This document shows, piece by piece, positions 1-64,000 of a stretch of DNA of 64,000 nt. A program made the position numbers and the translations under genes. Origin of the DNA: Billgrantia saliphila (GTDB lineage: Bacteria; Pseudomonadota; Gammaproteobacteria; Pseudomonadales; Halomonadaceae); assembly GCF_002930105.1 (NCBI RefSeq), contig NZ_PJRN01000001.1:372001-436000 (forward strand). The letters run 5' to 3'. Within the stretch, counting starts at the first letter, position 1; every line of letters begins with the position of its first letter. The notes beneath the pieces were generated by a model, which saw only the letters and a program-made list of their open reading frames with translations, was not told the origin of the DNA and searched no databases.

Positions 1-30
1 GCACAGCAAAGGTCAGGCTGGCGAGGCGCC

Positions 31-86
31 TGGTGCCCGGAGCCGGGCTCGAACCGGCACGGTGTTGCCACCGAGAGATTTTAAGT
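31..86 (-). repeat. Distal attachment-site copy: 3' part of tRNA-Leu
   Basis: These 56 bases are identical to 1039-1094, the 3' part of the intact tRNA-Leu(UAA) gene from the anticodon through the T-arm and acceptor stem to the encoded CCA. The match stops at both ends (c/t before it; the 5' half of the tRNA is absent after it). A partial tRNA copy about 1 kb beyond the intact gene's 3' end is the usual footprint of site-specific integration by a tyrosine recombinase. Confidence 0.85.
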
Positions 87-505
87 TCGTTCCGAGGCTG
101 CGCTTGCACTGCGGTTCCTTGTAGAATCAACAAGCTAGCGGATGCAATGTTTGTGTTGGCCGCCATAATAGCATGGATTTTGCGACCAAAATGCGACCAA
201 GCGAGTGCCACGCGCCATGCTCGCCATGGCAGGTAGTATTCAGAAGGAAGGACTCATGGGGAAGGCTCTGCTTGATCATGCGGGCGAGCGGGGCGGCTGA
301 TACCGCCGTGGCAGACAGGACGCCCAGTACGCCATCGGGAATGATGCCCTCCCAGACAGGCAGGGGAGGCGCCGGGAGTGAGCCGGCAGGGCGGCATTAA
401 CTGGAAACCGTACGAATACGGGAGATAATTAACGTTGAGTGTAACTTCGTGTGACCTAGTGTAAGCAATGTGGACAATGCTTACGCAGCGACACGGAGCG
501 AAGAT

Positions 506-691
506 ATGAACAAGACAGAGCAAACGGCAGATACGAAGCGGCTGCATTTTGGCCTCGGCCAGATCCGACGCAAGGAAGATGGGCCAATCAGCGCGCAGCA
601 GGCTGCCAATCTTCGGCGAGCGGCCGAGTATGCCGCAAGGCGCAGCGGCATCAAGGAAGCGCTTATTCAGCTTTGGAAGGTTGTCCATTGA
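506..691 (+). CDS. Small hypothetical protein in the integration remnant
   Basis: This is a 61-residue ORF whose ATG at 506 is preceded by GGAG at a workable distance. The product is charged, with a helical-looking alanine- and arginine-rich second half and no recognisable domain. It overlaps the start of the open frame that carries the integrase fragment. It may be an accessory gene of the lost element or a chance ORF. Confidence 0.25.
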   Translation: MNKTEQTADTKRLHFGLGQIRRKEDGPISAQQAANLRRAAEYAARRSGIKEALIQLWKVVH

Positions 692-999
692 TTGCAGTGC
701 ACGAAAAAGCCCCGCCGGTTAGGGCAGGGCTTCATTCGAACTATGGCTGCGGGCGTACCTCTAACAGCCTGAAGGCGAGGGCGGCAGTAGGGCGGCCGGA
801 CCTGCGGTTCCATGACTTGCGACACACCTATGCCTCGCTACTGGCTGAAGCCGGCGAGGTGATGACGACGGTGCAGGCGTTGTTGGGCCACAGCAGTCTC
901 GGAGTGACGAGCCGGTACGCTCACATGTTCGATACGAGACTGGACCGGGTCGCAGGGAAGCTGCCGAGGTTCTGCTACCAAACTGCGACCACGCATTAG
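673..999 (+). pseudogene. Tyrosine recombinase (integrase), C-terminal fragment
   Basis: The last 70 or so residues match the C-terminus of phage-type tyrosine recombinases: HDLRHTYAS (the HxxR box), LLGHSS (second His) and SRYAHM (catalytic Tyr). The arm-binding domain, core-binding domain and first catalytic Arg are missing, and the first 35-40 residues of the open frame do not look like integrase. The stop lies 40 bp from the CCA end of tRNA-Leu, so the fragment sits next to its probable target site. It cannot be active alone. Confidence 0.75.
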
Positions 1000-1038
1000 G
1001 TCACAAGAGATGAAATTGACGTAAGGGGCTGATCTGCT

Positions 1039-1094
1039 TGGTGCCCGGAGCCGGGCTCGAACCGGCACGGTGTTGCCACCGAGAGATTTTAAGT
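1039..1094 (-). repeat. Proximal attachment-site copy within tRNA-Leu
   Basis: This is the second copy of the 56-bp direct repeat, lying inside the intact tRNA-Leu gene. Integration here leaves the tRNA complete at one junction and a 3' fragment (31-86) at the other. Confidence 0.8.
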
Positions 1095-1125
1095 CTCTTG
1101 CGTCTACCAATTTCGCCATCCGGGC
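1039..1125 (-). tRNA. tRNA-Leu (anticodon UAA)
   Basis: This is an 87-nt class II tRNA with a long variable arm. The acceptor stem GCCCGGA pairs with TCCGGGC, the anticodon loop is CTTAAAA with anticodon TAA, and the CCA end is encoded. It is the last of three tRNAs on the minus strand (Gly, Cys, Leu), the same order as glyW-cysT-leuZ in Escherichia coli. Its 3' end served as an integration site. Confidence 0.96.
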
Positions 1126-1162
1126 GGCACGGTTTCGAGCAGGCAGCTGAAGGGAAAAGAAG

Positions 1163-1236
1163 TGGAGGCTGGAGTCGGAATCGAACCGGCGTACACGGAG
1201 TTGCAGTCCGCTGCATAACCACTCTGCCATCCAGCC
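1163..1236 (-). tRNA. tRNA-Cys (anticodon GCA)
   Basis: This is a 74-nt tRNA with acceptor stem GGCTGGA/TCCAGCC, anticodon loop CTGCAAC (anticodon GCA), a T-loop containing TTCGATT, discriminator U and an encoded CCA. It lies between tRNA-Gly and tRNA-Leu and is probably processed from the same transcript. Confidence 0.96.
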
Positions 1237-1316
1237 TCGGGGAGTCGTCTCTGCGAGAACTTCATGCTGCCGGCGCACCGTACATGAATTTGGCTCTTCG
1301 CATCGTGACTCGAGTC

Positions 1317-1391
1317 TGGAGCGGGAAAGGAGATTCGAACTCCCGACCCTCGCCTTGGCAAGGCGATGCTCTACCACTGAGCTATTCCCGC
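1317..1391 (-). tRNA. tRNA-Gly (anticodon GCC)
   Basis: This is a 75-nt tRNA with acceptor stem GCGGGAA/TTCCCGC, anticodon loop TTGCCAA (anticodon GCC), a T-loop TTCGAAT and an encoded CCA. It is the first gene of the Gly-Cys-Leu tRNA operon, starting 16 bp after a near-consensus promoter. Confidence 0.96.
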
Positions 1392-1406
1392 TCGACTCGA
1401 GTGCGA

Positions 1407-1434
1407 ATTATACGGATAAGCCGGTACCTGTCAA
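1407..1434 (-). promoter_or_regulatory. Sigma-70 promoter of the tRNA Gly-Cys-Leu operon
   Basis: On the minus strand TTGACA (1429-1434) and TATAAT (1407-1412) are both exact consensus hexamers, separated by 16 bp. The promoter lies between the pgsA stop and tRNA-Gly, so the tRNAs can be transcribed strongly and independently of uvrC-pgsA. Confidence 0.85.
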
Positions 1435-1455
1435 TCACTTGTTGGCCTGCGGGGA

Positions 1456-2004
1456 CTACATGGAACGGCTCAGATGGGGCCAGGCGGCACGCAGGTAGAG
1501 CACCATGGACCACAGCGTGAGGAGCGCGGCCACATGCAGGGTCACGACGCCGACCATGGACAACGGCGTACCCGGGGCAAAGGCCAGCAACAGCAGTAGG
1601 GCGACCATCTGCAGGGTGGTCTTGACCTTGCCCAGCCACGAGACGGCCACGTTGCCTCGCTTGCCCATCTCGGCCATCCATTCCCGCAGTGCCGAGATCA
1701 CGATCTCGCGGCCGATGATCACCAGTGCCGGCAGCGTCAACCAGATGCTGTCGAAGCGTTCAATCAGCAGGGCAAGGGCGACGGCAACCATGACCTTGTC
1801 GGCCACCGGATCGAGAAAGGCGCCGAAGGGAGTGGACTGGTCCCACAGCCGTGCCAGGTAGCCGTCGAGCCAGTCGGTCACCGCGGCCAGGGCGAAAAGG
1901 GCCGCCGCCACAGGCAGGCTCCAGGAATAGGGAAGATAGAAGAACACCACCAGCAGCGGGATGAAGGCGATTCTTGCCAGCGTCAGGATGTTGGGGATGT
2001 TCAT
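1456..2004 (-). CDS. pgsA: CDP-diacylglycerol-glycerol-3-phosphate phosphatidyltransferase
   Basis: PgsA makes phosphatidylglycerophosphate from CDP-diacylglycerol and glycerol 3-phosphate in the inner membrane, the committed step to phosphatidylglycerol and cardiolipin. The 182-residue product has the CDP-alcohol phosphatidyltransferase signature DG-x2-AR-x8-G-x3-D-x3-D near residues 56-78 (starting [10 protein letters not shown]) and several hydrophobic segments. I chose the ATG at 2004, which gives the family N-terminus [11 protein letters not shown] and the E. coli length. An in-frame ATG at 2073 that overlaps the uvrC stop would add 23 atypical residues. It follows uvrC and precedes the tRNA operon, as in many gammaproteobacteria. 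Confidence 0.95.
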
Positions 2005-2069
2005 CGAGGGGAGATCCTTGCCTGGGTCTGGTTGCCGAAGGACTTCCATTCTATCGATAGCCGACGCCT

Positions 2070-3884
2070 TCATCCATGCAGCGAACGATGAATCGTTTCG
2101 GCCAGCGTGGCACTGATGCCGGGAACGCGAGCCAGCTCCTCACGGCTCGCCTGCTTGACGCCCTGCAGGCCGCCGAAGAAGCGCAGCAGTTCGCGACGCC
2201 GCTTGGGCCCGATGCCCTCGATATCCTCCAGCGCCGAGCTGCGCCGGGCCTTGTCGCGCCGACTGCGATGACCGGTGATGGCGAAACGGTGGGCTTCGTC
2301 GCGCACGTGCTGGATGAGGTGCAGGGCCGGAGATGCCGGCTCCAGGTCAAGCGTGTGGTCCACGGTCTCGACGAACAGGGTTTCGAGGCCGGCCTTGCGC
2401 GTGGTGCCCTTGGCGACGCCGAGCAGGCGAATGTCGCGCAGGCCCAGCTCGACGAGGATCTCGCGCGCCAGGTTGAGCTGTCCCTTGCCGCCGTCGATCA
2501 GCAGGATATCCGGTGCCACGCCTTCACCTTCCGTCAGGCGTCGGAAGCGGCGGCTCAGTGCCTGACGCATGGCGGCATAGTCATCCCCCGCGGCCACGCC
2601 TTCGATGTTGAAGCGACGGTAATCGGATTTGCGCGGGCCGTTGTGGTCGAAGACCACGCAGGAGGCGACGGTCGCCTCGCCATGGCTGTGGCTGATATCG
2701 AAGCACTCCAGGCGCTCGGGAGCGGTTTCCAGATGAAGCGCATCGCGTAGCGCATCGAAGCGCCGGTCGAGTTCGGTCTGGCTGGCCAAACGGCTGGCAA
2801 GTTGTTGCTCGGCGTTGGTGCGGGCGAGCTCCTGCCATTGGCTGCGGTGGCCGCGAACACGGTGTGTGAGGCGTACACGCCGCTCGGCGCGAGTGGTCAA
2901 GGCGCTTTCGAGAATGTCGACGTCGGGCAGCGGCAGGCTGGTGATTACTTCTCTGGGGATCTCCCGCGCGTGACCGAGGTAGTACTGGCTGACGAACTCA
3001 CCGAGCAGCTCGGAGGATTCCAGGCCCAGGTCATTGCCGGGAGCGTGGTGGCGGGCACCCAGCAGGCGACCCTGGCGTACCGTCAGCACCGAGATGCACA
3101 GGGCGCCTTGTCCTTCGGCCAGGGCGAAGACGTCGGCATCGCCACCCTCGGTGTCGACGAACTGACGCTGCTGCAACTGGCGAAGATGCTGGATCTGGTC
3201 GCGCAGTCGAGCGGCTTCCTCGAAGGCTAGGTTGCGACTGGCTGTTTCCATGGCCTCGGTGAGCTCCTGTGTGACCTGCTCGCTGCGCCCCTCCAGGCAC
3301 ATCACGGCATGCTCCAGGTCGCGACGATAGCCGGCTTCGTCGATGTAACCCACGCAGGGCGCACTGCAGCGGTGAATCTGGTATTGCAGGCAGGGGCGCG
3401 TGCGGTGGGCGAAGACGCTGTCCTCGCAGTTGCGTATGCGAAAGATCTTCTGCATCAGCGATAGACTCTCGCGTACCGCGCCGCTGCTGGGGTAGGGCCC
3501 CAGGTAACGGCCGTCGTCGTGACGCCTGCGGGCCCGCTTGTACTCGAGGGCGGGGTAGGGGTGACGATCGCTGACGAAGACGAAGGGATACGATTTGTCG
3601 TCACGCAGCAGGATGTTGTAGGGCGGACGCAACTCCTTTATCAGCGTCTGCTCGAGCAGCAGCGCCTCGATCTCGCTACGGGTAACGGTGACCTGAACAT
3701 CAGCGATGCGCGACACCATGGCCTGCGTCTTGGCATTGAGCGCGCCACGGAAATAGCTCGCCAAGCGAGCCTTCAGCCTCTTGGCCTTGCCAACGTAGAG
3801 AGTATCGCCCCGCTCGTCGAGCATGCGATAGATGCCCGGCGACTGGGTCAGGTTGGCGAGGAACTGACGTGAATCGAAGGTCAT
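2070..3884 (-). CDS. uvrC: UvrABC excinuclease subunit C
   Basis: UvrC makes both incisions in nucleotide excision repair after UvrA/UvrB recognise a lesion. The 604-residue protein carries all expected parts: an N-terminal GIY-YIG nuclease ([19 protein letters not shown]), a UVR motif that contacts UvrB near residue 205, the RNase H-like 5' nuclease ([10 protein letters not shown] and [13 protein letters not shown]) and a tandem helix-hairpin-helix at the C-terminus ([10 protein letters not shown]). The ATG at 3884 gives the family length; an upstream in-frame start at 3959 would overlap gacA. It lies downstream of gacA with a 49-bp gap, the same arrangement as uvrY-uvrC in E. coli. Confidence 0.97.
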
Positions 3885-3933
3885 CGTGGTGCGGCGGTGA
3901 AGCATGGAAAGTGAGCTTACCAGATCGCCGGCC

Positions 3934-4590
3934 TCATTGGGTGGTGTCGAATCCCTCAACCAGGCCGTGCTTAAGCCCCAGGTGCGTCAGCTCCACATCG
4001 GTCTGCACGCCGAGTTTCTCGAAGATCCGGTAACGGTAGGTGTTGACCGTCTTGGGGCTGAGGAAGAGCCGGTCGGAGATCTCCGAGACCCGCTGACAGT
4101 TGACGATCATCATGGCGACCTGCAGCTCGCGCTGGGAGAGCTGGTCGAAGGGATTCTCCTCAGAATCGAAGCGCGATAGCACCAGGCGCTGGGCGATATC
4201 GGGACTGATGTAACGATGTCCGGCGAAGACGCTGCGAATGGCATCGACCATGTCGGATACCTGGGTATCCTTGCTGATGAAGCCGCCGGCACCGGCCTCG
4301 AGCAGCCGCTGGGCGAAATTGTCCTCCATGAAGCCGGTCAGGGCCAACACGCGGACATCGGTGTTGTTGCGCATGATCTTGCGGGTCGCTTCCAGCCCGC
4401 CAATGCCGGGCATACGCAGGTCCATCAGCACGACGTCGGGGTCGAGCTTGCGACTCAACGTAATGGCTTCCTCGCCGCTGGCAGCCTCGCCAACCACCTC
4501 GATATCCTCTTCGTTTTCCAACAGGCGAGCGAGGCTGGTGCGAACCAGGTGGTGATCATCGACTATGAGAACCTTGATCAAGGCTGACAT
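3934..4590 (-). CDS. gacA: Response regulator GacA/UvrY (NarL/LuxR type)
   Basis: This is the response regulator of the GacS/GacA (BarA/UvrY) pathway, which in relatives activates csrB/rsm small RNAs and through CsrA/RsmA affects motility, biofilm and carbon storage. The 218-residue product has a receiver domain with the acidic pair D11-D12, phospho-acceptor D57 (VLMDLRMPG) and the conserved Lys in FISKD, then a LuxR-type helix-turn-helix (LSQREL...SPKTVNTYRYRIFEKL). The ATG at 4590 gives the standard N-terminus KVLIVDDH, with ACGAGG just upstream. Synteny with uvrC-pgsA supports the GacA identity over other NarL-family regulators. No sensor kinase lies nearby, as is usual. Confidence 0.93.
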   Translation of the reverse strand: MSALIKVLIVDDHHLVRTSLARLLENEEDIEVVGEAASGEEAITLSRKLDPDVVLMDLRMPGIGGLEATRKIMRNNTDVRVLALTGFMEDNFAQRLLEAGAGGFISKDTQVSDMVDAIRSVFAGHRYISPDIAQRLVLSRFDSEENPFDQLSQRELQVAMMIVNCQRVSEISDRLFLSPKTVNTYRYRIFEKLGVQTDVELTHLGLKHGLVEGFDTTQ

Positions 4591-4780
4591 CCTCGTCGTA
4601 ACGGAGAGCGTCCGCAGGCATAGCGCCTGCGGAGCCGAATACGGGCTTCCGCTGATTCGGAAACCGGCTGCGCGTGTCGTGTAAAGCGAAGCTTGCCACA
4701 ATCGCGGAGCAAGGGAAATTGAACGAGCTTCCTGTTTCCTTCTTTGCCGATCAACGCGAAGGGACCTCGCGCACGCAGGG

Positions 4781-4809
4781 TTGACGCCCTACCAGGTCCT
4801 GGATAAGAT
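4781..4809 (+). promoter_or_regulatory. Probable sigma-70 promoter of tRNA-Ala
   Basis: TTGACG (4781-4786) and TAAGAT (4804-4809) are separated by 17 bp and followed by a GC-rich stretch. The expected start lies about 20-25 bp before the mature tRNA-Ala, a normal tRNA leader. Confidence 0.6.
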
Positions 4810-4839
4810 ACGCCTCGTTCTCGCATGGCGAGACATATT

Positions 4840-4915
4840 GGGGCCTTAGCTCAGCTGGGAGAGCGCAACACTGGCAGTGTTGAGGTCAGCGGTTCGATCC
4901 CGCTAGGCTCCACCA
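4840..4915 (+). tRNA. tRNA-Ala (anticodon GGC)
   Basis: This is a 76-nt tRNA with acceptor stem GGGGCCT/AGGCTCC (one G-U pair), D-arm AGCTCAGCTGGGAGAGC, anticodon loop CTGGCAG with anticodon GGC, T-loop TTCGATC and an encoded CCA. It stands alone, divergent from gacA, and is followed by a strong terminator. Confidence 0.96.
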
Positions 4916-4930
4916 AGAATACCTTACAAA

Positions 4931-4967
4931 AGAGCCGTCCAGCGAAATCGCCGGACGGCTCTTTTTT
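4931..4967 (+). terminator. Bidirectional intrinsic terminator after tRNA-Ala
   Basis: A 10-bp perfect stem (AGAGCCGTCC with GGACGGCTCT) is followed by six T on the plus strand. On the minus strand the same stem is followed by TTTTGT, so it can also end the catabolic operon whose last stop is at 5041. Confidence 0.85.
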
Positions 4968-5040
4968 GTGTGCCTGAAAATTCATTGCCCTAAAATCCGT
5001 CAAGATCGCCACGCTCAGGTGTAGCCGAGCGGGACGTTTC

Positions 5041-5982
5041 TCACCAGCACAATCGCTCCCGAGGCACCTGGCGCAGGTGGCTCGCTGTCTTGCCACCGGG
5101 TAGCGCGGCCATGCGATCGGCGGCGGCGAGTAGCCGCGGCAGGTCGATGCCGGTCTGCACACCGCTGCGCTGCAGGGCATAGACCAGGTCCTCGGTGGCC
5201 GTATTGCCGGTGGCCCCGGGGGCGAAGGGGCAGCCTCCCAGGCCGCCGCAGGCGGCATCGATGGCCGTGGCGCCGTGATGTATGGCGAACAGGGCGTTGG
5301 CCACGCCCATGCCGTAGGTGTCGTGGCCGTGGAAGGCCCAGTCGAGGCCCTCGCGTGCATGTCGCCCGCGCAGTCGGGTGAAATGCTCCGCCACTTGATA
5401 GGGGCTGGCGCGACCGGTGGTGTCGCACAGTGCGACTTCCAACGGCAGATCTGCCGTGAGGCCGAGCGCCTTGGCCAGTACGGCATCCACCTGTTGCCAG
5501 GAGATGGCGCCGTCGAAGGGGCAGTCGAAGCTGGTGCCTAGATCCAGGCGTAATACGGTGCCATCGGCATTGCGCAGGCATTCGACCACTCTGGCCAGGT
5601 CGTCTAGCGACTCTTCGACGCTGCGTCGCACATTGCTCCGGTTGTGTGTTTCCGAGACCGAGAGCACGTAAACGACTTCGCGAACGCCATGTGCGAGCGC
5701 CAGCTTCGCTCCCTTGAGGTTGGGTACCAGCGCCGCTAGACGCAACCCCGTTTGGTTGGCGAAGTTGGCGACCAGCTCGCCGGTGTCGGCCATTTGAGGC
5801 AGGGCCCTGGGGCTGACGAACGAGCCGATCTCCATGCGCGTGATGCCGGCTTCGACGAGAGCCTGGATGCAGCGCTGCTTATCGACGGTGGGCAAGGGCG
5901 TTTGAATCGATTGGAAGCCGTCGCGCGGTGCGACTTCGACGATCTCCACCGCCGCGGGGGGAGCCAGGGGCGTCTCAGACAT
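5041..5982 (-). CDS. HMG-CoA-lyase-family enzyme (pyruvate carboxyltransferase fold)
   Basis: This 313-residue TIM-barrel lyase belongs to the hydroxymethylglutaryl-CoA lyase family, which cleaves 3-hydroxy-3-methylglutaryl-CoA to acetyl-CoA and acetoacetate; some members act on related acyl-CoAs. Visible motifs are VEVAPRDGFQ at the N-terminus (metal and catalytic region), FHGHDTYGMG (metal-binding His-x-His) and GLGGCPFAPGATGN, the family signature with its catalytic Cys. The start at 5982 overlaps the dctQ stop by 8 bp, so it is the last gene of the operon. With a CoA-transferase and a TRAP transporter in the same operon, I infer that it cleaves the CoA ester of an imported hydroxy-dicarboxylate such as 3-hydroxy-3-methylglutarate or citramalate. 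The exact substrate is uncertain. Confidence 0.85.
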   Translation of the reverse strand: MSETPLAPPAAVEIVEVAPRDGFQSIQTPLPTVDKQRCIQALVEAGITRMEIGSFVSPRALPQMADTGELVANFANQTGLRLAALVPNLKGAKLALAHGVREVVYVLSVSETHNRSNVRRSVEESLDDLARVVECLRNADGTVLRLDLGTSFDCPFDGAISWQQVDAVLAKALGLTADLPLEVALCDTTGRASPYQVAEHFTRLRGRHAREGLDWAFHGHDTYGMGVANALFAIHHGATAIDAACGGLGGCPFAPGATGNTATEDLVYALQRSGVQTGIDLPRLLAAADRMAALPGGKTASHLRQVPRERLCW

Positions 5983-6511
5983 CGCTGGGCACCCCCTTAG
6001 ACGGACGCGGTACGGATTCCGGATAAAATACGCGACGTCCGGCCCGCCAAGTGTCGAGCAGGAACTGCAGGCCCAGCAGGCCGAAGCCGATGGGCAGCAT
6101 GGCGTAGGGAATACCGGTCGGTGTGCCCAGCGAGCTGGACACGCGCTCGCCATATTCGAACGCTTGCCACGCCATGATGCCGCCGCGCCACAGCATGATG
6201 AAGCTGAAGGTGGCGCCGAGCAGGCCGGTGACCACGCCGGACAGGGCCTGAAGGCGTAGCGGGAGCTTGTCGGCGAAGAACTCGATGCGGATATGAGCAT
6301 CGTGACGTTGGGCCTCGGCCGCCCCCATCACGGCCAGGTAGACGAGCAGAAAGGAGTTGATTTCCAGGCTCCAACTGGTCGGAGCGGAGAAAGCGTGGCG
6401 CATCATGGCGTCGTAGCAGATGGTGAGCGCCATGAAGACGAGCACCAGTATCGAGGCGCCGCGCAGGACGGCCATCAGGCCGTCCCAGGTGCGCATGGCG
6501 TTGACGGTCAT
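5975..6511 (-). CDS. TRAP transporter small permease, DctQ type
   Basis: This 178-residue inner-membrane protein has four hydrophobic segments and DctQ-like features: RHAFSAPTSWSLEINSFLL after the first helix and HIRIEFF before the third. In TRAP systems the Q subunit pairs with the large M permease for Na+-driven uptake of organic acids. The ATG at 6511 has AAGGAG at good spacing; the frame is open far upstream but that part lies antisense-like within dctP. The gene begins 11 bp after dctP and ends overlapping the lyase gene. Confidence 0.9.
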   Translation of the reverse strand: MTVNAMRTWDGLMAVLRGASILVLVFMALTICYDAMMRHAFSAPTSWSLEINSFLLVYLAVMGAAEAQRHDAHIRIEFFADKLPLRLQALSGVVTGLLGATFSFIMLWRGGIMAWQAFEYGERVSSSLGTPTGIPYAMLPIGFGLLGLQFLLDTWRAGRRVFYPESVPRPSKGVPSDV

Positions 6512-6522
6512 GGCTATCTCCT

Positions 6523-7569
6523 TCAAGCCTCGCCGAGCGCCAGGGCAATGGCGCGGTTGCCGACCTCTTCGCCGACTTCGCTCTTCCAGTGCTCCCACAC
6601 CGCCTCGGTGGATTCGTTGAACGCCGTCAGGTCTTCTTCGGAAGGATCGATGACCTCGATGCCGGCCTCCTCCATCATCGGCCAGTATTCGTTGGGGTAG
6701 ACCTCTTCGTTGCAGTGCTCGATGAAGTTGTCGTCGTACCACTGGGCGGCCTCCTCGAGCGCGGCGCGCACCTCCCCGTCCAGGTTGTCCCAGCGGTCGC
6801 GCAGCATGAAGGGAGCCACGGTGAAACCGGTGATGGGAAGCTTGTAGCAGACGGCCAACTGCTCGTGAAGGCTGCGTCCCACGATCGTGGAGATATTGAA
6901 GATGCCGGCGTCCACGGTGCCGCGCTGCAGGGCCTGATAGGTTTCCGACGACGGGATGCGGGTGGCGCCGATGTCATACTCCTCCAGCGCGGTGGTGGCC
7001 TCGTAGCCGACCACGCGGATCTTCTTGCCGCGCAGGTCCTCGAGCGAACGGATCGGGTTCTCCTCGGTGCTCCAGATATATTCCGGTTCGAGAATGCCGC
7101 CGCCGGAGCAGAGCATGTAGAGATTCTCCTCGGCGAGCTGCTCATTGATCAGGGCCATCAACGGGCTGCCCAGCTTTAGGCGCTCGGGATGCCGGTAGAG
7201 TTCATTGACCACCCCGGGCAGGCCGGTAATGCCGAGGATCGGCAGCGAGCGCGTGATGTAGGAGAGCGTGTGAAACATGAAGTCCACACTGCCGGCGCGC
7301 AGGCCGGGCAACTGCTCGTCGGCGGTGAGCAACTGTCCGGAGTGGTGGTAGTCGAAGTCGATGACGTTGGCATGGTGCTCGGCCAGGTAGTTGACGAAAC
7401 CGTCGGATCCGTAACTCAGAGCCTTGTAGGAGGGCGTGATGTAGTTCACCCCGGTCAGGGAGGTAGCTGCCATGGCGCGGGGGGAGAACAGGCTGTGCCC
7501 GCCCATCATGGCGGCGCCGGCGGTGGCGAAGGTGCCGTACTTGAGCAGTTGGCGGCGGGTGAGGGTCAT
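6523..7569 (-). CDS. TRAP transporter periplasmic solute-binding protein, DctP type
   Basis: This 348-residue binding protein captures the substrate in the periplasm and hands it to DctQM. Its N-terminus MTLTRRQLLKYG has a twin-arginine motif, followed by a hydrophobic stretch and a likely cleavage after AMA near residue 34, so export may be by Tat. The body contains the DctP-family LRGKKIRVVG segment and an ALQRGTVDAG segment used in substrate binding. TGGAGAC lies about 9 bp before the ATG. The substrate cannot be read from sequence; the neighbouring acyl-CoA enzymes suggest a branched or hydroxylated dicarboxylate. Confidence 0.9.
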   Translation of the reverse strand: MTLTRRQLLKYGTFATAGAAMMGGHSLFSPRAMAATSLTGVNYITPSYKALSYGSDGFVNYLAEHHANVIDFDYHHSGQLLTADEQLPGLRAGSVDFMFHTLSYITRSLPILGITGLPGVVNELYRHPERLKLGSPLMALINEQLAEENLYMLCSGGGILEPEYIWSTEENPIRSLEDLRGKKIRVVGYEATTALEEYDIGATRIPSSETYQALQRGTVDAGIFNISTIVGRSLHEQLAVCYKLPITGFTVAPFMLRDRWDNLDGEVRAALEEAAQWYDDNFIEHCNEEVYPNEYWPMMEEAGIEVIDPSEEDLTAFNESTEAVWEHWKSEVGEEVGNRAIALALGEA

Positions 7570-7648
7570 GTCATTGTCTCCAGCTTGTTGTTGTACTCGA
7601 CTCGTGCGCGAGCCTACTGAGTGCGGCCGGAGCCGCCTTTTTGCCGGG

Positions 7649-8938
7649 CTACATCAGTCCCGGCAACCACAGGCTGAGGCTGGGGAAGAACACGAACAGC
7701 ATCAGCACCAGGAACTGCACGGCAACGAACGGAAGTGCGCTGCGGATGATCTCCTCGATGGTGAGTCCGGGGCATACGCCGCGCAGGGCATAGAGATTCA
7801 AGCCCACCGGCGGAGTGACCACGGCAATCTCAAGATTGAGCACCATGACGATACCGAACCACAGCGGGTCATAGCCCAGCGCCTCGATCAGCGGCAGCAG
7901 CACCGGTGTGGTGACCACGATCAGTGATACCGCGTCGACCAGCATGCCGAGGAGGATCAGCATCAGCATCACCGCCAGCAGAATGGACCAGGTGGGCAGG
8001 CCGCTGGTGGTGAGGGTTTCGGTGAGCAGCTGCGGCACGCGCACCATGTTGAGGTAGTCGCCGAAGATCTTGGCGCAGCCCATAATCAGCAGGATGGCGC
8101 CGCTGATTCGTGCCGTGGTGCCGAGAATCTGGACCAGCTTGGCCCAGGTCAGGCTGCGAAAGACCACCGTGGCGATGAAGAAGGCGCCTAGCGCCCCGAC
8201 GCCGGCCGCTTCGCTGGGTGTGGCGAAGCCGGTATAGATCGATCCCAGCACCGCCAGCACGAGCAGGGCGGCATGCCAGATCTGGCCCAGGCTATGGAAG
8301 CGCTCTGGCCAGGTGAAGCGTTGCTCGGCGACAGGCGCTTCCCCGGGGTTGAGGCTGACGCGCAGAAAGATATAGAGCGAAAGCGCCAGGGCCAGCACGA
8401 TTCCCGGCACGATTCCGCCGATGAACAGATCGGCCACCGACACGCTGGAAACCGCGCCGTAGATGATGAATGGCACGCTGGGCGGGATCAGCATCGCCAA
8501 TGCACCGGCGGTGACCACCGAGCCGGCAGCCAGGGTGCGGCTGTAGCCTCTCTCGAGCATCTGCGGCACTGCGATCGAGCCCACTGCGGCCACGCCCGCC
8601 AGGCTGACGCCCGAGACGGCGCCGAACATTGCCGAGGCCCCAACCGAAGAGATCGCCAGGCTGCCGCGCAGCCAGTTGAGCCAGCGGACCGCTGCCTGGA
8701 ACAGGTTGGCGCCGACCGGCGTGGCGCCGAGCAGGCTGCCCATCAGGATGAACAGCGGCAGCGCGACCATCTCGAATACGTTGAGCTGGCCGAACAGCGA
8801 TGTGGGGGCGAAGAAGAACGCCAGCGAGCCGCGCGCCATGTACAGGCCGATGAGACCGGCGACCCCCAGCGACAGGAAGATCGGCACGCCGAGCCCGATC
8901 ATCGCGATCAGGGCGAGGACTACCAGTAAGGGATCCAT
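7649..8938 (-). CDS. TRAP transporter large permease, DctM type
   Basis: This 429-residue protein has about a dozen hydrophobic helices and DctM landmarks: ALPLFILMGSLL in the first third, AMLIPPSVPFIIYG (the hairpin proline motif) and TPPVGLNLYALRGV near the end. It is the Na+-coupled transport subunit in the inner membrane. AGGAGAC precedes the ATG. It lies 9 bp after the CoA-transferase and 79 bp before dctP. The M-P-Q order differs from the usual P-Q-M arrangement. Confidence 0.93.
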   Translation of the reverse strand: MDPLLVVLALIAMIGLGVPIFLSLGVAGLIGLYMARGSLAFFFAPTSLFGQLNVFEMVALPLFILMGSLLGATPVGANLFQAAVRWLNWLRGSLAISSVGASAMFGAVSGVSLAGVAAVGSIAVPQMLERGYSRTLAAGSVVTAGALAMLIPPSVPFIIYGAVSSVSVADLFIGGIVPGIVLALALSLYIFLRVSLNPGEAPVAEQRFTWPERFHSLGQIWHAALLVLAVLGSIYTGFATPSEAAGVGALGAFFIATVVFRSLTWAKLVQILGTTARISGAILLIMGCAKIFGDYLNMVRVPQLLTETLTTSGLPTWSILLAVMLMLILLGMLVDAVSLIVVTTPVLLPLIEALGYDPLWFGIVMVLNLEIAVVTPPVGLNLYALRGVCPGLTIEEIIRSALPFVAVQFLVLMLFVFFPSLSLWLPGLM

Positions 8939-8947
8939 GGGCGTCTC

Positions 8948-10162
8948 CTAGATCACCTGGTCGCGTCGAAGCGCTTCGAGCGTGGCCGCGTCGCAGCCCA
9001 GCCAGTCCGCCAGGATCGCATCGGTGTGTTCGCCGAGCGCCGGGCCCACCCGACGCACCCGCCCGGGCGTGCTCGACAACTGCGGAAAGACGTTCTGCAT
9101 GGGCAAGGGACGGCCATCGCGGTCGGGCACTTCGACGATGGACTCGCGGGCTCGAAAATGCGGATCGGCGAGCATGTCCGGTGCGCGATAGACCAGCCCC
9201 GCCGGCACGCCGGCCTCGGCGAGGATGTCGACGACCTGCTGGGCGTCGTGCTGGCGCGTCCAGGCCGCTATCAGCTCGTCGATGGACTGCTGATGCTCGC
9301 CACGTGCGCGATGGGTGGCATAGTCGGGATGGTCGGCCAGAGTCGGCTGGCCCATGGCCTTGCAGAGACGTCGGAAGACCGTGTCCTGATTGGCGCCGAT
9401 GACGACATCGCGACTGTCGCGCGCCGGGTAGGCGTTCGACGGGGCGATCTTGGGCAGGAAACTGCCGCTGCGCTCGCGGACCTTGCCGGCCCGGGCATAC
9501 TCCGGAACCAGGCTCTCCATCATTGCCAGCACCGACTCGAAGATCGAGCTATCGACGATCTGACCGCGACCGCTGCGGGCACGCTGGTGCAGCGCCATCA
9601 TGGCACCCAGGGCGGCATGCAGACCGGCCAGCGTGTCGCCCAGCGAAATGCCCACCCGTACCGGCGGGCGATCCGGGTAGCCGCTGACATAGCGCAGGCC
9701 GCCCATTGCTTCGCACACCGAGGCGAAGCCGGCGCGGCTGGCATAGGGGCCGTCCTGACCGAAGCCGGTGACACGCACCATCACCAGGCCGGGATTGTCC
9801 TGCGAGAGCGTTTCGTAACCGAGTCCCCAGCGTTCCATGGTGCCGGGGCGGAAATTCTCGATGACGACATCGGCCTCGCGGGCCAGCTCCCGCAACAGCG
9901 ACTGGCCGCGCGGCTGGCGCAGATCCAGCGTCAGCGACTGCTTGTTGCGTGCGATGACGTTCCACCACAGCGGTTCGCCGGTGTCGCGGTCCGCCTCGCC
10001 CCACTGGCGCATGGCGTCGCCCTTGCCGGGTGGCTCCACCTTGATGACCTGGGCGCCGAAGTCGGCCAGCACCTGGCCACAATAGGGGCCGGCGATGAGC
10101 TGACCGAGTTCGATAACCTTGATGTCGCTGAGGGGTACGGGGGAATGAGCATGTCGGGTCAT
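8948..10162 (-). CDS. Family III CoA-transferase (CaiB/BaiF/Frc type)
   Basis: This 404-residue enzyme belongs to the interlocked-dimer CoA-transferases, which move CoA between carboxylic acids through a catalytic Asp. Diagnostic segments are VIELGQLIAGPYCGQVLADFGA and VIKVEPPGKGD at the N-terminus, NFRPGTMERWGLGY, and VGISLGDTLAGLHA, whose Asp is the likely nucleophile (Asp169 in formyl-CoA transferase). The ATG at 10162 has AAGGAGAT upstream. It is the first enzyme gene after the regulator. I infer that it activates the acid brought in by the TRAP system, with succinyl-CoA or acetyl-CoA as likely donor, before cleavage by the downstream lyase. Confidence 0.88.
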   Translation of the reverse strand: MTRHAHSPVPLSDIKVIELGQLIAGPYCGQVLADFGAQVIKVEPPGKGDAMRQWGEADRDTGEPLWWNVIARNKQSLTLDLRQPRGQSLLRELAREADVVIENFRPGTMERWGLGYETLSQDNPGLVMVRVTGFGQDGPYASRAGFASVCEAMGGLRYVSGYPDRPPVRVGISLGDTLAGLHAALGAMMALHQRARSGRGQIVDSSIFESVLAMMESLVPEYARAGKVRERSGSFLPKIAPSNAYPARDSRDVVIGANQDTVFRRLCKAMGQPTLADHPDYATHRARGEHQQSIDELIAAWTRQHDAQQVVDILAEAGVPAGLVYRAPDMLADPHFRARESIVEVPDRDGRPLPMQNVFPQLSSTPGRVRRVGPALGEHTDAILADWLGCDAATLEALRRDQVI

Positions 10163-10184
10163 TGTTGTTGTGGATCTCCTTGGT

Positions 10185-10895
10185 TCAGCGGTGGGATGGC
10201 TCCGGCCGGTCGGGAGCGTCGGTGAAGCGGACATGGAGCGCTTGAGCGGCCAGCAGGTGGGCACGCATCACGCTTTCCGCCCACGCAGGGCTGCCGGCGG
10301 CGATGGCCTGCAGGATCTCGCGGTGATGATGCATGCTGCGGCGCAGGTTGGTGACGTCGTAATTGCCGAAGTTGCGCCGTATCACCGAGGTGCGCACCAC
10401 GCTGTCGAGCACGTTGGCCAGACGCTGGTTGTCGCTGGCGAGAATGAGCTCGCGGTGAAATTCGTGATTGAGGTGGGCAATCTCGTTGCGCACGCCGGGG
10501 TCTCTCTCGATCTGTTCGGTGAGCGTCTCCATGCGGGCGGCCAGTGTCTCTAGGCGCTCGAGCCGCTGGCGGTCCATGCGCTCGCTGGCCAGACGAACCG
10601 CCATGGGCTCCAGGACCAGTCGTAGCTCGAAAACCTCACGAGCGTCCTTTTCCGTCCAGGCCACCACTCGTGCCCCGTGGTGGGGAATCGCCTCGAGCCA
10701 GCCCTCGGAAACCAGTTCCCGTAGCGCTTCACGCACCGGGGTACGGCTTACCTCGAGCTCGCGCGCAACGTTGTGTTCACGAATGTATTCATGTGCCTGG
10801 TATCGGCCGTCCAGAATCCGTTGCTTGATTACGTCATGGACCTCGGCTGTCGCCGTTCGCACGATGGATGCCGGTTTGATGACCGCTTTCGCCAT
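10185..10895 (-). CDS. GntR-family regulator, FadR/FCD subfamily
   Basis: This 236-residue transcription factor has an N-terminal winged helix (NVARELEVSRTPVREALRELVSEGWL) and a C-terminal helical FCD domain from about residue 85, with the His-rich segments EFHREL, MHHHREIL and MRAHL that bind a metal and ligand in this subfamily. It is the first gene of the operon, 22 bp before the CoA-transferase. Two identical TTGCATGCAA palindromes lie in its upstream region, the nearer 14 bp before its ATG. I infer that it represses the operon until an acid or acyl-CoA ligand binds. Confidence 0.92.
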   Translation of the reverse strand: MAKAVIKPASIVRTATAEVHDVIKQRILDGRYQAHEYIREHNVARELEVSRTPVREALRELVSEGWLEAIPHHGARVVAWTEKDAREVFELRLVLEPMAVRLASERMDRQRLERLETLAARMETLTEQIERDPGVRNEIAHLNHEFHRELILASDNQRLANVLDSVVRTSVIRRNFGNYDVTNLRRSMHHHREILQAIAAGSPAWAESVMRAHLLAAQALHVRFTDAPDRPEPSHR

Positions 10896-10908
10896 GAGCG
10901 ATTCCTTA

Positions 10909-10918
10909 TTGCATGCAA
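10909..10918. promoter_or_regulatory. Putative GntR operator, proximal copy
   Basis: TTGCATGCAA is a perfect 10-bp palindrome directly upstream of the regulator's ribosome-binding region. An identical copy lies exactly 63 bp away, centre to centre. FCD-type GntR regulators usually bind short palindromes upstream of their own genes. Confidence 0.6.
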
Positions 10919-10971
10919 CTTTTAAGTTAGCTCGCGAAAATTACGGCGTGTAGTTAGACTTTGGTGGAATA

Positions 10972-10981
10972 TTGCATGCAA
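10972..10981. promoter_or_regulatory. Putative GntR operator, distal copy
   Basis: This second TTGCATGCAA sits in the longer palindrome ATTGCATGCAAT. Sixty-three base pairs is six turns of B-DNA, so two dimers would bind the same face. On the minus strand a weak -35 (TTGCAT, inside this site) and -10 (TCTAAC) are 17 bp apart, so binding here could occlude the operon promoter. Confidence 0.6.
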
Positions 10982-11103
10982 TTGTCGAGCCTGTCTCGAC
11001 TCAGTTGGCTGCGCCTAAGACCTGGTCCGGAGCTGGCGCGAGGCACTTGGCGTGTTTTCGGAAGGAAGGGGTAGGCGGGATATTCGCTGGCCGGCATGAC
11101 GCG

Positions 11104-11346
11104 TCAGTCGCCTAGGCACCATTCCGCATAGGTTCCACGGTCGTCGGGATGACCCAAGCGCCATTTCTGGGCGACGTCGAGCATTTCCTCCCGCCGCCAC
11201 TGCTCTACCTGCTCGCAGTAACGCAACTGCTCTGGCGTAAGATTGGCCGGATCGACCGTGATCGCCTTTTCGTTAGACGAGTTGAGTAGATAAGTGCCGC
11301 CACCGATCGTGGCGACACAGACGCTGGCGGCCAGGACCTTGTTCAT
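11104..11346 (-). CDS. Small exported hypothetical protein
   Basis: This is an 80-residue protein with a short N-terminal hydrophobic segment (VLAASVCVATIGGGTYLL) and a mature part rich in Glu, Arg and Trp with two Cys (RYCEQVEQW and EWCLGD) that could form a disulfide. AGGAAG lies about 6 bp before the ATG. It stands alone, convergent with nothing and divergent from the SDR gene. I do not recognise the family. A periplasmic or inner-membrane-anchored location is inferred from the signal-like N-terminus. Confidence 0.65.
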   Translation of the reverse strand: MNKVLAASVCVATIGGGTYLLNSSNEKAITVDPANLTPEQLRYCEQVEQWRREEMLDVAQKWRLGHPDDRGTYAEWCLGD

Positions 11347-11509
11347 GGCTTCTTCCTGTTTTTGTCTATCGTTTTACCAAGCGTAGCTCCTTGAAACCTT
11401 TTGATACAAAACTCAACTCCGCCTTGCCGGGCTTTCCCTTTCTGGCGTCGCTAAGGTAGGAAGGAGAGTCGCAACGCGCTGGGACAAATCATCGGCAAAG
11501 GAGGGCAGG

Positions 11510-12487
11510 ATGCGATCGTATAACTTGGACGGGGCCGTTGTCGTACTGACGGGAGCTTCCAGCGGTATCGGCCGAGCCTGTGCGTATGAGTTCGCACGAC
11601 GCGGCGCGACGCTGTTTCTTGCCGCTCGTGATCGCCACGCTCTACATGACGTGGCCGAGGCGTGCCATCGGCTGGGTGGGCAAGCCAGGATCGAAGTGGC
11701 GGATGTTACCCAGCCGGATGATATGGAGCGACTGGCACGAAGCGCGATCGATGCCGCCGATCGCATCGACGTCTGGGTCAACAATGCCGGTATCGGCGTT
11801 CTGGGCGCCTTCGATGAGGTCCCGCTCGAGGCGCATGAACAAGTCATCCAGACCGACCTGCTGGGCTGCGTACGTGGTGCCCATGCCGTGTTGCCTTACT
11901 TCAAGCGTCAACGGAGCGGCATCCTGATTCATAACATCTCCTTGGGTGGCTGGGCTCCGCAGCCCTATGCGGCGGCCTATAGCGCGGCCAAGTTCGGCTT
12001 GCGGGCGTTTACCGAAAGCCTGCGCGGCGAGCTGCATGCCTGGCCGGGTATCCATGTCTGCGGCGTTTATCCCTCGGTGATGGACACGCCAGGGTTTCGC
12101 GACGGGGGCAACTACACCGGTCGCGAGGTGAAACCCATACCGCCGGTCTACGATCCGCAGCGAACGGCGGAGGCAATCGTGGGTCTGGCGGAGCGCCCGC
12201 GCCATAGTGTTTACGTGGGCATGCCGGCCGTATTGTCGCGCCTGGCTCAGGCGGTACCGGGCTATGCGGCGATCAACGCTCGGCTGGTGGACGCCGCTCT
12301 GCGCCGGGCCAGGCCGAGGCCGACTTCCTCTGGAAATCTTTTTGCGCCGCCCAGCGGAGAGCGGCGAATCGAAGGGGGATATCGTGATCGCAATGCGCGT
12401 CGCGCCGGCTGGTGGCTTGCCGCCTCGGTGGCGGCGGCCACCGTGGCCGGTGCTTGGCTGGTGAAGCAGCGAAGAGAGGGCGGTTGA
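11510..12487 (+). CDS. Short-chain dehydrogenase/reductase with C-terminal membrane anchor
   Basis: This 325-residue NAD(P)-dependent oxidoreductase shows the classical SDR motifs: cofactor loop TGASSGIG near residue 15, NNAG near 91 and the catalytic YSAAK near 160, with Ser in HNISLGGW. After the SDR fold it has a basic linker and a hydrophobic C-terminal segment (AASVAAATVAGAWLV), suggesting membrane attachment. The ATG follows a strong AAAGGAGG. The substrate is unknown. It is divergent from 11346 and its stop abuts the stop of the HD-domain gene. Confidence 0.88.
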   Translation: MRSYNLDGAVVVLTGASSGIGRACAYEFARRGATLFLAARDRHALHDVAEACHRLGGQARIEVADVTQPDDMERLARSAIDAADRIDVWVNNAGIGVLGAFDEVPLEAHEQVIQTDLLGCVRGAHAVLPYFKRQRSGILIHNISLGGWAPQPYAAAYSAAKFGLRAFTESLRGELHAWPGIHVCGVYPSVMDTPGFRDGGNYTGREVKPIPPVYDPQRTAEAIVGLAERPRHSVYVGMPAVLSRLAQAVPGYAAINARLVDAALRRARPRPTSSGNLFAPPSGERRIEGGYRDRNARRAGWWLAASVAAATVAGAWLVKQRREGG

Positions 12488-13018
12488 TTACCCTCTTCCG
12501 CGCAGCTTCCCGGTGGCTTGGGTCAAGGTATCGATGGCGCGCTGCCTCAGCGCGGGATTGCCGTCTCGCATGACGTCGACGAGCTGGTGCTGTTCCTCGA
12601 GGTAGACGCGCGCGAAGCCGGGATCATGCTCGATGATGCTGCCGATGTTGTGGATCAGATCGGCGTATTTGATCGTCTGCGCGTCGGAACCGGCAGCGGC
12701 CAGCCGCTCGGCGGTACGCCGCTTGCGCATGGCGCGATTGCCGTCGGCCGGTGTCTGCAGATCGGAAAGGGCGTCGACGAGAAGTACGATCTCTGGCTCG
12801 AACTCGACGGCGAGTTGCTCGAGGGAGATCGCGGTATCTTCCACCACGTCATGTAGCCAGGCGGCGGCAATCATCGCGGCGCTGCCTCCGTGTTCGGCGA
12901 CGAGGAGCGCTACCGCTCTCGGGTGCTCGATATAGGGAGTGTTCCGGTATTTTCGGCGCTGGCCGATGGCGGCATGCGCGGCGGTGGCATAGATTCTGGC
13001 CTTCTCGATGGTGTTCAT
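12488..13018 (-). CDS. HD-domain protein, small alarmone hydrolase-like
   Basis: This 176-residue protein resembles the hydrolase domain of RelA/SpoT and the stand-alone MESH1-like enzymes that degrade ppGpp. Metal and active-site residues are present: H32 in YIEHPRAVA, H56-D57 and E60-D61 in LHDVVEDT, and D120 in ADLIHN. There is no synthetase, TGS or ACT domain. The ATG at 13018 has AGGGAG upstream; the longer open frame has no family support. Convergent with the SDR and divergent from the amidase, it is a single-gene unit. A hydrolase acting on another nucleotide remains possible. Confidence 0.8.
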   Translation of the reverse strand: MNTIEKARIYATAAHAAIGQRRKYRNTPYIEHPRAVALLVAEHGGSAAMIAAAWLHDVVEDTAISLEQLAVEFEPEIVLLVDALSDLQTPADGNRAMRKRRTAERLAAAGSDAQTIKYADLIHNIGSIIEHDPGFARVYLEEQHQLVDVMRDGNPALRQRAIDTLTQATGKLRGRG

Positions 13019-13144
13019 GCGTGGCACGCTCCCTGATCGGTATGGGCGGTGATGCTCGGTCTTTCCCTCTGCGCTGCTGATTTGGTCTTTGGGCCGCAAT
13101 TTCCCACAATCAAGAGAGCACTCACTCGAAAAAGGGAGGTTCTT

Positions 13145-14557
13145 GTGAGCGACACCGATCTTGGCACCATGGATGCGGGACAGTTGTGCGATCGCTTTGC
13201 CTCGAGAGAGACTTCGCCATTGGAAGCGACACGTGCCGCACTCGAGCGTATCGATCGTTTCAACGATGCCGTGAAGGCATATGTGCTGGTCGACCACGAG
13301 GGGGCCGAGGCCGCTGCCGAGGCGTCGACGCGTCGCTGGCGGAAAGGTCGACCATTGAGCCCGATCGACGGAGTCCCCGTTTCATTGAAGGATCTTACCG
13401 AATCGGCCGGCCTGCCGGCACGGAAGGGGTCGCTTACCGTGCCCGAAACACCCTGCGAGCGGGACTCTCCTCCAGCGCAAATGCTGCGTGAGGCTGGAGC
13501 GATCATCCTGGGCAAGACCAATACGCCCGAGTTCGGCTGGAAGGCGATCACCGATAACCGTGTCTTCGGGGCCACTGCCAACCCCTGGGATACGCGGCTG
13601 ACACCGGGCGGTTCCTCGGGAGGGGCGGCAGTAGCGGCTGCACTCAATATGGGCGTGCTGCACCAGGGTGGCGACTCGGGCGGTTCGATTCGCATTCCGG
13701 CTGCGTTTACCGGCGTCTTCGGTTTCAAGCCGACTTTCGGCTGGACGCCCGAATGGCCCCGCTCGAAGGAGGCGTCATTGTCACACTTGGGCCCCCTGAC
13801 TCGTACGGTTCCCGATGCGGCGCGCATGCTCAATGTGATCGGGCGCTACGACTATCGGGATCCTTATGCATTGCGCGGCCAGCCGGACGACTGGGGGAAG
13901 CATCTGGACAAGGGCATTCGTGGCCTGCGCATCGCGTTTTCACCGACGCTGGGCTATGCACGGGTCGAGCCCGAAGTCGCCGAGCGGGTACGCGAGGCGG
14001 CGCGGCGGCTGGAAGCGCTGGGCGCCGAGGTGGAGGAGATCGACCCCGGTTTCGAGTCGCCCATCCGCACCTTCAACACGTTCTGGTTCACCGCGTCGCT
14101 TGCCGTCTATCGTGAGCACAGCGAGCGTCAACGCCGCCTGCTCGACCCGGGCATGGTGGAGGATGCCAAGCGTGCAGAGCGGTGGAGTGCGCTGGACATG
14201 TTCTATGCACTGAAGGCGCGAGCTCGGCTCACCGAAAAGCTCGAGCATTTCAACCAACGCTACCATCTGCTGATGACGCCTTCGGTGGCGGTGCAGCCGT
14301 TTGCGCTTCAACATGACGTGCCGCCGGGCAGCGGAATGCGCGACTGGGAGGAGTGGGCACCGTTCTCCTACCCCTTCAACCTCAGCCATCAACCGGCGGC
14401 ATCGGTTCCGTGCGGTTTCACGGCGGAGGGTCTGCCCGTCGGTTTCCAACTGGCCGGTGGCAAGCACGACGACACTCGCGTACTACGCGCGAGCCATGCC
14501 TATCTAATGGCGCATCCGCCGGCGTTTCCCGAAGCACCCGATCCGATGGGCCGCTAA
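13145..14557 (+). CDS. Amidase-signature family hydrolase
   Basis: This 470-residue enzyme hydrolyses a C-N amide or related bond through a Ser-cisSer-Lys triad. All three residues are visible: K82 in VSLKDLTE, S158 in the GGSSGGAA loop and nucleophile S181 in GDSGGSIRIPAA. I chose the GTG at 13145 because GGGAGG lies just before it; the frame is open to 13049 but that part has no family similarity. It has no GatB/GatC neighbours, so a catabolic amidase is more likely than GatA. The substrate is unknown. Confidence 0.9.
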   Translation: MSDTDLGTMDAGQLCDRFASRETSPLEATRAALERIDRFNDAVKAYVLVDHEGAEAAAEASTRRWRKGRPLSPIDGVPVSLKDLTESAGLPARKGSLTVPETPCERDSPPAQMLREAGAIILGKTNTPEFGWKAITDNRVFGATANPWDTRLTPGGSSGGAAVAAALNMGVLHQGGDSGGSIRIPAAFTGVFGFKPTFGWTPEWPRSKEASLSHLGPLTRTVPDAARMLNVIGRYDYRDPYALRGQPDDWGKHLDKGIRGLRIAFSPTLGYARVEPEVAERVREAARRLEALGAEVEEIDPGFESPIRTFNTFWFTASLAVYREHSERQRRLLDPGMVEDAKRAERWSALDMFYALKARARLTEKLEHFNQRYHLLMTPSVAVQPFALQHDVPPGSGMRDWEEWAPFSYPFNLSHQPAASVPCGFTAEGLPVGFQLAGGKHDDTRVLRASHAYLMAHPPAFPEAPDPMGR

Positions 14558-14574
14558 GTGTGGCGCGGCTGCGC

Positions 14575-16317
14575 TCAACCGCAAGGAGCGGTGTGCTCGC
14601 TCAGCCAGCGCCCGAGCTCTTCGGCGGGCAGCGCGGGACAATGCAAGTCGCCCTGCACCCGCCGAGCGGATACCCCTTCGATTCGGGCGGCCAGAGTAGG
14701 ATCGTCGACGCCTGCGATCACGGCTTCGATGCCTAGCGCCTCAAGCAGGCGGCATGAAGCCTCGATCAAGCGCTCGCCACCTGGCCGCTGGACGATCGGG
14801 CCGGCGGCGATGGTGGCTTTGGTAAACGGTAAGCGAGCGAGCCAACCTAGGTCGATGGGGCTGGCACCGACGTCATCCACAGCCAGACGTATGCCGAGCT
14901 GCTCGATTCGCTTGAGCATGTGGGTCGCGGTGTCGAGGTGGCTACTCAGACCCTGGCCGGGTACCTTGAGCGTCAGCCAGTCGAACGAGACGGCACCCTG
15001 ATGGCGCAGAAAGTGGTCGAGCGGTCGGCGATCGAAAGTGTCGTGGGCCAGGTGGGATTCGCAAAGCGGTACGGCAACCGGCAGTTCGCCGAGCGGTGAG
15101 CCGTCTTCGAGCCATTGACGGTGATCGCTGATGACGCCCTGGATCATCCAGCGATTGAGCCTGACACCAAGTCCGAGCTGTGCGATGACCTCCAGGTAGG
15201 CACTGGGAGGTTCCTGCCAGCGCTTGGGCTGCTTCCAGCGCAGTATCGACTCGAGGCCGGTACAGCGGCCTGAGGCGCGATCGAATTCGGGCTGGTAATA
15301 CAGCAGGAAGTGTTGATCCGGCAGGTGGATGGCCTCGCTGAGCAGACCCTCGATGCGATGCTTCTCTTTAAGCCGCGCCGTCAGCCGGTGATCGACGAAA
15401 GCGAGCCGCCCCGGTCCCTTCCTGCGCGCGGTGTACATGGCGCTGCGCGCCGCCGTGATCAATGTCTCCTCGTCCTGCGCATCGCCGGGGTAGAGCGCGA
15501 TGCCGATGGATGCCGTCATCAGGAGATAGCGACCGCTGGAGATGAACGGCGGCTCCAGCATTTCCTGAAGGCGTTCGGCTACCAACTGAGCCGCTTCGGC
15601 GGTGCCGTCCTTCTCCAATAGCACCACGAACTGATCGCTGCCGAGCCGGGCCAGGGTGTCCTTGCTGCGCACTGCGCGTTGAAGGCGCTGGGCCAGCTCT
15701 CCCAACATGCGGTCGCCTTCGATGTGGCCGACCACATCGTTGATCGCCTTGAAGCGGTCGATGTCGATGAACAGCAGAGCAAGCGTGCTATCGGCTCGCT
15801 CGGCCTGGGCGATGGCATGGTTGAGGCGATCGCGCAGCAGTAGCCAGTTGGGCAGACCCGTCATGGGGTCGACGTGGATCCAGTGACGATTGTCAATGCG
15901 TTCGCCTTCTGGAGACGTCAGCAGAATGAAGGTATGCAGGTAGTATTGGGGGCGATGCTCATCGTCGAGCAGCGAATCGACCATCATCAGTACCGGTATC
16001 GACTCGCCGTCGTCGCGGCGGCACAGGACCTCCTGCTGCCAGGAGAGCGGCGCTCGCTGACGGTTCCGGTCCTCTTCCGCCAGGCCGGGCTGGGGACTCA
16101 GGGAGGTATAGAAGTGAGCGATCGGCCAGCCGATGGTCTCGGTCCGGTCGCAGCCGGCAATGGTGCAGAAAGCATGGTTGGCCAGCACGATGAGCCCATC
16201 GGCATCGGTGATGACCACGCCCGCATGGCTCTGCTCGAAGGCGCGCTGAACGAGCCGGGCCGGATGCTGGGCAATAGCTTGGACGCTGTCGCCCGCAGGG
16301 TGTTTGCCTTGGTTCAT
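14575..16317 (-). CDS. PAS-GGDEF-EAL protein with both catalytic sites degenerate
   Basis: This 580-residue cytoplasmic protein has a PAS domain (about residues 25-130), a GGDEF domain (about 145-310) and an EAL domain (about 325-575). The cyclase motif reads GSDQF rather than GGDEF. In the EAL domain, the motif reads ESI, the NLS segment asparagine is missing (VAVPLCES), DDFG reads DDVG, the conserved Lys of the LKID segment is Thr, and AEGVE reads IAGVDD. I infer loss of both cyclase and phosphodiesterase activity, leaving a c-di-GMP or GTP receptor or a protein-interaction role. No membrane segment is present. It is divergent from the intact cyclase at 16595, so the two may function together. 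Confidence 0.88.
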   Translation of the reverse strand: MNQGKHPAGDSVQAIAQHPARLVQRAFEQSHAGVVITDADGLIVLANHAFCTIAGCDRTETIGWPIAHFYTSLSPQPGLAEEDRNRQRAPLSWQQEVLCRRDDGESIPVLMMVDSLLDDEHRPQYYLHTFILLTSPEGERIDNRHWIHVDPMTGLPNWLLLRDRLNHAIAQAERADSTLALLFIDIDRFKAINDVVGHIEGDRMLGELAQRLQRAVRSKDTLARLGSDQFVVLLEKDGTAEAAQLVAERLQEMLEPPFISSGRYLLMTASIGIALYPGDAQDEETLITAARSAMYTARRKGPGRLAFVDHRLTARLKEKHRIEGLLSEAIHLPDQHFLLYYQPEFDRASGRCTGLESILRWKQPKRWQEPPSAYLEVIAQLGLGVRLNRWMIQGVISDHRQWLEDGSPLGELPVAVPLCESHLAHDTFDRRPLDHFLRHQGAVSFDWLTLKVPGQGLSSHLDTATHMLKRIEQLGIRLAVDDVGASPIDLGWLARLPFTKATIAAGPIVQRPGGERLIEASCRLLEALGIEAVIAGVDDPTLAARIEGVSARRVQGDLHCPALPAEELGRWLSEHTAPCG

Positions 16318-16594
16318 CGATTCGCTGTCGTCAATTTAGGATAGATACCCGTATAGCTGTTTATCGTCCTGCGCGGCACGGACTTTAGCTGTTTCTCACG
16401 CCTCCGTTGACGTGGCGCAGTGTGATGTTCGGTAACATGGTTGGATGCGCTCCAAGGACTCAAGTTCATCCCTTGGCTGCCGATATCGCGGTTAACTCTC
16501 ATGTTTCCTCATGTGGGTCGCCAGGGGAAGGCGAACATATCCCTACGCCTATCGGCAGCGGGATCGCTATTCACCTCGACCGAAGGGGAACTCA

Positions 16595-18601
16595 TTGCAA
16601 GTATCGGCTCGTATTGCGTCGTTGGCCCGTTCCATCTGCTCCCTTCAGGGGCGGTTGCTGGCCGGCCTGGCCGGAACCTGGCTGGTTATTGTAGGCATCG
16701 TGCTGATGCTGGCCTGGTGGTTCGGCAAGACGCTGGTCGACGACGTCAATCTCGCCCACCTGCGCTATGAATCGCAACTGATCGCGGACGATTTGACCGA
16801 GCAGGTCAATCGTCGGCTGCGCACGCTGGAGCGTCTCGAGCAGAGCTTGCGCGGAGTGGAGCCGGATGAGCTGCATGAACGTCTGGAGAGCCATCAAGTG
16901 CTGTTGGAGTGGTTCGAAGGCTTGATGGTAACGGGGCCGGAGGGGCGTGTGCAGGCCGATTGGCCCATCGTGCCGGGACGGACGGGGCTCGATACGTCGC
17001 AGACCGAGTATTTCCGCTTGATTCGCAGCGCGCCCTGGCCTTACGTCAGTCGGCCTTTCATCGGCAGGGCGAGCAGCGATGCGCTGATTCTCATGCTGGT
17101 GCCGCGTTTCGACGAGGCAGGTAGGTTTGCCGGCGTCGTGGGCGGCATGATCAACCTGACCCGGGGCGGCCTGTTCCGGCGGTTGGAAAGCACGCGTCTG
17201 GGCGAGCAAGGCTACGTATCGGTCTTCACGGCAGCGGGGGAGCGCTTGTTTCACCCGCGGCGGCAACTCTCGCGTGGCCGGAACAACGCCTTTGACGACT
17301 CTGAGGCGCGGGATCTCGCCTTGGATGGTTGGCAAGGCGAGACCGTCGCCATGGGCAACGATGGCACCCCCACCCTGATGTCCTATCGCCAGATCTGGCC
17401 GGCCGGCTGGATCGTCAAGGTGGCTCTACCCCAGCAGCAGGTGCGTGCACCGCTGGCCGATTTCCTCGGCAGGCTATGGTGGGCCTGGCTCACCCTGGCG
17501 GTCGTGCTGATGATCAGCATGCGCTGGCTGGTCAGGCGACTGCTGAAGCCGTTGCATCGACTCGAACGCCAGATCGCCCAAGTCGGCGAAGGCAAACGGC
17601 GCTACCTCGAACTGTCGACCAACATGCACGAATTGCGTCAGGTCGCAGGCAGTTTCAACCGACTTGAACACGAGCGCCTGGCGGCACTGGAACATTTGCG
17701 CGATCGGCAAGCCTTTCTCGATGCGGTGCTTGGCTCGACGCCCATCGGCATGTTCGTGGCCGATCTCAACGGGCACCTCAACTATATGAATCCGTCCCTG
17801 CTCGATCTGCTGGGCTTGGACGCCACCTTCAGCGGGCGCGACTGGTGGGAGCGCATCCATCCGGACGATCGCCAGGGTACCGAGGACATGTGGCGACATA
17901 CCCTGGTGACCGGAAGCGACTTCATGCGCCAGGTGCGCTTTAAACATCCTGGCGGCGTGACGCTGTGGTTGGAAGTGCATGCCAGCCAGGTGCGTGGTAA
18001 CGAGCTGCCGCTTGGATTCGTCGGCATGGTCAAGGACATCACCGAGCGCCGCCAGCAGGAGGCCCTCCAGCGCTGGGAAGCGGAGCACGATCCTTTGACC
18101 GGCCTGCTCAACCGACGCGGTTTCGAGCGTCGGCTGGAGGAGGCTTTGGCGGAGTATGCCAAGACTGGGACTCCTTCTGTGCTGATTCTATTCGACCTCG
18201 ATCACTTCAAGCCGATCAACGACGAGGGTGGGCATGCCCTGGGCGACGAAATGCTGCGGCGGATTGCCCAGGTGGTGGCATGGGAAGTGCGTCGCAGCGA
18301 CCATGTCGCACGCCAGGGCGGCGACGAGTTTGCCGTGCTGTTGCCCAGTTGCACGCTCAAGCAGGCAGGCGAAATCGCCGAATCCCTGCGTCGCGTGGTC
18401 TCGGAGGTAACGGTGACCAATGAGGGCAAGGTCTACAGCATTACCTTGAGCATGGGGGTCACCTCGCTGCAGGAGGGTGACGATGCCGCCGAGACGGTAT
18501 TGGCCCGTGCCGATGCGGCGAGCTACAAGGCCAAGGCCGATGGGCGAAACACGGTGGTACTGGCCGCCCCGGATGACGATCTGATCGACTCGCTCTGGTA
18601 G
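16595..18601 (+). CDS. Membrane diguanylate cyclase (Cache-PAS-GGDEF)
   Basis: This 668-residue protein has a first membrane helix (LLAGLAGTWLVIVGIVLML), a periplasmic Cache-like sensor (about 45-285), a second helix near residue 290-310, a HAMP-like linker, a PAS domain (about 370-490) and a GGDEF domain with intact GGDEF near 574. RRSD five residues before the motif is a standard inhibitory I-site. It should make c-di-GMP in response to an external ligand. I chose the TTG at 16595 because AAGGGGAA precedes it; an in-frame ATG at 16511 lacks a ribosome-binding site and would add 28 atypical residues. It is divergent from the degenerate GGDEF-EAL gene. Confidence 0.88.
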   Translation: MQVSARIASLARSICSLQGRLLAGLAGTWLVIVGIVLMLAWWFGKTLVDDVNLAHLRYESQLIADDLTEQVNRRLRTLERLEQSLRGVEPDELHERLESHQVLLEWFEGLMVTGPEGRVQADWPIVPGRTGLDTSQTEYFRLIRSAPWPYVSRPFIGRASSDALILMLVPRFDEAGRFAGVVGGMINLTRGGLFRRLESTRLGEQGYVSVFTAAGERLFHPRRQLSRGRNNAFDDSEARDLALDGWQGETVAMGNDGTPTLMSYRQIWPAGWIVKVALPQQQVRAPLADFLGRLWWAWLTLAVVLMISMRWLVRRLLKPLHRLERQIAQVGEGKRRYLELSTNMHELRQVAGSFNRLEHERLAALEHLRDRQAFLDAVLGSTPIGMFVADLNGHLNYMNPSLLDLLGLDATFSGRDWWERIHPDDRQGTEDMWRHTLVTGSDFMRQVRFKHPGGVTLWLEVHASQVRGNELPLGFVGMVKDITERRQQEALQRWEAEHDPLTGLLNRRGFERRLEEALAEYAKTGTPSVLILFDLDHFKPINDEGGHALGDEMLRRIAQVVAWEVRRSDHVARQGGDEFAVLLPSCTLKQAGEIAESLRRVVSEVTVTNEGKVYSITLSMGVTSLQEGDDAAETVLARADAASYKAKADGRNTVVLAAPDDDLIDSLW

Positions 18602-18814
18602 CCGCTTCCATTCGCTGCCGGTGGTCGGCAGATGGCTACGCCCTGCAGCGAGGATGGGCACCGTACCAGCAATCGCCCGTGAGTCTCGGGCATTGAAGGA
18701 GCGAGGAGGGAAAGAGGATTGCGCCTGGGGCCATCGCGGCTGGGGTGCGACAGCGACAGCTGAGATTGCCATCGCGTCAAGCGCGAGCGGAAAGGCAGGA
18801 AGCGGAACAGCAGC

Positions 18815-18847
18815 GAGCGATCGTACCGGGCTGCGGTGCGATCGCTC
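18815..18847. terminator. Hairpin between convergent genes
   Basis: GAGCGATCGTACC and GGTGCGATCGCTC form a 13-bp stem (one G-T) around a 7-nt loop between the cyclase stop (18601) and the flgN stop (18866). There is no T-tract on either strand, so its role as a terminator is uncertain. The rest of the 264-bp spacer shows nothing recognisable. Confidence 0.4.
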
Positions 18848-18865
18848 AAGAGGAAAAGGGGAGTC

Positions 18866-19315
18866 CTAGACCGAGGCGTTGAACCGGCCTGATTGGGCTG
18901 CCACGCGACCGCTGGCGCGGTAGACGGTCTTTTCTGCCGCTTGATGAATGAAGCCGAGCAGGCGGCTGTTCTGCTCCATGCGCAGCCCGACCAGTTCACC
19001 ATTCAGCGTGTTGAGGCGCCGGGCTTCCCGGGTCAGCTCGAGCGTCGAGTCCCAGGCTTCCAGGCAACCCGCTTCCATAGCGGCCTGGCGTGCCCCGGCG
19101 GTGCCTTCGGCATAGCCGAGGCGGCGCTGCACGCTCTGCCGCATCGTTTCCGTCGCTTCCAGCTTGGCCAAGAGTTGCTGCTTGCGCGAGGCCAGGTCGG
19201 TCAGCGCCTGTCCGCCCATGTCGGCACTCGCCAGCAGGCTGCGCTCATGCTGCAGCAGTTGGGTGAGGTCATGCAAGCGCTGTTGCTGCTCCCGAAGTAA
19301 CTTGAGCAGGCTCAT
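18866..19315 (-). CDS. flgN: Flagellar export chaperone FlgN
   Basis: FlgN is the cytoplasmic chaperone that keeps the hook-filament junction proteins FlgK and FlgL competent for export. The 149-residue product is almost entirely helical, rich in Leu, Gln, Arg and Glu, starting MSLLKLLREQQQRLHDLTQLL, and matches FlgN in length and position. Its ATG overlaps the flgM stop (ATGA), so translation is coupled. It ends the flgA-flgM-flgN block, opposite the flgB operon. Confidence 0.87.
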   Translation of the reverse strand: MSLLKLLREQQQRLHDLTQLLQHERSLLASADMGGQALTDLASRKQQLLAKLEATETMRQSVQRRLGYAEGTAGARQAAMEAGCLEAWDSTLELTREARRLNTLNGELVGLRMEQNSRLLGFIHQAAEKTVYRASGRVAAQSGRFNASV

Positions 19316-19593
19316 TTATCGCGCGTCTCCGCTGCCAGCGATTCGATGAGGGCATCGGCGATCCGCTCGGCGCGGACTTCCAGACGACCTTCGCGAATCG
19401 CTTCGCGAATCTCCTCGACTCTTGCCGTGTCGATGTCGCGCGCGGCGTCGGCGGCGCCATGGCGCAAGTGCGTGGTGGCTCCCGGGCCGGCATCCTTCTG
19501 GTTGGACGGGGCGGGACCCTTGACCGGCTGCGCCTCTTCACGTGACGTCGTCGGAGACGGGCGGGTCAGGGGATTCTGGCTGTTGATCTTCAC
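19312..19593 (-). CDS. flgM: Anti-sigma-28 factor FlgM
   Basis: FlgM holds sigma-28 (FliA) inactive until the hook is finished, then is exported through the flagellum. The 93-residue protein begins KINSQNP after the initiator, has a disordered Pro/Ser/Glu-rich first half and a helical C-terminal sigma-binding region (VEEIREAIREGRLEVRAERI). The start is the GTG at 19593, with GAGG about 9 bp upstream. A perfect sigma-28 promoter precedes it, so it is part of the regulon it represses. flgA lies upstream with a 185-bp gap, and flgN overlaps downstream. Confidence 0.92.
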   Translation of the reverse strand: MKINSQNPLTRPSPTTSREEAQPVKGPAPSNQKDAGPGATTHLRHGAADAARDIDTARVEEIREAIREGRLEVRAERIADALIESLAAETRDK

Positions 19594-19625
19594 AATAGTG
19601 GCCTCATGACCGGTGCTTTCCCACC

Positions 19626-19652
19626 TTATCGGCAGCCTTGCAGAGAACTTTA
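19626..19652 (-). promoter_or_regulatory. Sigma-28 promoter of flgMN
   Basis: Reading the minus strand, TAAA (19649-19652), 15 bp, then GCCGATAA (19626-19633) is an exact FliA consensus. The expected start is about 25 bp before the flgM GTG. This gives class III expression of the anti-sigma factor and its partner chaperone. Confidence 0.92.
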
Positions 19653-19778
19653 GGCAAAAAGTGGGGGGCGCGTCCATTCGCGTGGAAGCATGGCTTGATG
19701 GCTGTGTTTACATCGCTCCAGTATGCGCGTCAATCCACCCCTGTGAATCGACACCATCCTCGACGCAACCCGAAGGGC

Positions 19779-20483
19779 TCAGAAATCCACGGCCAGCCTG
19801 CCTTCACCGACCACCTCTGCCATCACCACCTCGCGCGAGTCGAAGCGTGCGCGGATCCTGTCGCCCATCGCGCCTGGCTCCAACGCCTGGCCTTCGCGCT
19901 CGATGCGAAACCCTTTTCCCCTGGCTTCGATCACGACGCGCTGGTTGCGCTCCACCAGTGGCAGGCTGCGGAAATGGTGCTCCTGGAGAGATTGACCGGG
20001 TTCGATCGCTCGAGTTGCGGCCTGGCCGACGATTTCCTCTATATCGATCACGCTGCGGTTCGGCAGCTCCGCCAGGTTGCCCTGGCGCATCACGAGATCG
20101 TCGCGGCGAACGGTCTCGCCGGCCCGTAGCGGGCGGGCGAGTACTGGATAATCGCCGATCACGCCGACTTCGGCCTGCAGATAGCGTACCTGGCGACCCT
20201 CGCTGCCGCAGCGAACGCCGACCGATATTCGCCCCAGGGGAACATCGCCCGGGCGCGTCAGGAAGGGGTCAGGCGACTCACAGGCCGGCAGTCGGGCCGA
20301 AGGGGGGCGTAATTCGATGATTAATTCATCACCCAGCGACTGTGCTTCGCGATGCAGAAAGGCGTGCACGGCTTCGAGCATGGCGTCATCGTCGGCCGCA
20401 TGTACTGCAGGCGTCGCCAGCAGGCTCGCAAGAACGAGCCAGAGCATGGACAGGGTGGGCCGGAACGAGCGGACGGCAAGCAT
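19779..20483 (-). CDS. flgA: Flagellar P-ring assembly chaperone FlgA
   Basis: FlgA is a periplasmic protein that assists assembly of FlgI into the P ring. The 234-residue product has a signal peptide (LSMLWLVLASLLATPAVHA, cleavage near residue 29) and a C-terminal SAF/ChapFlgA domain (VLARPLRAGETVRRDDLVMR, then IEPGQSLQEHHF and GKGFRIEREGQALEPGAMGD). The start at 20483 has a poor ribosome-binding site; an internal ATG at 20447 would shorten the signal peptide and remains possible. It is divergent from flgB across 181 bp that must hold both promoters. Confidence 0.93.
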   Translation of the reverse strand: MLAVRSFRPTLSMLWLVLASLLATPAVHAADDDAMLEAVHAFLHREAQSLGDELIIELRPPSARLPACESPDPFLTRPGDVPLGRISVGVRCGSEGRQVRYLQAEVGVIGDYPVLARPLRAGETVRRDDLVMRQGNLAELPNRSVIDIEEIVGQAATRAIEPGQSLQEHHFRSLPLVERNQRVVIEARGKGFRIEREGQALEPGAMGDRIRARFDSREVVMAEVVGEGRLAVDF

Positions 20484-20664
20484 GAAGGAGGATCCCGCAT
20501 TGAGGGCGATGTCAGGATTCTAGCGCTCGGGTAAAAAGTGAAACAGCGGAAATGAACCAGGAAAACCGGTCTGTTCGTGCCATTGAGGTGACAGGCCTCT
20601 GGCTATTCTTCACCCTCAAGAAGTTCCGCAAGTTTTCCATCTGGTTTCGCACGGGAGTGCCGGC

Positions 20665-21078
20665 ATGATCGACCAGCTCGAGGCCGCCTTTAATTTTCAC
20701 CAGCAAGCGCTGGGACTGCGTCAGGAGCGCCATAAGGTGCTGGCCAGCAATATCGCCAACGCCGATACGCCCAACTACAAGGCGCGTGACATCGACTTCG
20801 CCAGTGAACTCAAGAAGGCGGTCGAGCAAGGGAGTACGGGAGGGCGGGGGCTCGCGCTGGCGCGAACCTCCGATGGCCATCTGGCCGGCCAGGGCCTTGC
20901 CACTCCGCGCCAGGAACTGCTCTATCGCGTACCGGATCAGCCAAGCCTGGACGGTAATACCGTGGATATGGACCGAGAGCGCACCCAGTTCGCCGACAAC
21001 TCGGTTCGCTATCAGGCGGCGCTGACTTTCCTGAATAGCCGCATCCAGGGGCTCAAGAATGCCATGCAGCCGGAATAA
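20665..21078 (+). CDS. flgB: Flagellar basal-body rod protein FlgB
   Basis: This proximal rod subunit is exported by the flagellar type III system and assembles on FliE. The 137-residue protein has the rod/hook N-terminal motif [17 protein letters not shown] near residue 29 and a C-terminal amphipathic helix ([17 protein letters not shown]). It is the first gene of flgBCDEFGHIJ, which runs without long gaps to 28159. No sigma-28 box precedes it, which fits early class II transcription. Confidence 0.95.
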
Positions 21079-21109
21079 CCAAACCGGTTGAAGAGAGAGG
21101 GATCGTACC

Positions 21110-21517
21110 ATGTCGATGTTTTCCGTGTTCGATATAGCCGGCTCGGCCATGAGCGCGCAGTCACAGCGCATGAACGTCACCGCCAGCAACCTGGCCAATG
21201 CCGACAGCGTGGCCGGACCTGACGGTGAGGCCTATCGCGCCAAGCAGGTGCTGTTCGAGTCTCGCCTGCAGGGCGGGCATGGCATTGGCGGCGTCGGTGT
21301 GCGCGAAGTCGTCGAGGACCCCGCGCCGCTGAGGCTGGAATACCGTCCGGAGCATCCGCTGGCCAACGAGGAGGGGTATGTGTCCATGCCCAACGTCGAG
21401 CCGGTGCACGAGATGGTCAACATGATCTCGGCCTCCCGCTCCTATCAGGCCAACGTGGAAGTCATGAATACAAGCAAGCAGATGATGCTCAAGACACTGA
21501 CCCTGGGTGAGGGCTGA
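21110..21517 (+). CDS. flgC: Flagellar basal-body rod protein FlgC
   Basis: This is a proximal rod subunit of 135 residues, with the conserved N-terminal segment [15 protein letters not shown], the FlgC-typical [25 protein letters not shown] at the C-terminus and a short central region. AGAGAGGGA precedes the ATG. It sits between flgB and flgD, 31 bp after flgB and 2 bp before flgD. Confidence 0.96.
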
Positions 21518-21519
21518 TC

Positions 21520-22209
21520 ATGTCCACCACCATCGATTCGAATGTTGTCACGCGGTTGAATCAGGGCGGCCCTTCCGCTCGCGATGCCAGCCAGTCCGCC
21601 GAGCTGCGCAATAATTTCATGACCCTGCTGATTGCCCAGATGCAGCATCAGGATCCACTCAAGCCGATGGACAATCACGAGATGACCAGTCAGCTGGCGC
21701 AGATCAATACTGTCAGCGGCATCGAGGATCTCAACAAGACGCTCGCCGGCATCACCGATCAGATGAACGCCGGCCAGACGCTGCAGGCCACCGGCTTGAT
21801 CGGAAAAGGGGTGATGGTACCGGGCAATCGGGTCCTGCTGGAGCAGAGCGAAGATGGGACCCACACCACGCCGTTCGGCATCGAGCTCGAGCAGTCCGCT
21901 GAGAACGTTCGGGTGACCATCGCCAACGCCAGCGGCCAGGTGATCAACCGCTACGACATCGGGGCGGTACAGGCCGGAGTGGAATCCTTTACCTGGGATG
22001 GCATGACCAGTGAGGGCGAGGCGGCCGTTTCGGGCGCTTATCAGGTTCGCGTGGAAGCCACCAGCGGCGACAAGACACTGAACGCCACCACCCTCAACTA
22101 TGCCGTGGTCGGTGGCGTGACCCCGCCCGACGGCAACGGGGGAGTGAAGCTCGACCTGGGAGCGGTTTACGGCCAGGTGGGGCTCGGCGAAGTCAAGCAG
22201 ATTCTTTAA
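21520..22209 (+). CDS. flgD: Hook-cap (scaffolding) protein FlgD
   Basis: FlgD caps the growing hook and is discarded when the hook is complete. The 229-residue protein has the conserved N-terminal export region (NNFMTLLIAQMQHQDPLKPMDN) and a C-terminal FlgD Ig-like and tudor-like part (GAVQAGVESFTWDGM..SGAYQVRVEA). It starts 2 bp after the flgC stop, implying translational coupling. Confidence 0.95.
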   Translation: MSTTIDSNVVTRLNQGGPSARDASQSAELRNNFMTLLIAQMQHQDPLKPMDNHEMTSQLAQINTVSGIEDLNKTLAGITDQMNAGQTLQATGLIGKGVMVPGNRVLLEQSEDGTHTTPFGIELEQSAENVRVTIANASGQVINRYDIGAVQAGVESFTWDGMTSEGEAAVSGAYQVRVEATSGDKTLNATTLNYAVVGGVTPPDGNGGVKLDLGAVYGQVGLGEVKQIL

Positions 22210-22278
22210 CGCATCACACCGATTTCCATAAGAGAACCGCGGAAGCGGCATTTCAGCCGGTAGGCAGAGGAACGAAAA

Positions 22279-23547
22279 ATGAGCTTTTCACAAGCGCTGA
22301 GTGGCCTGAATTCCCAGGCCCAGAAGCTAGGTACGATCGGCAACAACATCGCCAACTCCCAGACGGTGGGTTTCAAGGGATCCAACGTCCAGTTCTCCGA
22401 CGTATTCGCCAACTCCAAGGTCGGCCTGGGTACGCGGGTGACGACCGTTATGCAGAACTTCAGCGAAGGTAACGTCGAGTCGACCAACCGCAATCTGGAC
22501 CTGGCGGTGGCCGGCAGCGGCTTCTTCCGCTTCCAGGACACCAGCGGCGAGGTGGTCTATTCGCGCAACGGTCAGCTCTCCATGAAGGCCAACGGGGATC
22601 TGGTCAACGCCCAGGGTTTCCAGATCATGGGCTATGGCCTGAACGCACAGGGTGAAGTCCAGGTCGGTGGCCAGCCCCAGGCGCTGAACGTATCGGCAGA
22701 GGAATTGGCGGCAAGCGCAACGACTCGTGTCGGCACCACGCTCAACCTCGATGCGCGCAAGCAGCCCGGCTCCGATGATCTGAGCACCACCGAGGTCGTG
22801 GATTCCACAGGGAATCCGCAAATGATCGATTACCACTATTCGAACAACTTCACCGTCTATGATTCGCTGGGTAACCCGCGCAACGTCACGGTGTACTACG
22901 AAAAGACCGCGGCCAACGACTGGACCGCCAAGATGACGCTCGACGGCAAGACGCTGGACGACGGCGCGGGCAATGTGACGGCATACTCCGTCCAGTTCGA
23001 CGCCAATGGCAAGCTGGTCAACGCGGCTGGCAGCGTCGATGCCAACGGCGCCATTCCGGGTGTCACGTTCAGTTCGGCCGACTATCTGGGCGGCGAGCCG
23101 GTGGATCTTACCTTCGATCTCAACCTGGCCGGCACCACCCAGTTTGGCAACACCTCCACGGTCAGCAGCCTGACGCAGAACGGCTACACCTCCGGTACGC
23201 TGGTGGGCATCACCATCGATGAGGATGGGGTCATCATGCGCAACTACTCCAATGAGGAGTCGCGCCCCGCCGGTCAGATCTCGCTGGTCAGCTTCCGTAA
23301 TCCCGAGGGACTCACGCCTGCCGGTGACAACGTCTGGCGCGCCTCCAACGAGTCGGGTCAGGAACTGGTCGGCGCTCCGGGTACCGGGCTGCTGGGCGGC
23401 GTGGTGTCGGGTGCCGTCGAAACCTCCAATGTGGACATGGCGCGCGAACTGGTGAGCATGATCGTGGCGCAGCGGGCCTACCAGGCCAACTCGCAGACGA
23501 TCAAGACCCAGGATGAACTCCTGCAGACCGCCATCAACCTGCGTTAA
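22279..23547 (+). CDS. flgE: Flagellar hook protein FlgE
   Basis: This is the main subunit of the hook, the universal joint outside the cell. The 422-residue protein has the N-terminal NNIANSQTVGFKGSNVQFSD motif, a long Gly/Thr/Asn-rich surface region with few aromatic residues, and the C-terminal ETSNVDMARELVSMIVAQRA helix shared by axial proteins. Its length is normal for a gammaproteobacterial FlgE. It is preceded by GAGGAACG and lies 69 bp after flgD. Confidence 0.97.
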   Translation: MSFSQALSGLNSQAQKLGTIGNNIANSQTVGFKGSNVQFSDVFANSKVGLGTRVTTVMQNFSEGNVESTNRNLDLAVAGSGFFRFQDTSGEVVYSRNGQLSMKANGDLVNAQGFQIMGYGLNAQGEVQVGGQPQALNVSAEELAASATTRVGTTLNLDARKQPGSDDLSTTEVVDSTGNPQMIDYHYSNNFTVYDSLGNPRNVTVYYEKTAANDWTAKMTLDGKTLDDGAGNVTAYSVQFDANGKLVNAAGSVDANGAIPGVTFSSADYLGGEPVDLTFDLNLAGTTQFGNTSTVSSLTQNGYTSGTLVGITIDEDGVIMRNYSNEESRPAGQISLVSFRNPEGLTPAGDNVWRASNESGQELVGAPGTGLLGGVVSGAVETSNVDMARELVSMIVAQRAYQANSQTIKTQDELLQTAINLR

Positions 23548-23567
23548 GCGAATAGGGTAACCGAGTC

Positions 23568-24320
23568 ATGGATCGCATCCTCTATACCGCCATGAGCGGG
23601 GCCAAGCAGAGCATGGATCAACAGGCGGTGGTCAGCCACAACCTGTCGAACGTCTCAACCAGCGGCTTCCGTGCCCAGCTGCATGCCATGCGCGCCGTGC
23701 CGGTACAGGGCGAAGGTGCGCCGACCCGAGTATCGGTAGCGGCGTCCACTCCCGGCAGCGATTTCAGCCCGGGGCCCATTACCCATACCGGGCGTGAGCT
23801 TGACGTTGCGCTGCAGGGCGATTCCTGGCTCGCGGTGCAGGCCGATGACGGCACCGAGGCCTATACCCGTCGGGGCGACCTCGAGGTGGATGGCGATGGC
23901 CTCGTCACCGTGATGGGGCGACCGGTGATCGGTGATGGGGGGCCCATCATCGTGCCGCTGGGCTCGAGCGTCTCGGTGGGTGCCGACGGTACCTTGAGTG
24001 CCATCGGAGAAGGGGAAGGGCCCGAAGCCCTGGTGGACGTCGGTCGTCTGAAGCTCGTCACACCCGAGCGGAACCTTCAGCGTGGCGAAGACGGGTTGTT
24101 CCGCCTGCCGCCCAATGCCGAGGGCGAAGTGGCGGCGCTGCCCGCCGACGAGAATGCCCGGGTCGCCGGTGGTGCGCTCGAAGGCAGCAACGTGAGCGCG
24201 GTGGAGGCCATGGTCGCAATGATCGACGTGGGCCGCCGCTACGAAATGCAGATGAAGGTTATCAGTACCGCGGACGAAAACGCCCAGCGGGCCAATAACC
24301 TCTTGTCTCTCCAAGGTTGA
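23568..24320 (+). CDS. flgF: Flagellar basal-body rod protein FlgF
   Basis: This is a proximal rod subunit of 250 residues with N-terminal VVSHNLSNVSTSGFRAQLHAM and the central TRRGDLEVDGDGLVTVMGRPVIGDGG seen in FlgF/FlgG. The C-terminus ends in the axial helix (AVEAMVAMIDVGRRYEMQMKVI). It lies 20 bp after flgE and 26 bp before flgG. Confidence 0.96.
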   Translation: MDRILYTAMSGAKQSMDQQAVVSHNLSNVSTSGFRAQLHAMRAVPVQGEGAPTRVSVAASTPGSDFSPGPITHTGRELDVALQGDSWLAVQADDGTEAYTRRGDLEVDGDGLVTVMGRPVIGDGGPIIVPLGSSVSVGADGTLSAIGEGEGPEALVDVGRLKLVTPERNLQRGEDGLFRLPPNAEGEVAALPADENARVAGGALEGSNVSAVEAMVAMIDVGRRYEMQMKVISTADENAQRANNLLSLQG

Positions 24321-24346
24321 TGCTTCGAGCGTAAGGAAGATATCAA

Positions 24347-25129
24347 ATGATCAAGTCTCTATGGACGGCCAAGACCGGCCTCGAATCCCAGCAGGTCAAG
24401 CTGGACGTCATCTCCAACAACCTGGCCAACGTCAGCACCAACGGCTTCAAGCGCTCGCGTGCGGTGTTCGAGGACCTGCTGTACCAGAACCTGCGCCAGC
24501 CGGGCGCGCAGAACGACGTACAGAATCGTCTGCCATCAGGCATGCAGGTGGGTACCGGCGTGCGTCCGGTAGCCACCGAGCGTCTCCATACTCAGGGCGG
24601 TCTGGAACACACCGAGAACTCGCGCGACCTGGCGATCAACGGTAACGGCTTCTTCCAGGTGCTGATGCCGGATGGCAACACCGCCTATACCCGTGACGGT
24701 AGCTTTCAGCTCAACGAGAACGGTCAGATGGTAACGGCCAACGGCTACCCGCTGGAGCCTGCCATCATCATTCCCGACAATGCGCTGTCCATCTCGATCG
24801 GCGAGGACGGGATCGTCTCGGTGACCCAGCCCGGCGTTAACCAGTCGCTGGAAGTGGGCCAGATCACCATCTCGACCTTCGTCAACCCGACCGGACTCGA
24901 GAGCATCGGTGGCAACCTCTATGTGGAAACGACCTCCTCGGGTCCGCGCAACGAGGCCATGCCGGGCATGAACGGTGCCGGTCGACTCTTCCAAGGCTAT
25001 GTCGAGACTTCCAACGTCAACGTAGTGGAAGAGATGGTCAACATGATTCAGACCCAGCGTGCCTACGAGATCAACAGTCGGGCCGTGCAGACCAGCGACG
25101 AGATGCTGGCTCGCCTGAGCCAGCTCTGA
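24347..25129 (+). CDS. flgG: Flagellar distal rod protein FlgG
   Basis: This is the distal rod subunit that forms the drive shaft inside the L and P rings. The 260-residue product shows the FlgG landmarks [35 protein letters not shown] and the C-terminal [21 protein letters not shown]. Length and sequence are typical. It precedes flgH by only a few tens of bases. Confidence 0.97.
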
Positions 25130-25185
25130 TCGCGCCCCAGATGAACCAGCCTGAGCCACAACGGCATGGCCGGAAGCGAGTGATA

Positions 25186-25875
25186 ATGAAAGGTACGGAT
25201 TTTTCGGCCATGCGCCTGGCTGTGGCGCTTCTCGCCATCATGCTGCTTGCCTTGGGCGGATGCGCCCAGGTGCCGCGCGCCTCGGTGGTCGGCGAGCAGG
25301 AGCAGATCAACATCATCGAGCCGCCGCCGCGGATGGCCAATGGTTCCATTTACCAGGCCCATCGCGGCTCTCAGCCGTTGTTCGAGGATCGCCGCCCACG
25401 CATGGTGGGAGACATTCTGACCATCGTGTTGGACGAGCAGGTCAGCGCCAGCAAGAACGCTCGCTCCAACATGGATCGCAATGGTTCGGCCGGTCTCAAC
25501 CTGGCCGAATTGCCCGATGCGCTGGAGCGTCTGGCCGAATACGGCTTCGACCTCTCCGGCGAGAGCGACTTTTCCGGCGGCGGAGGCTCCCAGGCCAACA
25601 ACAGCTTTACCGGGACGATCACCGTTTCCGTGCTCGAAGTAATGTATAACGGCAACCTGCGCGTGCGCGGCGAGAAGCAGATCGCCATCAACCAGGGAGT
25701 CGAGTTCATTCGCTTCTCCGGTGTGGTCAATCCTCGCACCATCACCGGTCAGAATACGGTGCCCTCCACGGCCGTGGCCGATGCCCGCATCGAGTACGTG
25801 GGCAATGGATACATCAACGAGGCGCAGTACATGGGCTGGATGCAGCGCTTCTTCCTGAATATTTCGCCTTTCTGA
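25186..25875 (+). CDS. flgH: Flagellar L-ring lipoprotein FlgH
   Basis: FlgH forms the outer-membrane L ring around the rod. The protein has a lipoprotein signal ending in the lipobox LALGGC, so the mature N-terminus is a lipidated Cys. Conserved parts include [20 protein letters not shown] and the C-terminal [27 protein letters not shown] chose the ATG at 25186, with GGAAGCGAG upstream (229 residues); an in-frame ATG at 25141 would add 15 residues and has no ribosome-binding site. Its stop overlaps the frame of flgI. Confidence 0.93.
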
Positions 25876-25898
25876 TGGAAGCGTACGGGAGGCGAATC

Positions 25899-27038
25899 AT
25901 GAAGCAGATCGGGATGAATCGGGATATGGGGCATATGACCGTATTGGCGAGAGTGCTGCTGGTGCTGGGACTCTTCCTGCTGGCGCTGCCTGCGCAGGCC
26001 GAACGGATCCGAGAGATCGCCAGCTTCGCCGGCGTGCGTGACAACCAGTTGGTCGGCTATGGCCTGGTGGTTGGCCTCGATGGCACCGGCGACCAGACCA
26101 TGCAGGCGCCTTTTACCGGACAAAGCCTGACCAACATGCTGTCGCAACTCGGCATTACTGTGCCGCCGGGCACCAACATGCAGTTGCGCAACGTGGCCGC
26201 GGTGATGGTGACGGCCGACCTGCCTCCTTTCTCGCGTCCGGGGCAGCGCCTCGATGTCAATGTCTCTTCGATCGGCAACGCTCGCAGCCTGCGCGGCGGC
26301 ACGCTGCTGATGACGCCGATGAAGGGCGCCGACGGCGATACCTACGCCATCGCTCAGGGCAATCTTCTGGTGGGTGGGGCCGGCGCTGCGGCGGGCGGCG
26401 CCTCGGTTCAGGTCAATCAGCTGGCCGGTGGCCGCATCGCCGGCGGCGCCATGGTGGAGCGTGAGGTGCCGCTCGACCTGGGCGCCAACGCCGGGCTGCT
26501 CGAACTGGAGCTGAAGCAGGCCGATTTCGGCACCGCGCAGCGCGTGGTGAATGCCATCAACGACGAGTTCGGCCGGCCCGTAGCGGCGGCGATGAACGGT
26601 CGTGTCATTACCCTCGATGGGCCGATGAACGCCAATTCCCGGGTCAACTTCATGGCCCAGGTGGAAAATATCCAAGTCACGCCCACGGAAGCGTCGGCCA
26701 AGGTGGTGTTCAACGCCCGGACGGGTTCGGTCGTCATGAACAGTGCGGTCAAGCTGCACCGTGCGGCGGTGGCCCATGGCAATCTCTCCATCGTGATCGA
26801 TCCGCGGTTCATGGTCAGCCAGCCGGCCCCGTTCGGTGAAGGAGAGACGGTGGTGGTACCCGATACCGAGATCGAGATTCAGGAGCAGGATGCCTATCTG
26901 CGCGTGGTCGAGGGGGCCGACCTGGTGGATGTGGTCAATGCGCTCAATGCGCTTGGCGCCACCCCCAGCGACTTGATGTCCATCCTCGAGGCGCTCAAGG
27001 CTTCCGGCTCGCTGCGCGCCGATCTGGAGATCATCTGA
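25899..27038 (+). CDS. flgI: Flagellar P-ring protein FlgI
   Basis: FlgI forms the periplasmic P ring in the peptidoglycan layer. The protein has a signal peptide ([19 protein letters not shown]) followed by the highly conserved [33 protein letters not shown] region. The ATG at 25899 follows GGGAGG at good spacing, giving 379 residues; the open frame starts 24 bp earlier within the flgH stop. It overlaps flgJ by one base (TGATG). FlgA at 19779 is its chaperone. Confidence 0.95.
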
Positions 27039-28159
27039 TGAGCCTGCAGGATGTCAGCGGTCAGTTCGCCCTCGACGTGCAGGGGCTCGAACGTCTCAAG
27101 CATACCGCGCGTCAGGACCCGTCGAGCGGGCTGAATCAGGCCGCCCAGCAGTTCGAGGCACTGTTACTGCAGACGATGTTAAAGAGCATGCGCGATGCCA
27201 GCCCCGGCGATGGGCTGCTCGACAGCCAGCAGACCGAGTTCTACCAGTCGATGCTCGACCAGCAGTGGGCTCAGACCCTGGCCGGTCGAGGTATCGGCCT
27301 GGCCGATCACTTGATGGCTCAGTTGGAACAGCAGACCGGAGTCAGCCGTGCCCAAGGCGGAGTCGCGGATCGTGAGTTGAACGAGTTGATCGCCGGCATA
27401 CCGCGCGGCACGCCGCGCGTGTTGAAGGATGCACTACAGCCCGAGTCGATTCAGGAAGCACCCGATGCAGAGGCCGCACCGCAGGAGGCCCATTCGGTGC
27501 CGGCGCCGGCCAGTTTCCTCGACGAACTCGAGACCATACGGGGCGGTTTCATGACGGCCGTCGAAGCCTCGCCACCGGCATCGACCTCGGTGAGCGGCGC
27601 AGTAACGCTTCCCAGCCAATCCGCACCCACCTCGTCTGGTAATGTCCGGACGACCGATGAGCGAGGCGACCACGTCGAGCGCTTCATGAAACGTCTCGAA
27701 GCGCCCGCCCAGGCGGCGAGTCGTCGCACCGGAGTGCCGGCCGAACTGATCCTGGCGCAGGCGGCGCTGGAAACCGGCTGGGGGCGCCGCGAGATTCCCA
27801 CGGCCGACGGTGGCAACAGCTACAACCTGTTCGGTATCAAGGCGGGTAGTCGCTGGGACGGAAAGACCACGGATGTCACGACTCACGAGTACATCAACGG
27901 CCAGCGCACGCGCATCGTCGATACGTTCAGGGCCTATGAATCCTACGAAGAAGCCTTCACCGACTATGCCCGCCTGATCGGCAACAACCCCCGCTATGCG
28001 GCGGTGACCACTGCCGGCAGCGCCGAGCAGGCCGCTCGTGCCCTGCAGGCGGGAGGCTATGCCACCGACCCCGCCTACGCGGACAAGCTGGTCGCGGTCA
28101 TGGATACCATGGGGCCGATGCAGCAGCGTGGTGATTCCCTGGTCTTCTTCAGCTACTGA
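27038..28159 (+). CDS. flgJ: Rod-capping protein and peptidoglycan hydrolase FlgJ
   Basis: FlgJ caps the rod and opens the cell wall for it. The 373-residue product is the two-domain form: the N-terminal rod-binding domain (about 1-110; QFEALLLQTMLKSMRDASPGDGLLD) and a C-terminal glucosaminidase-type domain (about 215-365; AELILAQAALETGWGRREIP with the catalytic Glu, and NLFGIKAG), joined by a roughly 100-residue Pro/Ala/Ser linker longer than in E. coli. The gene ends the flgB operon; a sigma-28 promoter for flgK starts 16 bp downstream. Confidence 0.96.
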   Translation: MSLQDVSGQFALDVQGLERLKHTARQDPSSGLNQAAQQFEALLLQTMLKSMRDASPGDGLLDSQQTEFYQSMLDQQWAQTLAGRGIGLADHLMAQLEQQTGVSRAQGGVADRELNELIAGIPRGTPRVLKDALQPESIQEAPDAEAAPQEAHSVPAPASFLDELETIRGGFMTAVEASPPASTSVSGAVTLPSQSAPTSSGNVRTTDERGDHVERFMKRLEAPAQAASRRTGVPAELILAQAALETGWGRREIPTADGGNSYNLFGIKAGSRWDGKTTDVTTHEYINGQRTRIVDTFRAYESYEEAFTDYARLIGNNPRYAAVTTAGSAEQAARALQAGGYATDPAYADKLVAVMDTMGPMQQRGDSLVFFSY

Positions 28160-28174
28160 GTCTCGAGAGACCCC

Positions 28175-28201
28175 TAAAGTTCTGACCTGTCAGGCCGATA
28201 A
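28175..28201 (+). promoter_or_regulatory. Sigma-28 promoter of flgKL
   Basis: TAAA (28175-28178), a 15-bp spacer and GCCGATAA (28194-28201) match the FliA consensus exactly. It lies between flgJ and flgK, so the junction proteins are expressed with the late genes in addition to any read-through. Confidence 0.92.
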
Positions 28202-28230
28202 ATCAGGCATTGGCGAAAGGAAACGACACC

Positions 28231-30144
28231 ATGAGCACCATTTTCTCCGTCGGCCTGAGCGGCCTGAATGCCGCCCAGAACGCGCTGAATACGACCAGCA
28301 ACAACATCAGCAACGTTTATACGCCGGGCTACAATCGTGAGCTGACCATTCTTGGGCAGAGTCGTGCCGACGCCGGTGTTCAGGTCAACGATATCCAGCG
28401 GCAGTTCAACCAGTATGTCGCATCCCAGTTGAACGCCGCTTCCAGTTCCTCCAGTGCCCTGGCCACCTACGAGAACCAGATCAGTCAGATCGACAATCTG
28501 CTCGCCGATCGTGAGGCAGGCCTGGCGCCGCTGATGCAGAATTTTTTCTCCTCGCTCGAGGATCTGGCCGGCGCGCCGTCCGATCCGGCGTCGCGTCAGG
28601 GGCTGCTGGGAACGGCCGATACGCTGACGGCCCAGTTCCGTGCCTTCGACGGTTACCTCGAAGACATGCAGAAAGGCATCAACGGCCAGATCAAGGACGA
28701 AGTCACCCAAGTCAACAACATGACCGAGCAGTTGGCGACGTTGAATCGCGAGATCGCACTGTCGCGAGCCCGTAGCGGCGAGGCGCCCAACAGTCTGCTC
28801 AATCAGCGCGATCAACTGGTGGCCGAGCTCAGCGAGCGCATGGACGTTCGCCTCGACATTCAGGATGGCAAGGCCTACAACATCAGTCTGCCCAATGGCC
28901 AGCCATTGGTTTCCGGGACCAATCACTATCGTCTCGAGGCCATGGAAGCGCCCAGTGACCCGCAGCGCACCGTGCTCGGTTATCGCGACTCGGGCGGCAA
29001 CCTGGTGGCGTTGCCGGAGGATACCGTCAAGGGCGGTACCCTGGGCGGCCTGATGACTTTCCGGGCGGAAACTCTCGACAAGACCCAGAATCAGATTGGC
29101 CAATTGGCCGTATCCCTTGCGGTGGGCTTCAACGCCCAGCATCGTCTGGGTCAGGACCTCAACGGCGACCAGGGCGAGGACTTCTTCAGCATTGGTCAGC
29201 CTCGCGCTTATTCGCACCCCCGCAATGCCGGCGGAGTGGAGGTCACGAGCGCCAGTTTCGACAACGCCAACATCGATCAGCTGCGTGCGACCGACTACAC
29301 CATCCGTTTCGATACGGCGGGTGATCCGAAAATAGTGCGCAAGGACAACGGGCAGGCGCTTGGCGCCGGAGAGTTCGATTGGAACTTCGATGGCACCGCG
29401 GGCGAGCTGAGCTTTGGTGGCCTTACCCTGTCCTTCGATGGGCAGCCTGCCGCAGGTGATCGCTACGAGATCCAACCGGTACGACGTGCCGCGGCCGAAA
29501 TGGCATCGAACATTTCCGACCTGGACAAGATCGCCGCCGGCAGTTTCGTGACGGTTGAGGGCGATATGGCCGTCACGGGGCTGCGGGCACAGGAAAATGC
29601 CCTGACGGGAGGGGCCAGCTATGCCCTGGATCTCGCCGATGATGGCAGTCTTTCCGTCGTGCCGGGGGGCGCTCCCGTACTGCGAAATGGCGAGGCGTTC
29701 AATGTGACCACCGACGCGGTAGCGGTGGGCGATACCTTGGAGGTGGATGGCATCGCCTTCAAGATCTCCGCCTTGCCGGCGGCAGGCGAGACTGCCCAGC
29801 TTCAGTTCGGGCTTACATCATCCGGCACCGGCGACAACCGCAATGCGCTGGCGATGCAGAATCTGCAGAACGAGTCGCTGGTGGCGGGCCGCTCCACGCT
29901 GAGCCAGGCCTATGGCGGCATGGTCAGCGATGTCGGCAACCGCACCAATATCGTCAAGGTCAATCTCGATGCGCGCCAGGGGCTCACCGACCAGCTCAAG
30001 GCGGTGCAGCAGTCCGAATCCGGCGTCAACCTGGACGAAGAGGCGGCCAACCTGATCCGCTACCAGCAGTTCTACATGGCCAATGCGCGCGTCATCGACA
30101 CTGCGTCCACGGTCTTCGACACCATTCTCGGCCTGCGTAACTGA
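28231..30144 (+). CDS. flgK: Hook-filament junction protein 1 (FlgK)
   Basis: FlgK joins the hook to the filament and is escorted by FlgN. The 637-residue protein has the N-terminal SVGLSGLNAAQNALNTTSNNISNVYTPGY motif (given here in overlapping parts: SGLNAAQNALNTTSNNI and NVYTPGYNRE) and the flagellin-like C-terminus NLIRYQQFYMANARVIDTAS. AAAGGAA precedes the ATG at 28231; the upstream in-frame ATG at 28210 would start within the sigma-28 leader and lacks a ribosome-binding site. It is cotranscribed with flgL. Confidence 0.96.
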   Translation: MSTIFSVGLSGLNAAQNALNTTSNNISNVYTPGYNRELTILGQSRADAGVQVNDIQRQFNQYVASQLNAASSSSSALATYENQISQIDNLLADREAGLAPLMQNFFSSLEDLAGAPSDPASRQGLLGTADTLTAQFRAFDGYLEDMQKGINGQIKDEVTQVNNMTEQLATLNREIALSRARSGEAPNSLLNQRDQLVAELSERMDVRLDIQDGKAYNISLPNGQPLVSGTNHYRLEAMEAPSDPQRTVLGYRDSGGNLVALPEDTVKGGTLGGLMTFRAETLDKTQNQIGQLAVSLAVGFNAQHRLGQDLNGDQGEDFFSIGQPRAYSHPRNAGGVEVTSASFDNANIDQLRATDYTIRFDTAGDPKIVRKDNGQALGAGEFDWNFDGTAGELSFGGLTLSFDGQPAAGDRYEIQPVRRAAAEMASNISDLDKIAAGSFVTVEGDMAVTGLRAQENALTGGASYALDLADDGSLSVVPGGAPVLRNGEAFNVTTDAVAVGDTLEVDGIAFKISALPAAGETAQLQFGLTSSGTGDNRNALAMQNLQNESLVAGRSTLSQAYGGMVSDVGNRTNIVKVNLDARQGLTDQLKAVQQSESGVNLDEEAANLIRYQQFYMANARVIDTASTVFDTILGLRN

Positions 30145-30164
30145 TTCGAAGGGAGTTCAGTACG

Positions 30165-31442
30165 ATGCGTATCAGCACCGTGACCATGTTCGAGCAGAGC
30201 GTCTCGTCCATGAACCGTCAGCAGGGCGACTTCATGAAGGTCGGCCAGCAGATCGCCAGCGGCCGTCGAGTCGTCAATCCGTCGGACGATCCTCAGGCGG
30301 CCTCCCGCGCGGTGGGCGTCTCCCAGGCGAAGGCGGTAACCGAGCAGTATGCCGATTCGCGGGTCTCGGCCCGCAACTCGCTGGGCCAGGCCGAGAGCGT
30401 TCTCAACAGTGTCAGTGATGCCATCACCAGCGCCAAGACGCTGCTGGTGCAGGCTGCGAGCGATACTCTGAGCGATGTTGATCGGCAATCGGTGGCTTCC
30501 GAGCTGCGCGGCATCTACGAGACGATGATCGGACAGGCCAACGCCACCGACGGCAACGGACGCTACCTGTTCGGTGGTTACAATGACGATGCACCTCCCT
30601 TCGCCCGTACTTCGGGCCAAGGGGTCTCGGGCGTCGAGTACAAGGGCGACGAGAATACCCGTGAGCAGCGCATCGACGCCTCGCGCCTGATGCCGGTAGC
30701 CGATAACGGTAAGTCCATCTTCCAGAGCGTACCCTCCGGCGCTGGTTACGTGGCCCGGGCCGAACGTGCAACGGGCGGTAGCGACATCGGCACCCAGCAG
30801 GGCTACGAGCGCAATGCAGGCTCCGTGACCTTCACCGGCCCCAGCCGCGTGGATCCGGAGGCGCCGGCGTTCGGTGAAGAATTTTCGCTCCAGTTCGTGG
30901 ATGTCGCCGGTGAAATTCGTGTTCAGGTCGACGATCCCACCAACCCCGGCACCCCACTTTACGATGCTGCCTATCATAGCGGCAGGACCATCAGTTTTGG
31001 TGGTGTGAGCATTACGCTCGAGGGTGAGCCGGTGGATGGGGATCAGATCCAGCTGCGCCCGGCCAACGCTGCGGATGCCAACCAGGATCTCTTCAAGTCG
31101 CTGAAGGATGCTATCGATGTCCTGGAAATGGACCAGGGTGGCCTTGACGAGAACCGCGCTCACTTCCGCAATACGCTCAGTTCGGTGATGCGCGAGCTCG
31201 ACAATGGTCTCGACAATGTGCTGACCGTACGCGCCTCGATGGGTGCGCGGCTCAATGAACTCGATGTGGTCGATGCCGTGGGCGGCAACCGCATGAGAAA
31301 CTACGATCAGACACTCTCCGATCTGGTCGATCTCGACTACAACGAGGCAATTTCCGAGTACAGCCTGCGCCAAGTCGGCTTGCAGGCGGCCCAGAAAGCC
31401 TTCGTCGACGTGAAGGGTATGTCGCTGTTCAACTTCCTGTAA
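30165..31442 (+). CDS. flgL: Hook-filament junction protein 3 (FlgL)
   Basis: FlgL is the second junction protein, placed between FlgK and flagellin. The 425-residue product begins MRISTVTMFEQSVSSMNRQQ, has a flagellin-like N-terminal helix (ASGRRVVNPSDDPQAASRAV) and a C-terminal helix pair typical of FlgL (LQAAQKAFVDVKGMSLFNFL). A GGGAG lies before the ATG. It ends the transcript at the terminator 31527-31556. Confidence 0.96.
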   Translation: MRISTVTMFEQSVSSMNRQQGDFMKVGQQIASGRRVVNPSDDPQAASRAVGVSQAKAVTEQYADSRVSARNSLGQAESVLNSVSDAITSAKTLLVQAASDTLSDVDRQSVASELRGIYETMIGQANATDGNGRYLFGGYNDDAPPFARTSGQGVSGVEYKGDENTREQRIDASRLMPVADNGKSIFQSVPSGAGYVARAERATGGSDIGTQQGYERNAGSVTFTGPSRVDPEAPAFGEEFSLQFVDVAGEIRVQVDDPTNPGTPLYDAAYHSGRTISFGGVSITLEGEPVDGDQIQLRPANAADANQDLFKSLKDAIDVLEMDQGGLDENRAHFRNTLSSVMRELDNGLDNVLTVRASMGARLNELDVVDAVGGNRMRNYDQTLSDLVDLDYNEAISEYSLRQVGLQAAQKAFVDVKGMSLFNFL

Positions 31443-31526
31443 ATATGCGGGCAGGATGCCGTCGAAGATAACTCAGTACTCCGGTTCCCTGCAGACCATG
31501 CCGGCCTCCGGCATGGTCTCTTTTCG

Positions 31527-31556
31527 CCGCTCCGGCATGCCGGAGCGGTTTTTTTT
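31527..31556 (+). terminator. Intrinsic terminator after flgL
   Basis: The 22-bp perfect palindrome CCGCTCCGGCATGCCGGAGCGG is followed by eight T on the plus strand. It separates the plus-strand flg genes from the convergent fliR end. Confidence 0.92.
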
Positions 31557-31594
31557 AGGCGGAGGGGCGGCTTGCTTTGCTCTTGGCCTAGCCC

Positions 31595-32389
31595 TCACGC
31601 GGTAAGGGGAGCCATGGCCTCGATGAGCTGATAGAGAAAGTGAATGCCGTTGCTGAAGAGGCGCTGCAGGAAACTGGAAAGATCGGTCATCAGCACCATC
31701 AGCAGGACGAGACCGATGGTAAGCGTCATGGGGAAGCCGATATTGAAAACCGTAAGCTGGGGAGCGGAGCGGTTGAGGATGCCCATGGCCAGATTGAGGA
31801 TCAGTAGCGATCCGACTAGCGGCAATGCCAGTGACATGCCGGCGATGAAGATGGTGCCGCCGTAGCGTACCAGCATCTCGAAGGCCGCCGGATTGAAGGC
31901 ACCGATACCCACGGGCAGGCTGTGAAAGCTCGTTACCAGAGCCTCCAGCACCATCAAATGCCCGCCGAGGGCGAGGAAAAGCAGCAGGGCGATCATGTAG
32001 AGGACACGAGAGAGGATCATCGTGTTGGTGCCGCTGCCGGCGTCGAAGAAGGTGGCAAAGGCCAACCCCATCTGCAGCCCGATGAATTCACCGGCGGCTT
32101 GTATCACTGCGAACACCACATGCATGACCAGGCCGATGGCAATGCCGATCAACATCTGCTCCACCATGATACCGAGCCCGGCCCACGACATGATGGGAAC
32201 ATTCGGCATGGGTGGCAGTACTGGGGCAACGACGATCGCTACCAGCAGCGCGAGACCGAGCTTCGCTTGCCTGGGAACGCTGGAATGACTCCAGAGCGGG
32301 GCAGCGGCGAAGAAGGCGAGGATGCGTACGAAAGGCCACAGCAGGGCTACCAGCCAGCCCTGCAGTTGGGCGAAGGTCACCTCGACCAT
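31595..32389 (-). CDS. fliR: Flagellar export gate protein FliR
   Basis: FliR is an inner-membrane component of the type III export gate, built with FliP and FliQ. The 264-residue protein is strongly hydrophobic, with typical segments GLQMGLAFATFFDAGSGTNT and GMSLALPLVGSLLILNLAMG. It is the last gene of the fliF-fliR minus-strand block. flhB, which usually follows fliR in some lineages, is not here. Confidence 0.96.
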   Translation of the reverse strand: MVEVTFAQLQGWLVALLWPFVRILAFFAAAPLWSHSSVPRQAKLGLALLVAIVVAPVLPPMPNVPIMSWAGLGIMVEQMLIGIAIGLVMHVVFAVIQAAGEFIGLQMGLAFATFFDAGSGTNTMILSRVLYMIALLLFLALGGHLMVLEALVTSFHSLPVGIGAFNPAAFEMLVRYGGTIFIAGMSLALPLVGSLLILNLAMGILNRSAPQLTVFNIGFPMTLTIGLVLLMVLMTDLSSFLQRLFSNGIHFLYQLIEAMAPLTA

Positions 32390-32396
32390 GGGCGGT

Positions 32397-32666
32397 TCAC
32401 ATCAGCATGCCGGGAATGCCGGTGATGAGGTTGCGCGTGAAGTCGGTGATCAGCTTGAGCAGCCAGGGCCCGGCCAGTACCAGCACGGTAAAGACTCCCA
32501 GAATCTTGGGGATGAAGGAGAGTGTCATCTCGTTGATCTGGGTGGCCGCCTGGAACAGGCTGACGATGAGACCCGTCAGCAGGGCGGTGATCAGCAGCGG
32601 TGCAGCCAGGAAGAGGGTAACCCGCATACCCTGGTAGGCGATTGCCATGACCGTTTCCGGTGTCAT
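32397..32666 (-). CDS. fliQ: Flagellar export gate protein FliQ
   Basis: FliQ is an 89-residue protein with two membrane helices, which packs around FliP in the export gate. It shows the family pattern MTPETVMAIAYQGM, LLTGLIVSLFQAATQINEMT and FIPKILGVF. It lies 7 bp before fliR and 65 bp after fliP. Confidence 0.96.
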   Translation of the reverse strand: MTPETVMAIAYQGMRVTLFLAAPLLITALLTGLIVSLFQAATQINEMTLSFIPKILGVFTVLVLAGPWLLKLITDFTRNLITGIPGMLM

Positions 32667-32731
32667 CGTTAACTCCTCGCCACGCCATGAGCGGGCATAT
32701 CGGTGAAGCGGCTCGGCCGCTTGCGCATCGG

Positions 32732-33490
32732 TTAGATGAAGAAACTTTCCGAGAGCGACCCAACGATCAGTTGCCAGCCGTCTACCAGCACGAACAGCAT
32801 CAGCTTGAAGGGCAGCGAGATCGTGGCCGGGGGGACCATCATCATGCCCAGCGACATCAGCGTGCTGGCCACAACTAGATCGATGATCAGGAACGGAATG
32901 AAGATGGTGAAGCCGATCTGGAACGCGGTCTTCAGTTCGCTGGTGACGAAGGAAGGCACCAGGATGCGCAGCGGTACGTCCTCGGGGCCTTGCATCGGGC
33001 CGATGTCACCCAGGCGGGCGAACAGCGCCAGGTCGGTCTCACGGGTCTGTGCCAGCATGAACTCGCGGAACGGCTCCTGGGCCAACGCCAGGAACTCTTC
33101 GAAATTGATCTCTTCGGCGGTCAGCGGTACCCAGGCGGTTTCGTAGACCATGCCGATCACCGGCGACATGATGAAGAACGTCAGGAACAGCGCCAGGCCG
33201 AGCAGCACCTGGTTGGGCGGTGTGGACTGGGTGCCGATGGCGGTGCGCAGCAGGCTGAGCACGATGATGATTCGAGTGAAGCTGGTCATCATCAGCAACG
33301 CTGCCGGCAGGAAGGCCAGCGAGCTGAGCAGCAATAGCGTCTGCAGCGAGAGGGACCACTGCTGGCCGCCGTTGTCGAGCGGTCGGCTGACGATGCCGGG
33401 GAGCTGCTGGGCGAGGGCATCCAGCGGCATCAGCGCCAGTGCCAACGCCGTCAGCAGTGCGAGGGCAATTGATGAAACGCGACGGTTCAT
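32732..33490 (-). CDS. fliP: Flagellar export gate protein FliP
   Basis: FliP is the core of the export gate in the basal body membrane. The 252-residue product has a cleavable signal peptide ([21 protein letters not shown]), then family motifs [38 protein letters not shown] and, near the C-terminus, [20 protein letters not shown]. Its ATG overlaps the fliO stop (ATGA). Confidence 0.97.
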
Positions 33491-33924
33491 GAACTTCCCC
33501 GCCCGGGGCCTCCCAGGCCGGCATTTTGCTTCAGGGCACGGGCGAAGCGCGCGGCGAAGCGCTCTCCCTGCGGCAGCTCGTTGTTCGCTGCACTACCCTG
33601 ATCCGGCGGGGCGGGCAGCTCATGCAGCTTGCCGATCTGGCCATTGCCCACGCCAAGTACCAGCCAGGTGCCCTCGACCTCGACGATCACCAGCCGCTCG
33701 CGGTTACCCAGCGGCGTGCTGGCGACGATCTGCAGGTGCCCGCCGGCGACACGGCGCTGGGGGCCCCAGCGACGCAGAAGTGCCGTGCATACCAGGATGA
33801 TCACGATGACCAGTGCCAGGGCGGCGGCCGTCTTGCCCAGGGTGGCCATGCCCACCAGGCCATCGCCGCCGGCCAGTGCTTCGAGCCCTGCGGCGGAAGT
33901 CTCGGTAGAGGAAGTGTCGCTCAT
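33487..33924 (-). CDS. fliO: Flagellar export protein FliO
   Basis: FliO is a small bitopic membrane protein that helps assemble FliP. The 145-residue protein has one transmembrane segment ([19 protein letters not shown], about residues 31-49) and a cytoplasmic part with the FliO pattern [20 protein letters not shown]. It overlaps fliN upstream (ATGA) and fliP downstream, fixing its identity although the family is poorly conserved. Confidence 0.93.
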
Positions 33925-34496
33925 CGGTTCAGTTTCTGTACCCGCTCGGAGGGGGTGATGATCTCGGTGATACGGATGCCGTACTTATCATCGACCACGA
34001 CCACTTCGCCCTGTGCGATCAGGTAGCCATTGATCAGGATGTCCATCGGTTCGCCGGCCAGGCCATCGAGCTCGACCACCGAGCCTTGGGCGAGCTCCAG
34101 CAACTGCTTGATGGTCAGCTTGGTACGGCCCAATTCCACGGTCAGCTTGACCGGGATGTCCATGATCATTTCCAGGTCGCGTGCGACGCCGCCTTCCTTG
34201 CCCTTGTCGAGAGGGCGGAAGATGCGATCGCCTGCGGATTGCGGCGCCGGTGACGGCGCGCTCGGCGGAGGCGTTTCATCGGCCGCGGCTTCGACGGCTT
34301 CTTGCTCGGCCAGGGCTTCCGCCCAGGGATCGTCGTCGCTCGAACCGCCCGTGGTGGCTTCGGCCGCTTCCTGCTCGGCCATGGCCTCCGCCCAGGGGTC
34401 GTCGTCTGCAGCGGATTCGTCGCTGCTCTGCTCCGACATGGCGGCGGCCCAATCGTCGTCGGAAACGTTCTGATCGGGTTTCTTGGGATCAGTCAT
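33921..34496 (-). CDS. fliN: Flagellar C-ring switch protein FliN with repeat-rich N-terminus
   Basis: FliN sits at the base of the C ring, binding FliM and the FliH-FliI export complex. The C-terminal SpoA domain is typical (LEMIMDIPVKLTVELGRTKL, GEPMDILINGYLIAQGEVVV). The protein is 191 residues, longer than the roughly 137 of E. coli FliN, because of an acidic N-terminus in which DDxW-AxAMxEQ is repeated three times (DDDWAAAMSEQ, DDDPWAEAMAEQEA, DDDPWAEALAEQEA). The ATG at 34496 overlaps the end of fliM by 8 bp. Confidence 0.95.
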   Translation of the reverse strand: MTDPKKPDQNVSDDDWAAAMSEQSSDESAADDDPWAEAMAEQEAAEATTGGSSDDDPWAEALAEQEAVEAAADETPPPSAPSPAPQSAGDRIFRPLDKGKEGGVARDLEMIMDIPVKLTVELGRTKLTIKQLLELAQGSVVELDGLAGEPMDILINGYLIAQGEVVVVDDKYGIRITEIITPSERVQKLNR

Positions 34497-35535
34497 GCTT
34501 GGATTCCTTGGCTTGAGGCGCTGCGCCCTTGATGAAGGCGTCCTTGGACACCGGGTTTTGCGCACCATGATCGATGATGCGGATGACACGCAGCGCGCGC
34601 TGCTCGTGCTGGCTGCCGTAGTCGCACTCCATCACGGGAACGCCATCGACACTTGCGGTAACGGTTTCGGGTAGCTCAAGGGGCAATACGTCGCCTACCT
34701 TGAGCGCCATGACATGCGCGATACAAGTCGGAATGTCGGTAAAGTTGGCTACCAGCTCCACTTCGGAGCGGCGAATCTCGCCGGCCATCCGCTTGGTCCA
34801 AGAGCCGTCATTATCGTGATGACCATCGTTGTGCGGGTTGGCCAGCAGATCGCGGAGCGGCTCGATCATCGAGTAGGGAATGCAGATCTGAAAACTGCTG
34901 GTCAGATTGCCCACCTCGATGTTGAAGTTCGTGTTCACCACGATCTCGTTTGGCGAGTTGGTGATATTGGCGAACTTCGACTGCATTTCCGAACGCAGAT
35001 AATGAATCTGGAGCGGATACACCGATTTCCACGACTCCTCGTAGGCGTCTATGGCCAGATTCAGCAAACGCTGAATGATGCGCTGTTCGGTATTGGTGAA
35101 TTCGCGGCCTTCCGACTTGGTCAGAAAACGCCCATCGCCACCGAACAGGTTATCCACCACCATGAAAACCAGGTTGGGCGGGAACACGATCAACGCCGAA
35201 CCGCGCAGCGGCTTCATGCCGATGATGTTGATATTGGTCGGTACCGGCACGTTGCGAGAGAACTCGCTATAGCTCAGGTAGCGAACAGAATCGACGGTGA
35301 TGTCGGCGCTGCGCCGGAGCAGGTTGAACAGCCCCATGCGGAAGTGCCGCGCGAAGCGCTCGTTGATGATATCCAGCGCCTGAAGGCGCTCGCGGATCAC
35401 GCGGTGCTGGGTCGCCGGATCGTAGGGGCGGACACGAGACTCGTCGCTGCTTCGCGCAACGGGCTCGTCGTCGCCGCTGACTCCCTTGAGGAGGGCGTCG
35501 ATCTCATCCTGCGATAGCAGATCGTCTTGAGACAT
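34489..35535 (-). CDS. fliM: Flagellar motor switch protein FliM
   Basis: FliM is the C-ring protein that binds CheY-P and sets rotation direction. The 348-residue product begins MSQDDLLSQDEIDALLKGVSG, the CheY-P binding segment, and has the CheC-like middle domain (IGMKPLRGSALIVFPPNLVF, FGGDGRF) and the C-terminal SpoA domain (GDVLPLELPETVTASVDGVP). It lies 15 bp after fliL and overlaps fliN. Confidence 0.97.
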   Translation of the reverse strand: MSQDDLLSQDEIDALLKGVSGDDEPVARSSDESRVRPYDPATQHRVIRERLQALDIINERFARHFRMGLFNLLRRSADITVDSVRYLSYSEFSRNVPVPTNINIIGMKPLRGSALIVFPPNLVFMVVDNLFGGDGRFLTKSEGREFTNTEQRIIQRLLNLAIDAYEESWKSVYPLQIHYLRSEMQSKFANITNSPNEIVVNTNFNIEVGNLTSSFQICIPYSMIEPLRDLLANPHNDGHHDNDGSWTKRMAGEIRRSEVELVANFTDIPTCIAHVMALKVGDVLPLELPETVTASVDGVPVMECDYGSQHEQRALRVIRIIDHGAQNPVSKDAFIKGAAPQAKESKHD

Positions 35536-35550
35536 GTGGCCAGGAACCCG

Positions 35551-36027
35551 TTATTGCACGATGAACTCGGTGAACAGCACGTCCTGGACTTCCAGGGGCG
35601 GCTGAGGCTCGGTCAGCGGCTCGGCCAGCGTGGCGATGACCTCCTCGCCCAGGCGGCGCTTACCTTCCGGTGAGGTAAGTTCGCTTGCCTGCTTGCCGGA
35701 GAACAGCATCAGCAGGCGGCTGCGAACCTGAGGCATGTGCTCGGTGAGAATGGCACGTGTCTCGTCATTGCCGACCTTGAGCGAAATGCCGGTATAAAGC
35801 AGGCGCGAGCCGTAGCTGTCATCGGCCAGATTGACCGTGAACGGATCGATCTTGACGAAGATAGGCGCTTTGCGCTCGAGCTGCTGCGTCTGGGCATTGC
35901 CTTCGTCAGCCCCGTTGCGGTCGCTCATGACCATATAGATCGCCGCTGCGGCAGCGCCCGTGGAGAGCAGAACCAGCAGTATCATCAGCCACAGGAGCTT
36001 GGAGGAGCCACCCGTCGATTTCGCCAT
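35551..36027 (-). CDS. fliL: Flagellar stator-associated protein FliL
   Basis: FliL is a single-pass inner-membrane protein around the stator that aids torque generation. The 158-residue product has one transmembrane helix near residues 10-33 (LLWLMILLVLLSTGAAAAAI) and the periplasmic FliL core (FVKIDPFTVNLADDSYGSRL). It lies between fliK and fliM, separated from fliK by 106 bp that contain a hairpin (GGCCTGT with ACAGGCC) and no recognisable promoter. Confidence 0.95.
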   Translation of the reverse strand: MAKSTGGSSKLLWLMILLVLLSTGAAAAAIYMVMSDRNGADEGNAQTQQLERKAPIFVKIDPFTVNLADDSYGSRLLYTGISLKVGNDETRAILTEHMPQVRSRLLMLFSGKQASELTSPEGKRRLGEEVIATLAEPLTEPQPPLEVQDVLFTEFIVQ

Positions 36028-36133
36028 TACCGTGCCTTTCGTGTCGTTGCAACCGTTGAAGGGATTATGTCGGAGATGCGCGGCCTGTGAAGGGGGGAAC
36101 AGGCCACGCGAAAGGGGCTATCTTGCCTTTTTG

Positions 36134-37408
36134 TCACGCGTAGAGATTGACGCGTCCATCCAGAGAGAGCTGGGTCGACAGGGCATCGTGCCCTTCGTCG
36201 CCCATGAGCATCGCATCGTCACCTTGTCCCGGAGCGGAGCGGCTCTGCTGTCCACCATTGCCGGCGAATGCCTGGGCGTCGCGCTGACGCTGATCCCCGA
36301 CGGAGGTCTCGCCCAGGCTGATGCCTTGCTCGGCAAGCGACTCGCGCAACTGGGGAATTGCCTGCTCGATCACCTGGCGGACCAGGGCATGCGCCGACAG
36401 GAACTGCGCCTGGGCACCCTGTTCAGTGACCTTCAGCGTAACCGATAGCGGTCCCAGTTCGGCCGGATGGAGATGCATCTCGATGCGCTGCTCCCCGCCA
36501 TGTCGGGCGAACTGCACCAGCTGCTGGCCCAACTGGCCGGGCCAGGCGGGGCTCTGCAGAGGAGCGCTCAGACTGGTCTGGGCGGGCATCGGTGCGGTCG
36601 CTTGAGCGCCCGAGGCGGTGATGCCGGGTGAAGCGACCGAAGGGGCAAGCGAAGCCGATTCCGGCACGAAGCCACCCCGCGAGGCATCGCTGGCGGCGCG
36701 CAGCTCGGCACCGTTGGCCTGGATGCCGTTGGGTTGGAGAGATGTCGCGCGGGTCGAGGCGAGTTCGGTGCTGCGCGTGGCCGCTTCGGCGCCATCGCGG
36801 GCCGGGGTGGCACCCGCGAGCAGCGGATTCGCCGCCTCCGCGCGCGTCATGACGCGCTGGGTGTCCGCGTTCGCAGGCATCTCTGCCAACTGAGTGACAC
36901 CGGGCAGGGGAGCCGGGTTGCGTTCGGCGGCACCCTGTGACTTGAGCGCGACATCCATCGGGACCGACACCAGCGCAACGGCATCGGTCGCCGCATCGGG
37001 CAGCGGCGTCTCACCGGCCTGGGACAGTTCGGTCGGCAGCAGTGCCGGGTTCGGCAGGGCGGCATCGGTCGCCCCGGATTGCCACTGCTGGGTCTCCTCG
37101 ATCAGCGCCAGGCGGGCCATGATCTCGTCGAGGAGAGCGTCGCTGCCGCCCGAACCCGATTCACCGTCAGCCTGGGACAGACGGGCATCGAGCGCTTGCA
37201 GAAGCGTCTGATGCGCGGCCATGGTCGACGGCAGCGCGCCATAGGCGGCGTTCTCCAGCACCGGAACCGACTCACCACTGGCGGCATGGGCGGCGCTGCC
37301 GGCATTGGCCAGGGCCAGGGCGAATGGTCCGCTCTGACCGGCGAGGCCTGGCTCCAGCTTGCCGGTGGGCTGGGTTGGCAGTGCGGCCAGAATCATTTGT
37401 ATATTCAT
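36134..37408 (-). CDS. fliK: Flagellar hook-length control protein FliK
   Basis: FliK measures hook length and switches export specificity through FlhB. The 424-residue product has a long low-complexity Ala/Pro/Glu-rich ruler region and the conserved C-terminal FliK domain (RIEMHLHPAELGPLSVTLKV, then LRESLAEQGISLGETSVGDQ). Only the C-terminus is expected to be conserved, as seen. It is followed by fliL. Confidence 0.94.
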   Translation of the reverse strand: MNIQMILAALPTQPTGKLEPGLAGQSGPFALALANAGSAAHAASGESVPVLENAAYGALPSTMAAHQTLLQALDARLSQADGESGSGGSDALLDEIMARLALIEETQQWQSGATDAALPNPALLPTELSQAGETPLPDAATDAVALVSVPMDVALKSQGAAERNPAPLPGVTQLAEMPANADTQRVMTRAEAANPLLAGATPARDGAEAATRSTELASTRATSLQPNGIQANGAELRAASDASRGGFVPESASLAPSVASPGITASGAQATAPMPAQTSLSAPLQSPAWPGQLGQQLVQFARHGGEQRIEMHLHPAELGPLSVTLKVTEQGAQAQFLSAHALVRQVIEQAIPQLRESLAEQGISLGETSVGDQRQRDAQAFAGNGGQQSRSAPGQGDDAMLMGDEGHDALSTQLSLDGRVNLYA

Positions 37409-37427
37409 CGTTATCTCCTAGACCGAG

Positions 37428-37883
37428 TCACTGTGCATGCTCGGTGCGCTGGCGCAAAAGCCGTCCTGCCGCCATTTCATCGCTGGTGCGCTGCTCTCGG
37501 CGAGATTCCTGGCGTTGATGCTCGGCCTCTCGGCGCGATGCCAGGGTATCGAAGGCCGATAGGCGCTTCTGTTCCTGTTGCCACTGCTGCTGGCTCTGCT
37601 GGACGCGACGCTGCTGGGCGTTCAGCGCCTCTCTGGCCCGCTGCAGGGCGGCATCCAGCGAGGCGAGAAACTGTTGATAGTTGTGCATGCTGGCGGGGTC
37701 GATACCGTCGCGCATGGCCTGTTGCAGGCGCTCGGCATACTCGAGTCGATAGCGGTTGAGCGACTCCAGTTGGGCGGCCACCTGGCGCTCACTCTGTCGC
37801 TCACCCGCCAGCATCTGGCCTGCCTGGTCGCGGGCGTCGCGGGCCAGGTCGCTCAACATGGCGAGTTGTGACGATGCACTCAT
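37428..37883 (-). CDS. fliJ: Flagellar export chaperone FliJ
   Basis: FliJ is the coiled-coil stalk of the export ATPase, acting with FliI and FlhA. The 151-residue protein is nearly all helical and rich in Gln, Arg and Glu. Its start overlaps the fliI stop (ATGA) and fliK begins 19 bp after its stop. Identity rests on coiled-coil composition, length and position. Confidence 0.9.
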
Positions 37884-39280
37884 TGCCTGACTCCTAGGGT
37901 CTCAGCAAGACGCTGTCGAGAGGCCTCTATAGAGGCGTTTTCGTTCATCCTCTGCTGCAGGAAGTGCTCCAGCAGCGGGTAGCGCTGGACGGCTTCGTCC
38001 AGTTGCGGATCGTTTCCCGGGCTGTAGGCGCCAACGCTGATCAGGTCGCGGTTGCGCTGGTAGCGCGAGAAGAGGCGCTTGAAGACCTGGGTCATCGAGA
38101 GCTGATCGTCGTCGATGATGTGCGTCATCACGCGACTGATCGAGGCTTCGATGTCGATCGCCGGGTAATGACCGGCTTCGGCCAGCGTGCGCGACAGTAC
38201 AATATGGCCATCGAGAATGGCGCGAGCCGAGTCGGCGATGGGGTCCTGCTGGTCGTCGCCTTCGGTGAGCACGGTGTAGAAAGCCGTGATCGAGCCGCGA
38301 CCGCGCTCGGCGTTGCCGGCTCGCTCCACCAGGCTGGGGATCTTGGCGAACACCGACGGCGGATAGCCCTTGGTAGCGGGCGGTTCGCCGATGGCCAGAG
38401 CGATCTCGCGCTGGGCCATGGCGTAGCGCGTGAGTGAATCCATGATCAGCAGCACGTTCTTGCCCTGGTCGCGGAATCCTTCGGCCAGTCGGGTGGCATA
38501 GGCGGCTCCCTGCAGGCGCTGCAACGGCGAGGTGTCGGCCGGTGCGGCCACCACCACGGCGCGACGACGCCCCTCCGCCCCGAGTATGTTGTCGATGAAG
38601 TCCTGCACCTCGCGGCCTCGCTCACCGATCAGCCCCACCACGATGACATCGGCTCCGGTGTAGCGAGCCATCATACCGAGCAGTACCGATTTGCCCACGC
38701 CGGAGCCGGCGAACAGCCCCATGCGCTGCCCACGACCCACGCTGAGCAGAGCATTGATGGCACGTATGCCAACGTCGATCTGCTCGTTGATCGGTGCGCG
38801 CTTGAGCGGGTTGAGCGGCGGAGTGGAGAGCGGGGCGCGGGGGGCGCTATCCAGCGGACCGAATCCATCGAGGGGTTCGCCATTGCCGTCGACTACGCGG
38901 CCGAGCAGCGATTCGCCGAGCGGGAATCGGCGCGCGGCGTGGTCGGGACCATCGCCGAGCGGGAAGACTCGGGCGCCGGGCATCAAACCGGTGATTTCGG
39001 AGAGTGGCATGAGGAACAGACGTTCGCCATTGAAGCCGACGACTTCGGCTTCGGCAAAGCGCGGCGGCTCGCTGCCACCCGGCGAGAGCAGCTCGATGCG
39101 GCAGGCGTTGCCGAGGGCCACGCGCAGGCCAACGGCCTCGATCACCATGCCGGTGGCGCGTAGCACCCGGCCGCTGGTGCGATAGCCGGGCACAGTTTCC
39201 ACGCGCTCACGGACGTGCTGCAGCGTCTGCTGCCAGCGTGTCTGGTGCGCATTGGGGCGTGTTGCCATTGCGTCGGCCAT
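37880..39280 (-). CDS. fliI: Flagellum-specific ATPase FliI
   Basis: FliI is the hexameric ATPase of the export apparatus. The 466-residue protein has the Walker A loop [15 protein letters not shown], the Walker B region [19 protein letters not shown] and the [20 protein letters not shown] segment diagnostic of type III ATPases. I chose the ATG at 39280 ([12 protein letters not shown]); a second ATG at 39268 is equally possible and the longer open frame (to 39427) is inside fliH. It follows fliH by 19 bp. Confidence 0.97.
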
Positions 39281-39299
39281 GTTCGTGCTGTGCCTCTGT

Positions 39300-40064
39300 T
39301 TATTCGTCAATGCCTTGATCGTTATCGGTGCTGTCGTTGTCGGCCGCAGTCGAGCGCCGCCGCCGAACCTGGGATTTGATGGCCTCCCAACGCGTTTCCC
39401 AGGTGGCGTCGAGTTCGCCGTTGGCACTGGTTACGCGGCAGCCGCCTCGGGTCAACTGGTCGTCGGGCTGCAGTTTCCAGCCGGCGGCGGCAAGCTCGGA
39501 CCCCAGGTGCTCCTCGACCAGCCGATGATCCAGCGGGTTGAGCCAGAGTCGCTGTTGACCGATGAGCGGTGGCTCGGTGTGAAGCAGCGCCCTGATCAGC
39601 TCCAGTACCTGCCGGGGACGAGCCTTGAGCGCATCGCCGGCCAGTTGATAGCCGGTCGACAGGGCCAGCTCCACCAGGTCGCTGGCGATGTCTTCGTCGA
39701 TCCCGGCCAATGCTTCGGAGAACTGCTCCGCCAAGGGTTTGATCGGTGCGACCATCTCTCGTGTGAGCTGCTGCAATTCGCGCTGCGCCTCCTGTCGTCC
39801 CTCTTCGAGCCCTTGTGCGTGCCCTTCGGTACGACCGGCCTCGAAACCGGCCTGGTAGCCTTCTTCGCGGGCTTCGCGCATGATCTTTTCGCGCAGCGCC
39901 TTGAGTTCGGCTTGGCGCTGGAACTGTTCGCGCCGACGCGCCTCCTGGGCCGGATCGCGCTCGCGCGGTGTCGCCTCGCTCCGGACCTCGCGCTGGAGTT
40001 CCCCCATCTGCCAGCGCTGCCATGGCGCGTGGCGTTCGGAAGAGGAGGGAGCGCGCTCAGACAT
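39300..40064 (-). CDS. fliH: Flagellar export ATPase regulator FliH
   Basis: FliH binds FliI and FliN and delivers the ATPase to the C ring. The 254-residue product has a charged N-terminal coiled coil with GxxxG-type repeats ([20 protein letters not shown], a FliH hallmark) and a C-terminal domain like V-type ATPase subunit E. The ATG at 40064 has GGAGAAG at good spacing and overlaps the fliG stop by 8 bp. Confidence 0.94.
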
Positions 40065-41061
40065 AGGTATCTTCTCCACCGCTCAGCACGATCTCGCCGG
40101 AGTCGGCCAGACGGCGCACCACCTGAAGGATCGCCTTCTGCTCGGCTTCCACCTGGGAGACGCGGATCGGTCCGCGGGCTTCCATGTCCTCGCGCATCAA
40201 ATCGGCGGCGCGGCGAGACATGTTGCGCAGGAACTTCTCCATGAGTCCCTCCGGCGCTCCTTTGAGAGCCACCACGAGCGAGTTGGTGTCGATCTCCTTG
40301 AGCAGCAGCTGGATGCTGCGATCGTCGAGGTCCATGAGGTTCTCGAACAGGAACATTTCGTCGATGATCTTCTGCGCCAGATCTTCGCTGTGGGCGCGTA
40401 CCGTCTCGATCGCGGTCTCCTCCAGCGAGGAATTCATCAGGTTGAGGATTTCCGCCGCCGTTCTCACGCCGCCCATCTTGCTGCGCTTGAGGTTCTGCCC
40501 GTCGAGCATGCCCGAGAGCACTTCGGTGAGTTCCTGCAGAGCGGCGGGCTGCACGCCGCTGAAGGTGGCGATACGCAGCACTACGTCATTGCGCAGCTTG
40601 TCGTCGAACAATTCGAGAATGTCGGCGGCCTGATGGCGCTCGAGGTGGACCAGGATGGTGGCGATGATCTGCGGATGCTCGTCGCGGATCAGCTCGGCTA
40701 CCATCGAGGCTTCCATCAGGTTGAGCGAATCGATGCCGCTGCTGCTGCCCTGGCTCTCGAGGATGTCCTCGATCAGGCTGGTGGCGCGTTCGCTGCCCAG
40801 CGCCTTGGTCAGCACCGAGCGGATGTGGTCGCTCGAGTTGAGGTTCAGCGCGATGAACTCCTCGGTCTCGCGATGGAACTCCAGCATCACCTGCTGCATG
40901 TCCTCGTGCGACACCTGATCGAGCTCGGCCATCTCCATGCTGAGCTGCTGGATCTCCTTCGGCGCGAGATACTTGAAGATCTCAGCCGCGCTGTCCTCGT
41001 CGAGGGCCAGCATCAGGATGGCGCTACGGCGTGCGCCGGTCATTGGCTTGGCACTACTCAT
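40057..41061 (-). CDS. fliG: Flagellar motor switch protein FliG
   Basis: FliG is the C-ring rotor protein that contacts the stator. The 334-residue product has all three FliG domains, including RSAILMLALDEDSAAEIFKY at the N-terminus, the EHPQIIATILVHLERHQAAD central motif, and FLFENLMDLDDRSIQLLLKE in the C-terminal torque domain with its charged residues. It overlaps fliF upstream and fliH downstream by 8 bp each. Confidence 0.97.
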   Translation of the reverse strand: MSSAKPMTGARRSAILMLALDEDSAAEIFKYLAPKEIQQLSMEMAELDQVSHEDMQQVMLEFHRETEEFIALNLNSSDHIRSVLTKALGSERATSLIEDILESQGSSSGIDSLNLMEASMVAELIRDEHPQIIATILVHLERHQAADILELFDDKLRNDVVLRIATFSGVQPAALQELTEVLSGMLDGQNLKRSKMGGVRTAAEILNLMNSSLEETAIETVRAHSEDLAQKIIDEMFLFENLMDLDDRSIQLLLKEIDTNSLVVALKGAPEGLMEKFLRNMSRRAADLMREDMEARGPIRVSQVEAEQKAILQVVRRLADSGEIVLSGGEDTYV

Positions 41062-42793
41062 GCTTGTTCATCCAGCTGCGTACGATCATGGCGATCATGC
41101 GTGGATCCTCCTGGGCGAGCTCACGCAGCTCGGCCAGATGGTCTTCGTAGGCCGACGAGCGACGCTTGCGCTTGGGCTTCTGGTAGGGGCGAAGGTCGTC
41201 ATCGTCCCCATCGGATTCGAGTTCACCCTCGGCGACTTCCGAATCATCACCAACCCGTACCTGCAGGCCGGTGCCGGGAGCGTTGGCCAATACCGGCTGC
41301 TGGGTATGGCGCTTGATCAGCGGGCGCAGGATCAGCAGGTAGCCGAGCAGGGCGCCCAGGGCGACGAGCAGATAACGACCCAGGGTAAGAGCGAGCTCGT
41401 GCACCTCGGGTGACTGCCACCATTCGAGGGCTTCTTCGTCCTCCAGCACGCGGCTGAACGGGCTATTGACCACTTCGATCTCGTCGCCGCGCGCCTGCGA
41501 GAAGCCGATGGCTTGGCGAACCAGGCGCTCGATCTGGGCGACTTCGACGTCGCTGAGCGGAACCCGCTGCCATTCGCCTTCCTCGTCGCGTTCCTCACGA
41601 TAGTCGACGACCACCGCGGCGGTGAGGCGCATCACCTGTCCCTGACGATGCTGGACATGCGAAACGCTGCGGTCGACCTCGTAGTTCACGACGTCGTCCT
41701 GCTGCAGGTTGTTCAGTGCCCGCAGGTTCTCCTGCGCTTCCTCGGCCAGTTCGCCGTTCTCGTCTTCCGGCAGCTCGATGGGCGAGGGGGCCGTGCCGGG
41801 AGGGGTGTTGCTCAGCGCGCCGGGAATGCCCATGGCAACACCGTCGCCGCCGTTAAAGGAGAGACTGGACTGACGACTGCGTACCGCCGCTTCATTGGGC
41901 GGCTGGTTGGGGCCGTAGCGCTCCGAGGTTTCCTCTCGGCGGGAGAAGTCTACCTGGGCCGTCACCTGGGCGCGCACGTTCTGCTGGCCGAGAATGGGGG
42001 CCAGGATATTCTCGATGCGCTGGCGGAAGGAGCGCTCGACCTCGGCAACATAGTCGAGCTGGGTAGCGTCCAGGCCGCGGCCCTGTGCGTTCGGCTGCGA
42101 CAGCAGGCGGCCGTTCTGGTCGACCACGGTGACGTTTTCCGAGGCCAGGTCCGGCACGCTGCTGGATACCATATGAATGATGGCGCTGACCTGACTGTCG
42201 CCGATGGTGCGACCCGACTCCAGTGTCACGATGACGGATGCCTTGCCCGGTTCACGGTCGCGTACGAAAACGGAGGAACGCGCCATGGCCAGGTGGACGC
42301 GGGCGCGGGCGACCGGTCCGAGGGATTCGATCGATCGCGATAGCTCGCCTTCGAGTCCGCGCTGATAGTTGACCTGCTCGGCGAACTCGCTCACGCCAAA
42401 GGCCTGGTTGTCCATCAGCTCGAAGCCGACGTTGCCGCCATGCGGCAATCCCTGTTCGGCGAGCTGGAGCCGTAAGCTATGCACGGACTCGCCCGGCACC
42501 AGCAGTGCCGAGCCGCCTTCGCTGAAACGATAGGCAATGCCGCGACTGTCGAGCTCATTGATGATGCGCCCGCCGTCGGCTTCGGAAAGGTTGCTGTAGA
42601 GCACGCGATACTCGGGGGCTCTCGCCCACATCAGCAAAGCGACCACGATCGCGATCACGGCGGCGCCGCCGATCAGTATGGCGATCAGCGGATTGCCGCT
42701 CAGCTGCTGCTGAAGGCGTGCCAGCACCGCCGCCGGAGGGGCGCTGCTGGCTGTCGAGTCCTGACGACCCTGGGTGGTGGCGCCGTTGCTCAT
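41054..42793 (-). CDS. fliF: Flagellar MS-ring protein FliF
   Basis: FliF forms the MS ring in the inner membrane, the base on which the rotor and export gate assemble. The 579-residue protein has an N-terminal helix near 34-56 (NPLIAILIGGAAVIAIVVAL), the periplasmic ring-building modules (EYRVLYSNLSEADGGRII, RVHLAMARSSVFVRDREPGK), a second helix near residue 475 and a cytoplasmic FliG-binding tail (AELRELAQEDPRMIAMIVRS). I chose the ATG at 42793; the open frame reaches 42898 but that part is not FliF-like. It is divergent from fliE. Confidence 0.96.
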   Translation of the reverse strand: MSNGATTQGRQDSTASSAPPAAVLARLQQQLSGNPLIAILIGGAAVIAIVVALLMWARAPEYRVLYSNLSEADGGRIINELDSRGIAYRFSEGGSALLVPGESVHSLRLQLAEQGLPHGGNVGFELMDNQAFGVSEFAEQVNYQRGLEGELSRSIESLGPVARARVHLAMARSSVFVRDREPGKASVIVTLESGRTIGDSQVSAIIHMVSSSVPDLASENVTVVDQNGRLLSQPNAQGRGLDATQLDYVAEVERSFRQRIENILAPILGQQNVRAQVTAQVDFSRREETSERYGPNQPPNEAAVRSRQSSLSFNGGDGVAMGIPGALSNTPPGTAPSPIELPEDENGELAEEAQENLRALNNLQQDDVVNYEVDRSVSHVQHRQGQVMRLTAAVVVDYREERDEEGEWQRVPLSDVEVAQIERLVRQAIGFSQARGDEIEVVNSPFSRVLEDEEALEWWQSPEVHELALTLGRYLLVALGALLGYLLILRPLIKRHTQQPVLANAPGTGLQVRVGDDSEVAEGELESDGDDDDLRPYQKPKRKRRSSAYEDHLAELRELAQEDPRMIAMIVRSWMNKHE

Positions 42794-43085
42794 GCGCACC
42801 CCCACGGGAGAGCGCCGAGGGTCGCTTGGAACTTGTTGCGAGAAGATGGCATTGACTGAATCCGTCCATCGTATTCTGGTACGCCGCACGGGGCGCAACT
42901 GTGATGAACGCTATTATGCGAGTCCCTCTCTAGTCCAAAGGCGGGAAAAGCCTCGTTTTTAGCTGCCATTTGGTCGCTTGGCTATTGAGCGCGACCTGCT
43001 AGCCTTGCACTACATTCGCCAGGGTTCGGTTTTCCTGCCTCGGCAACCATCATCGTAACGGTAACGGACACAAGGGGCGCGGATC

Positions 43086-43415
43086 ATGAGTTCACCCGCT
43101 ATCCAGTCGGCACTGGCCCAGATGCAGTCCTTGGCTACCCAGGCCAGTGGGCAGGTCGGCAAGGGGCAGCAGGTATCCACCCAAGTTGGGGAGGGGGGAT
43201 TTGCCGGCGAGCTGCAGGCCTCGATTCAGCGAATCAATCGCCTGCAGCAGGCTTCGAACGCCAAGGTCATGGCCTTCCAGGCCGGCGACCCTAACGTCGA
43301 GCTCAACGACGTCATGGCCGACATGCAGAAAGCCAGCGTGGCGTTCCAGATGGGCCTGCAGGTGCGCAATCGCCTGGTGACGGCCTATAAAGACGTCATG
43401 AACATGCAGGTCTGA
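43086..43415 (+). CDS. fliE: Flagellar MS-ring/rod adaptor FliE
   Basis: FliE is the small adaptor between the MS ring and the rod. The 109-residue product has the conserved C-terminal half (ELNDVMADMQKASVAFQMGL then QVRNRLVTAYKDVMNMQV). AAGGGGCG lies upstream of the ATG. It is transcribed alone on the plus strand and divergent from fliF across 292 bp that hold no recognisable sigma-28 box, in line with early class transcription. Confidence 0.96.
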   Translation: MSSPAIQSALAQMQSLATQASGQVGKGQQVSTQVGEGGFAGELQASIQRINRLQQASNAKVMAFQAGDPNVELNDVMADMQKASVAFQMGLQVRNRLVTAYKDVMNMQV

Positions 43416-43662
43416 GAAAATACTGCACAAATGGCTGCGCGAGCGAATCGCTGTGTTGCGCGGTGCCGAGGCGTCGGACCGTCGGAAGCCTCACATATAC
43501 CCCATATGCTCCGGTTGACTCGAAACCTACGGTTTCTCGCTCCTCGGGAGCCATCTTTCGGATGGTTGTCGCTTCGCTCGGTTCTGTACTTTGTGCGCCT
43601 TGCGGTTCATCTGGGGGCGCCGAGTCCGCTCGCCTATTTGTTTCAGTATTGTCTTATCCGTA
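43416..43662. other. Intergenic region with several short inverted repeats
   Basis: No credible gene lies in these 247 bp between the convergent fliE and flaG. The region instead has a run of small inverted repeats: GAGGC...GCCTC near 43469-43491, CATAT...ATATG near 43494-43508 and GAAACC-TAC-GGTTTC at 43522-43536. It lacks a clear terminator with a T-tract. It may be a copy of a dispersed intergenic repeat. Confidence 0.3.
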
Positions 43663-44031
43663 TCACACCTTCAGGCTGATCAAGCGCCCCTGCAGTTCTT
43701 CCAGTCGTTCGGCGATGGCCAGTACCTCCTCGCTGGGGATCTGGCGCAGCACGTCGCCAGTTTCCCGATCCACGATACGTGTGACCACTCGGGTGGTCGT
43801 GTCGTTGAGTTCGAACTCGACGCCGTATTGGCGTAGCACCTCGTTGATGCGCTGGATCGGCTCCACCAGGTCGGCCTGGGTCGGCGCACGGCCATGGCTT
43901 TCGGCTTGTGCCAGCATGGTGCCGGCCGTGGGCAGCGAAGCCAGAATGGACTCCTTGCGCTGACGCGGCGAGAGGTCGTGCAGCGCGGAACTGCTCAGGG
44001 CGTGAGTAGCATCGGTCAATGGCGAAGACAT
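43663..44031 (-). CDS. flaG: Flagellar protein FlaG
   Basis: FlaG-family proteins affect filament length and are found beside fliD or fliC in polarly flagellated bacteria. The 122-residue product has the family core in its second half (VEPIQRINEVLRQYGVEFEL, RIVDRETGDVLRQIPSEEVL). It stands apart from fliC and fliD here but is preceded by a good sigma-28 promoter (44116-44142), confirming it as a late gene. Its precise function is not settled in the family. Confidence 0.9.
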   Translation of the reverse strand: MSSPLTDATHALSSSALHDLSPRQRKESILASLPTAGTMLAQAESHGRAPTQADLVEPIQRINEVLRQYGVEFELNDTTTRVVTRIVDRETGDVLRQIPSEEVLAIAERLEELQGRLISLKV

Positions 44032-44115
44032 GTGGTGTTTTCCTTATTGGTATCCTGGCATGCGCTGGTGGCTCGGCATCCCCAGGCCGACCATGGCCGG
44101 CCTTTCCCATTACCC

Positions 44116-44142
44116 CTATCGGCCGCGCGTTTCCTTTCTTTA
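44116..44142 (-). promoter_or_regulatory. Sigma-28 promoter of flaG
   Basis: On the minus strand TAAA (44139-44142), 15 bp and GCCGATAG (44116-44123) differ from the FliA consensus by only the last base. It is 85 bp upstream of the flaG ATG. The 384-bp gap 44032-44415 holds this promoter and the one for the divergent CBS-domain gene. Confidence 0.88.
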
Positions 44143-44279
44143 GGGGAAACCCCGATTTATTGGTGTTTTAATGTCCTGGCCGGTGACGATTGGCATGGCT
44201 GCCAGCGCTGGCAGCGTTGGGTGGATGTATCGGTGCGTTGACGTGCGGCAAGGCGTAGCGGATACAATGAAGTAACGAA

Positions 44280-44309
44280 TTGCTACATTAAGCTTATTCG
44301 TACTGTAAT
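44280..44309 (+). promoter_or_regulatory. Possible sigma-70 promoter of the CBS-PAS-GGDEF-EAL gene
   Basis: TTGCTA (44280-44285) and TGTAAT (44304-44309) are 18 bp apart in an AT-richer stretch about 107 bp before the ATG at 44416. The -35 is weak. Confidence 0.35.
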
Positions 44310-44415
44310 ACGCAGGTTGCTCTTGAGCTCGAAGACCGTTCATGCCGGAATGCCGGCGGACTCGAGAAGGCTCCACCAGAGCCCTCAAGCAGCAGACTCT
44401 CGTCAGTGAGGCGCC

Positions 44416-46950
44416 ATGAGCCAAGAGCTACCTATCGAACGCATCATGCAGACCGGGCTTCTGACCTGCGAGCCCGACACTCCCTTGTGGATGGCCGCGG
44501 AGCGCATGACGCAGCGTCAGTGCAGCTCCATCGTGGTGATCGAGGCGGGCCAGCCGGTGGGTATCTGGACCGAGCATGATGCCTTGGCCATCAATTTCGC
44601 CGACCCTGAAGCCGTGCGCCTACCCATCGCCAAGGCCATGAGCCAGCCCGTGGCGAGTTTGCATGTCTCGACATCTCTCAACGAGGCGGCGTTGCGCTTC
44701 AATGCCGAAAGGCGACGCCATTTTCTGGTCGTCGGCGACAGCGGTGAGCCCCTCGGCATTCTGTCGCAGACCGATGTCGCCCTGAATCAGGGGCTCGAAC
44801 CGTATCTGCGCTTGCGTGAAGTTCAGTCTGCCATGCGTCAGCGTGCACTGGTGCTCGAAGGCGACCAGCTTCTGGCCCAGGCGGCGCGCTCCATGCGTCT
44901 CTCCGAGTGCGATGCCGTGGTGGTGAAGTGCGAGGACGGTGAGCTTGGCATTCTCACCGAGCGCGACCTGGTGCGCTTCGTGGCACGTCACCCCGGCAAC
45001 ACGCCGATTTCGGGGCTGGCCAGTCGGCCGCTGCTGACGGTATGCCAGAACGAAACCCTCATCACCGCGCGCGACCTGTTGATGAATCATCGCGTTCGCC
45101 ACCTGGCCGTACTTGACGAGGCTGGTGAAGTGGTGGGGCTGCTGGGATTCCGCGACATGCTGGCCGGCGCGGAGCATCTGTACATGCAGGATCTGCGCAA
45201 TGCCCTGGAGCAGCGCGACCGTGCGCTCGCCCAATCGCGCGAGAACCTGCAGCTGGCCGAGCGCGTCATCGACTCCTCGCTCGAAGGCATCATTATTACC
45301 GATGCCAGTAATCGCATCGAATTCGTCAATCGCGCCTTTACCCACATGACGGGCTATACCGCTGACGAAGTCATCGGCAAGACGCCCGAGATCCTCTCCT
45401 CGGGACGTCATGAGTCGGCGTTCTATCGCCAGATGTGGGACACGCTGAAGCGCTGCGGGTACTGGCGCGGTGAGATATGGAACCGGCGCAAGAGCGGCGA
45501 GCTTTACTTGGAGCTGTTGACGATCACGGCGATCACCGATGATAGCGGTTCGGTGACGCACTATGCCGCGCTCTTCAACGACATCACCCACCTGCGTGAG
45601 CAGGAGGAACGAATCCGCAAGCTGGCCTACTACGACCCTCTGACCGGGTTGCCGAACCGCCGGCTGCTGGAAGACCGGCTGGAGCTGGCGATTCGTCATG
45701 CGCATCGCAATCAGAGCCGGTTGGCGGTGATCTTTGTCGATCTGGATCATTTTAAGCAGGTCAATGATGCCTTGGGGCACGCCTTCGGGGACGAACTGCT
45801 GGTAATGATCGCCGAGCGACTGCAGTTGCGTCTGCGCGAGGACGACACCTTGGCCCGCCTGGGAGGCGACGAGTTTCTGGTCATGTTGCCGGATCTGGAA
45901 GAGATCGATGAGGTCACACGCATCGCTCGGCGCCTGGTCGAAGCCGTCGGCGAACCTTGTGTGATCGAGGGACAGGAATTTCGTGTCGGTTGCAGCTTGG
46001 GTGTCAGCCTTTATCCGGACGATGCCACGAGCGCCGAGTCCCTGGTGCACAATGCCGATGTGGCGATGTATCGGGCCAAGCAGGAAGGGCGCAACGGCTA
46101 TCGCCTCTATCGCACCGAGATGAATCTGCAGGACGATCGCCAGCGGGCACTGGAAACCGCCTTGCGCGAAGCGTTCACGACGGGTGAGGGTCTGCAGCTG
46201 CACTACCAGCCCATCTTCGAGCGTGCGAGTGGTACCCTGCATGGCGCCGAGGCGCTACTGCGCTGGCACCATCCGCTGCTCGGCAGCGTGCCGCCCATCA
46301 GCGTGGTGACGCTTGCCGAGCGGGCCGGGTTGCTGCCGTCGCTCGACGAGTACATCCTTGAGCAGATCTGCGCCCAGCTGAGCGCATGGAGCGCCGTCGG
46401 CGCCGATCCAGTGCCGATCAGCATCAACCTTTCGGCTCGTCAGTTCTGGCAGCACGACCTGCCCGTGCGTATCGCCACCAAATTGAAGGAGCACCGTCTT
46501 CAGCCGGGCTTGCTGGGCTTCGAAATTGCCGAGCGTACCCTGCTCGACAAACCCCATCAGGCGGTCGTCGTGCTGAAACGGCTGCGTCGGCTGGGCGGTG
46601 AAGTGGCCATCAACGATTTCGGTACCGGCTATGCTTCGCTCGGCTATCTGCAGGAGCTGCCGGTCAGCCTGCTCAAGATCGATCGCCGCTTCGTACAACG
46701 GCTGGATAGCGGGCAGCGAGGTAGCGCGGCAATCGTGGCTGCGGTCGCGGGGCTGGCGCGTGAAATGGAGCTGCGCGTGGCTGCCGTCGGGGTCGAGAAT
46801 GAAGCCCAGCGGGAGGCCCTGGGTCGCCATGGCATCGATCTGATTCAGGGCTATCTGACCGGTCGGGCGGTCCCGGCCGATCTCTTCGCCAGCCGTTATC
46901 TGGCATCGAGAAAAGGAGTCGAGGTTCCACAAGTCGACACGACCCGTTAG
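44416..46950 (+). CDS. CBS-PAS-GGDEF-EAL c-di-GMP signalling protein
   Basis: This 844-residue cytoplasmic protein has four CBS motifs (about residues 8-57, 74-122, 136-190 and 200-248; two Bateman modules that usually bind adenine nucleotides), a PAS domain (about 280-400), a GGDEF domain with intact LGGDEF near 482, and an EAL domain with intact AEALLRW near 610. In the EAL part NLSARQF and LLKID are kept, but DDFG reads NDFG and AEGVE reads AVGVE, which I expect to impair or abolish the phosphodiesterase. It probably makes c-di-GMP in response to nucleotide binding. TGAGG precedes the ATG. It is followed 47 bp later by the MotB-like gene. Confidence 0.9.
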   Translation: MSQELPIERIMQTGLLTCEPDTPLWMAAERMTQRQCSSIVVIEAGQPVGIWTEHDALAINFADPEAVRLPIAKAMSQPVASLHVSTSLNEAALRFNAERRRHFLVVGDSGEPLGILSQTDVALNQGLEPYLRLREVQSAMRQRALVLEGDQLLAQAARSMRLSECDAVVVKCEDGELGILTERDLVRFVARHPGNTPISGLASRPLLTVCQNETLITARDLLMNHRVRHLAVLDEAGEVVGLLGFRDMLAGAEHLYMQDLRNALEQRDRALAQSRENLQLAERVIDSSLEGIIITDASNRIEFVNRAFTHMTGYTADEVIGKTPEILSSGRHESAFYRQMWDTLKRCGYWRGEIWNRRKSGELYLELLTITAITDDSGSVTHYAALFNDITHLREQEERIRKLAYYDPLTGLPNRRLLEDRLELAIRHAHRNQSRLAVIFVDLDHFKQVNDALGHAFGDELLVMIAERLQLRLREDDTLARLGGDEFLVMLPDLEEIDEVTRIARRLVEAVGEPCVIEGQEFRVGCSLGVSLYPDDATSAESLVHNADVAMYRAKQEGRNGYRLYRTEMNLQDDRQRALETALREAFTTGEGLQLHYQPIFERASGTLHGAEALLRWHHPLLGSVPPISVVTLAERAGLLPSLDEYILEQICAQLSAWSAVGADPVPISINLSARQFWQHDLPVRIATKLKEHRLQPGLLGFEIAERTLLDKPHQAVVVLKRLRRLGGEVAINDFGTGYASLGYLQELPVSLLKIDRRFVQRLDSGQRGSAAIVAAVAGLAREMELRVAAVGVENEAQREALGRHGIDLIQGYLTGRAVPADLFASRYLASRKGVEVPQVDTTR

Positions 46951-46997
46951 GCTAGTCGCCTTGGTTTTCCCTACGTCTCGGGTGACTCGCCTCATCT

Positions 46998-47993
46998 ATG
47001 TCCTTTCCTACCAGTGACGCCAGCGATCATCGTGGCCCCATGCGTCACGAGTCGCTGATGCCGACCCATCACGATCATGACCAGGACAGCACCTGGATGA
47101 TCGGCTATCTGGACATCATGACCTTACTGGTCGCCTTGATGGTGCTGATCTTCACGCTCACCCACCTGGGCCGCGCCGATGACGAGCTGGGCTACGTCGC
47201 GCCACTGCCGAGCGAGATGATCCGGGCCATGCCTTGGGCGCCAATAGCGCGTCTCGAGCCAGACGGGCTGACCCCGAAGGCAATCGCTGCGGCGCTTGGC
47301 GTAGCGGGGCCTCCGGCCCGGCTGGCGCCGCGCGATGCCTCTGCGCCAGAGCGCATGCCATTTCCCGTTCCGCCCACGCCGCTGGCCCTGCTCGAGCAGC
47401 GCGAAGCATTCCCGATCACACTGCCTGAGCCGTTGTTGCCCGATGCCGACGAGCTTCCGCTGCCACTTGCCGACTACATGCTGGTACTGACCGACAATCC
47501 ACCTGCAAAAGTGCGCGAAATCGATCCCGACGCTCTTGCCGGCTCCGAGGCGCTGCAAAGGCGATTGAGCGAGCAGATGCAGGAAGCGCCCTATCTGGCC
47601 GACCTGGAGGGAGTCGAGGTCTCGCGGGTCGCCGAGGGGATTCGGTTGAGAGTGGAGGATCGCTGGCTGTTTCCCACCGCTGCCGCCGAGCTGACCGACG
47701 ACGGCGAGGCGCTCATCCAGCGGTTGGTCGACGTGATACAGCGCCATGAGGGCGAGGTCGCCGTGGAGGGACATACCGACAGTCGACCGATCGAGACCAC
47801 GGAGTTTCCCTCCAACTGGGTGCTTTCCAGCGCCCGCGCCATCGCCATCGTGCATGCACTGGAACGGGCCGGGGTGGACGCTCGCCGCCTGCGTGCCGTG
47901 GGCCTGGCCGATACCCGGCCACTGGCCGACAACGATAGCGCCGAGGGCAGAGCGCAGAATCGGCGCGTGGAGGTGATCATCCACGCGCGCTGA
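46998..47993 (+). CDS. MotB-like OmpA-family protein, no adjacent MotA
   Basis: This 331-residue protein has one N-terminal membrane helix (WMIGYLDIMTLLVALMVLIF) with Asp39 at the position of the proton-binding Asp32 of MotB, a long Pro-rich periplasmic linker, and a C-terminal OmpA/MotB peptidoglycan-binding domain (EVAVEGHTDSRPIETTEFPS, NWVLSSARA). The signature is that of stator B subunits. No motA-like gene adjoins it. It could be a second stator B subunit, or a divergent member that does not rotate flagella, such as those of biopolymer transport or surface sensing. The ATG at 46998 lacks a clear ribosome-binding site; 47040 is an alternative. Confidence 0.75.
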   Translation: MSFPTSDASDHRGPMRHESLMPTHHDHDQDSTWMIGYLDIMTLLVALMVLIFTLTHLGRADDELGYVAPLPSEMIRAMPWAPIARLEPDGLTPKAIAAALGVAGPPARLAPRDASAPERMPFPVPPTPLALLEQREAFPITLPEPLLPDADELPLPLADYMLVLTDNPPAKVREIDPDALAGSEALQRRLSEQMQEAPYLADLEGVEVSRVAEGIRLRVEDRWLFPTAAAELTDDGEALIQRLVDVIQRHEGEVAVEGHTDSRPIETTEFPSNWVLSSARAIAIVHALERAGVDARRLRAVGLADTRPLADNDSAEGRAQNRRVEVIIHAR

Positions 47994-48010
47994 ACTTAAC
48001 CCGATTACCC

Positions 48011-48037
48011 TAAAGTTTAGTGAGTTTTCGTCGATAT
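48011..48037 (+). promoter_or_regulatory. Sigma-28 promoter of the first chemoreceptor gene
   Basis: TAAA (48011-48014), 15 bp, then GTCGATAT (48030-48037) keep the FliA spacing with 6 of 8 bases in the -10 element. Because it lies downstream of the first ATG of the open frame (48020), it supports the internal start at 48101. Confidence 0.75.
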
Positions 48038-48100
48038 AAGGGGCAGCCCGAGGCACAGGAAGTGCTCGAATTCGCATCCCTAATATCCGCGAGAACCTCC

Positions 48101-49990
48101 ATGCTCTCATCCCTTAGAGTTCGACTCCTGCTGGCAACGGCCGTGATCATTGCGCTTGCACTGATTGCCAATGCCGCTGTCAGTTATTTCACGATCCAGA
48201 GACATAACGATCAGCAGATTGCGCGCAACCTGTCTGACGTGGCGCAAGGCAACGGCCGTACCATCAGTGCCTGGGTGACTTCGCACGCCGAGATGCTCGA
48301 GGCAATGGAGAACAGTGTGCGTGCCGACCACCTGGACCCGGTGCTAAAAGCGATGCAGGCGTCTGGTAGCTTTCTTGCGACTTACATGGCCTATCAGGAT
48401 ACCGGCGAAACCATCTTCTACGATGGCTGGGAGCCGCCTGCCGATTTCGATCCCCGTGTGCGCCCATGGTATGAGGGGGCAGTCGCTGCGGGCGAGAGTA
48501 TCGTCACGCTGCCGTACATCGATACCGTCACCGGTGGACTGGTGGTCACCATCGCCAGCCCCTTCGAGCGCAATGGGCAACTGGCAGCCGTGGCCGGTGG
48601 TGACGTAGCGATCGATGAGGTGGTGAGTATCGTCGAGGCAATCGCGCCTACGCCCAGTAGCTTCGCCTTTCTCGTCGCCGCGGACGGCACCCTGATCGCG
48701 CATCCGGATGCGGAACTGAGCCTCGAGCCCGCAACGCGTCTCTCTCCTCAGCTCGATTCGGCTTTTCTCTCCAATCTCAAGCAGGCGAGCGAGCCGGAAC
48801 GGATGGTTCTGGCAGAGCGTTCGCGTCTGCTGCAGAGCCAGCCGATTGCCGGCACCGACTGGCAGCTGGTGGTGGCGCTGGACGAGCGCGAGGCCACCGC
48901 GGGCCTGCGTGCGGTGCTGGGCAGTTCGGCGCTTACCCTGGTGCTGGTGGTGTTGGGTGCCGTGCTGGTGCTGGGCGCGCTGCTCACGCTCATGTTCCGT
49001 CGCCTGCAGGTGGTTCGCGATGCGATGATCGACATCGCCAGCGGCGACGGCGACCTCACCCTGCGTCTTCCCGAAGTGGGCCGCGACGAGGTGGCGCAGA
49101 TCGCATCGGCGTTCAATCGTTTCGTGTCGCGCATCGAGAGTGTGCTGATCACCATCCGTGAGGCCAGCGAGTCGGTGACGGTGGCGGCCGGCGAGATCGC
49201 CACCGGCGGCCAGGACCTCTCGCGGCGCACCGAGAACGCCGCTTCCAGCCTGCAGCAGAGCTCCGCCTCCATCGAAGAGATCACCAGCACCGTCGAGCAC
49301 ACCGCCGATTCGGCGCGCCATGCCAGCGAGCTGTCGCAGTCAGCCTCCGAGGTGGCGACCCGCGGTGGCGAAGTGGTGGGTCAGGTCGTGAGTACCATGG
49401 AAGAGATCACCGCCTCCTCCGAGCGCATCGGCAATATCGTCAAGGTGATGGACGGCATCGCCTTCCAGACCAACCTGCTGGCGCTCAACGCCTCGGTGGA
49501 AGCGGCACGCGCCGGCGAGCAGGGCAGAGGTTTCGCCGTGGTGGCGGGTGAGGTGCGTCAGTTGGCCACTCGCAGCGCCGAGGCGTCGCGTGAGATCCGT
49601 GGTCTGATCGACGCGTCGGGCCAGAAGGTCGCCTCGGGTACCGAGCTGGTTCGCCGTGCGGGAGCCACCATGGAAGAGCTGGTGGCGGGCGTGAACCGGG
49701 TTGCCAAAGTGCTGGGCGAGATCAGCGTGGCGGCGGGCGAGCAGAGCGACGGCATCGGCCAGGTCAACGTGGCGGTGGCCGAGCTCGACCGCATGACCCA
49801 GCAGAACGCGGCGCTGGTCGAGGAATCCACCGTGGCCGCCGAACAGCTCAAGGAGCAGGCCGACCGGCTGGCCGAAGCTGTGGGTGGGTTCAAGCTGAGT
49901 GAGCGGAATCGATCTTTACCGGCAGTGAGTCGGGCGGATAATTCATCAGGCACATCAGCGCAGCAGCGTGCACTGGCGGAACTTGCCTAG
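48101..49990 (+). CDS. Methyl-accepting chemotaxis protein (first of a tandem pair)
   Basis: This 629-residue transmembrane receptor has helix 1 near residues 8-32 ([20 protein letters not shown]), a periplasmic dCache-type sensor (about 33-270), helix 2 near 280-300, a HAMP domain and a cytoplasmic signalling domain with the hairpin-tip motif ([38 protein letters not shown]). There is no C-terminal pentapeptide for CheR/CheB. The ATG at 48101 gives an N-terminus matching its tandem partner and lies downstream of the sigma-28 promoter. From 48851 on it is almost identical to the next gene; the sensors differ. The ligand is unknown; dCache sensors often bind amino acids or organic acids. Confidence 0.93.
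48851..49898 (+). repeat. Long direct repeat, copy 1 (signalling half of chemoreceptor)
   Basis: This segment aligns with 50978-52025 at a constant offset of 2127 bp with no indels. I count roughly a dozen single-base differences, all apparently in synonymous third positions, so the encoded stretches [10 protein letters not shown]...AVGGFKL are identical. Confidence 0.93.
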
Positions 49991-50136
49991 CAAATGCCTT
50001 GCTCAGGCTGCCGGACCGGTAAGGTTCGGCGCCTGAGCGTCGTCGTGTAGAGCAGACTCGCCCGCTGGAAAAGACGGCTGGCAAAAAGTACTAGTCGTCT
50101 AGCGCAGAGGTTATTCAGCTGCGCTGTTGTTTATCC

Positions 50137-50163
50137 TAAAGTCGAATAAGTTTTGGCCGATAA
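50137..50163 (+). promoter_or_regulatory. Sigma-28 promoter of the second chemoreceptor gene
   Basis: TAAA (50137-50140), 15 bp and GCCGATAA (50156-50163) are an exact FliA consensus. The 5' leader up to the ATG is also recognisably similar to that of the first receptor gene, showing that the duplication included the promoter. Confidence 0.92.
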
Positions 50164-50227
50164 GGGCGTTAAGCCCGAGGCAAAGGAAGTGCCCGGATCC
50201 GCATCCTGCCTATCCGCGAGATCCTAC

Positions 50228-52051
50228 ATGCTCTCAACCCTAAGATTTCGACTCCTGTTGGCCATGGCCGCAATCATTACGCTTGCTTTGATCGCCAACG
50301 CCGCCGTCAGTTACTTCACTATTCAGCGCCACAACGATCAGCAAGTCGCACGCAACCTGACAGCCGAGGCACAGGGCAACGGCCTGGCTATTGGTGAATG
50401 GGTCGGTGCACGCGCCATGATGCTGGAGGCTCTGGCACCCGCTGCCCACAGCGACGATCCGATGACGGCCTTACAGCAGCTCGAAGCATCCGGTGGTTTC
50501 ATCGCTACCTACATGGCATATCCGCAGGACGGCAGTGCCGTTTTTTCCGACGGTTGGACACCTCCTTCCGATTACGATCCGCGTCAACGCACCTGGTACC
50601 AGCAGGCAGTCGAGGCTGAATCCACCGTCGTCACCGAACCCTATGCGGATGCCGATACGGGCGGCTTGGTGGTGACCATTGCCGCGCCGTTCTATCGCAA
50701 CGACCGACTGGTCGCCGTGGCGGGTGGCGATATCGGCATCGAGGCGATAGTCGACATCGCCGGAAGTATCGCTCCCACACCTGAAAGTTTTGCTTTTCTT
50801 GTTACCGCCGACGGTACCCTGGTGGCGCATCCAGATCCTGAGATGACTCTTGAGCCGGCCTCGCGCCTGACAGCGGATTTCGATGCCGGTTACTTCTCCG
50901 CGCCGATCGGTGTCGGAGAGCCCGAGCGCCTTGCCCTTGGGGGGCGAGACAAGTGGCTGCGCAGCGTACCCATCAGCGGCACCGACTGGCAGCTGGTGGT
51001 GGCGCTGGACGAGCGCGAGGCCACCGCGGGCCTGCGCGCGGTGCTGGGCAGCTCGGCGCTTACCCTGGTGCTGGTGGTGTTGGGTGCCGTGCTGGTGCTG
51101 GGCGCGCTGCTCACGCTCATGTTCCGTCGCCTGCAGGTGGTTCGCGATGCGATGATCGACATCGCCAGCGGCGACGGCGACCTCACCCTGCGTCTTCCCG
51201 AAGTGGGCCGCGACGAGGTGGCGCAGATCGCATCGGCGTTCAATCGCTTCGTGTCGCGCATCGAGAGCGTGCTGATCACCATCCGTGAGGCCAGCGAGTC
51301 GGTGACGGTGGCAGCCGGCGAGATCGCCACCGGCGGCCAGGACCTCTCGCGGCGCACCGAGAACGCCGCTTCCAGCCTGCAGCAGAGCTCCGCCTCCATC
51401 GAAGAGATCACCAGCACCGTCGAGCACACCGCCGATTCGGCGCGCCATGCCAGCGAGCTGTCGCAGTCAGCCTCCGAGGTGGCGACCCGCGGTGGTGAAG
51501 TGGTGGGTCAGGTCGTGAGTACCATGGAAGAGATCACCGCCTCCTCCGAGCGCATCGGCAATATCGTCAAGGTGATGGACGGCATCGCCTTCCAGACCAA
51601 CCTGCTGGCGCTCAACGCCTCGGTGGAAGCGGCACGCGCCGGCGAGCAGGGCAGAGGCTTCGCCGTGGTGGCGGGTGAGGTGCGTCAGTTGGCCACTCGC
51701 AGCGCCGAGGCGTCGCGTGAGATCCGTGGTCTGATCGACGCGTCGGGCCAGAAGGTCGCCTCGGGTACCGAGCTGGTTCGCCGTGCGGGAGCCACCATGG
51801 AAGAGCTGGTGGCGGGCGTGAACCGGGTTGCCAAGGTGCTGGGCGAGATCAGCGTGGCGGCGGGTGAGCAGAGCGACGGCATCGGCCAGGTCAACGTGGC
51901 GGTGGCCGAGCTCGACCGCATGACCCAGCAGAACGCGGCGTTGGTCGAGGAATCCACCGTGGCCGCCGAACAGCTCAAGGAGCAGGCCGACCGGCTGGCC
52001 GAGGCCGTGGGTGGGTTCAAGCTCGGCGAGCGGGCTGTCGTTCCGGCGTAA
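50228..52051 (+). CDS. Methyl-accepting chemotaxis protein (second of a tandem pair)
   Basis: This 607-residue receptor has the same architecture as its upstream neighbour: helix 1 ([20 protein letters not shown]), a dCache-type sensor, helix 2, HAMP and a signalling domain identical in protein sequence to the first copy from [10 protein letters not shown] to AVGGFKL. The periplasmic domain has diverged clearly while keeping scattered matches, for instance VTIAAPF versus VTIASPF. I chose the ATG at 50228, downstream of the sigma-28 promoter. The two receptors should feed the same kinase complex while sensing different ligands. Confidence 0.93.
50978..52025 (+). repeat. Long direct repeat, copy 2 (signalling half of chemoreceptor)
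   Basis: This is the partner of 48851-49898. Near identity at nucleotide level next to clearly diverged sensor domains suggests recent gene conversion or a recent domain swap rather than an old duplication. Confidence 0.93.
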
Positions 52052-52058
52052 GCTGGCC

Positions 52059-52086
52059 AAGGCGCCGGCAAAACCGCCGGCGCCTT
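52059..52086 (+). terminator. Hairpin after the second chemoreceptor gene
   Basis: AAGGCGCCGGC and GCCGGCGCCTT form an 11-bp stem around AAAACC, 8 bp after the stop. No T-tract follows on the plus strand, so intrinsic termination is not certain. Confidence 0.45.
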
Positions 52087-52108
52087 CGACAAAAAATCTC
52101 GTTACCCC

Positions 52109-52135
52109 TAAAGTTTTCTGGGCGGATGCCGAACT
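52109..52135 (+). promoter_or_regulatory. Sigma-28 promoter of fliD
   Basis: TAAA (52109-52112), 15 bp and GCCGAACT (52128-52135) keep the FliA spacing and 6 of 8 bases of the -10 element, about 77 bp before the fliD ATG. Confidence 0.78.
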
Positions 52136-52211
52136 ACCCATAGACGAGGACGTTAAGGAACCGCGGCGATTGGCCGAGCGCTCCGACATTCACCGACACA
52201 GGCAGTATTTT

Positions 52212-53573
52212 ATGGCAACGATCTCATCCCTTGGCATCGGCTCGGGCCTCGATCTCAACGGTCTGCTCGATCAGCTGAACACAGCCGAGCGTGGCAAGCT
52301 CGAGCCCATCGAACGGCAGATCGAGAACCAGCAGGTCAAGATTTCCGCCTACGGTGAATTGAAGGGTGCCCTGGCGACTTTCCAGTCCGCTGCCAGTGCG
52401 CTAAACGATTCCTCGCTCTATCAGAGCCTTTCTTCTTCCGTTTCGGGAGACGCCGTTCAGGCCGCCGCGGGCGAGGACGCCACACCGGGACAGTACAACA
52501 TCGAGGTGGAACAACTGGCCGGCGCGGGCAGCCTTGCCACGCAGCGTGTCGAGAATCTCGATACGGCGCTCAACGATGCCGACACGACGCTGACGCTCAA
52601 CTTTGCCGACAGCGAACTCGATCACACCATCAGCATCGCCGCCGACAGTACGCTGGAGGATGTGCGTGATGCCATCAATAGCGACCCCGATGCGGCGGTC
52701 ACGGCCTCGATCGTCAACGATGGCGCAGGCTACCGGTTGTCGCTCATGTCCAAGGATGCCGGGGAGCAGGCAGCGATCACGGGGACCGATTTCGCTGCCA
52801 TGGCCAATCAGGCAACGCTGACCGATGCCACCGTCGTTCAGGCGGGACAGGATGCCCGGCTCGAGGTCAACGGTATTGCCATCACCAGCGCGTCAAACCA
52901 GGTGGAAGGCGCGATCCAGGGTGTCACGTTGACCGTGGCGAACGAAGGCAGCAGCAGCGTGGTCGTGGAGCAGGACACGCGTGCGGTGCGTAATGCTATC
53001 AGCGACTTTGTCGAAGGCTTCAATGCGCTCAAGGGAACCATCGGTAAGCTGACCGCCTTCGATGCGGAGAGCGGAGAGGCCGCCGAGCTATTGGGTGACA
53101 GCGCGGTGCGGAGTGTCGAATCCCAGCTTCGCAGCGTACTGGCCGGTGGGGTGGCCTCCGAGGAGGGCGGTTTCTCCATGCTTAGTGATATCGGCATTTC
53201 GCTCAAGCTGGACGGCACCCTGGAAATCGATGAGCAACGGCTCGATTCGGCGATTGCCAACCAGCAGGATGCGTTGAGCGATTTTTTTGCCGGTAGCGAT
53301 TCCCTGGGAGGACTCGCCGGCAAGCTCAACGAAAGCGTGACACAGCTGACGCGTGAGAACGGAGCCCTGGGAGGCGCGATCAGCGGTGCCGAGAGCAGCA
53401 TCGCCAGCCTCAACGAGCGTTATACACGGATGGAACAAAGCATCGGAGCGACGATCGAGCGCTATCGAACTCAATTCGGCCAGCTCGATGGCATGATCGC
53501 CCAGATGAACCAGACCAGCGACTACCTCTTCCAGCAGTTCGACATGATGAATGCCCAGCTGGGACGTGAGTAA
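52212..53573 (+). CDS. fliD: Filament cap protein FliD
   Basis: FliD caps the filament tip and folds incoming flagellin; it also acts as an adhesin in some species. The 453-residue product starts MATISSLGIGSGLDLNGLLD, the family signature, and ends with the FliD coiled coil (MEQSIGATIERYRTQFGQLD). The start at 52212 is chosen for this N-terminus; the longer open frame reads through the promoter and the end of the receptor gene. It is convergent with the flagellin pseudogene. No fliS or fliT follows, which is unusual. Confidence 0.94.
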   Translation: MATISSLGIGSGLDLNGLLDQLNTAERGKLEPIERQIENQQVKISAYGELKGALATFQSAASALNDSSLYQSLSSSVSGDAVQAAAGEDATPGQYNIEVEQLAGAGSLATQRVENLDTALNDADTTLTLNFADSELDHTISIAADSTLEDVRDAINSDPDAAVTASIVNDGAGYRLSLMSKDAGEQAAITGTDFAAMANQATLTDATVVQAGQDARLEVNGIAITSASNQVEGAIQGVTLTVANEGSSSVVVEQDTRAVRNAISDFVEGFNALKGTIGKLTAFDAESGEAAELLGDSAVRSVESQLRSVLAGGVASEEGGFSMLSDIGISLKLDGTLEIDEQRLDSAIANQQDALSDFFAGSDSLGGLAGKLNESVTQLTRENGALGGAISGAESSIASLNERYTRMEQSIGATIERYRTQFGQLDGMIAQMNQTSDYLFQQFDMMNAQLGRE

Positions 53574-53629
53574 GCCGCTGAGTGAGAAGACAGGGCGCGC
53601 AAGGCGCCCTGAGCGAAGTGCGCGCCTGT

Positions 53630-55005
53630 TCAACTCAAGAGACTGAGTACGGTATGGGGTAGCTGGTTGGCCTGGGCGAGCAGTGTGGTGCCGGCCTGTT
53701 GCAACAGCTCTGCCTTGACGAGATTCGATGTTTCCTCGGCGTAATCGGCATCCATTATTCTGGACTGGGCAGACTCAGTGCTGATCCGCTGTTGGGTCAG
53801 GTTGCCGATGGCCTGCTCAAAGCGATTGTCAACGCACCGTACTGGCCGCGATAGGTGTCGACCTTTCCAAGTGCCTGATCGAAAGAGGTCAGGGCAGCAG
53901 CAGCGGTAGTCTGGCTGGCAAGGCTGATTGCGTTCAAACCGAGGGTTTCGCTATCGGCTGGAGTTGGCTCGATGGTTATTTTCTGAAGTTCGTCGCCAAA
54001 GCTGGCGCTGGTCACGATATCGATGGGCCCACTGGTAGGAATGGGCTTAGGTGGAGCGTAGTCGACCTCGAAGCGGTCGATCTGGAAAGCACCAGAGCCC
54101 GACATCAATACGAACAGCGGTTCGGATACATTCCGAATCACCAGTCTCTCCGTATAGTCCCCAGTGGGATGGCCATCTCCGCTATAAGCAATCGACATTC
54201 CGCGGAACTGCGTCGCCCTGACGCCGCCAGACTCGAAGAAGCCCGTTCCGTCGAGCAACATCGAGCCGTCGTAACGGGTTCGGGGGAGAAAGCCGTTATC
54301 CTCGGTAAAGATTTCGGCCTCCAATTCTTTCTCTGTCGTGACATTGCGGGGCGAATCGGCCCAGGTGCTGTCAGCTGACACCGAAGTACCGGCAATGTGT
54401 TTTCCGTCACGGCTGAAGAGTTGGATATCGTCATTCATACCATAGGAGTCGATCTCCATCACGAAGCCCGTTACTCCCTTGGGAATGAAGCCGAGGGGGA
54501 TCAAGCCGGAAGGTTGCGACTGGCCCAGCTTCGGGTCGATATCGAGCACGCTCTTGACGGTGCCCAGTTCGCGCGTGGCTTTCGGCTGTTGCGTTGGCGC
54601 TAGCGGATGCCTTTCGAATGCCTGGGTATCAAGCGCGATGCGATCCACTTCTTGGCGGACCTGCTGCCGGCATGGATAGCTTCGCGATCGGCCGAGAGAG
54701 GGTACCGCTGGCTGCCTGAACGGCCAGCTGCCTGCCGCGTTGCAGTAGGCCGTTGATACTCTCCAGCCCTCCTTCTGCGGTCTGCATCAGGCTGACGCCA
54801 TCATTGATGCCGCGCGCTATTTGCCGATTCGCTCGCTGGTTGGCATCCATGCGGTTGGCGATAGCCTGACCGGCGGATCGTCCTGGGCGCTGTTGATGCG
54901 CAGGCCGGAGGAGAGACGCTGCATGGCGATAGATAGGGTCGCCTGGGCCTTGCCGCGGTGAAGCTGGCTACTCTGGGCAGCCAGGTTGATATTGATGGCA
55001 ATCAC
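53630..55005 (-). pseudogene. Second flagellin gene, disrupted by several frameshifts
   Basis: Read in three frames, this minus-strand region encodes a whole flagellin: an N-terminal D0/D1 part (MQRLSSGLRINSAQDD, then GINDGVSLMQTAEGGLESIN), a central domain and the conserved C-terminus (FEQAIGNLTQQRISTESAQS, LLQQAGTTLLAQANQLP). At least four frameshifts lie at about 54873 (after SAQDDP), 54690-54700, 54660-54670 and 53830. The central region, 54648-53797, stays open for 283 codons and holds an inserted domain of about 180 residues I do not recognise. The start would be GTG at 55005. The gene is divergent from fliC and shares at least 33 identical bases with it. A decayed sigma-28 promoter lies upstream. 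Confidence 0.85.
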
Positions 55006-55038
55006 TCGGGGAACCCTCTCTATATCTAACCTTGCTGA

Positions 55039-55065
55039 GTATCGTCCAGCAGGTAGGTAACTTGA
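55039..55065 (-). promoter_or_regulatory. Decayed sigma-28 promoter of the flagellin pseudogene
   Basis: On the minus strand TCAA (55062-55065), exactly 15 bp, then GACGATAC (55039-55046) match the FliA consensus at 9 of 12 positions. Spacing is intact but both elements carry substitutions, in keeping with the broken gene downstream. Confidence 0.5.
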
Positions 55066-55146
55066 GGGCTGCGTGGCGGCGAGGGCGGTGTGGCTTGGGT
55101 TGGTCTGGTGGGCTGACAGAATCGCGAAAAATTTTCATCCGAACCC

Positions 55147-55173
55147 TAAAGTCCTCCCTCATGCGGCCGTTAT
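55147..55173 (+). promoter_or_regulatory. Sigma-28 promoter of fliC
   Basis: TAAA (55147-55150), 15 bp and GCCGTTAT (55166-55173) keep the FliA spacing with 6 of 8 bases in the -10 element. The leader to the fliC ATG is about 105 nt. Confidence 0.8.
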
Positions 55174-55284
55174 TCAGGGTAACGGCCAACGGCGCCGTTG
55201 AGGTAGGCCCGAGATGCTGGGCCAGCTAACACAAGGTTCAGTGGGCCCGCCAATGGAGCCCTTAACGCAAGAAGGAATGACACC

Positions 55285-56493
55285 ATGTCCGTGATCAATA
55301 CTAACATCACTGCAATGATCGGTCAGTCGAACCTGGCCAAGTCGCAGAACTCTCTGTCTACCGCCATGGAGCGTCTCTCCTCCGGCCTGCGCATCAACAG
55401 CGCCAAGGACGACGCCGCCGGTCAGGCCATCGCCAACCGCATGAGCGCTCAGATCACCGGCCTGTCCCAGGCTCAGCGTAACGCCAACGACGGTATCTCC
55501 GTCGCGCAGACCGCCGAAGGTGCCCTGAACCAGGTCAACGACAACCTGCAGCGCATCCGTGAGCTGTCTGTCCAGGCTACCAACGACACCAACTCTGCCG
55601 ATGACCGCGCCTCCATCCAGGCCGAAATCGATCAGCGTCTTTCTGAGATCAACCGCATCTCTGAGCAGACCGACTTCAACGGCGTGAAGGTGCTTTCCAG
55701 CGACCAGAAGCTTTCCATCCAGGTCGGCGCCAACGACGGCGAAGTGATCGAAGTCAGCCTGCAGGAAATCACTGCCAGCACGCTGAAGCTCGCTAGCTTC
55801 AATGTGAATGGTCCGGATGGCGATCTGGCTGCGCTTGGCGCTGCTGGCGGGGCAACTGCAACAGCTGCCTTCGAAGAAGCCTATGGCACAGCAACCAGTA
55901 TCAACACCACTACAGTTGCTGCGTTCGATGCTGACCTTGCGACACAGCTTGGTGTAGGCGCTGCTGCCATTACTACTGGCACACAAGCCAAAGTTGATGA
56001 TGCCGGCAACTGGTATGTTGATGTGACTATCCAGACGGCAAATGCTGCCGAGCTCAACTCGCTGAAACTGCAGGGGATTGAGCTTGAGTCAGGTGTTGCC
56101 AAGACGTTCCAGGTTGCTCTGGATCCGGCTGATGCCAACATCACAACAACTGCCAACACTGCGGCATTTACTGTTGACGGTTCCAAGCTTGGCGCCAAGG
56201 ATCTTCTGAGTGGTGCTACCGCCAACCCGATGGCTGCTCTGGATTCCGCGCTCAAGCAGGTCGACGAGCTGCGTTCCGACCTCGGTGCCATCCAGAACCG
56301 CTTCGAGTCGGCGATCACCAACCTGCAAACCAACCAGACCAACCTGTCTGCCGCTCGGTCTCGCATCGAAGATGCCGACTACGCCGTTGAGGTCAGCAAC
56401 ATGACCCGCGCGCAGATCCTGCAGCAGGCCGGCACTTCCGTACTGGCCCAGGCCAACCAGGTGCCGCAGAACGTTCTGTCTCTCCTGGGCTAA
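55285..56493 (+). CDS. fliC: Flagellin
   Basis: This is the filament subunit. The 402-residue product has typical D0/D1 ends (MSVINTNITAMIGQSNLAKS, ERLSSGLRINSAKDDAAGQA; C-terminal RSRIEDADYAVEVSNMTRAQ, LAQANQVPQNVLSLLG) and a short Ala/Thr/Asn-rich central region between about residues 180 and 310. That region is more AT-rich than the ends, as is common for surface-exposed domains, and offers many Ser/Thr for O-glycosylation by the neighbouring enzyme. It has its own sigma-28 promoter and terminator. It is the only intact flagellin gene in the window. Confidence 0.97.
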   Translation: MSVINTNITAMIGQSNLAKSQNSLSTAMERLSSGLRINSAKDDAAGQAIANRMSAQITGLSQAQRNANDGISVAQTAEGALNQVNDNLQRIRELSVQATNDTNSADDRASIQAEIDQRLSEINRISEQTDFNGVKVLSSDQKLSIQVGANDGEVIEVSLQEITASTLKLASFNVNGPDGDLAALGAAGGATATAAFEEAYGTATSINTTTVAAFDADLATQLGVGAAAITTGTQAKVDDAGNWYVDVTIQTANAAELNSLKLQGIELESGVAKTFQVALDPADANITTTANTAAFTVDGSKLGAKDLLSGATANPMAALDSALKQVDELRSDLGAIQNRFESAITNLQTNQTNLSAARSRIEDADYAVEVSNMTRAQILQQAGTSVLAQANQVPQNVLSLLG

Positions 56494-56531
56494 CTATCCG
56501 ATAGGGAGACATCTAGCAGGTAATCGCTAGA

Positions 56532-56559
56532 AAGGCAGGCCATATGGCCTGCCTTTTTT
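56532..56559 (+). terminator. Intrinsic terminator after fliC
   Basis: The palindrome AAGGCAGGCCATATGGCCTGCCTT is followed by a T-run on the plus strand. It isolates fliC from the following glycosyltransferase gene. Confidence 0.92.
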
Positions 56560-56624
56560 CGCTTTAGCTTCTTCCATAGCCTGTTATGATACTTTCTGGG
56601 TCTCGATGCCGTTTGGGTGAATTC

Positions 56625-59600
56625 ATGACTAAAAGAAATTTTAGATCGCCATCACGTTATGATCAGGACGTGTTCGGCGAAAAGCTAAGCATAAAAAAAA
56701 TGCGTGAAAAAGCAATAAGAGAGCCTGGAAATTACAAGTTGCGCAAGAGATTGGCAGAGGCGTTATTAAAAAAAGGGGATCTGCACCAAGCCATTGAATA
56801 TTTTACTGTCCTAGTTGAGGCAGGGCAGGCTGATTTTGAAGTTTTTGGCAAGTTATCTGAGGCCGAATATAAGCTTGGCAATGTGCAGCAAGCAGAAGCT
56901 CTTCTCATAAAAGCATTGGAAAGAAAGCCTGATTATGCTGAAGCGCTTCATGGCATGGCGTACTTGCATCATAAGCGGAGAGAAAATGAATCTGCTTTAG
57001 GGTTTGTAAATAGAGCGTGTGAAGTCCAGCCGGATAGCGCAGAATTTCTCTCCCTTAAAGGAATAATACTAGTGGCTCTGCATAGGCACTCAGAAGCCGT
57101 TGAGTGTTATGAGAAAGGCTTAAAAATTTCCCCTAGCTACTCGGGCTTATGGAATAATTATGGTAATGTGCTGAACGATCTTGGTCGACTGGATGAGAGT
57201 TTAATTGCTTATGAGAGAGCATTGAAGGCGCCTAATAGCACATTGCTCGCTTTTTCCAATCTTATTACCACGGCTCACTATCACCCTGAGTATAAAAAAG
57301 AAAGATTATTTGTAATGTGTTGTGAGTGGAATAAAAGATTCGCGCCGCTAGAAAGACCCACGAGACCATTTTCAAGTAATAAAAGCGCTGATAAAAAGAT
57401 TCGTATAGGCATGGTCTCCGATGGCTTTAGAAATCACCCAGTGGGAAGTATGATTATTTCTGCTTTAGAGGAGGTTGATAAAAAAGATTTTGAGATTTAT
57501 CTTTATGCCACATCAAATCATGTAGACCATATTACTAAGCGATTTCAGGATTTGGCATCTCTGTGGTTGCCAGTGGAACATCTCGACCATGGAGCTTTTG
57601 CAAGTCGGGTGGAAAATGATCAAATTGATATACTAATAGACTTGGTAGGCCATAATGCTGGCAATCGTATGTTGTCTATGGCGCTGGAACCTGCACCGCT
57701 GCTAGTAAAGTGGGTGGGTGGATTAATAAATACAACAGGTGTAGCGGCAATCGATTACCTTATCAGCGATGGGGTGGAAACTCCTGTAAATGAGGATGAC
57801 TTCTACGTAGAAAATTTAATACGGATGCCGGACGATTATATTTGTTATTCTGCTCCATCATATGCTCCTCCAGTTGGTTTATTGCCGGCTAAGGAAAGTG
57901 GATATATAACTTTCGGTTGCTTTAACAATGCAACTAAAATTAATAACGAAGTCTTGCAGAACTGGGCGCTATTGATGCATGAAGTGCCTGGTAGTCGCTT
58001 ATTTCTAAAAAGCTTACAATTTGATAGCGACGAGCTGAGTGGAAGAGTTATTTCTAGCTTGGCTATGCATGGAATAGAGTCAGATAGAGTGCGTGTGGAG
58101 GGGCCTTCTTCACATAGTGAGCTCTTGGCTTCCTATAATTTTATCGATATTTCCTTAGATCCATGGCCGTACTCGGGTGGATTAACTACGTGTGAATCTC
58201 TGTATATGGGCGTGCCTGTCGTTACTTTGCCTGGCCCTACTTTTGCAGGGCGGCACAGCGCTACCCATTTGATCAATGCCGGAATGCCGGAATTGGTTGT
58301 GGCAAGCTGGGAAGAGTATCGCCAGCGCGTGCTTGAATTGGCCTCTGATTTGGATAGTTTGGCTACCATTCGCCAACATTTACGCCAAATACTTCTCGAA
58401 TCACCGGTCTGTGACGCGCGCCGCTTTGCCCGCCATTTTACAGATGCCATGCGCGCGATCTGGCAGCGGCACTGTGAAGGCAAAGCGCCTGCTGCACTCA
58501 CCTTCAACAAGGAGGGTCAAGCGTGGTTCGAGGGTGAAGAGCAGCCCGTTGAAATCATTTACGCTCCTGATTGTGCTGACAAGGAGTCAAGTTTCAATTG
58601 GCAGCTGCCTGGAAAAATTATCACTATCGATAATAGTGCAAGGCTAGTATCGAATAACGGTCTCGATGAACTATTGTCTTTAAATGCGTTTGGGATCGTG
58701 GCTTTCGATCCAGCAAGTGGTATCAAAAATCCGCAGCGATTCCAAGATAGCGACAGCGTACAAGTCTTCTCGCACGCCGTTCTGGGCGATGGCGAGCCGG
58801 CAACTCTTTACGCCTGTTTGGACCCTGCTATGTCAGGTACTCTCATGCCGCTGCCTGCTGCTGAGATAGCCCAAGCGCAACAACCCGGCTGCCAAATTCT
58901 TACGGAATTATCCATTAATACCATTGCTCTCGACAGCATCGAAGGTCTGGAAAGCCTGGACTGGTTGATTCTCGATGAACTGAGCGACGCACTGACGATT
59001 CTCGAACATGGAAAAAAGGCCCTTGCGGACACATTGCTGGTCCAGGTTCGAGTAGCTTTCCACCCAACACATGAGCGTCAGCCTGCGTTGGGAAAAATTC
59101 AGGATTGGTTGACGCAGAACGGCTTTCAATTCTATCGATTGAATGATCTTCGCCATATCCATACAGGTAAGGCAGGGGGCGGAAATGAGAGCTTTTCTGG
59201 CACGGTTCTGGCATCTGCGGATGCGCTTTTCTTGCCCGATAACAGTCGCCTAAGCTGTTTGGGTGATGATGCCAAAACCAAGCTTGCTTTCCTGCTGCAT
59301 TCTGTATTTGGTGCCAAGGACATGACGTTCTCACTTCTCGATGAGATAGATGAAGAACTTGCTTCCCGCTACCTGTCTGCAGAAAAGAGACCTCTGGGTA
59401 GTCATGCGCGCCAAACCAGTAAGGCAGCGGTCAACGTGACTAAAGCGCGTTCGGAAGCGCAGCGTACTGAAGAGGAACAACTTCGTCTCCCTGATGCTCC
59501 ACACATGTCGAAAGCTGAGCGAAGTCTTTTTCAAGATGTCCTGAAGAATGCCAAGCGATACTTTGAGTTTGGTTCAGGTGGCTCAACTGTTTGGGCTGTC

Positions 59601-60059
59601 AAGATGGGTTTGACTGCGTACGGTGTCGAAAGCGACGCCAATTGGGTGTCTGCTCTCAAGAGTTCCTTAGGTGAACGCTGCCAGATCGAAGTCGTGGATA
59701 TCGGCCCGACACGAGAGTGGGGCTACCCAGTCTCCTTGGAGGCGGCAGGTAAATTCCAGGATTATAGTCGAGCCATTCTTGCTCATGATAGCCCGTTTGA
59801 TTTGATCCTGGTTGATGGGCGGTTTCGTGTCGCCTGTGTGATCACGGCCATTCAGCATCTACTGAGCCATCATGTGGATCCGAACGAGACACGCATCTTC
59901 ATACACGACTTTTGGGATCGTCCTGTATATCATGTCGTTCTTGATTTTCTGGAACCCATCGAAAGGGTCGATACGGCGGGCTTGTTTAAACTAAAGAAGA
60001 AGATAAAGGAGAAGGAGCTCCGTAAGGTTTGGCATGATTATGCAAGGCAGCCTGCCTAA
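56625..60059 (+). CDS. Chimeric TPR / GT41 glycosyltransferase / FkbM-like / methyltransferase, probable flagellin modification enzyme
   Basis: This 1144-residue protein has four parts. Residues about 20-190 are TPR repeats (for example LAEALLKKGDLHQAIEYFTV). Residues about 255-615 are a SPINDLY/OGT-like GT41 domain: IRIGMVSDGFRNHPVGS, IDLVGHNAGNR, FGCFNNATKINNEVLQNW and LDPWPYSGGLTTCESLYMGV. Residues about 620-885 resemble the C-terminal half of FkbM methyltransferases without a clear SAM-binding half. Residues about 960-1130 are a SAM methyltransferase-like fold (FEFGSGGSTVWAVKMG, FDLILVDGRFR, FIHDFWDRP). The first 1.8 kb is visibly AT-rich beside GC-rich neighbours, a sign of transfer. It lies just after fliC, so I infer O-glycosylation of flagellin, perhaps with sugar methylation. 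The start at 56625 has GGGTGA upstream. Confidence 0.85.
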   Translation: MTKRNFRSPSRYDQDVFGEKLSIKKMREKAIREPGNYKLRKRLAEALLKKGDLHQAIEYFTVLVEAGQADFEVFGKLSEAEYKLGNVQQAEALLIKALERKPDYAEALHGMAYLHHKRRENESALGFVNRACEVQPDSAEFLSLKGIILVALHRHSEAVECYEKGLKISPSYSGLWNNYGNVLNDLGRLDESLIAYERALKAPNSTLLAFSNLITTAHYHPEYKKERLFVMCCEWNKRFAPLERPTRPFSSNKSADKKIRIGMVSDGFRNHPVGSMIISALEEVDKKDFEIYLYATSNHVDHITKRFQDLASLWLPVEHLDHGAFASRVENDQIDILIDLVGHNAGNRMLSMALEPAPLLVKWVGGLINTTGVAAIDYLISDGVETPVNEDDFYVENLIRMPDDYICYSAPSYAPPVGLLPAKESGYITFGCFNNATKINNEVLQNWALLMHEVPGSRLFLKSLQFDSDELSGRVISSLAMHGIESDRVRVEGPSSHSELLASYNFIDISLDPWPYSGGLTTCESLYMGVPVVTLPGPTFAGRHSATHLINAGMPELVVASWEEYRQRVLELASDLDSLATIRQHLRQILLESPVCDARRFARHFTDAMRAIWQRHCEGKAPAALTFNKEGQAWFEGEEQPVEIIYAPDCADKESSFNWQLPGKIITIDNSARLVSNNGLDELLSLNAFGIVAFDPASGIKNPQRFQDSDSVQVFSHAVLGDGEPATLYACLDPAMSGTLMPLPAAEIAQAQQPGCQILTELSINTIALDSIEGLESLDWLILDELSDALTILEHGKKALADTLLVQVRVAFHPTHERQPALGKIQDWLTQNGFQFYRLNDLRHIHTGKAGGGNESFSGTVLASADALFLPDNSRLSCLGDDAKTKLAFLLHSVFGAKDMTFSLLDEIDEELASRYLSAEKRPLGSHARQTSKAAVNVTKARSEAQRTEEEQLRLPDAPHMSKAERSLFQDVLKNAKRYFEFGSGGSTVWAVKMGLTAYGVESDANWVSALKSSLGERCQIEVVDIGPTREWGYPVSLEAAGKFQDYSRAILAHDSPFDLILVDGRFRVACVITAIQHLLSHHVDPNETRIFIHDFWDRPVYHVVLDFLEPIERVDTAGLFKLKKKIKEKELRKVWHDYARQPA

Positions 60060-60069
60060 GGGGAGCTCC

Positions 60070-60465
60070 ATGTCCAAAGAGAAAATACCTGTACACGTTG
60101 TGATTCACGATCTCGTTCCCAAGCTCAAGGCGACTGAACGTTTCGTCAACAATACGCTCATGATAAGGAGTGAGCATTGTTACGATCCGGTCGAGAAGAC
60201 ACGGCTTGATGAGCTCAGTACCGAATTCGAACTCGAGATCGCCATGATTCGCTTGAATCTTGACCATCTGCTGAGGCGTTACGCGCACGAATTCTCTGGT
60301 GCTGTCGAAGGAAGAGAAGGAGCGGAAGGCGCCATGCTGACGCTGGATGAGAATGAAGCCGTCGCCATCGAAAGCATTCGACGACTCTACCAGCGCGCTC
60401 ACGAGTTGCAAACGGGACATGAGTGGAATGGTCCCGGACAGGGCCGCGACGAGCGGCCCATTTGA
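60070..60465 (+). CDS. Hypothetical protein next to the flagellin glycosyltransferase
   Basis: This 131-residue cytoplasmic protein is mostly charged and helical and has no family I recognise. The ATG at 60070 has GGGGAG 6 bp upstream and lies 10 bp after the glycosyltransferase stop, so it is cotranscribed and probably translationally coupled. It is not FliS: the size is near but the FliS pattern is absent. Position suggests a chaperone or accessory factor for the modification enzyme or for flagellin, but that is inference only. Confidence 0.7.
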   Translation: MSKEKIPVHVVIHDLVPKLKATERFVNNTLMIRSEHCYDPVEKTRLDELSTEFELEIAMIRLNLDHLLRRYAHEFSGAVEGREGAEGAMLTLDENEAVAIESIRRLYQRAHELQTGHEWNGPGQGRDERPI

Positions 60466-60477
60466 AATCCGTTATGC

Positions 60478-60987
60478 TTATTGGGTGGGGTTCAGCTCGG
60501 TAATCTTCAGCGTGGCTGACTGCATCTGGCTGCTGCCGTGTACGCCCACCCAGACGTTGTACATGCCGCTGGCCGGGTTCGGGAACATCACGACGGGGTC
60601 AAGGCTGTTGAAGTCATCGTTGCAGTACCAGCGACCATCGGGTGCATTGATGATCAAGGTAGTGTCGGAGGCGGACTGTACGGCGAAGTACAGCGGCATG
60701 CTGCCGGCGGTATAGTGCAGGTCGACATCCGGGGCGCTGGCCATGATGTAGCCGGTGCAGTTGGGTCCCAGCTTGGCGCTTACTTGGGTGGAGCCACCGG
60801 CCTGCAAACTTTGCGTCCAGGGATCCGGTGTGAAGCCTGCCTCGAGGTGGACGCTACCGTAGCTAGGGTCGCCTGACCAGTCGGGTTGTTGAGCCTGGGC
60901 CGTCAATGCGGAGAACGCCAAGGTGGCGCCAAGTACGATCGCGCCGATTCGAGCGGACCCGCGTGGCGAAAGAAGCGAATCTTTCAT
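60478..60987 (-). CDS. Exported hypothetical protein
   Basis: This 169-residue protein has a signal peptide (GAIVLGATLAFSALTAQAQ, cleavage after AQA near residue 32). The mature part is rich in Gly, Ser, Asp and Pro and beta-like, with two Cys (PNCTGY and WYCNDD). The segment YFAVQSASDTTLIINAPDGRWYCNDD resembles secreted beta-sandwich proteins of the PPC type found at protease C-termini, here alone. AGGAAA precedes the ATG. It is convergent with the gene ending at 60465. Confidence 0.72.
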   Translation of the reverse strand: MKDSLLSPRGSARIGAIVLGATLAFSALTAQAQQPDWSGDPSYGSVHLEAGFTPDPWTQSLQAGGSTQVSAKLGPNCTGYIMASAPDVDLHYTAGSMPLYFAVQSASDTTLIINAPDGRWYCNDDFNSLDPVVMFPNPASGMYNVWVGVHGSSQMQSATLKITELNPTQ

Positions 60988-61179
60988 TGTGATTTCCTGC
61001 GTAGGCGTCCTGCCGAGGTGGGACGCTGGGTTGGTTTTATTACTGCTTTATTAGAATGTGTGTATCTTATTACCGTTGCTTAATTCGCGAAAGCGGTCCG
61101 CCTGGCAGCTCTATGCACGGCTTGCCCTGAGGGAGCAAGGCGAACAAGGCGGTAGGCAAAATGCTGGATGGCTAGAGGC

Positions 61180-61884
61180 TCAGGCTTCGCTATGCAACCT
61201 GGCGATTCCGCCTGTTGCCTCTATGGCCTTGGCCACGATGTCGTATTGGCTCAATTCCGGAGTGGCCGCGCGCGGTGATGACGACTTCTGAGTCCCGTCT
61301 CCTTCGTCCTGCTGGGAGGTTGCCGCGGTGTCGCCATGCTGCTGGCGGCTCAACTGGGCGAGTTCGAGCTGTGCGGTGAGCAGGTATTGGCGCGCGGAGG
61401 CCGCGACCTGGTGATCCTTGGGCGAGGGGTCGGCCGGTGCCAGGGCGGCACTGATGACTTGTTGCATCTTGCCGATGGTGGCGCGAGGGTCGCCGGGAAC
61501 GGGACCATAATCGATGGGAACCTGACCTGCGACGACGTAGCGTTCGCCATCCGGTCCGCGTACGTATTCGTAGCTGGCGCCGCCGGTGTATTGCCCTCCG
61601 GCGATCTGATGGGCCAACTCATGTTGACGCACTTCGCGATCGATGGCCTTCATGCGATCCAGTTGGCGAAGTTCCTGCTCGGTCAACGTCTCGCCATTGG
61701 GCTTTTGCGGCGCATCGCCCTTTGCCACCTTGCCGTTTGCCGCCTCGTGTGCCGCGCTGGTGGTATCGTTCATCCGTTCGGGCGCGCCCGGCTCACGTGT
61801 CACCTGGGAAGTTTCCGAAGTTTTGGAACCGGCCGTCGAGACGGAAGGGGGGTTAACGGGGCTGATGACGGTGGAGGAAAACAT
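61180..61884 (-). CDS. SprA-like putative metalloprotease (HExxH)
   Basis: This 234-residue protein has a Ser/Thr/Pro-rich N-terminus and a conserved region resembling the SprA-related (CJM1_0395-like) putative metalloprotease family: REVRQHELAHQIAGGQYTGG with a zinc HELAH at residues 88-92, then YVRGPDGERYVVAGQVPIDY and PGDPRATIGKMQQVISAALA. No signal peptide is apparent, so it is probably cytoplasmic. The family's function is not established to my knowledge. It stands alone near the motility region. The 192-bp gap 60988-61179 contains nothing I recognise. Confidence 0.8.
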   Translation of the reverse strand: MFSSTVISPVNPPSVSTAGSKTSETSQVTREPGAPERMNDTTSAAHEAANGKVAKGDAPQKPNGETLTEQELRQLDRMKAIDREVRQHELAHQIAGGQYTGGASYEYVRGPDGERYVVAGQVPIDYGPVPGDPRATIGKMQQVISAALAPADPSPKDHQVAASARQYLLTAQLELAQLSRQQHGDTAATSQQDEGDGTQKSSSPRAATPELSQYDIVAKAIEATGGIARLHSEA

Positions 61885-62006
61885 GGCAGTGTCCTAGATC
61901 TAGGCGCAAGCGCGGTTTCGTCGGATTATTGGCTGACGCAGCGTTGAAGGCAACCGGGGCGTGCCATATCAAGCGTGTGACTGATGAGGTGCGGGACAGA
62001 GCGAAC

Positions 62007-62228
62007 ATGCCAAGCATCGACATACGAATCGAACTTTCGGCCGAGGCCTGCCTGGCGCATTATGAGGGCCGAGTCGGCCAGGTGCTGGCCCATAGCCTCG
62101 ATGGGCGGCGGGTCGTCTTTCCCGCCGAGGCGCTGCGCCGGGTGGTCACGCGCGACGGTGTACACGGCACTTATCGGTTGTTTTTTTCAGGAGCAGGGCG
62201 GTTTCAGTCGATCGTGCGGCTGGGTTGA
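62007..62228 (+). CDS. DUF2835 family protein
   Basis: This 73-residue protein matches the pattern of small gammaproteobacterial DUF2835 proteins: ACLAHYEGRVGQVLAHSLDG, GRRVVFPAEALRRVVTRDGV and HGTYRLFF. Function is unknown. The ATG at 62007 removes an unlikely 26-residue extension and leaves a family-sized protein. Confidence 0.72.
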   Translation: MPSIDIRIELSAEACLAHYEGRVGQVLAHSLDGRRVVFPAEALRRVVTRDGVHGTYRLFFSGAGRFQSIVRLG

Positions 62229-62372
62229 CTGGTTCGTGAGTTTCGTTACGAAACGAGCGCGATGTGCTGCCGGATGGCTGAGCTCTGGTATAAGATCGAT
62301 GGGTTTTTAGTATGTCTCTCCGATCCGCCTCATTCCCGGCCATTGATCCGGGCCGCTCTACAAGGCCATGTC

Positions 62373-63593
62373 ATGTTGATGCGCAAGACACGGAAACCTC
62401 GTGAGTATCAGAACCGCCGCCTGGATGCGTTGGCCGAACCGCCGGAAATGGGACACGAGCTCTTCGTCGGCTTGAGCTCGCTGCGCGATACGCTCAGTCG
62501 CCGTCATCATTCGCGCGATTTCGCCTTTGCACACGCACGCTACCTACGCAGCCGCGTCCTGGCGCTTGGGCTCGTCTTCTCGCTGCTTTCTCCGCTTTGG
62601 ATCGTGGTGGATGCGTTGGTACTCCCCGTGGAGCTGTTGAAGTATACCCTGGTGGGTCGGGTGGCGCTGATGCTGGGGCTGTTGGCCGCGCTGCTGCTCG
62701 CGTTTTCCAGCGGTGAGCGAATACGCCGAATTCGCTTGAGTGCCGGTATGCTGCTGGCCCTGCCGGCAGCCTTCTACCTCTTCGTCCTGGTCATGCTGCC
62801 CGAACGGCAGGTGGGAAGCCTGGTGGGCTATGGGTTCATTCCTTTCTTGCTGGTGGCATCGCTGAGCGTCTTCCCCTTTACGCTGCTGGAGTCGCTGTTT
62901 GCCGGCATCCTTCTGATGGGGCTGCTGGGTTTTTCGCAGACGATCGACGGCAGTTGGTTGACTGGCCGCGGCATGGAAGCCTTCTGGCTGCTTTCGAGCC
63001 TGTTGTCGGTGTCTCTGGCGGCGAATCATTTCCAGCTCAGCCTGCTGCTCCGGCTTTACCGCCAGGCGACCCATGATCCCCTGACGGGGCTTTTCAATCG
63101 TGGGGCGCTGGAAGTCCATCTGACCAAGATCCAGGCGTGGCAACGTGAAACCGAAGGGCCTGGCAGCGTGGGCAGTATTCCTTGTTCGCTACTGCTGCTC
63201 GATCTCGATCACTTCAAGCGGATCAATGACAATTACGGCCATTCCGTTGGCGATACGGTGTTGCAGCAGTTTGCCGAGCTGCTCGTGGGCCAGACCCGTC
63301 GCCATGACTGTGTGGCACGCTACGGCGGCGAGGAGTTCGTCGTGCTGCTGGTTGGCAGCGGCCAGGCGCGAGCCATGGAAGTAGCCGAGCGTATTCGCTT
63401 TGCCGTGGAGACGTTCGAATTCACCGACCACGAAGAGCAGCGCATTCCCATCACCACGAGCATCGGAGTGACTCGCCTGCAACAGGATGAGTCGCCGTCA
63501 TCGGCGCTCAGGCGCGCCGACGAGGCGCTCTATCAGGCCAAGCGCGATGGCCGCAATCAGGTGGCAGCAGTCGAGGCGATGGTCGACATCTAG
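62373..63593 (+). CDS. Membrane diguanylate cyclase
   Basis: This 406-residue protein has an N-terminal cytoplasmic stretch, about six hydrophobic helices (about residues 58-235; LVFSLLSPLWIVVDALVLPV, MLLALPAAFYLFVLVMLP) and a C-terminal GGDEF domain with intact YGGEEF near 317. RRHD five residues before the motif is an inhibitory I-site. The membrane region resembles MASE-type sensors; I do not assign a class. The ATG at 62373 has AAGG upstream; the open frame extends to 62262 without support. It should synthesise c-di-GMP, probably responding to a membrane or small-molecule signal. Confidence 0.9.
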   Translation: MLMRKTRKPREYQNRRLDALAEPPEMGHELFVGLSSLRDTLSRRHHSRDFAFAHARYLRSRVLALGLVFSLLSPLWIVVDALVLPVELLKYTLVGRVALMLGLLAALLLAFSSGERIRRIRLSAGMLLALPAAFYLFVLVMLPERQVGSLVGYGFIPFLLVASLSVFPFTLLESLFAGILLMGLLGFSQTIDGSWLTGRGMEAFWLLSSLLSVSLAANHFQLSLLLRLYRQATHDPLTGLFNRGALEVHLTKIQAWQRETEGPGSVGSIPCSLLLLDLDHFKRINDNYGHSVGDTVLQQFAELLVGQTRRHDCVARYGGEEFVVLLVGSGQARAMEVAERIRFAVETFEFTDHEEQRIPITTSIGVTRLQQDESPSSALRRADEALYQAKRDGRNQVAAVEAMVDI

Positions 63594-63662
63594 CCGTCCC
63601 GGCTCAAGTTTTCCGGTTTCCCGCCGATAGACAAGTCAAGAAAAGTCACTAGCGGGGGCCGC

Positions 63663-64000
63663 ATGCCCAACAATTCTCGGCAGGTGGCACTACATACCTG
63701 GCTGATGCTGGTGCCGGTGCTGCTCGTGGTCATGGGGGCAATCAATGGGCTGGCGGCCTGGCAGCTGCCGGTCGGCCTGCACCCGTCGCGTGCCAGCCTG
63801 CCGTTGATGTTGCTGGTGGGTGCCGGTCTGCTGGCGATACTGCTACAGCGCTTGCAGTGGGCGCGGCTATGCGGTGCGCTACTGCTGCCGTTCGGACTGC
63901 ACGCTCCGCTGCAAGCGCTGTGGCCGACTCTCCTCGTGCTGCCCTTGCCATGGCAAGAGCCGCTAACGCCGGCTACCAGCATTGCGGTGCTGATGGTTTC
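63663..64000 (+). CDS. Partial membrane protein, open at the window edge
   Basis: An ATG at 63663 opens a frame with no stop through position 64000, giving at least 112 residues. The product has at least three hydrophobic helices (MLVPVLLVVMGAINGLAAW, LMLLVGAGLLAILL, LLPFGLHAPLQALWPTLLVL). It follows the diguanylate cyclase by 69 bp on the same strand. I cannot name it from this fragment; a membrane sensor or transporter is possible. Confidence 0.6.
   Translation, partial: MPNNSRQVALHTWLMLVPVLLVVMGAINGLAAWQLPVGLHPSRASLPLMLLVGAGLLAILLQRLQWARLCGALLLPFGLHAPLQALWPTLLVLPLPWQEPLTPATSIAVLMV

Follow-up and report, generated by a model that had tools for sequence, protein, structure and literature searches.

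Domain organization of the gene behind fliC

What does a polypeptide of 1,144 aa that joins repeats, a glycosyltransferase and methyltransferase-like parts do beside a flagellin gene, and which of its parts are kept among relatives? In the window (the whole 64,000-nt stretch of Billgrantia saliphila DNA analysed), fliC (55285..56493, + strand) encodes a flagellin of 402 aa (PF00669, 160.5 bits; PF00700, 113.4 bits), and the gene in question, gene A (56625–60059, +), is located 3′ of it. The reading frame is open throughout from 56586 or 56625 to 60059, and the ATG at 56625 is preceded by a Shine-Dalgarno-like GGGTGA. The product begins with a TPR part (residues 1–240, 56625..57344) that matches several Pfam TPR families, followed by a GT41 domain (about residues 241–612, 57345..58460; PF13844 at 146.1 bits, cut-off 25), whose PDB matches include SPINDLY (7y4i, 9e-76) and a TPR protein (5djs, 1.2e-69). 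Next comes a module that we call MID (residues ~613–925, 58461..59400), and an exchangeable tail, here a methyltransferase (MT) module (59442..60056), completes the protein. Pfam, hhalign and a match to PDB 3cvo thus bore out a sequence-only reading of the locus, which had seen TPR, GT41, FkbM-like and methyltransferase parts in one polypeptide after fliC. Its AT-rich first half and less AT-rich second half also held: GC content was 41.4% in the TPR part, 44.5% in GT41, 50.1% in MID and 50.9% in MT, against 61.7% over the whole window.

The HMM domain check that the same reading had proposed came out mixed, with no Pfam match for the FkbM-like or methyltransferase part alone (the latter scanned as residues 940–1144), and with both parts placed by hhalign and a profile match to 3cvo. 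The nearest PDB entry to residues 940–1144 was 3cvo (E 2e-22, 7-row profile), to which the predicted model also aligned (Z 22.6, rmsd 2.4, 184 residues aligned). The glycine-rich motif I E-F-G-S-G-G-S (FEFGSGGST in B. saliphila) was kept in 7/7 rows. By predicted fold and motif I, the C-terminal module is a Rossmann-fold class I SAM methyltransferase. The 3cvo structure, SPO2022 of Silicibacter pomeroyi, is a free-standing 202-residue chain of unknown function, whereas in gene A the similar module sits inside a polyenzyme.

Linkage to flagellin genes and the presumed substrate

Relatives of gene A were taken as the 80 listed from GTDB, with 31 further ones outside that listing. A same-strand flagellin gene lay ≤2.5 kb upstream in 75 of the 80 relatives listed, at 61–303 bp in 68 of those 75; among the five exceptions, three were near a contig end and two had an opposite-strand flagellin gene upstream. 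The flagellin-linked loci among these relatives span Halomonadaceae, Pseudomonas, Azotobacter, Bordetella, Achromobacter and Halochromatium. Of the 80 relatives listed, 61 had GT41 within the ORF that holds MID; a TPR-free GT4 took the place of TPR-GT41 in 13, and TPR plus sulfotransferase did so in five (Pfam scan for L140, L156 and L166 only; other such fronts assigned by homology). GT41 and TPR are therefore not obligatory.

We consider it likely that gene A encodes a cytoplasmic flagellin-modifying polyenzyme with a swappable tail. The fliC product is its presumed substrate; it would be held ahead of export by the TPR part, which presumably binds flagellin. The GT41 domain, a presumed O-glycosyltransferase by its sequence, would place a sugar on Ser/Thr (most simply GlcNAc from UDP-GlcNAc). 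MID would serve in docking or positioning, its methylation activity presumably lost, and the C-terminal methyltransferase would cap the sugar, although its target could be protein instead. GT41 enzymes elsewhere modify many proteins, and gene A might likewise act on another flagellar or cytoplasmic protein or on a lipid-linked sugar and merely adjoin fliC. We regard this as very improbable in view of the same-strand upstream flagellin gene in 75 of 80 listed loci, from Halomonadaceae to Halochromatium.

For flagellin as the substrate there is a precedent in Caulobacter crescentus FlmG, which like gene A joins N-terminal TPRs to a C-terminal GT-B glycosyltransferase. According to the available part of PMC7591256, FlmG modifies flagellin in the cytoplasm, and its TPR domain binds flagellins. 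FlmG, at 596 aa, is described there as TPR and GT alone, whereas gene A also has MID and MT; FlmG uses pseudaminic acid (same source), whereas the B. saliphila genome has no NeuB.

Candidate sugar donors were screened in the B. saliphila genome. A nonulosonic acid was rejected on the missing NeuB (control search positive in 9/14 genomes). The GT41 domain of gene A scored best against SPINDLY, a fucosyltransferase, and the donor of plant SPY is GDP-fucose. GDP-fucose was also rejected, with no gmd above cut-off in the B. saliphila genome and two sub-threshold relatives. GT41 belongs to the GT-B fold class, and SPINDLY and OGT (PDB 7y4i, 5djs, 2vsn), which share the GT41 catalytic domain with gene A, carry TPRs ahead of it; to our knowledge they have no methyltransferase or FkbM-like parts.

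A degenerate FkbM-like core

MID had been read as half an FkbM-like module. Instead, it aligned with FkbM over the full length (hhalign against a reference of two FkbM domains: probability 99.9%, E 4.8e-33, 249 columns). Scanned alone, the B. saliphila MID matched neither PF05050 nor any other Pfam family at E up to 0.1, and the best hit of MID against PDB sequences (E 0.75) was not meaningful. Structure searches were run with MID and MT together and their matches were dominated by the MT part, so no claim on the fold of MID rests on them.

Despite aligning over 249 columns, MID differs from FkbM methyltransferases (PF05050) in lacking the second family motif. In this motif, K-x-D-x-[QE]-G-x-E as defined from nine FkbM tail domains, the G of K-x-D-x-[QE]-G was present in 9/9 tail domains against 2/81 MIDs and the K in 8/9 against 0/81; the D was retained in 81/81 MIDs. 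Motif I (D-[IV]-G-A-N) was partly eroded, with D in 79/81, G in 47/81 and N in 69/81 MIDs, and N, H or S at the I/V position in all 81; the B. saliphila version, D-N-S-A, has no glycine. As judged from these alignments, MID is a full-length but degenerate FkbM fold in which the second FkbM motif is lost and motif I partly eroded. Its sequence makes loss of SAM binding likely, and only likely since the motif I glycine persists in 47 of 81 MIDs.

MID has conserved residues of its own that are foreign to FkbM: the aspartates of FDP and LD (81/81 each) and a following D (73/81). These speak against MID being simply an old methyltransferase domain. Together with the near-invariant D-N of motif I, F-D-P and L-D-x-x-x-D, and the glycine kept in over half of the MIDs, they could point to a repurposed active site that binds something else, for instance a nucleotide sugar or PAPS, instead of a dead scaffold. 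The conserved residues may equally be structural, and we think a repurposed site unlikely. A docking or positioning role for MID leads to a testable claim on why selection keeps a degenerate FkbM fold. In a class-wide search, MID was found in 6 of 369 genomes, strongly only in B. saliphila and in G454 of the same family.

Exchange of tails behind MID

Behind MID, relatives carried methyltransferases, sulfotransferases, glycosyltransferases, FkbM domains with their motifs, combinations of these, or no tail; some of the FkbM tail domains scored above the Pfam cut-off. We mapped these states on a quick tree of 81 MIDs, in which 28 of 78 forks are weak. The label of the part before MID changed three times, the minimum being three and the shuffled mean 17. 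Tail labels were partly set by hand, and the one for L141 relies on a sub-threshold Pfam match. The coarse label of the first tail module (six labels) changed 35 times over the 81 rows (minimum 5; shuffled 46, range 40–52). The full tail label changed 45 times over the 81 rows (shuffled 57), of which 25 changes are forced by having 26 labels. Sulfotransferase presence (12 changes, shuffled 11.4) and the tail-less state (14 changes, shuffled 15.7, range 11–17) were about random on the tree, and MT presence was slightly clustered (15 changes, shuffled 21).

Among close pairs, Chromohalobacter marismortui L130 and C. canadensis L134 are 82% identical in the front and 86% in MID, with unrelated tails, and Vreelandella alkaliphila L108 and V. 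titanicae L109 are 82% identical in MID, again with unrelated tails. Of 63 tails, 56 had a higher AT content than the chassis they belong to (mean −7.6 points; Wilcoxon 2e-10, kinship ignored); in B. saliphila the front is the AT-richer part, the reverse of most relatives. Compared at the sequence level, these proteins show repeated exchange of tails behind a kept MID, which is by the same comparison the constant core of the family.

The front, in turn, may recombine too, as suggested by the poor correlation of GT41 and MID identities among MT-bearing proteins. Over 24 MT-bearing rows, identities correlated at 0.57 (GT41-MID), 0.55 (MID-MT) and 0.21 (GT41-MT), and over 13 halomonad rows at 0.03, 0.41 and −0.12, respectively. 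These sequence-derived values argue against a model in which the front is rigid and the tail moves freely.

Flagellin glycans influence export and motility as well as phage attack and immune recognition, and phages or immunity may be the selective cause of the exchange. The occurrence of the same front with other tails suggests that glycan chemistry is changed via the 3′ end of one gene, and the swappable tail looks like a plug-in route to varied flagellum surface chemistry.

Tail-less proteins and their downstream gene pair

A conserved peptide, [DE]-T-I-[SA]-x-x-[IL]-D-x-[LI]-[ML], forms the C-terminus in 13 tail-less rows. The expression was composed after viewing the sequences, so that 13/106 rows is descriptive, and the 13 rows correspond to 11 distinct ones (L072 and L180 come from one genome, as do L078 and L159). 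With the L103 pair as the reference for homology, a hexapeptide-transferase gene and a P-loop-like gene lay downstream in 13/13 peptide rows, and both together in 0/93 others; outside the peptide rows, L119 carries only the hexapeptide gene, and in L116 part of an 812-aa protein matches. The hexapeptide proteins of L103 and L133, the only two scanned, were both above the Pfam cut-off, and their partners had no Pfam match; the label 'sulfotransferase-like' for the latter reflects a P-loop-like GRTGTT judged by eye.

A tentative extension, which we rate somewhat below even, is that a dead FkbM methyltransferase serves as docking core in a plug-in system for decorating flagellin, in which this core and its front enzyme are retained and tailoring enzymes are supplied as fused C-terminal modules or, in the tail-less form, in trans (hexapeptide acyltransferase and P-loop sulfotransferase-like enzyme) via the conserved C-terminal peptide. 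Such a system would enable a lineage to alter its flagellin glycan through one recombination event at the 3′ end of the gene.

Relation to known flagellin glycosylation loci

The sequence-only reading had proposed a new flagellin-modifying system. Flagellin modification by a GT41 with a fused methyltransferase fits the location in 75 of 80 listed relatives and PMC4875605; complete novelty beside fliC does not, since GT41-methyltransferase fusions are published for Enterobacteriaceae flagellin islands and gene A is thus not wholly new in kind. In the available part of that paper, the island GT41 enzymes (COG3914) combine a SPINDLY-type GT41 and an AdoMet methyltransferase in one protein near fliC, all except eight GT41-11 also contain methyltransferase domains, and the islands vary in modification enzymes. 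Gene A could accordingly be an ordinary gene of this kind, its MID an old methyltransferase domain and its tails normal island turnover. We judge this rather unlikely, because the other modification enzymes in the available text of PMC4875605 are island genes, whereas here whole tails of one polypeptide swap while MID stays. That text describes neither a pseudo-FkbM core nor exchange of C-terminal modules, and no enterobacterium was among the 80 relatives listed. In the Dickeya rfbC-fkbM flagellin clusters, as given in the available part of PMC7575072, the genes are separate.

Our literature search, with most subscription journals outside it, returned no title on a pseudo-FkbM core, tail exchange or the C-terminal peptide. 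GT41 plus methyltransferase beside fliC is already known, and for the MID core with tail exchange we found no published match. Accounts of how bacteria diversify flagellin glycans mostly treat one gene at a time. With a single gene as chassis, a pseudoenzyme core as anchor and tailoring modules that can be exchanged, a system spread from Halomonas to Azotobacter and Bordetella would allow the decoration to be read off the sequence, and would amount to a natural parts kit for placing methyl, sulfo or further sugar groups on a single cytoplasmic protein.

The downstream gene and the fliC–gene A gap

Gene B (60070..60465, +), which encodes a helical protein of 131 aa, begins 10 bp after gene A and has GGGGAG in front. 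The small gene had been noted as a coupled partner of gene A; it does adjoin gene A, and the specific partnership was rejected, with 13 of 30 carriers of gene B lacking MID. Its family occurs in 30 of 90 genus genomes, B. saliphila included (the G055 match is weak and partial), MID in 27 (likewise included), and both in 17, a co-occurrence above chance (Fisher p 2e-4). By inspection, gene B lay directly 3′ of a flagellin gene in 7 of 11 MID-less regions (11 of 13 examined, without G006 and G019), and its presence next to flagellin genes without MID assigns it to flagellin loci. The predicted model (pLDDT 85.5) has three long helices, with no Foldseek match at E 0.001 or better and no Pfam family at E up to 1. 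A FliS chaperone was also rejected: gene B has no PF02561 match, and the FliS match of the genome is at G000:C11:443056.

Between fliC and gene A lies a strong terminator-like hairpin with a T-run (56533..56559, +; fold −22.2 kcal/mol), which the sequence-only reading does not mention. It was picked up by our own scan and was absent from the scan tool's list. A hairpin with a T-run was present in the corresponding gaps of 50 of 71 relatives, against 0.1 expected from mononucleotide shuffles.

A flagellin-linked GT41 enzyme built on a degenerate FkbM module

The 1144-aa enzyme encoded by gene A (56625-60059) lies 3' of the flagellin gene fliC (55285-56493), and comprises TPR, GT41, MID and MT parts in that order. 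The GT41 domain claimed in the sequence-only reading is certain on sequence grounds (Pfam PF13844, 146.1 bits), its nearest solved structures being SPINDLY (7y4i, E 9e-76) and a TPR protein (5djs, E 1.2e-69). Scanned separately, neither MID nor MT had a Pfam match. The C-terminal MT is a methyltransferase, its nearest PDB entry being 3cvo (profile E 2e-22; structure comparison Z 22.6, rmsd 2.4 Å, 184 residues), and its glycine-rich motif was retained in 7/7 close copies.

Comparison of a 27-MID profile with two FkbM tail domains of relatives (249 columns, 99.9%, E 4.8e-33) identifies MID (58461-59400) as a degenerate FkbM. The K-x-D-x-[QE]-G motif of nine FkbM tail domains (K in 8/9, G in 9/9) is almost absent at the same positions in MIDs (K 0/81, G 2/81), and the motif I glycine, present in 47/81 MIDs, is missing from that of the window. 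MIDs have near-constant residues of their own, in motif I (D 79/81, N 69/81), in F-D-P (D 81/81) and in L-D (D 81/81). This is not a pattern of random decay: selection retains something, perhaps other than methylation. Two relatives (L068, L071) carry second FkbM copies with D-[IV]-G-A-N-P-I-D-G, C-terminal to the degenerate FkbM in the same protein.

MID was present in 27 of 90 genus genomes (own genome counted) and is therefore accessory. A GTDB contig scan gave 111 relatives, 80 of which were taken into counts; the two sets overlap in genomes, so their counts are not additive. Relatives belonged to Halomonas, Vreelandella, Billgrantia, Chromohalobacter, Salinicola, Azotobacter, Pseudomonas, Bordetella, Achromobacter, Halochromatium, Marinobacter, Microbulbifer and others; named relatives of the source genome were mostly Halomonadaceae. 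The locus is real and flagellin-linked: a same-strand flagellin gene ended ≤2.5 kb upstream in 75/80 relatives (61-303 bp away in 68 of these), the exceptions lying near contig ends (L141, L145, L146) or having an opposite-strand flagellin upstream (L165, L170). Among 26 fetched genus loci, one (L076) had its flagellin 2.8 kb off. Between the flagellin gene and gene A, a hairpin with T-run was present in the window and in 50/71 relatives, against 0.1 expected by mononucleotide shuffling; expression of the enzyme is thus probably separate from that of flagellin and at a lower level.

Gene B (60070-60465, 131 aa), directly 3' of gene A, also belongs to flagellin loci. It occurred in 30/90 genus genomes (17 with MID, 13 without), directly 3' of a flagellin gene in 7/11 fetched MID-free regions. 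Its predicted fold (three long helices and short strands, pLDDT 85.5) had no significant match in a fold search, and Pfam scores were at chance level, with no fitting family. A 169-aa protein that looks secreted (60478-60987, minus strand) and one of 234 aa (61180-61884, minus strand) recurred in several relatives' loci, often close to gene B. Upstream of fliC, an inverted second flagellin-like gene (53636-55005, minus strand) is broken over alternating frames; its counterpart in L113, likewise inverted, is uninterrupted.

Exchange of C-terminal modules

Modules C-terminal of MID (the tail) are exchangeable among relatives. Tails comprised nothing, MT, sulfotransferase + MT, FkbM, FkbM + sulfotransferase, GT2, GT2-like + MT, GT56-like, group-1-like GT + glycerophosphotransferase-like, TPR + MT and others (some GT2-like and group-1-like GT matches being below the Pfam cut-off). 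The front, preceding MID, was TPR-GT41 in 61/80, GT4 without TPRs in 13/80, TPR-sulfotransferase in 5/80 and TPRs only in L174. On a quick MID tree (81 rows; labels set partly by hand), front labels required 3 changes, the minimum possible (shuffled, 17), while full tail labels required 45 (25 forced by 26 labels; shuffled, 57) and coarse first-module labels 35 (5 forced by 6 labels; shuffled, 46, range 40-52). The shuffled-label control supports the front/tail contrast, but by this control the unadjusted 45 changes overstate it; sulfotransferase presence and tail-lessness fitted this tree no better than shuffled labels.

Tails were unrelated between Chromohalobacter marismortui and C. canadensis (front 82%, MID 86% identical) and between Vreelandella alkaliphila and V. 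titanicae (MID 82%; front 77% over 170 aligned residues of a split gene). Another pair (L126/L132: front 94%, MID 87%, MT 83%) differed by an extra sulfotransferase between MID and MT in L132. As expected of acquired parts, tails were AT-richer than their own chassis (the parts kept with MID) in 56/63 relatives; the window, outside these 63, showed the opposite. GT41 identity was also weakly correlated with MID identity among MT-bearing proteins, suggesting that the front may recombine as well.

Gene A homologues were broken into two ORFs within the GT41 domain in L069 (9761-12645) and V. titanicae (L109, 8158-12712). Downstream in Halochromatium glycolicum (L127, 12169-17860) were an 840-aa FkbM + MT-matching protein and a second TPR-GT41 protein (1044 aa). 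In L101, a 989-aa TPR protein right after fliC (13337-16306, minus strand), with GT41 and MID undetectable, is perhaps another chassis type.

Proposed function and relation to known systems

The TPR part of FlmG binds flagellin (PMC7591256). By analogy, gene A's product would catch flagellin in the cytoplasm, its GT41 domain would then glycosylate it, and the tail enzyme would finish the sugar. No NeuB was found in the source genome and no gmd over cut-off, leaving UDP-GlcNAc as the simplest donor by non-exhaustive exclusion.

The combination proposed as new is partly published: enterobacterial flagellin islands are reported to encode GT41 enzymes that carry methyltransferase domains, as gene A does (PMC4875605). 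The pseudo-FkbM core, C-terminal exchange and the C-terminal peptide considered below were not described in the titles and abstracts searched. The modular reading, a constant core with exchangeable tails, is bolder and testable.

Tail-less forms with a C-terminal peptide

A short conserved C-terminal peptide, its pattern defined post hoc, followed a variable linker in 13/106 rows (11 distinct genomes). All 13 had two genes downstream, one for a hexapeptide-transferase (185-192 aa; PF00132 in both scanned) and one of 273-283 aa whose start is P-loop-like (no Pfam match in two scanned); the two genes occurred together in 0/93 other rows, L119 having the hexapeptide-transferase gene only. A natural guess is that the peptide is a docking site for enzymes supplied in trans; alternatively, peptide and both genes may move as a single DNA segment. 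Four GT4-type, tail-less loci (L148, L150, L151, L152) shared a different C-terminal peptide, A-F-L-G-x-D-D, followed by a gene for a 415-728 aa protein (in L150 weakly DUF6716, under cut-off), possibly a second peptide/trans-enzyme pair.
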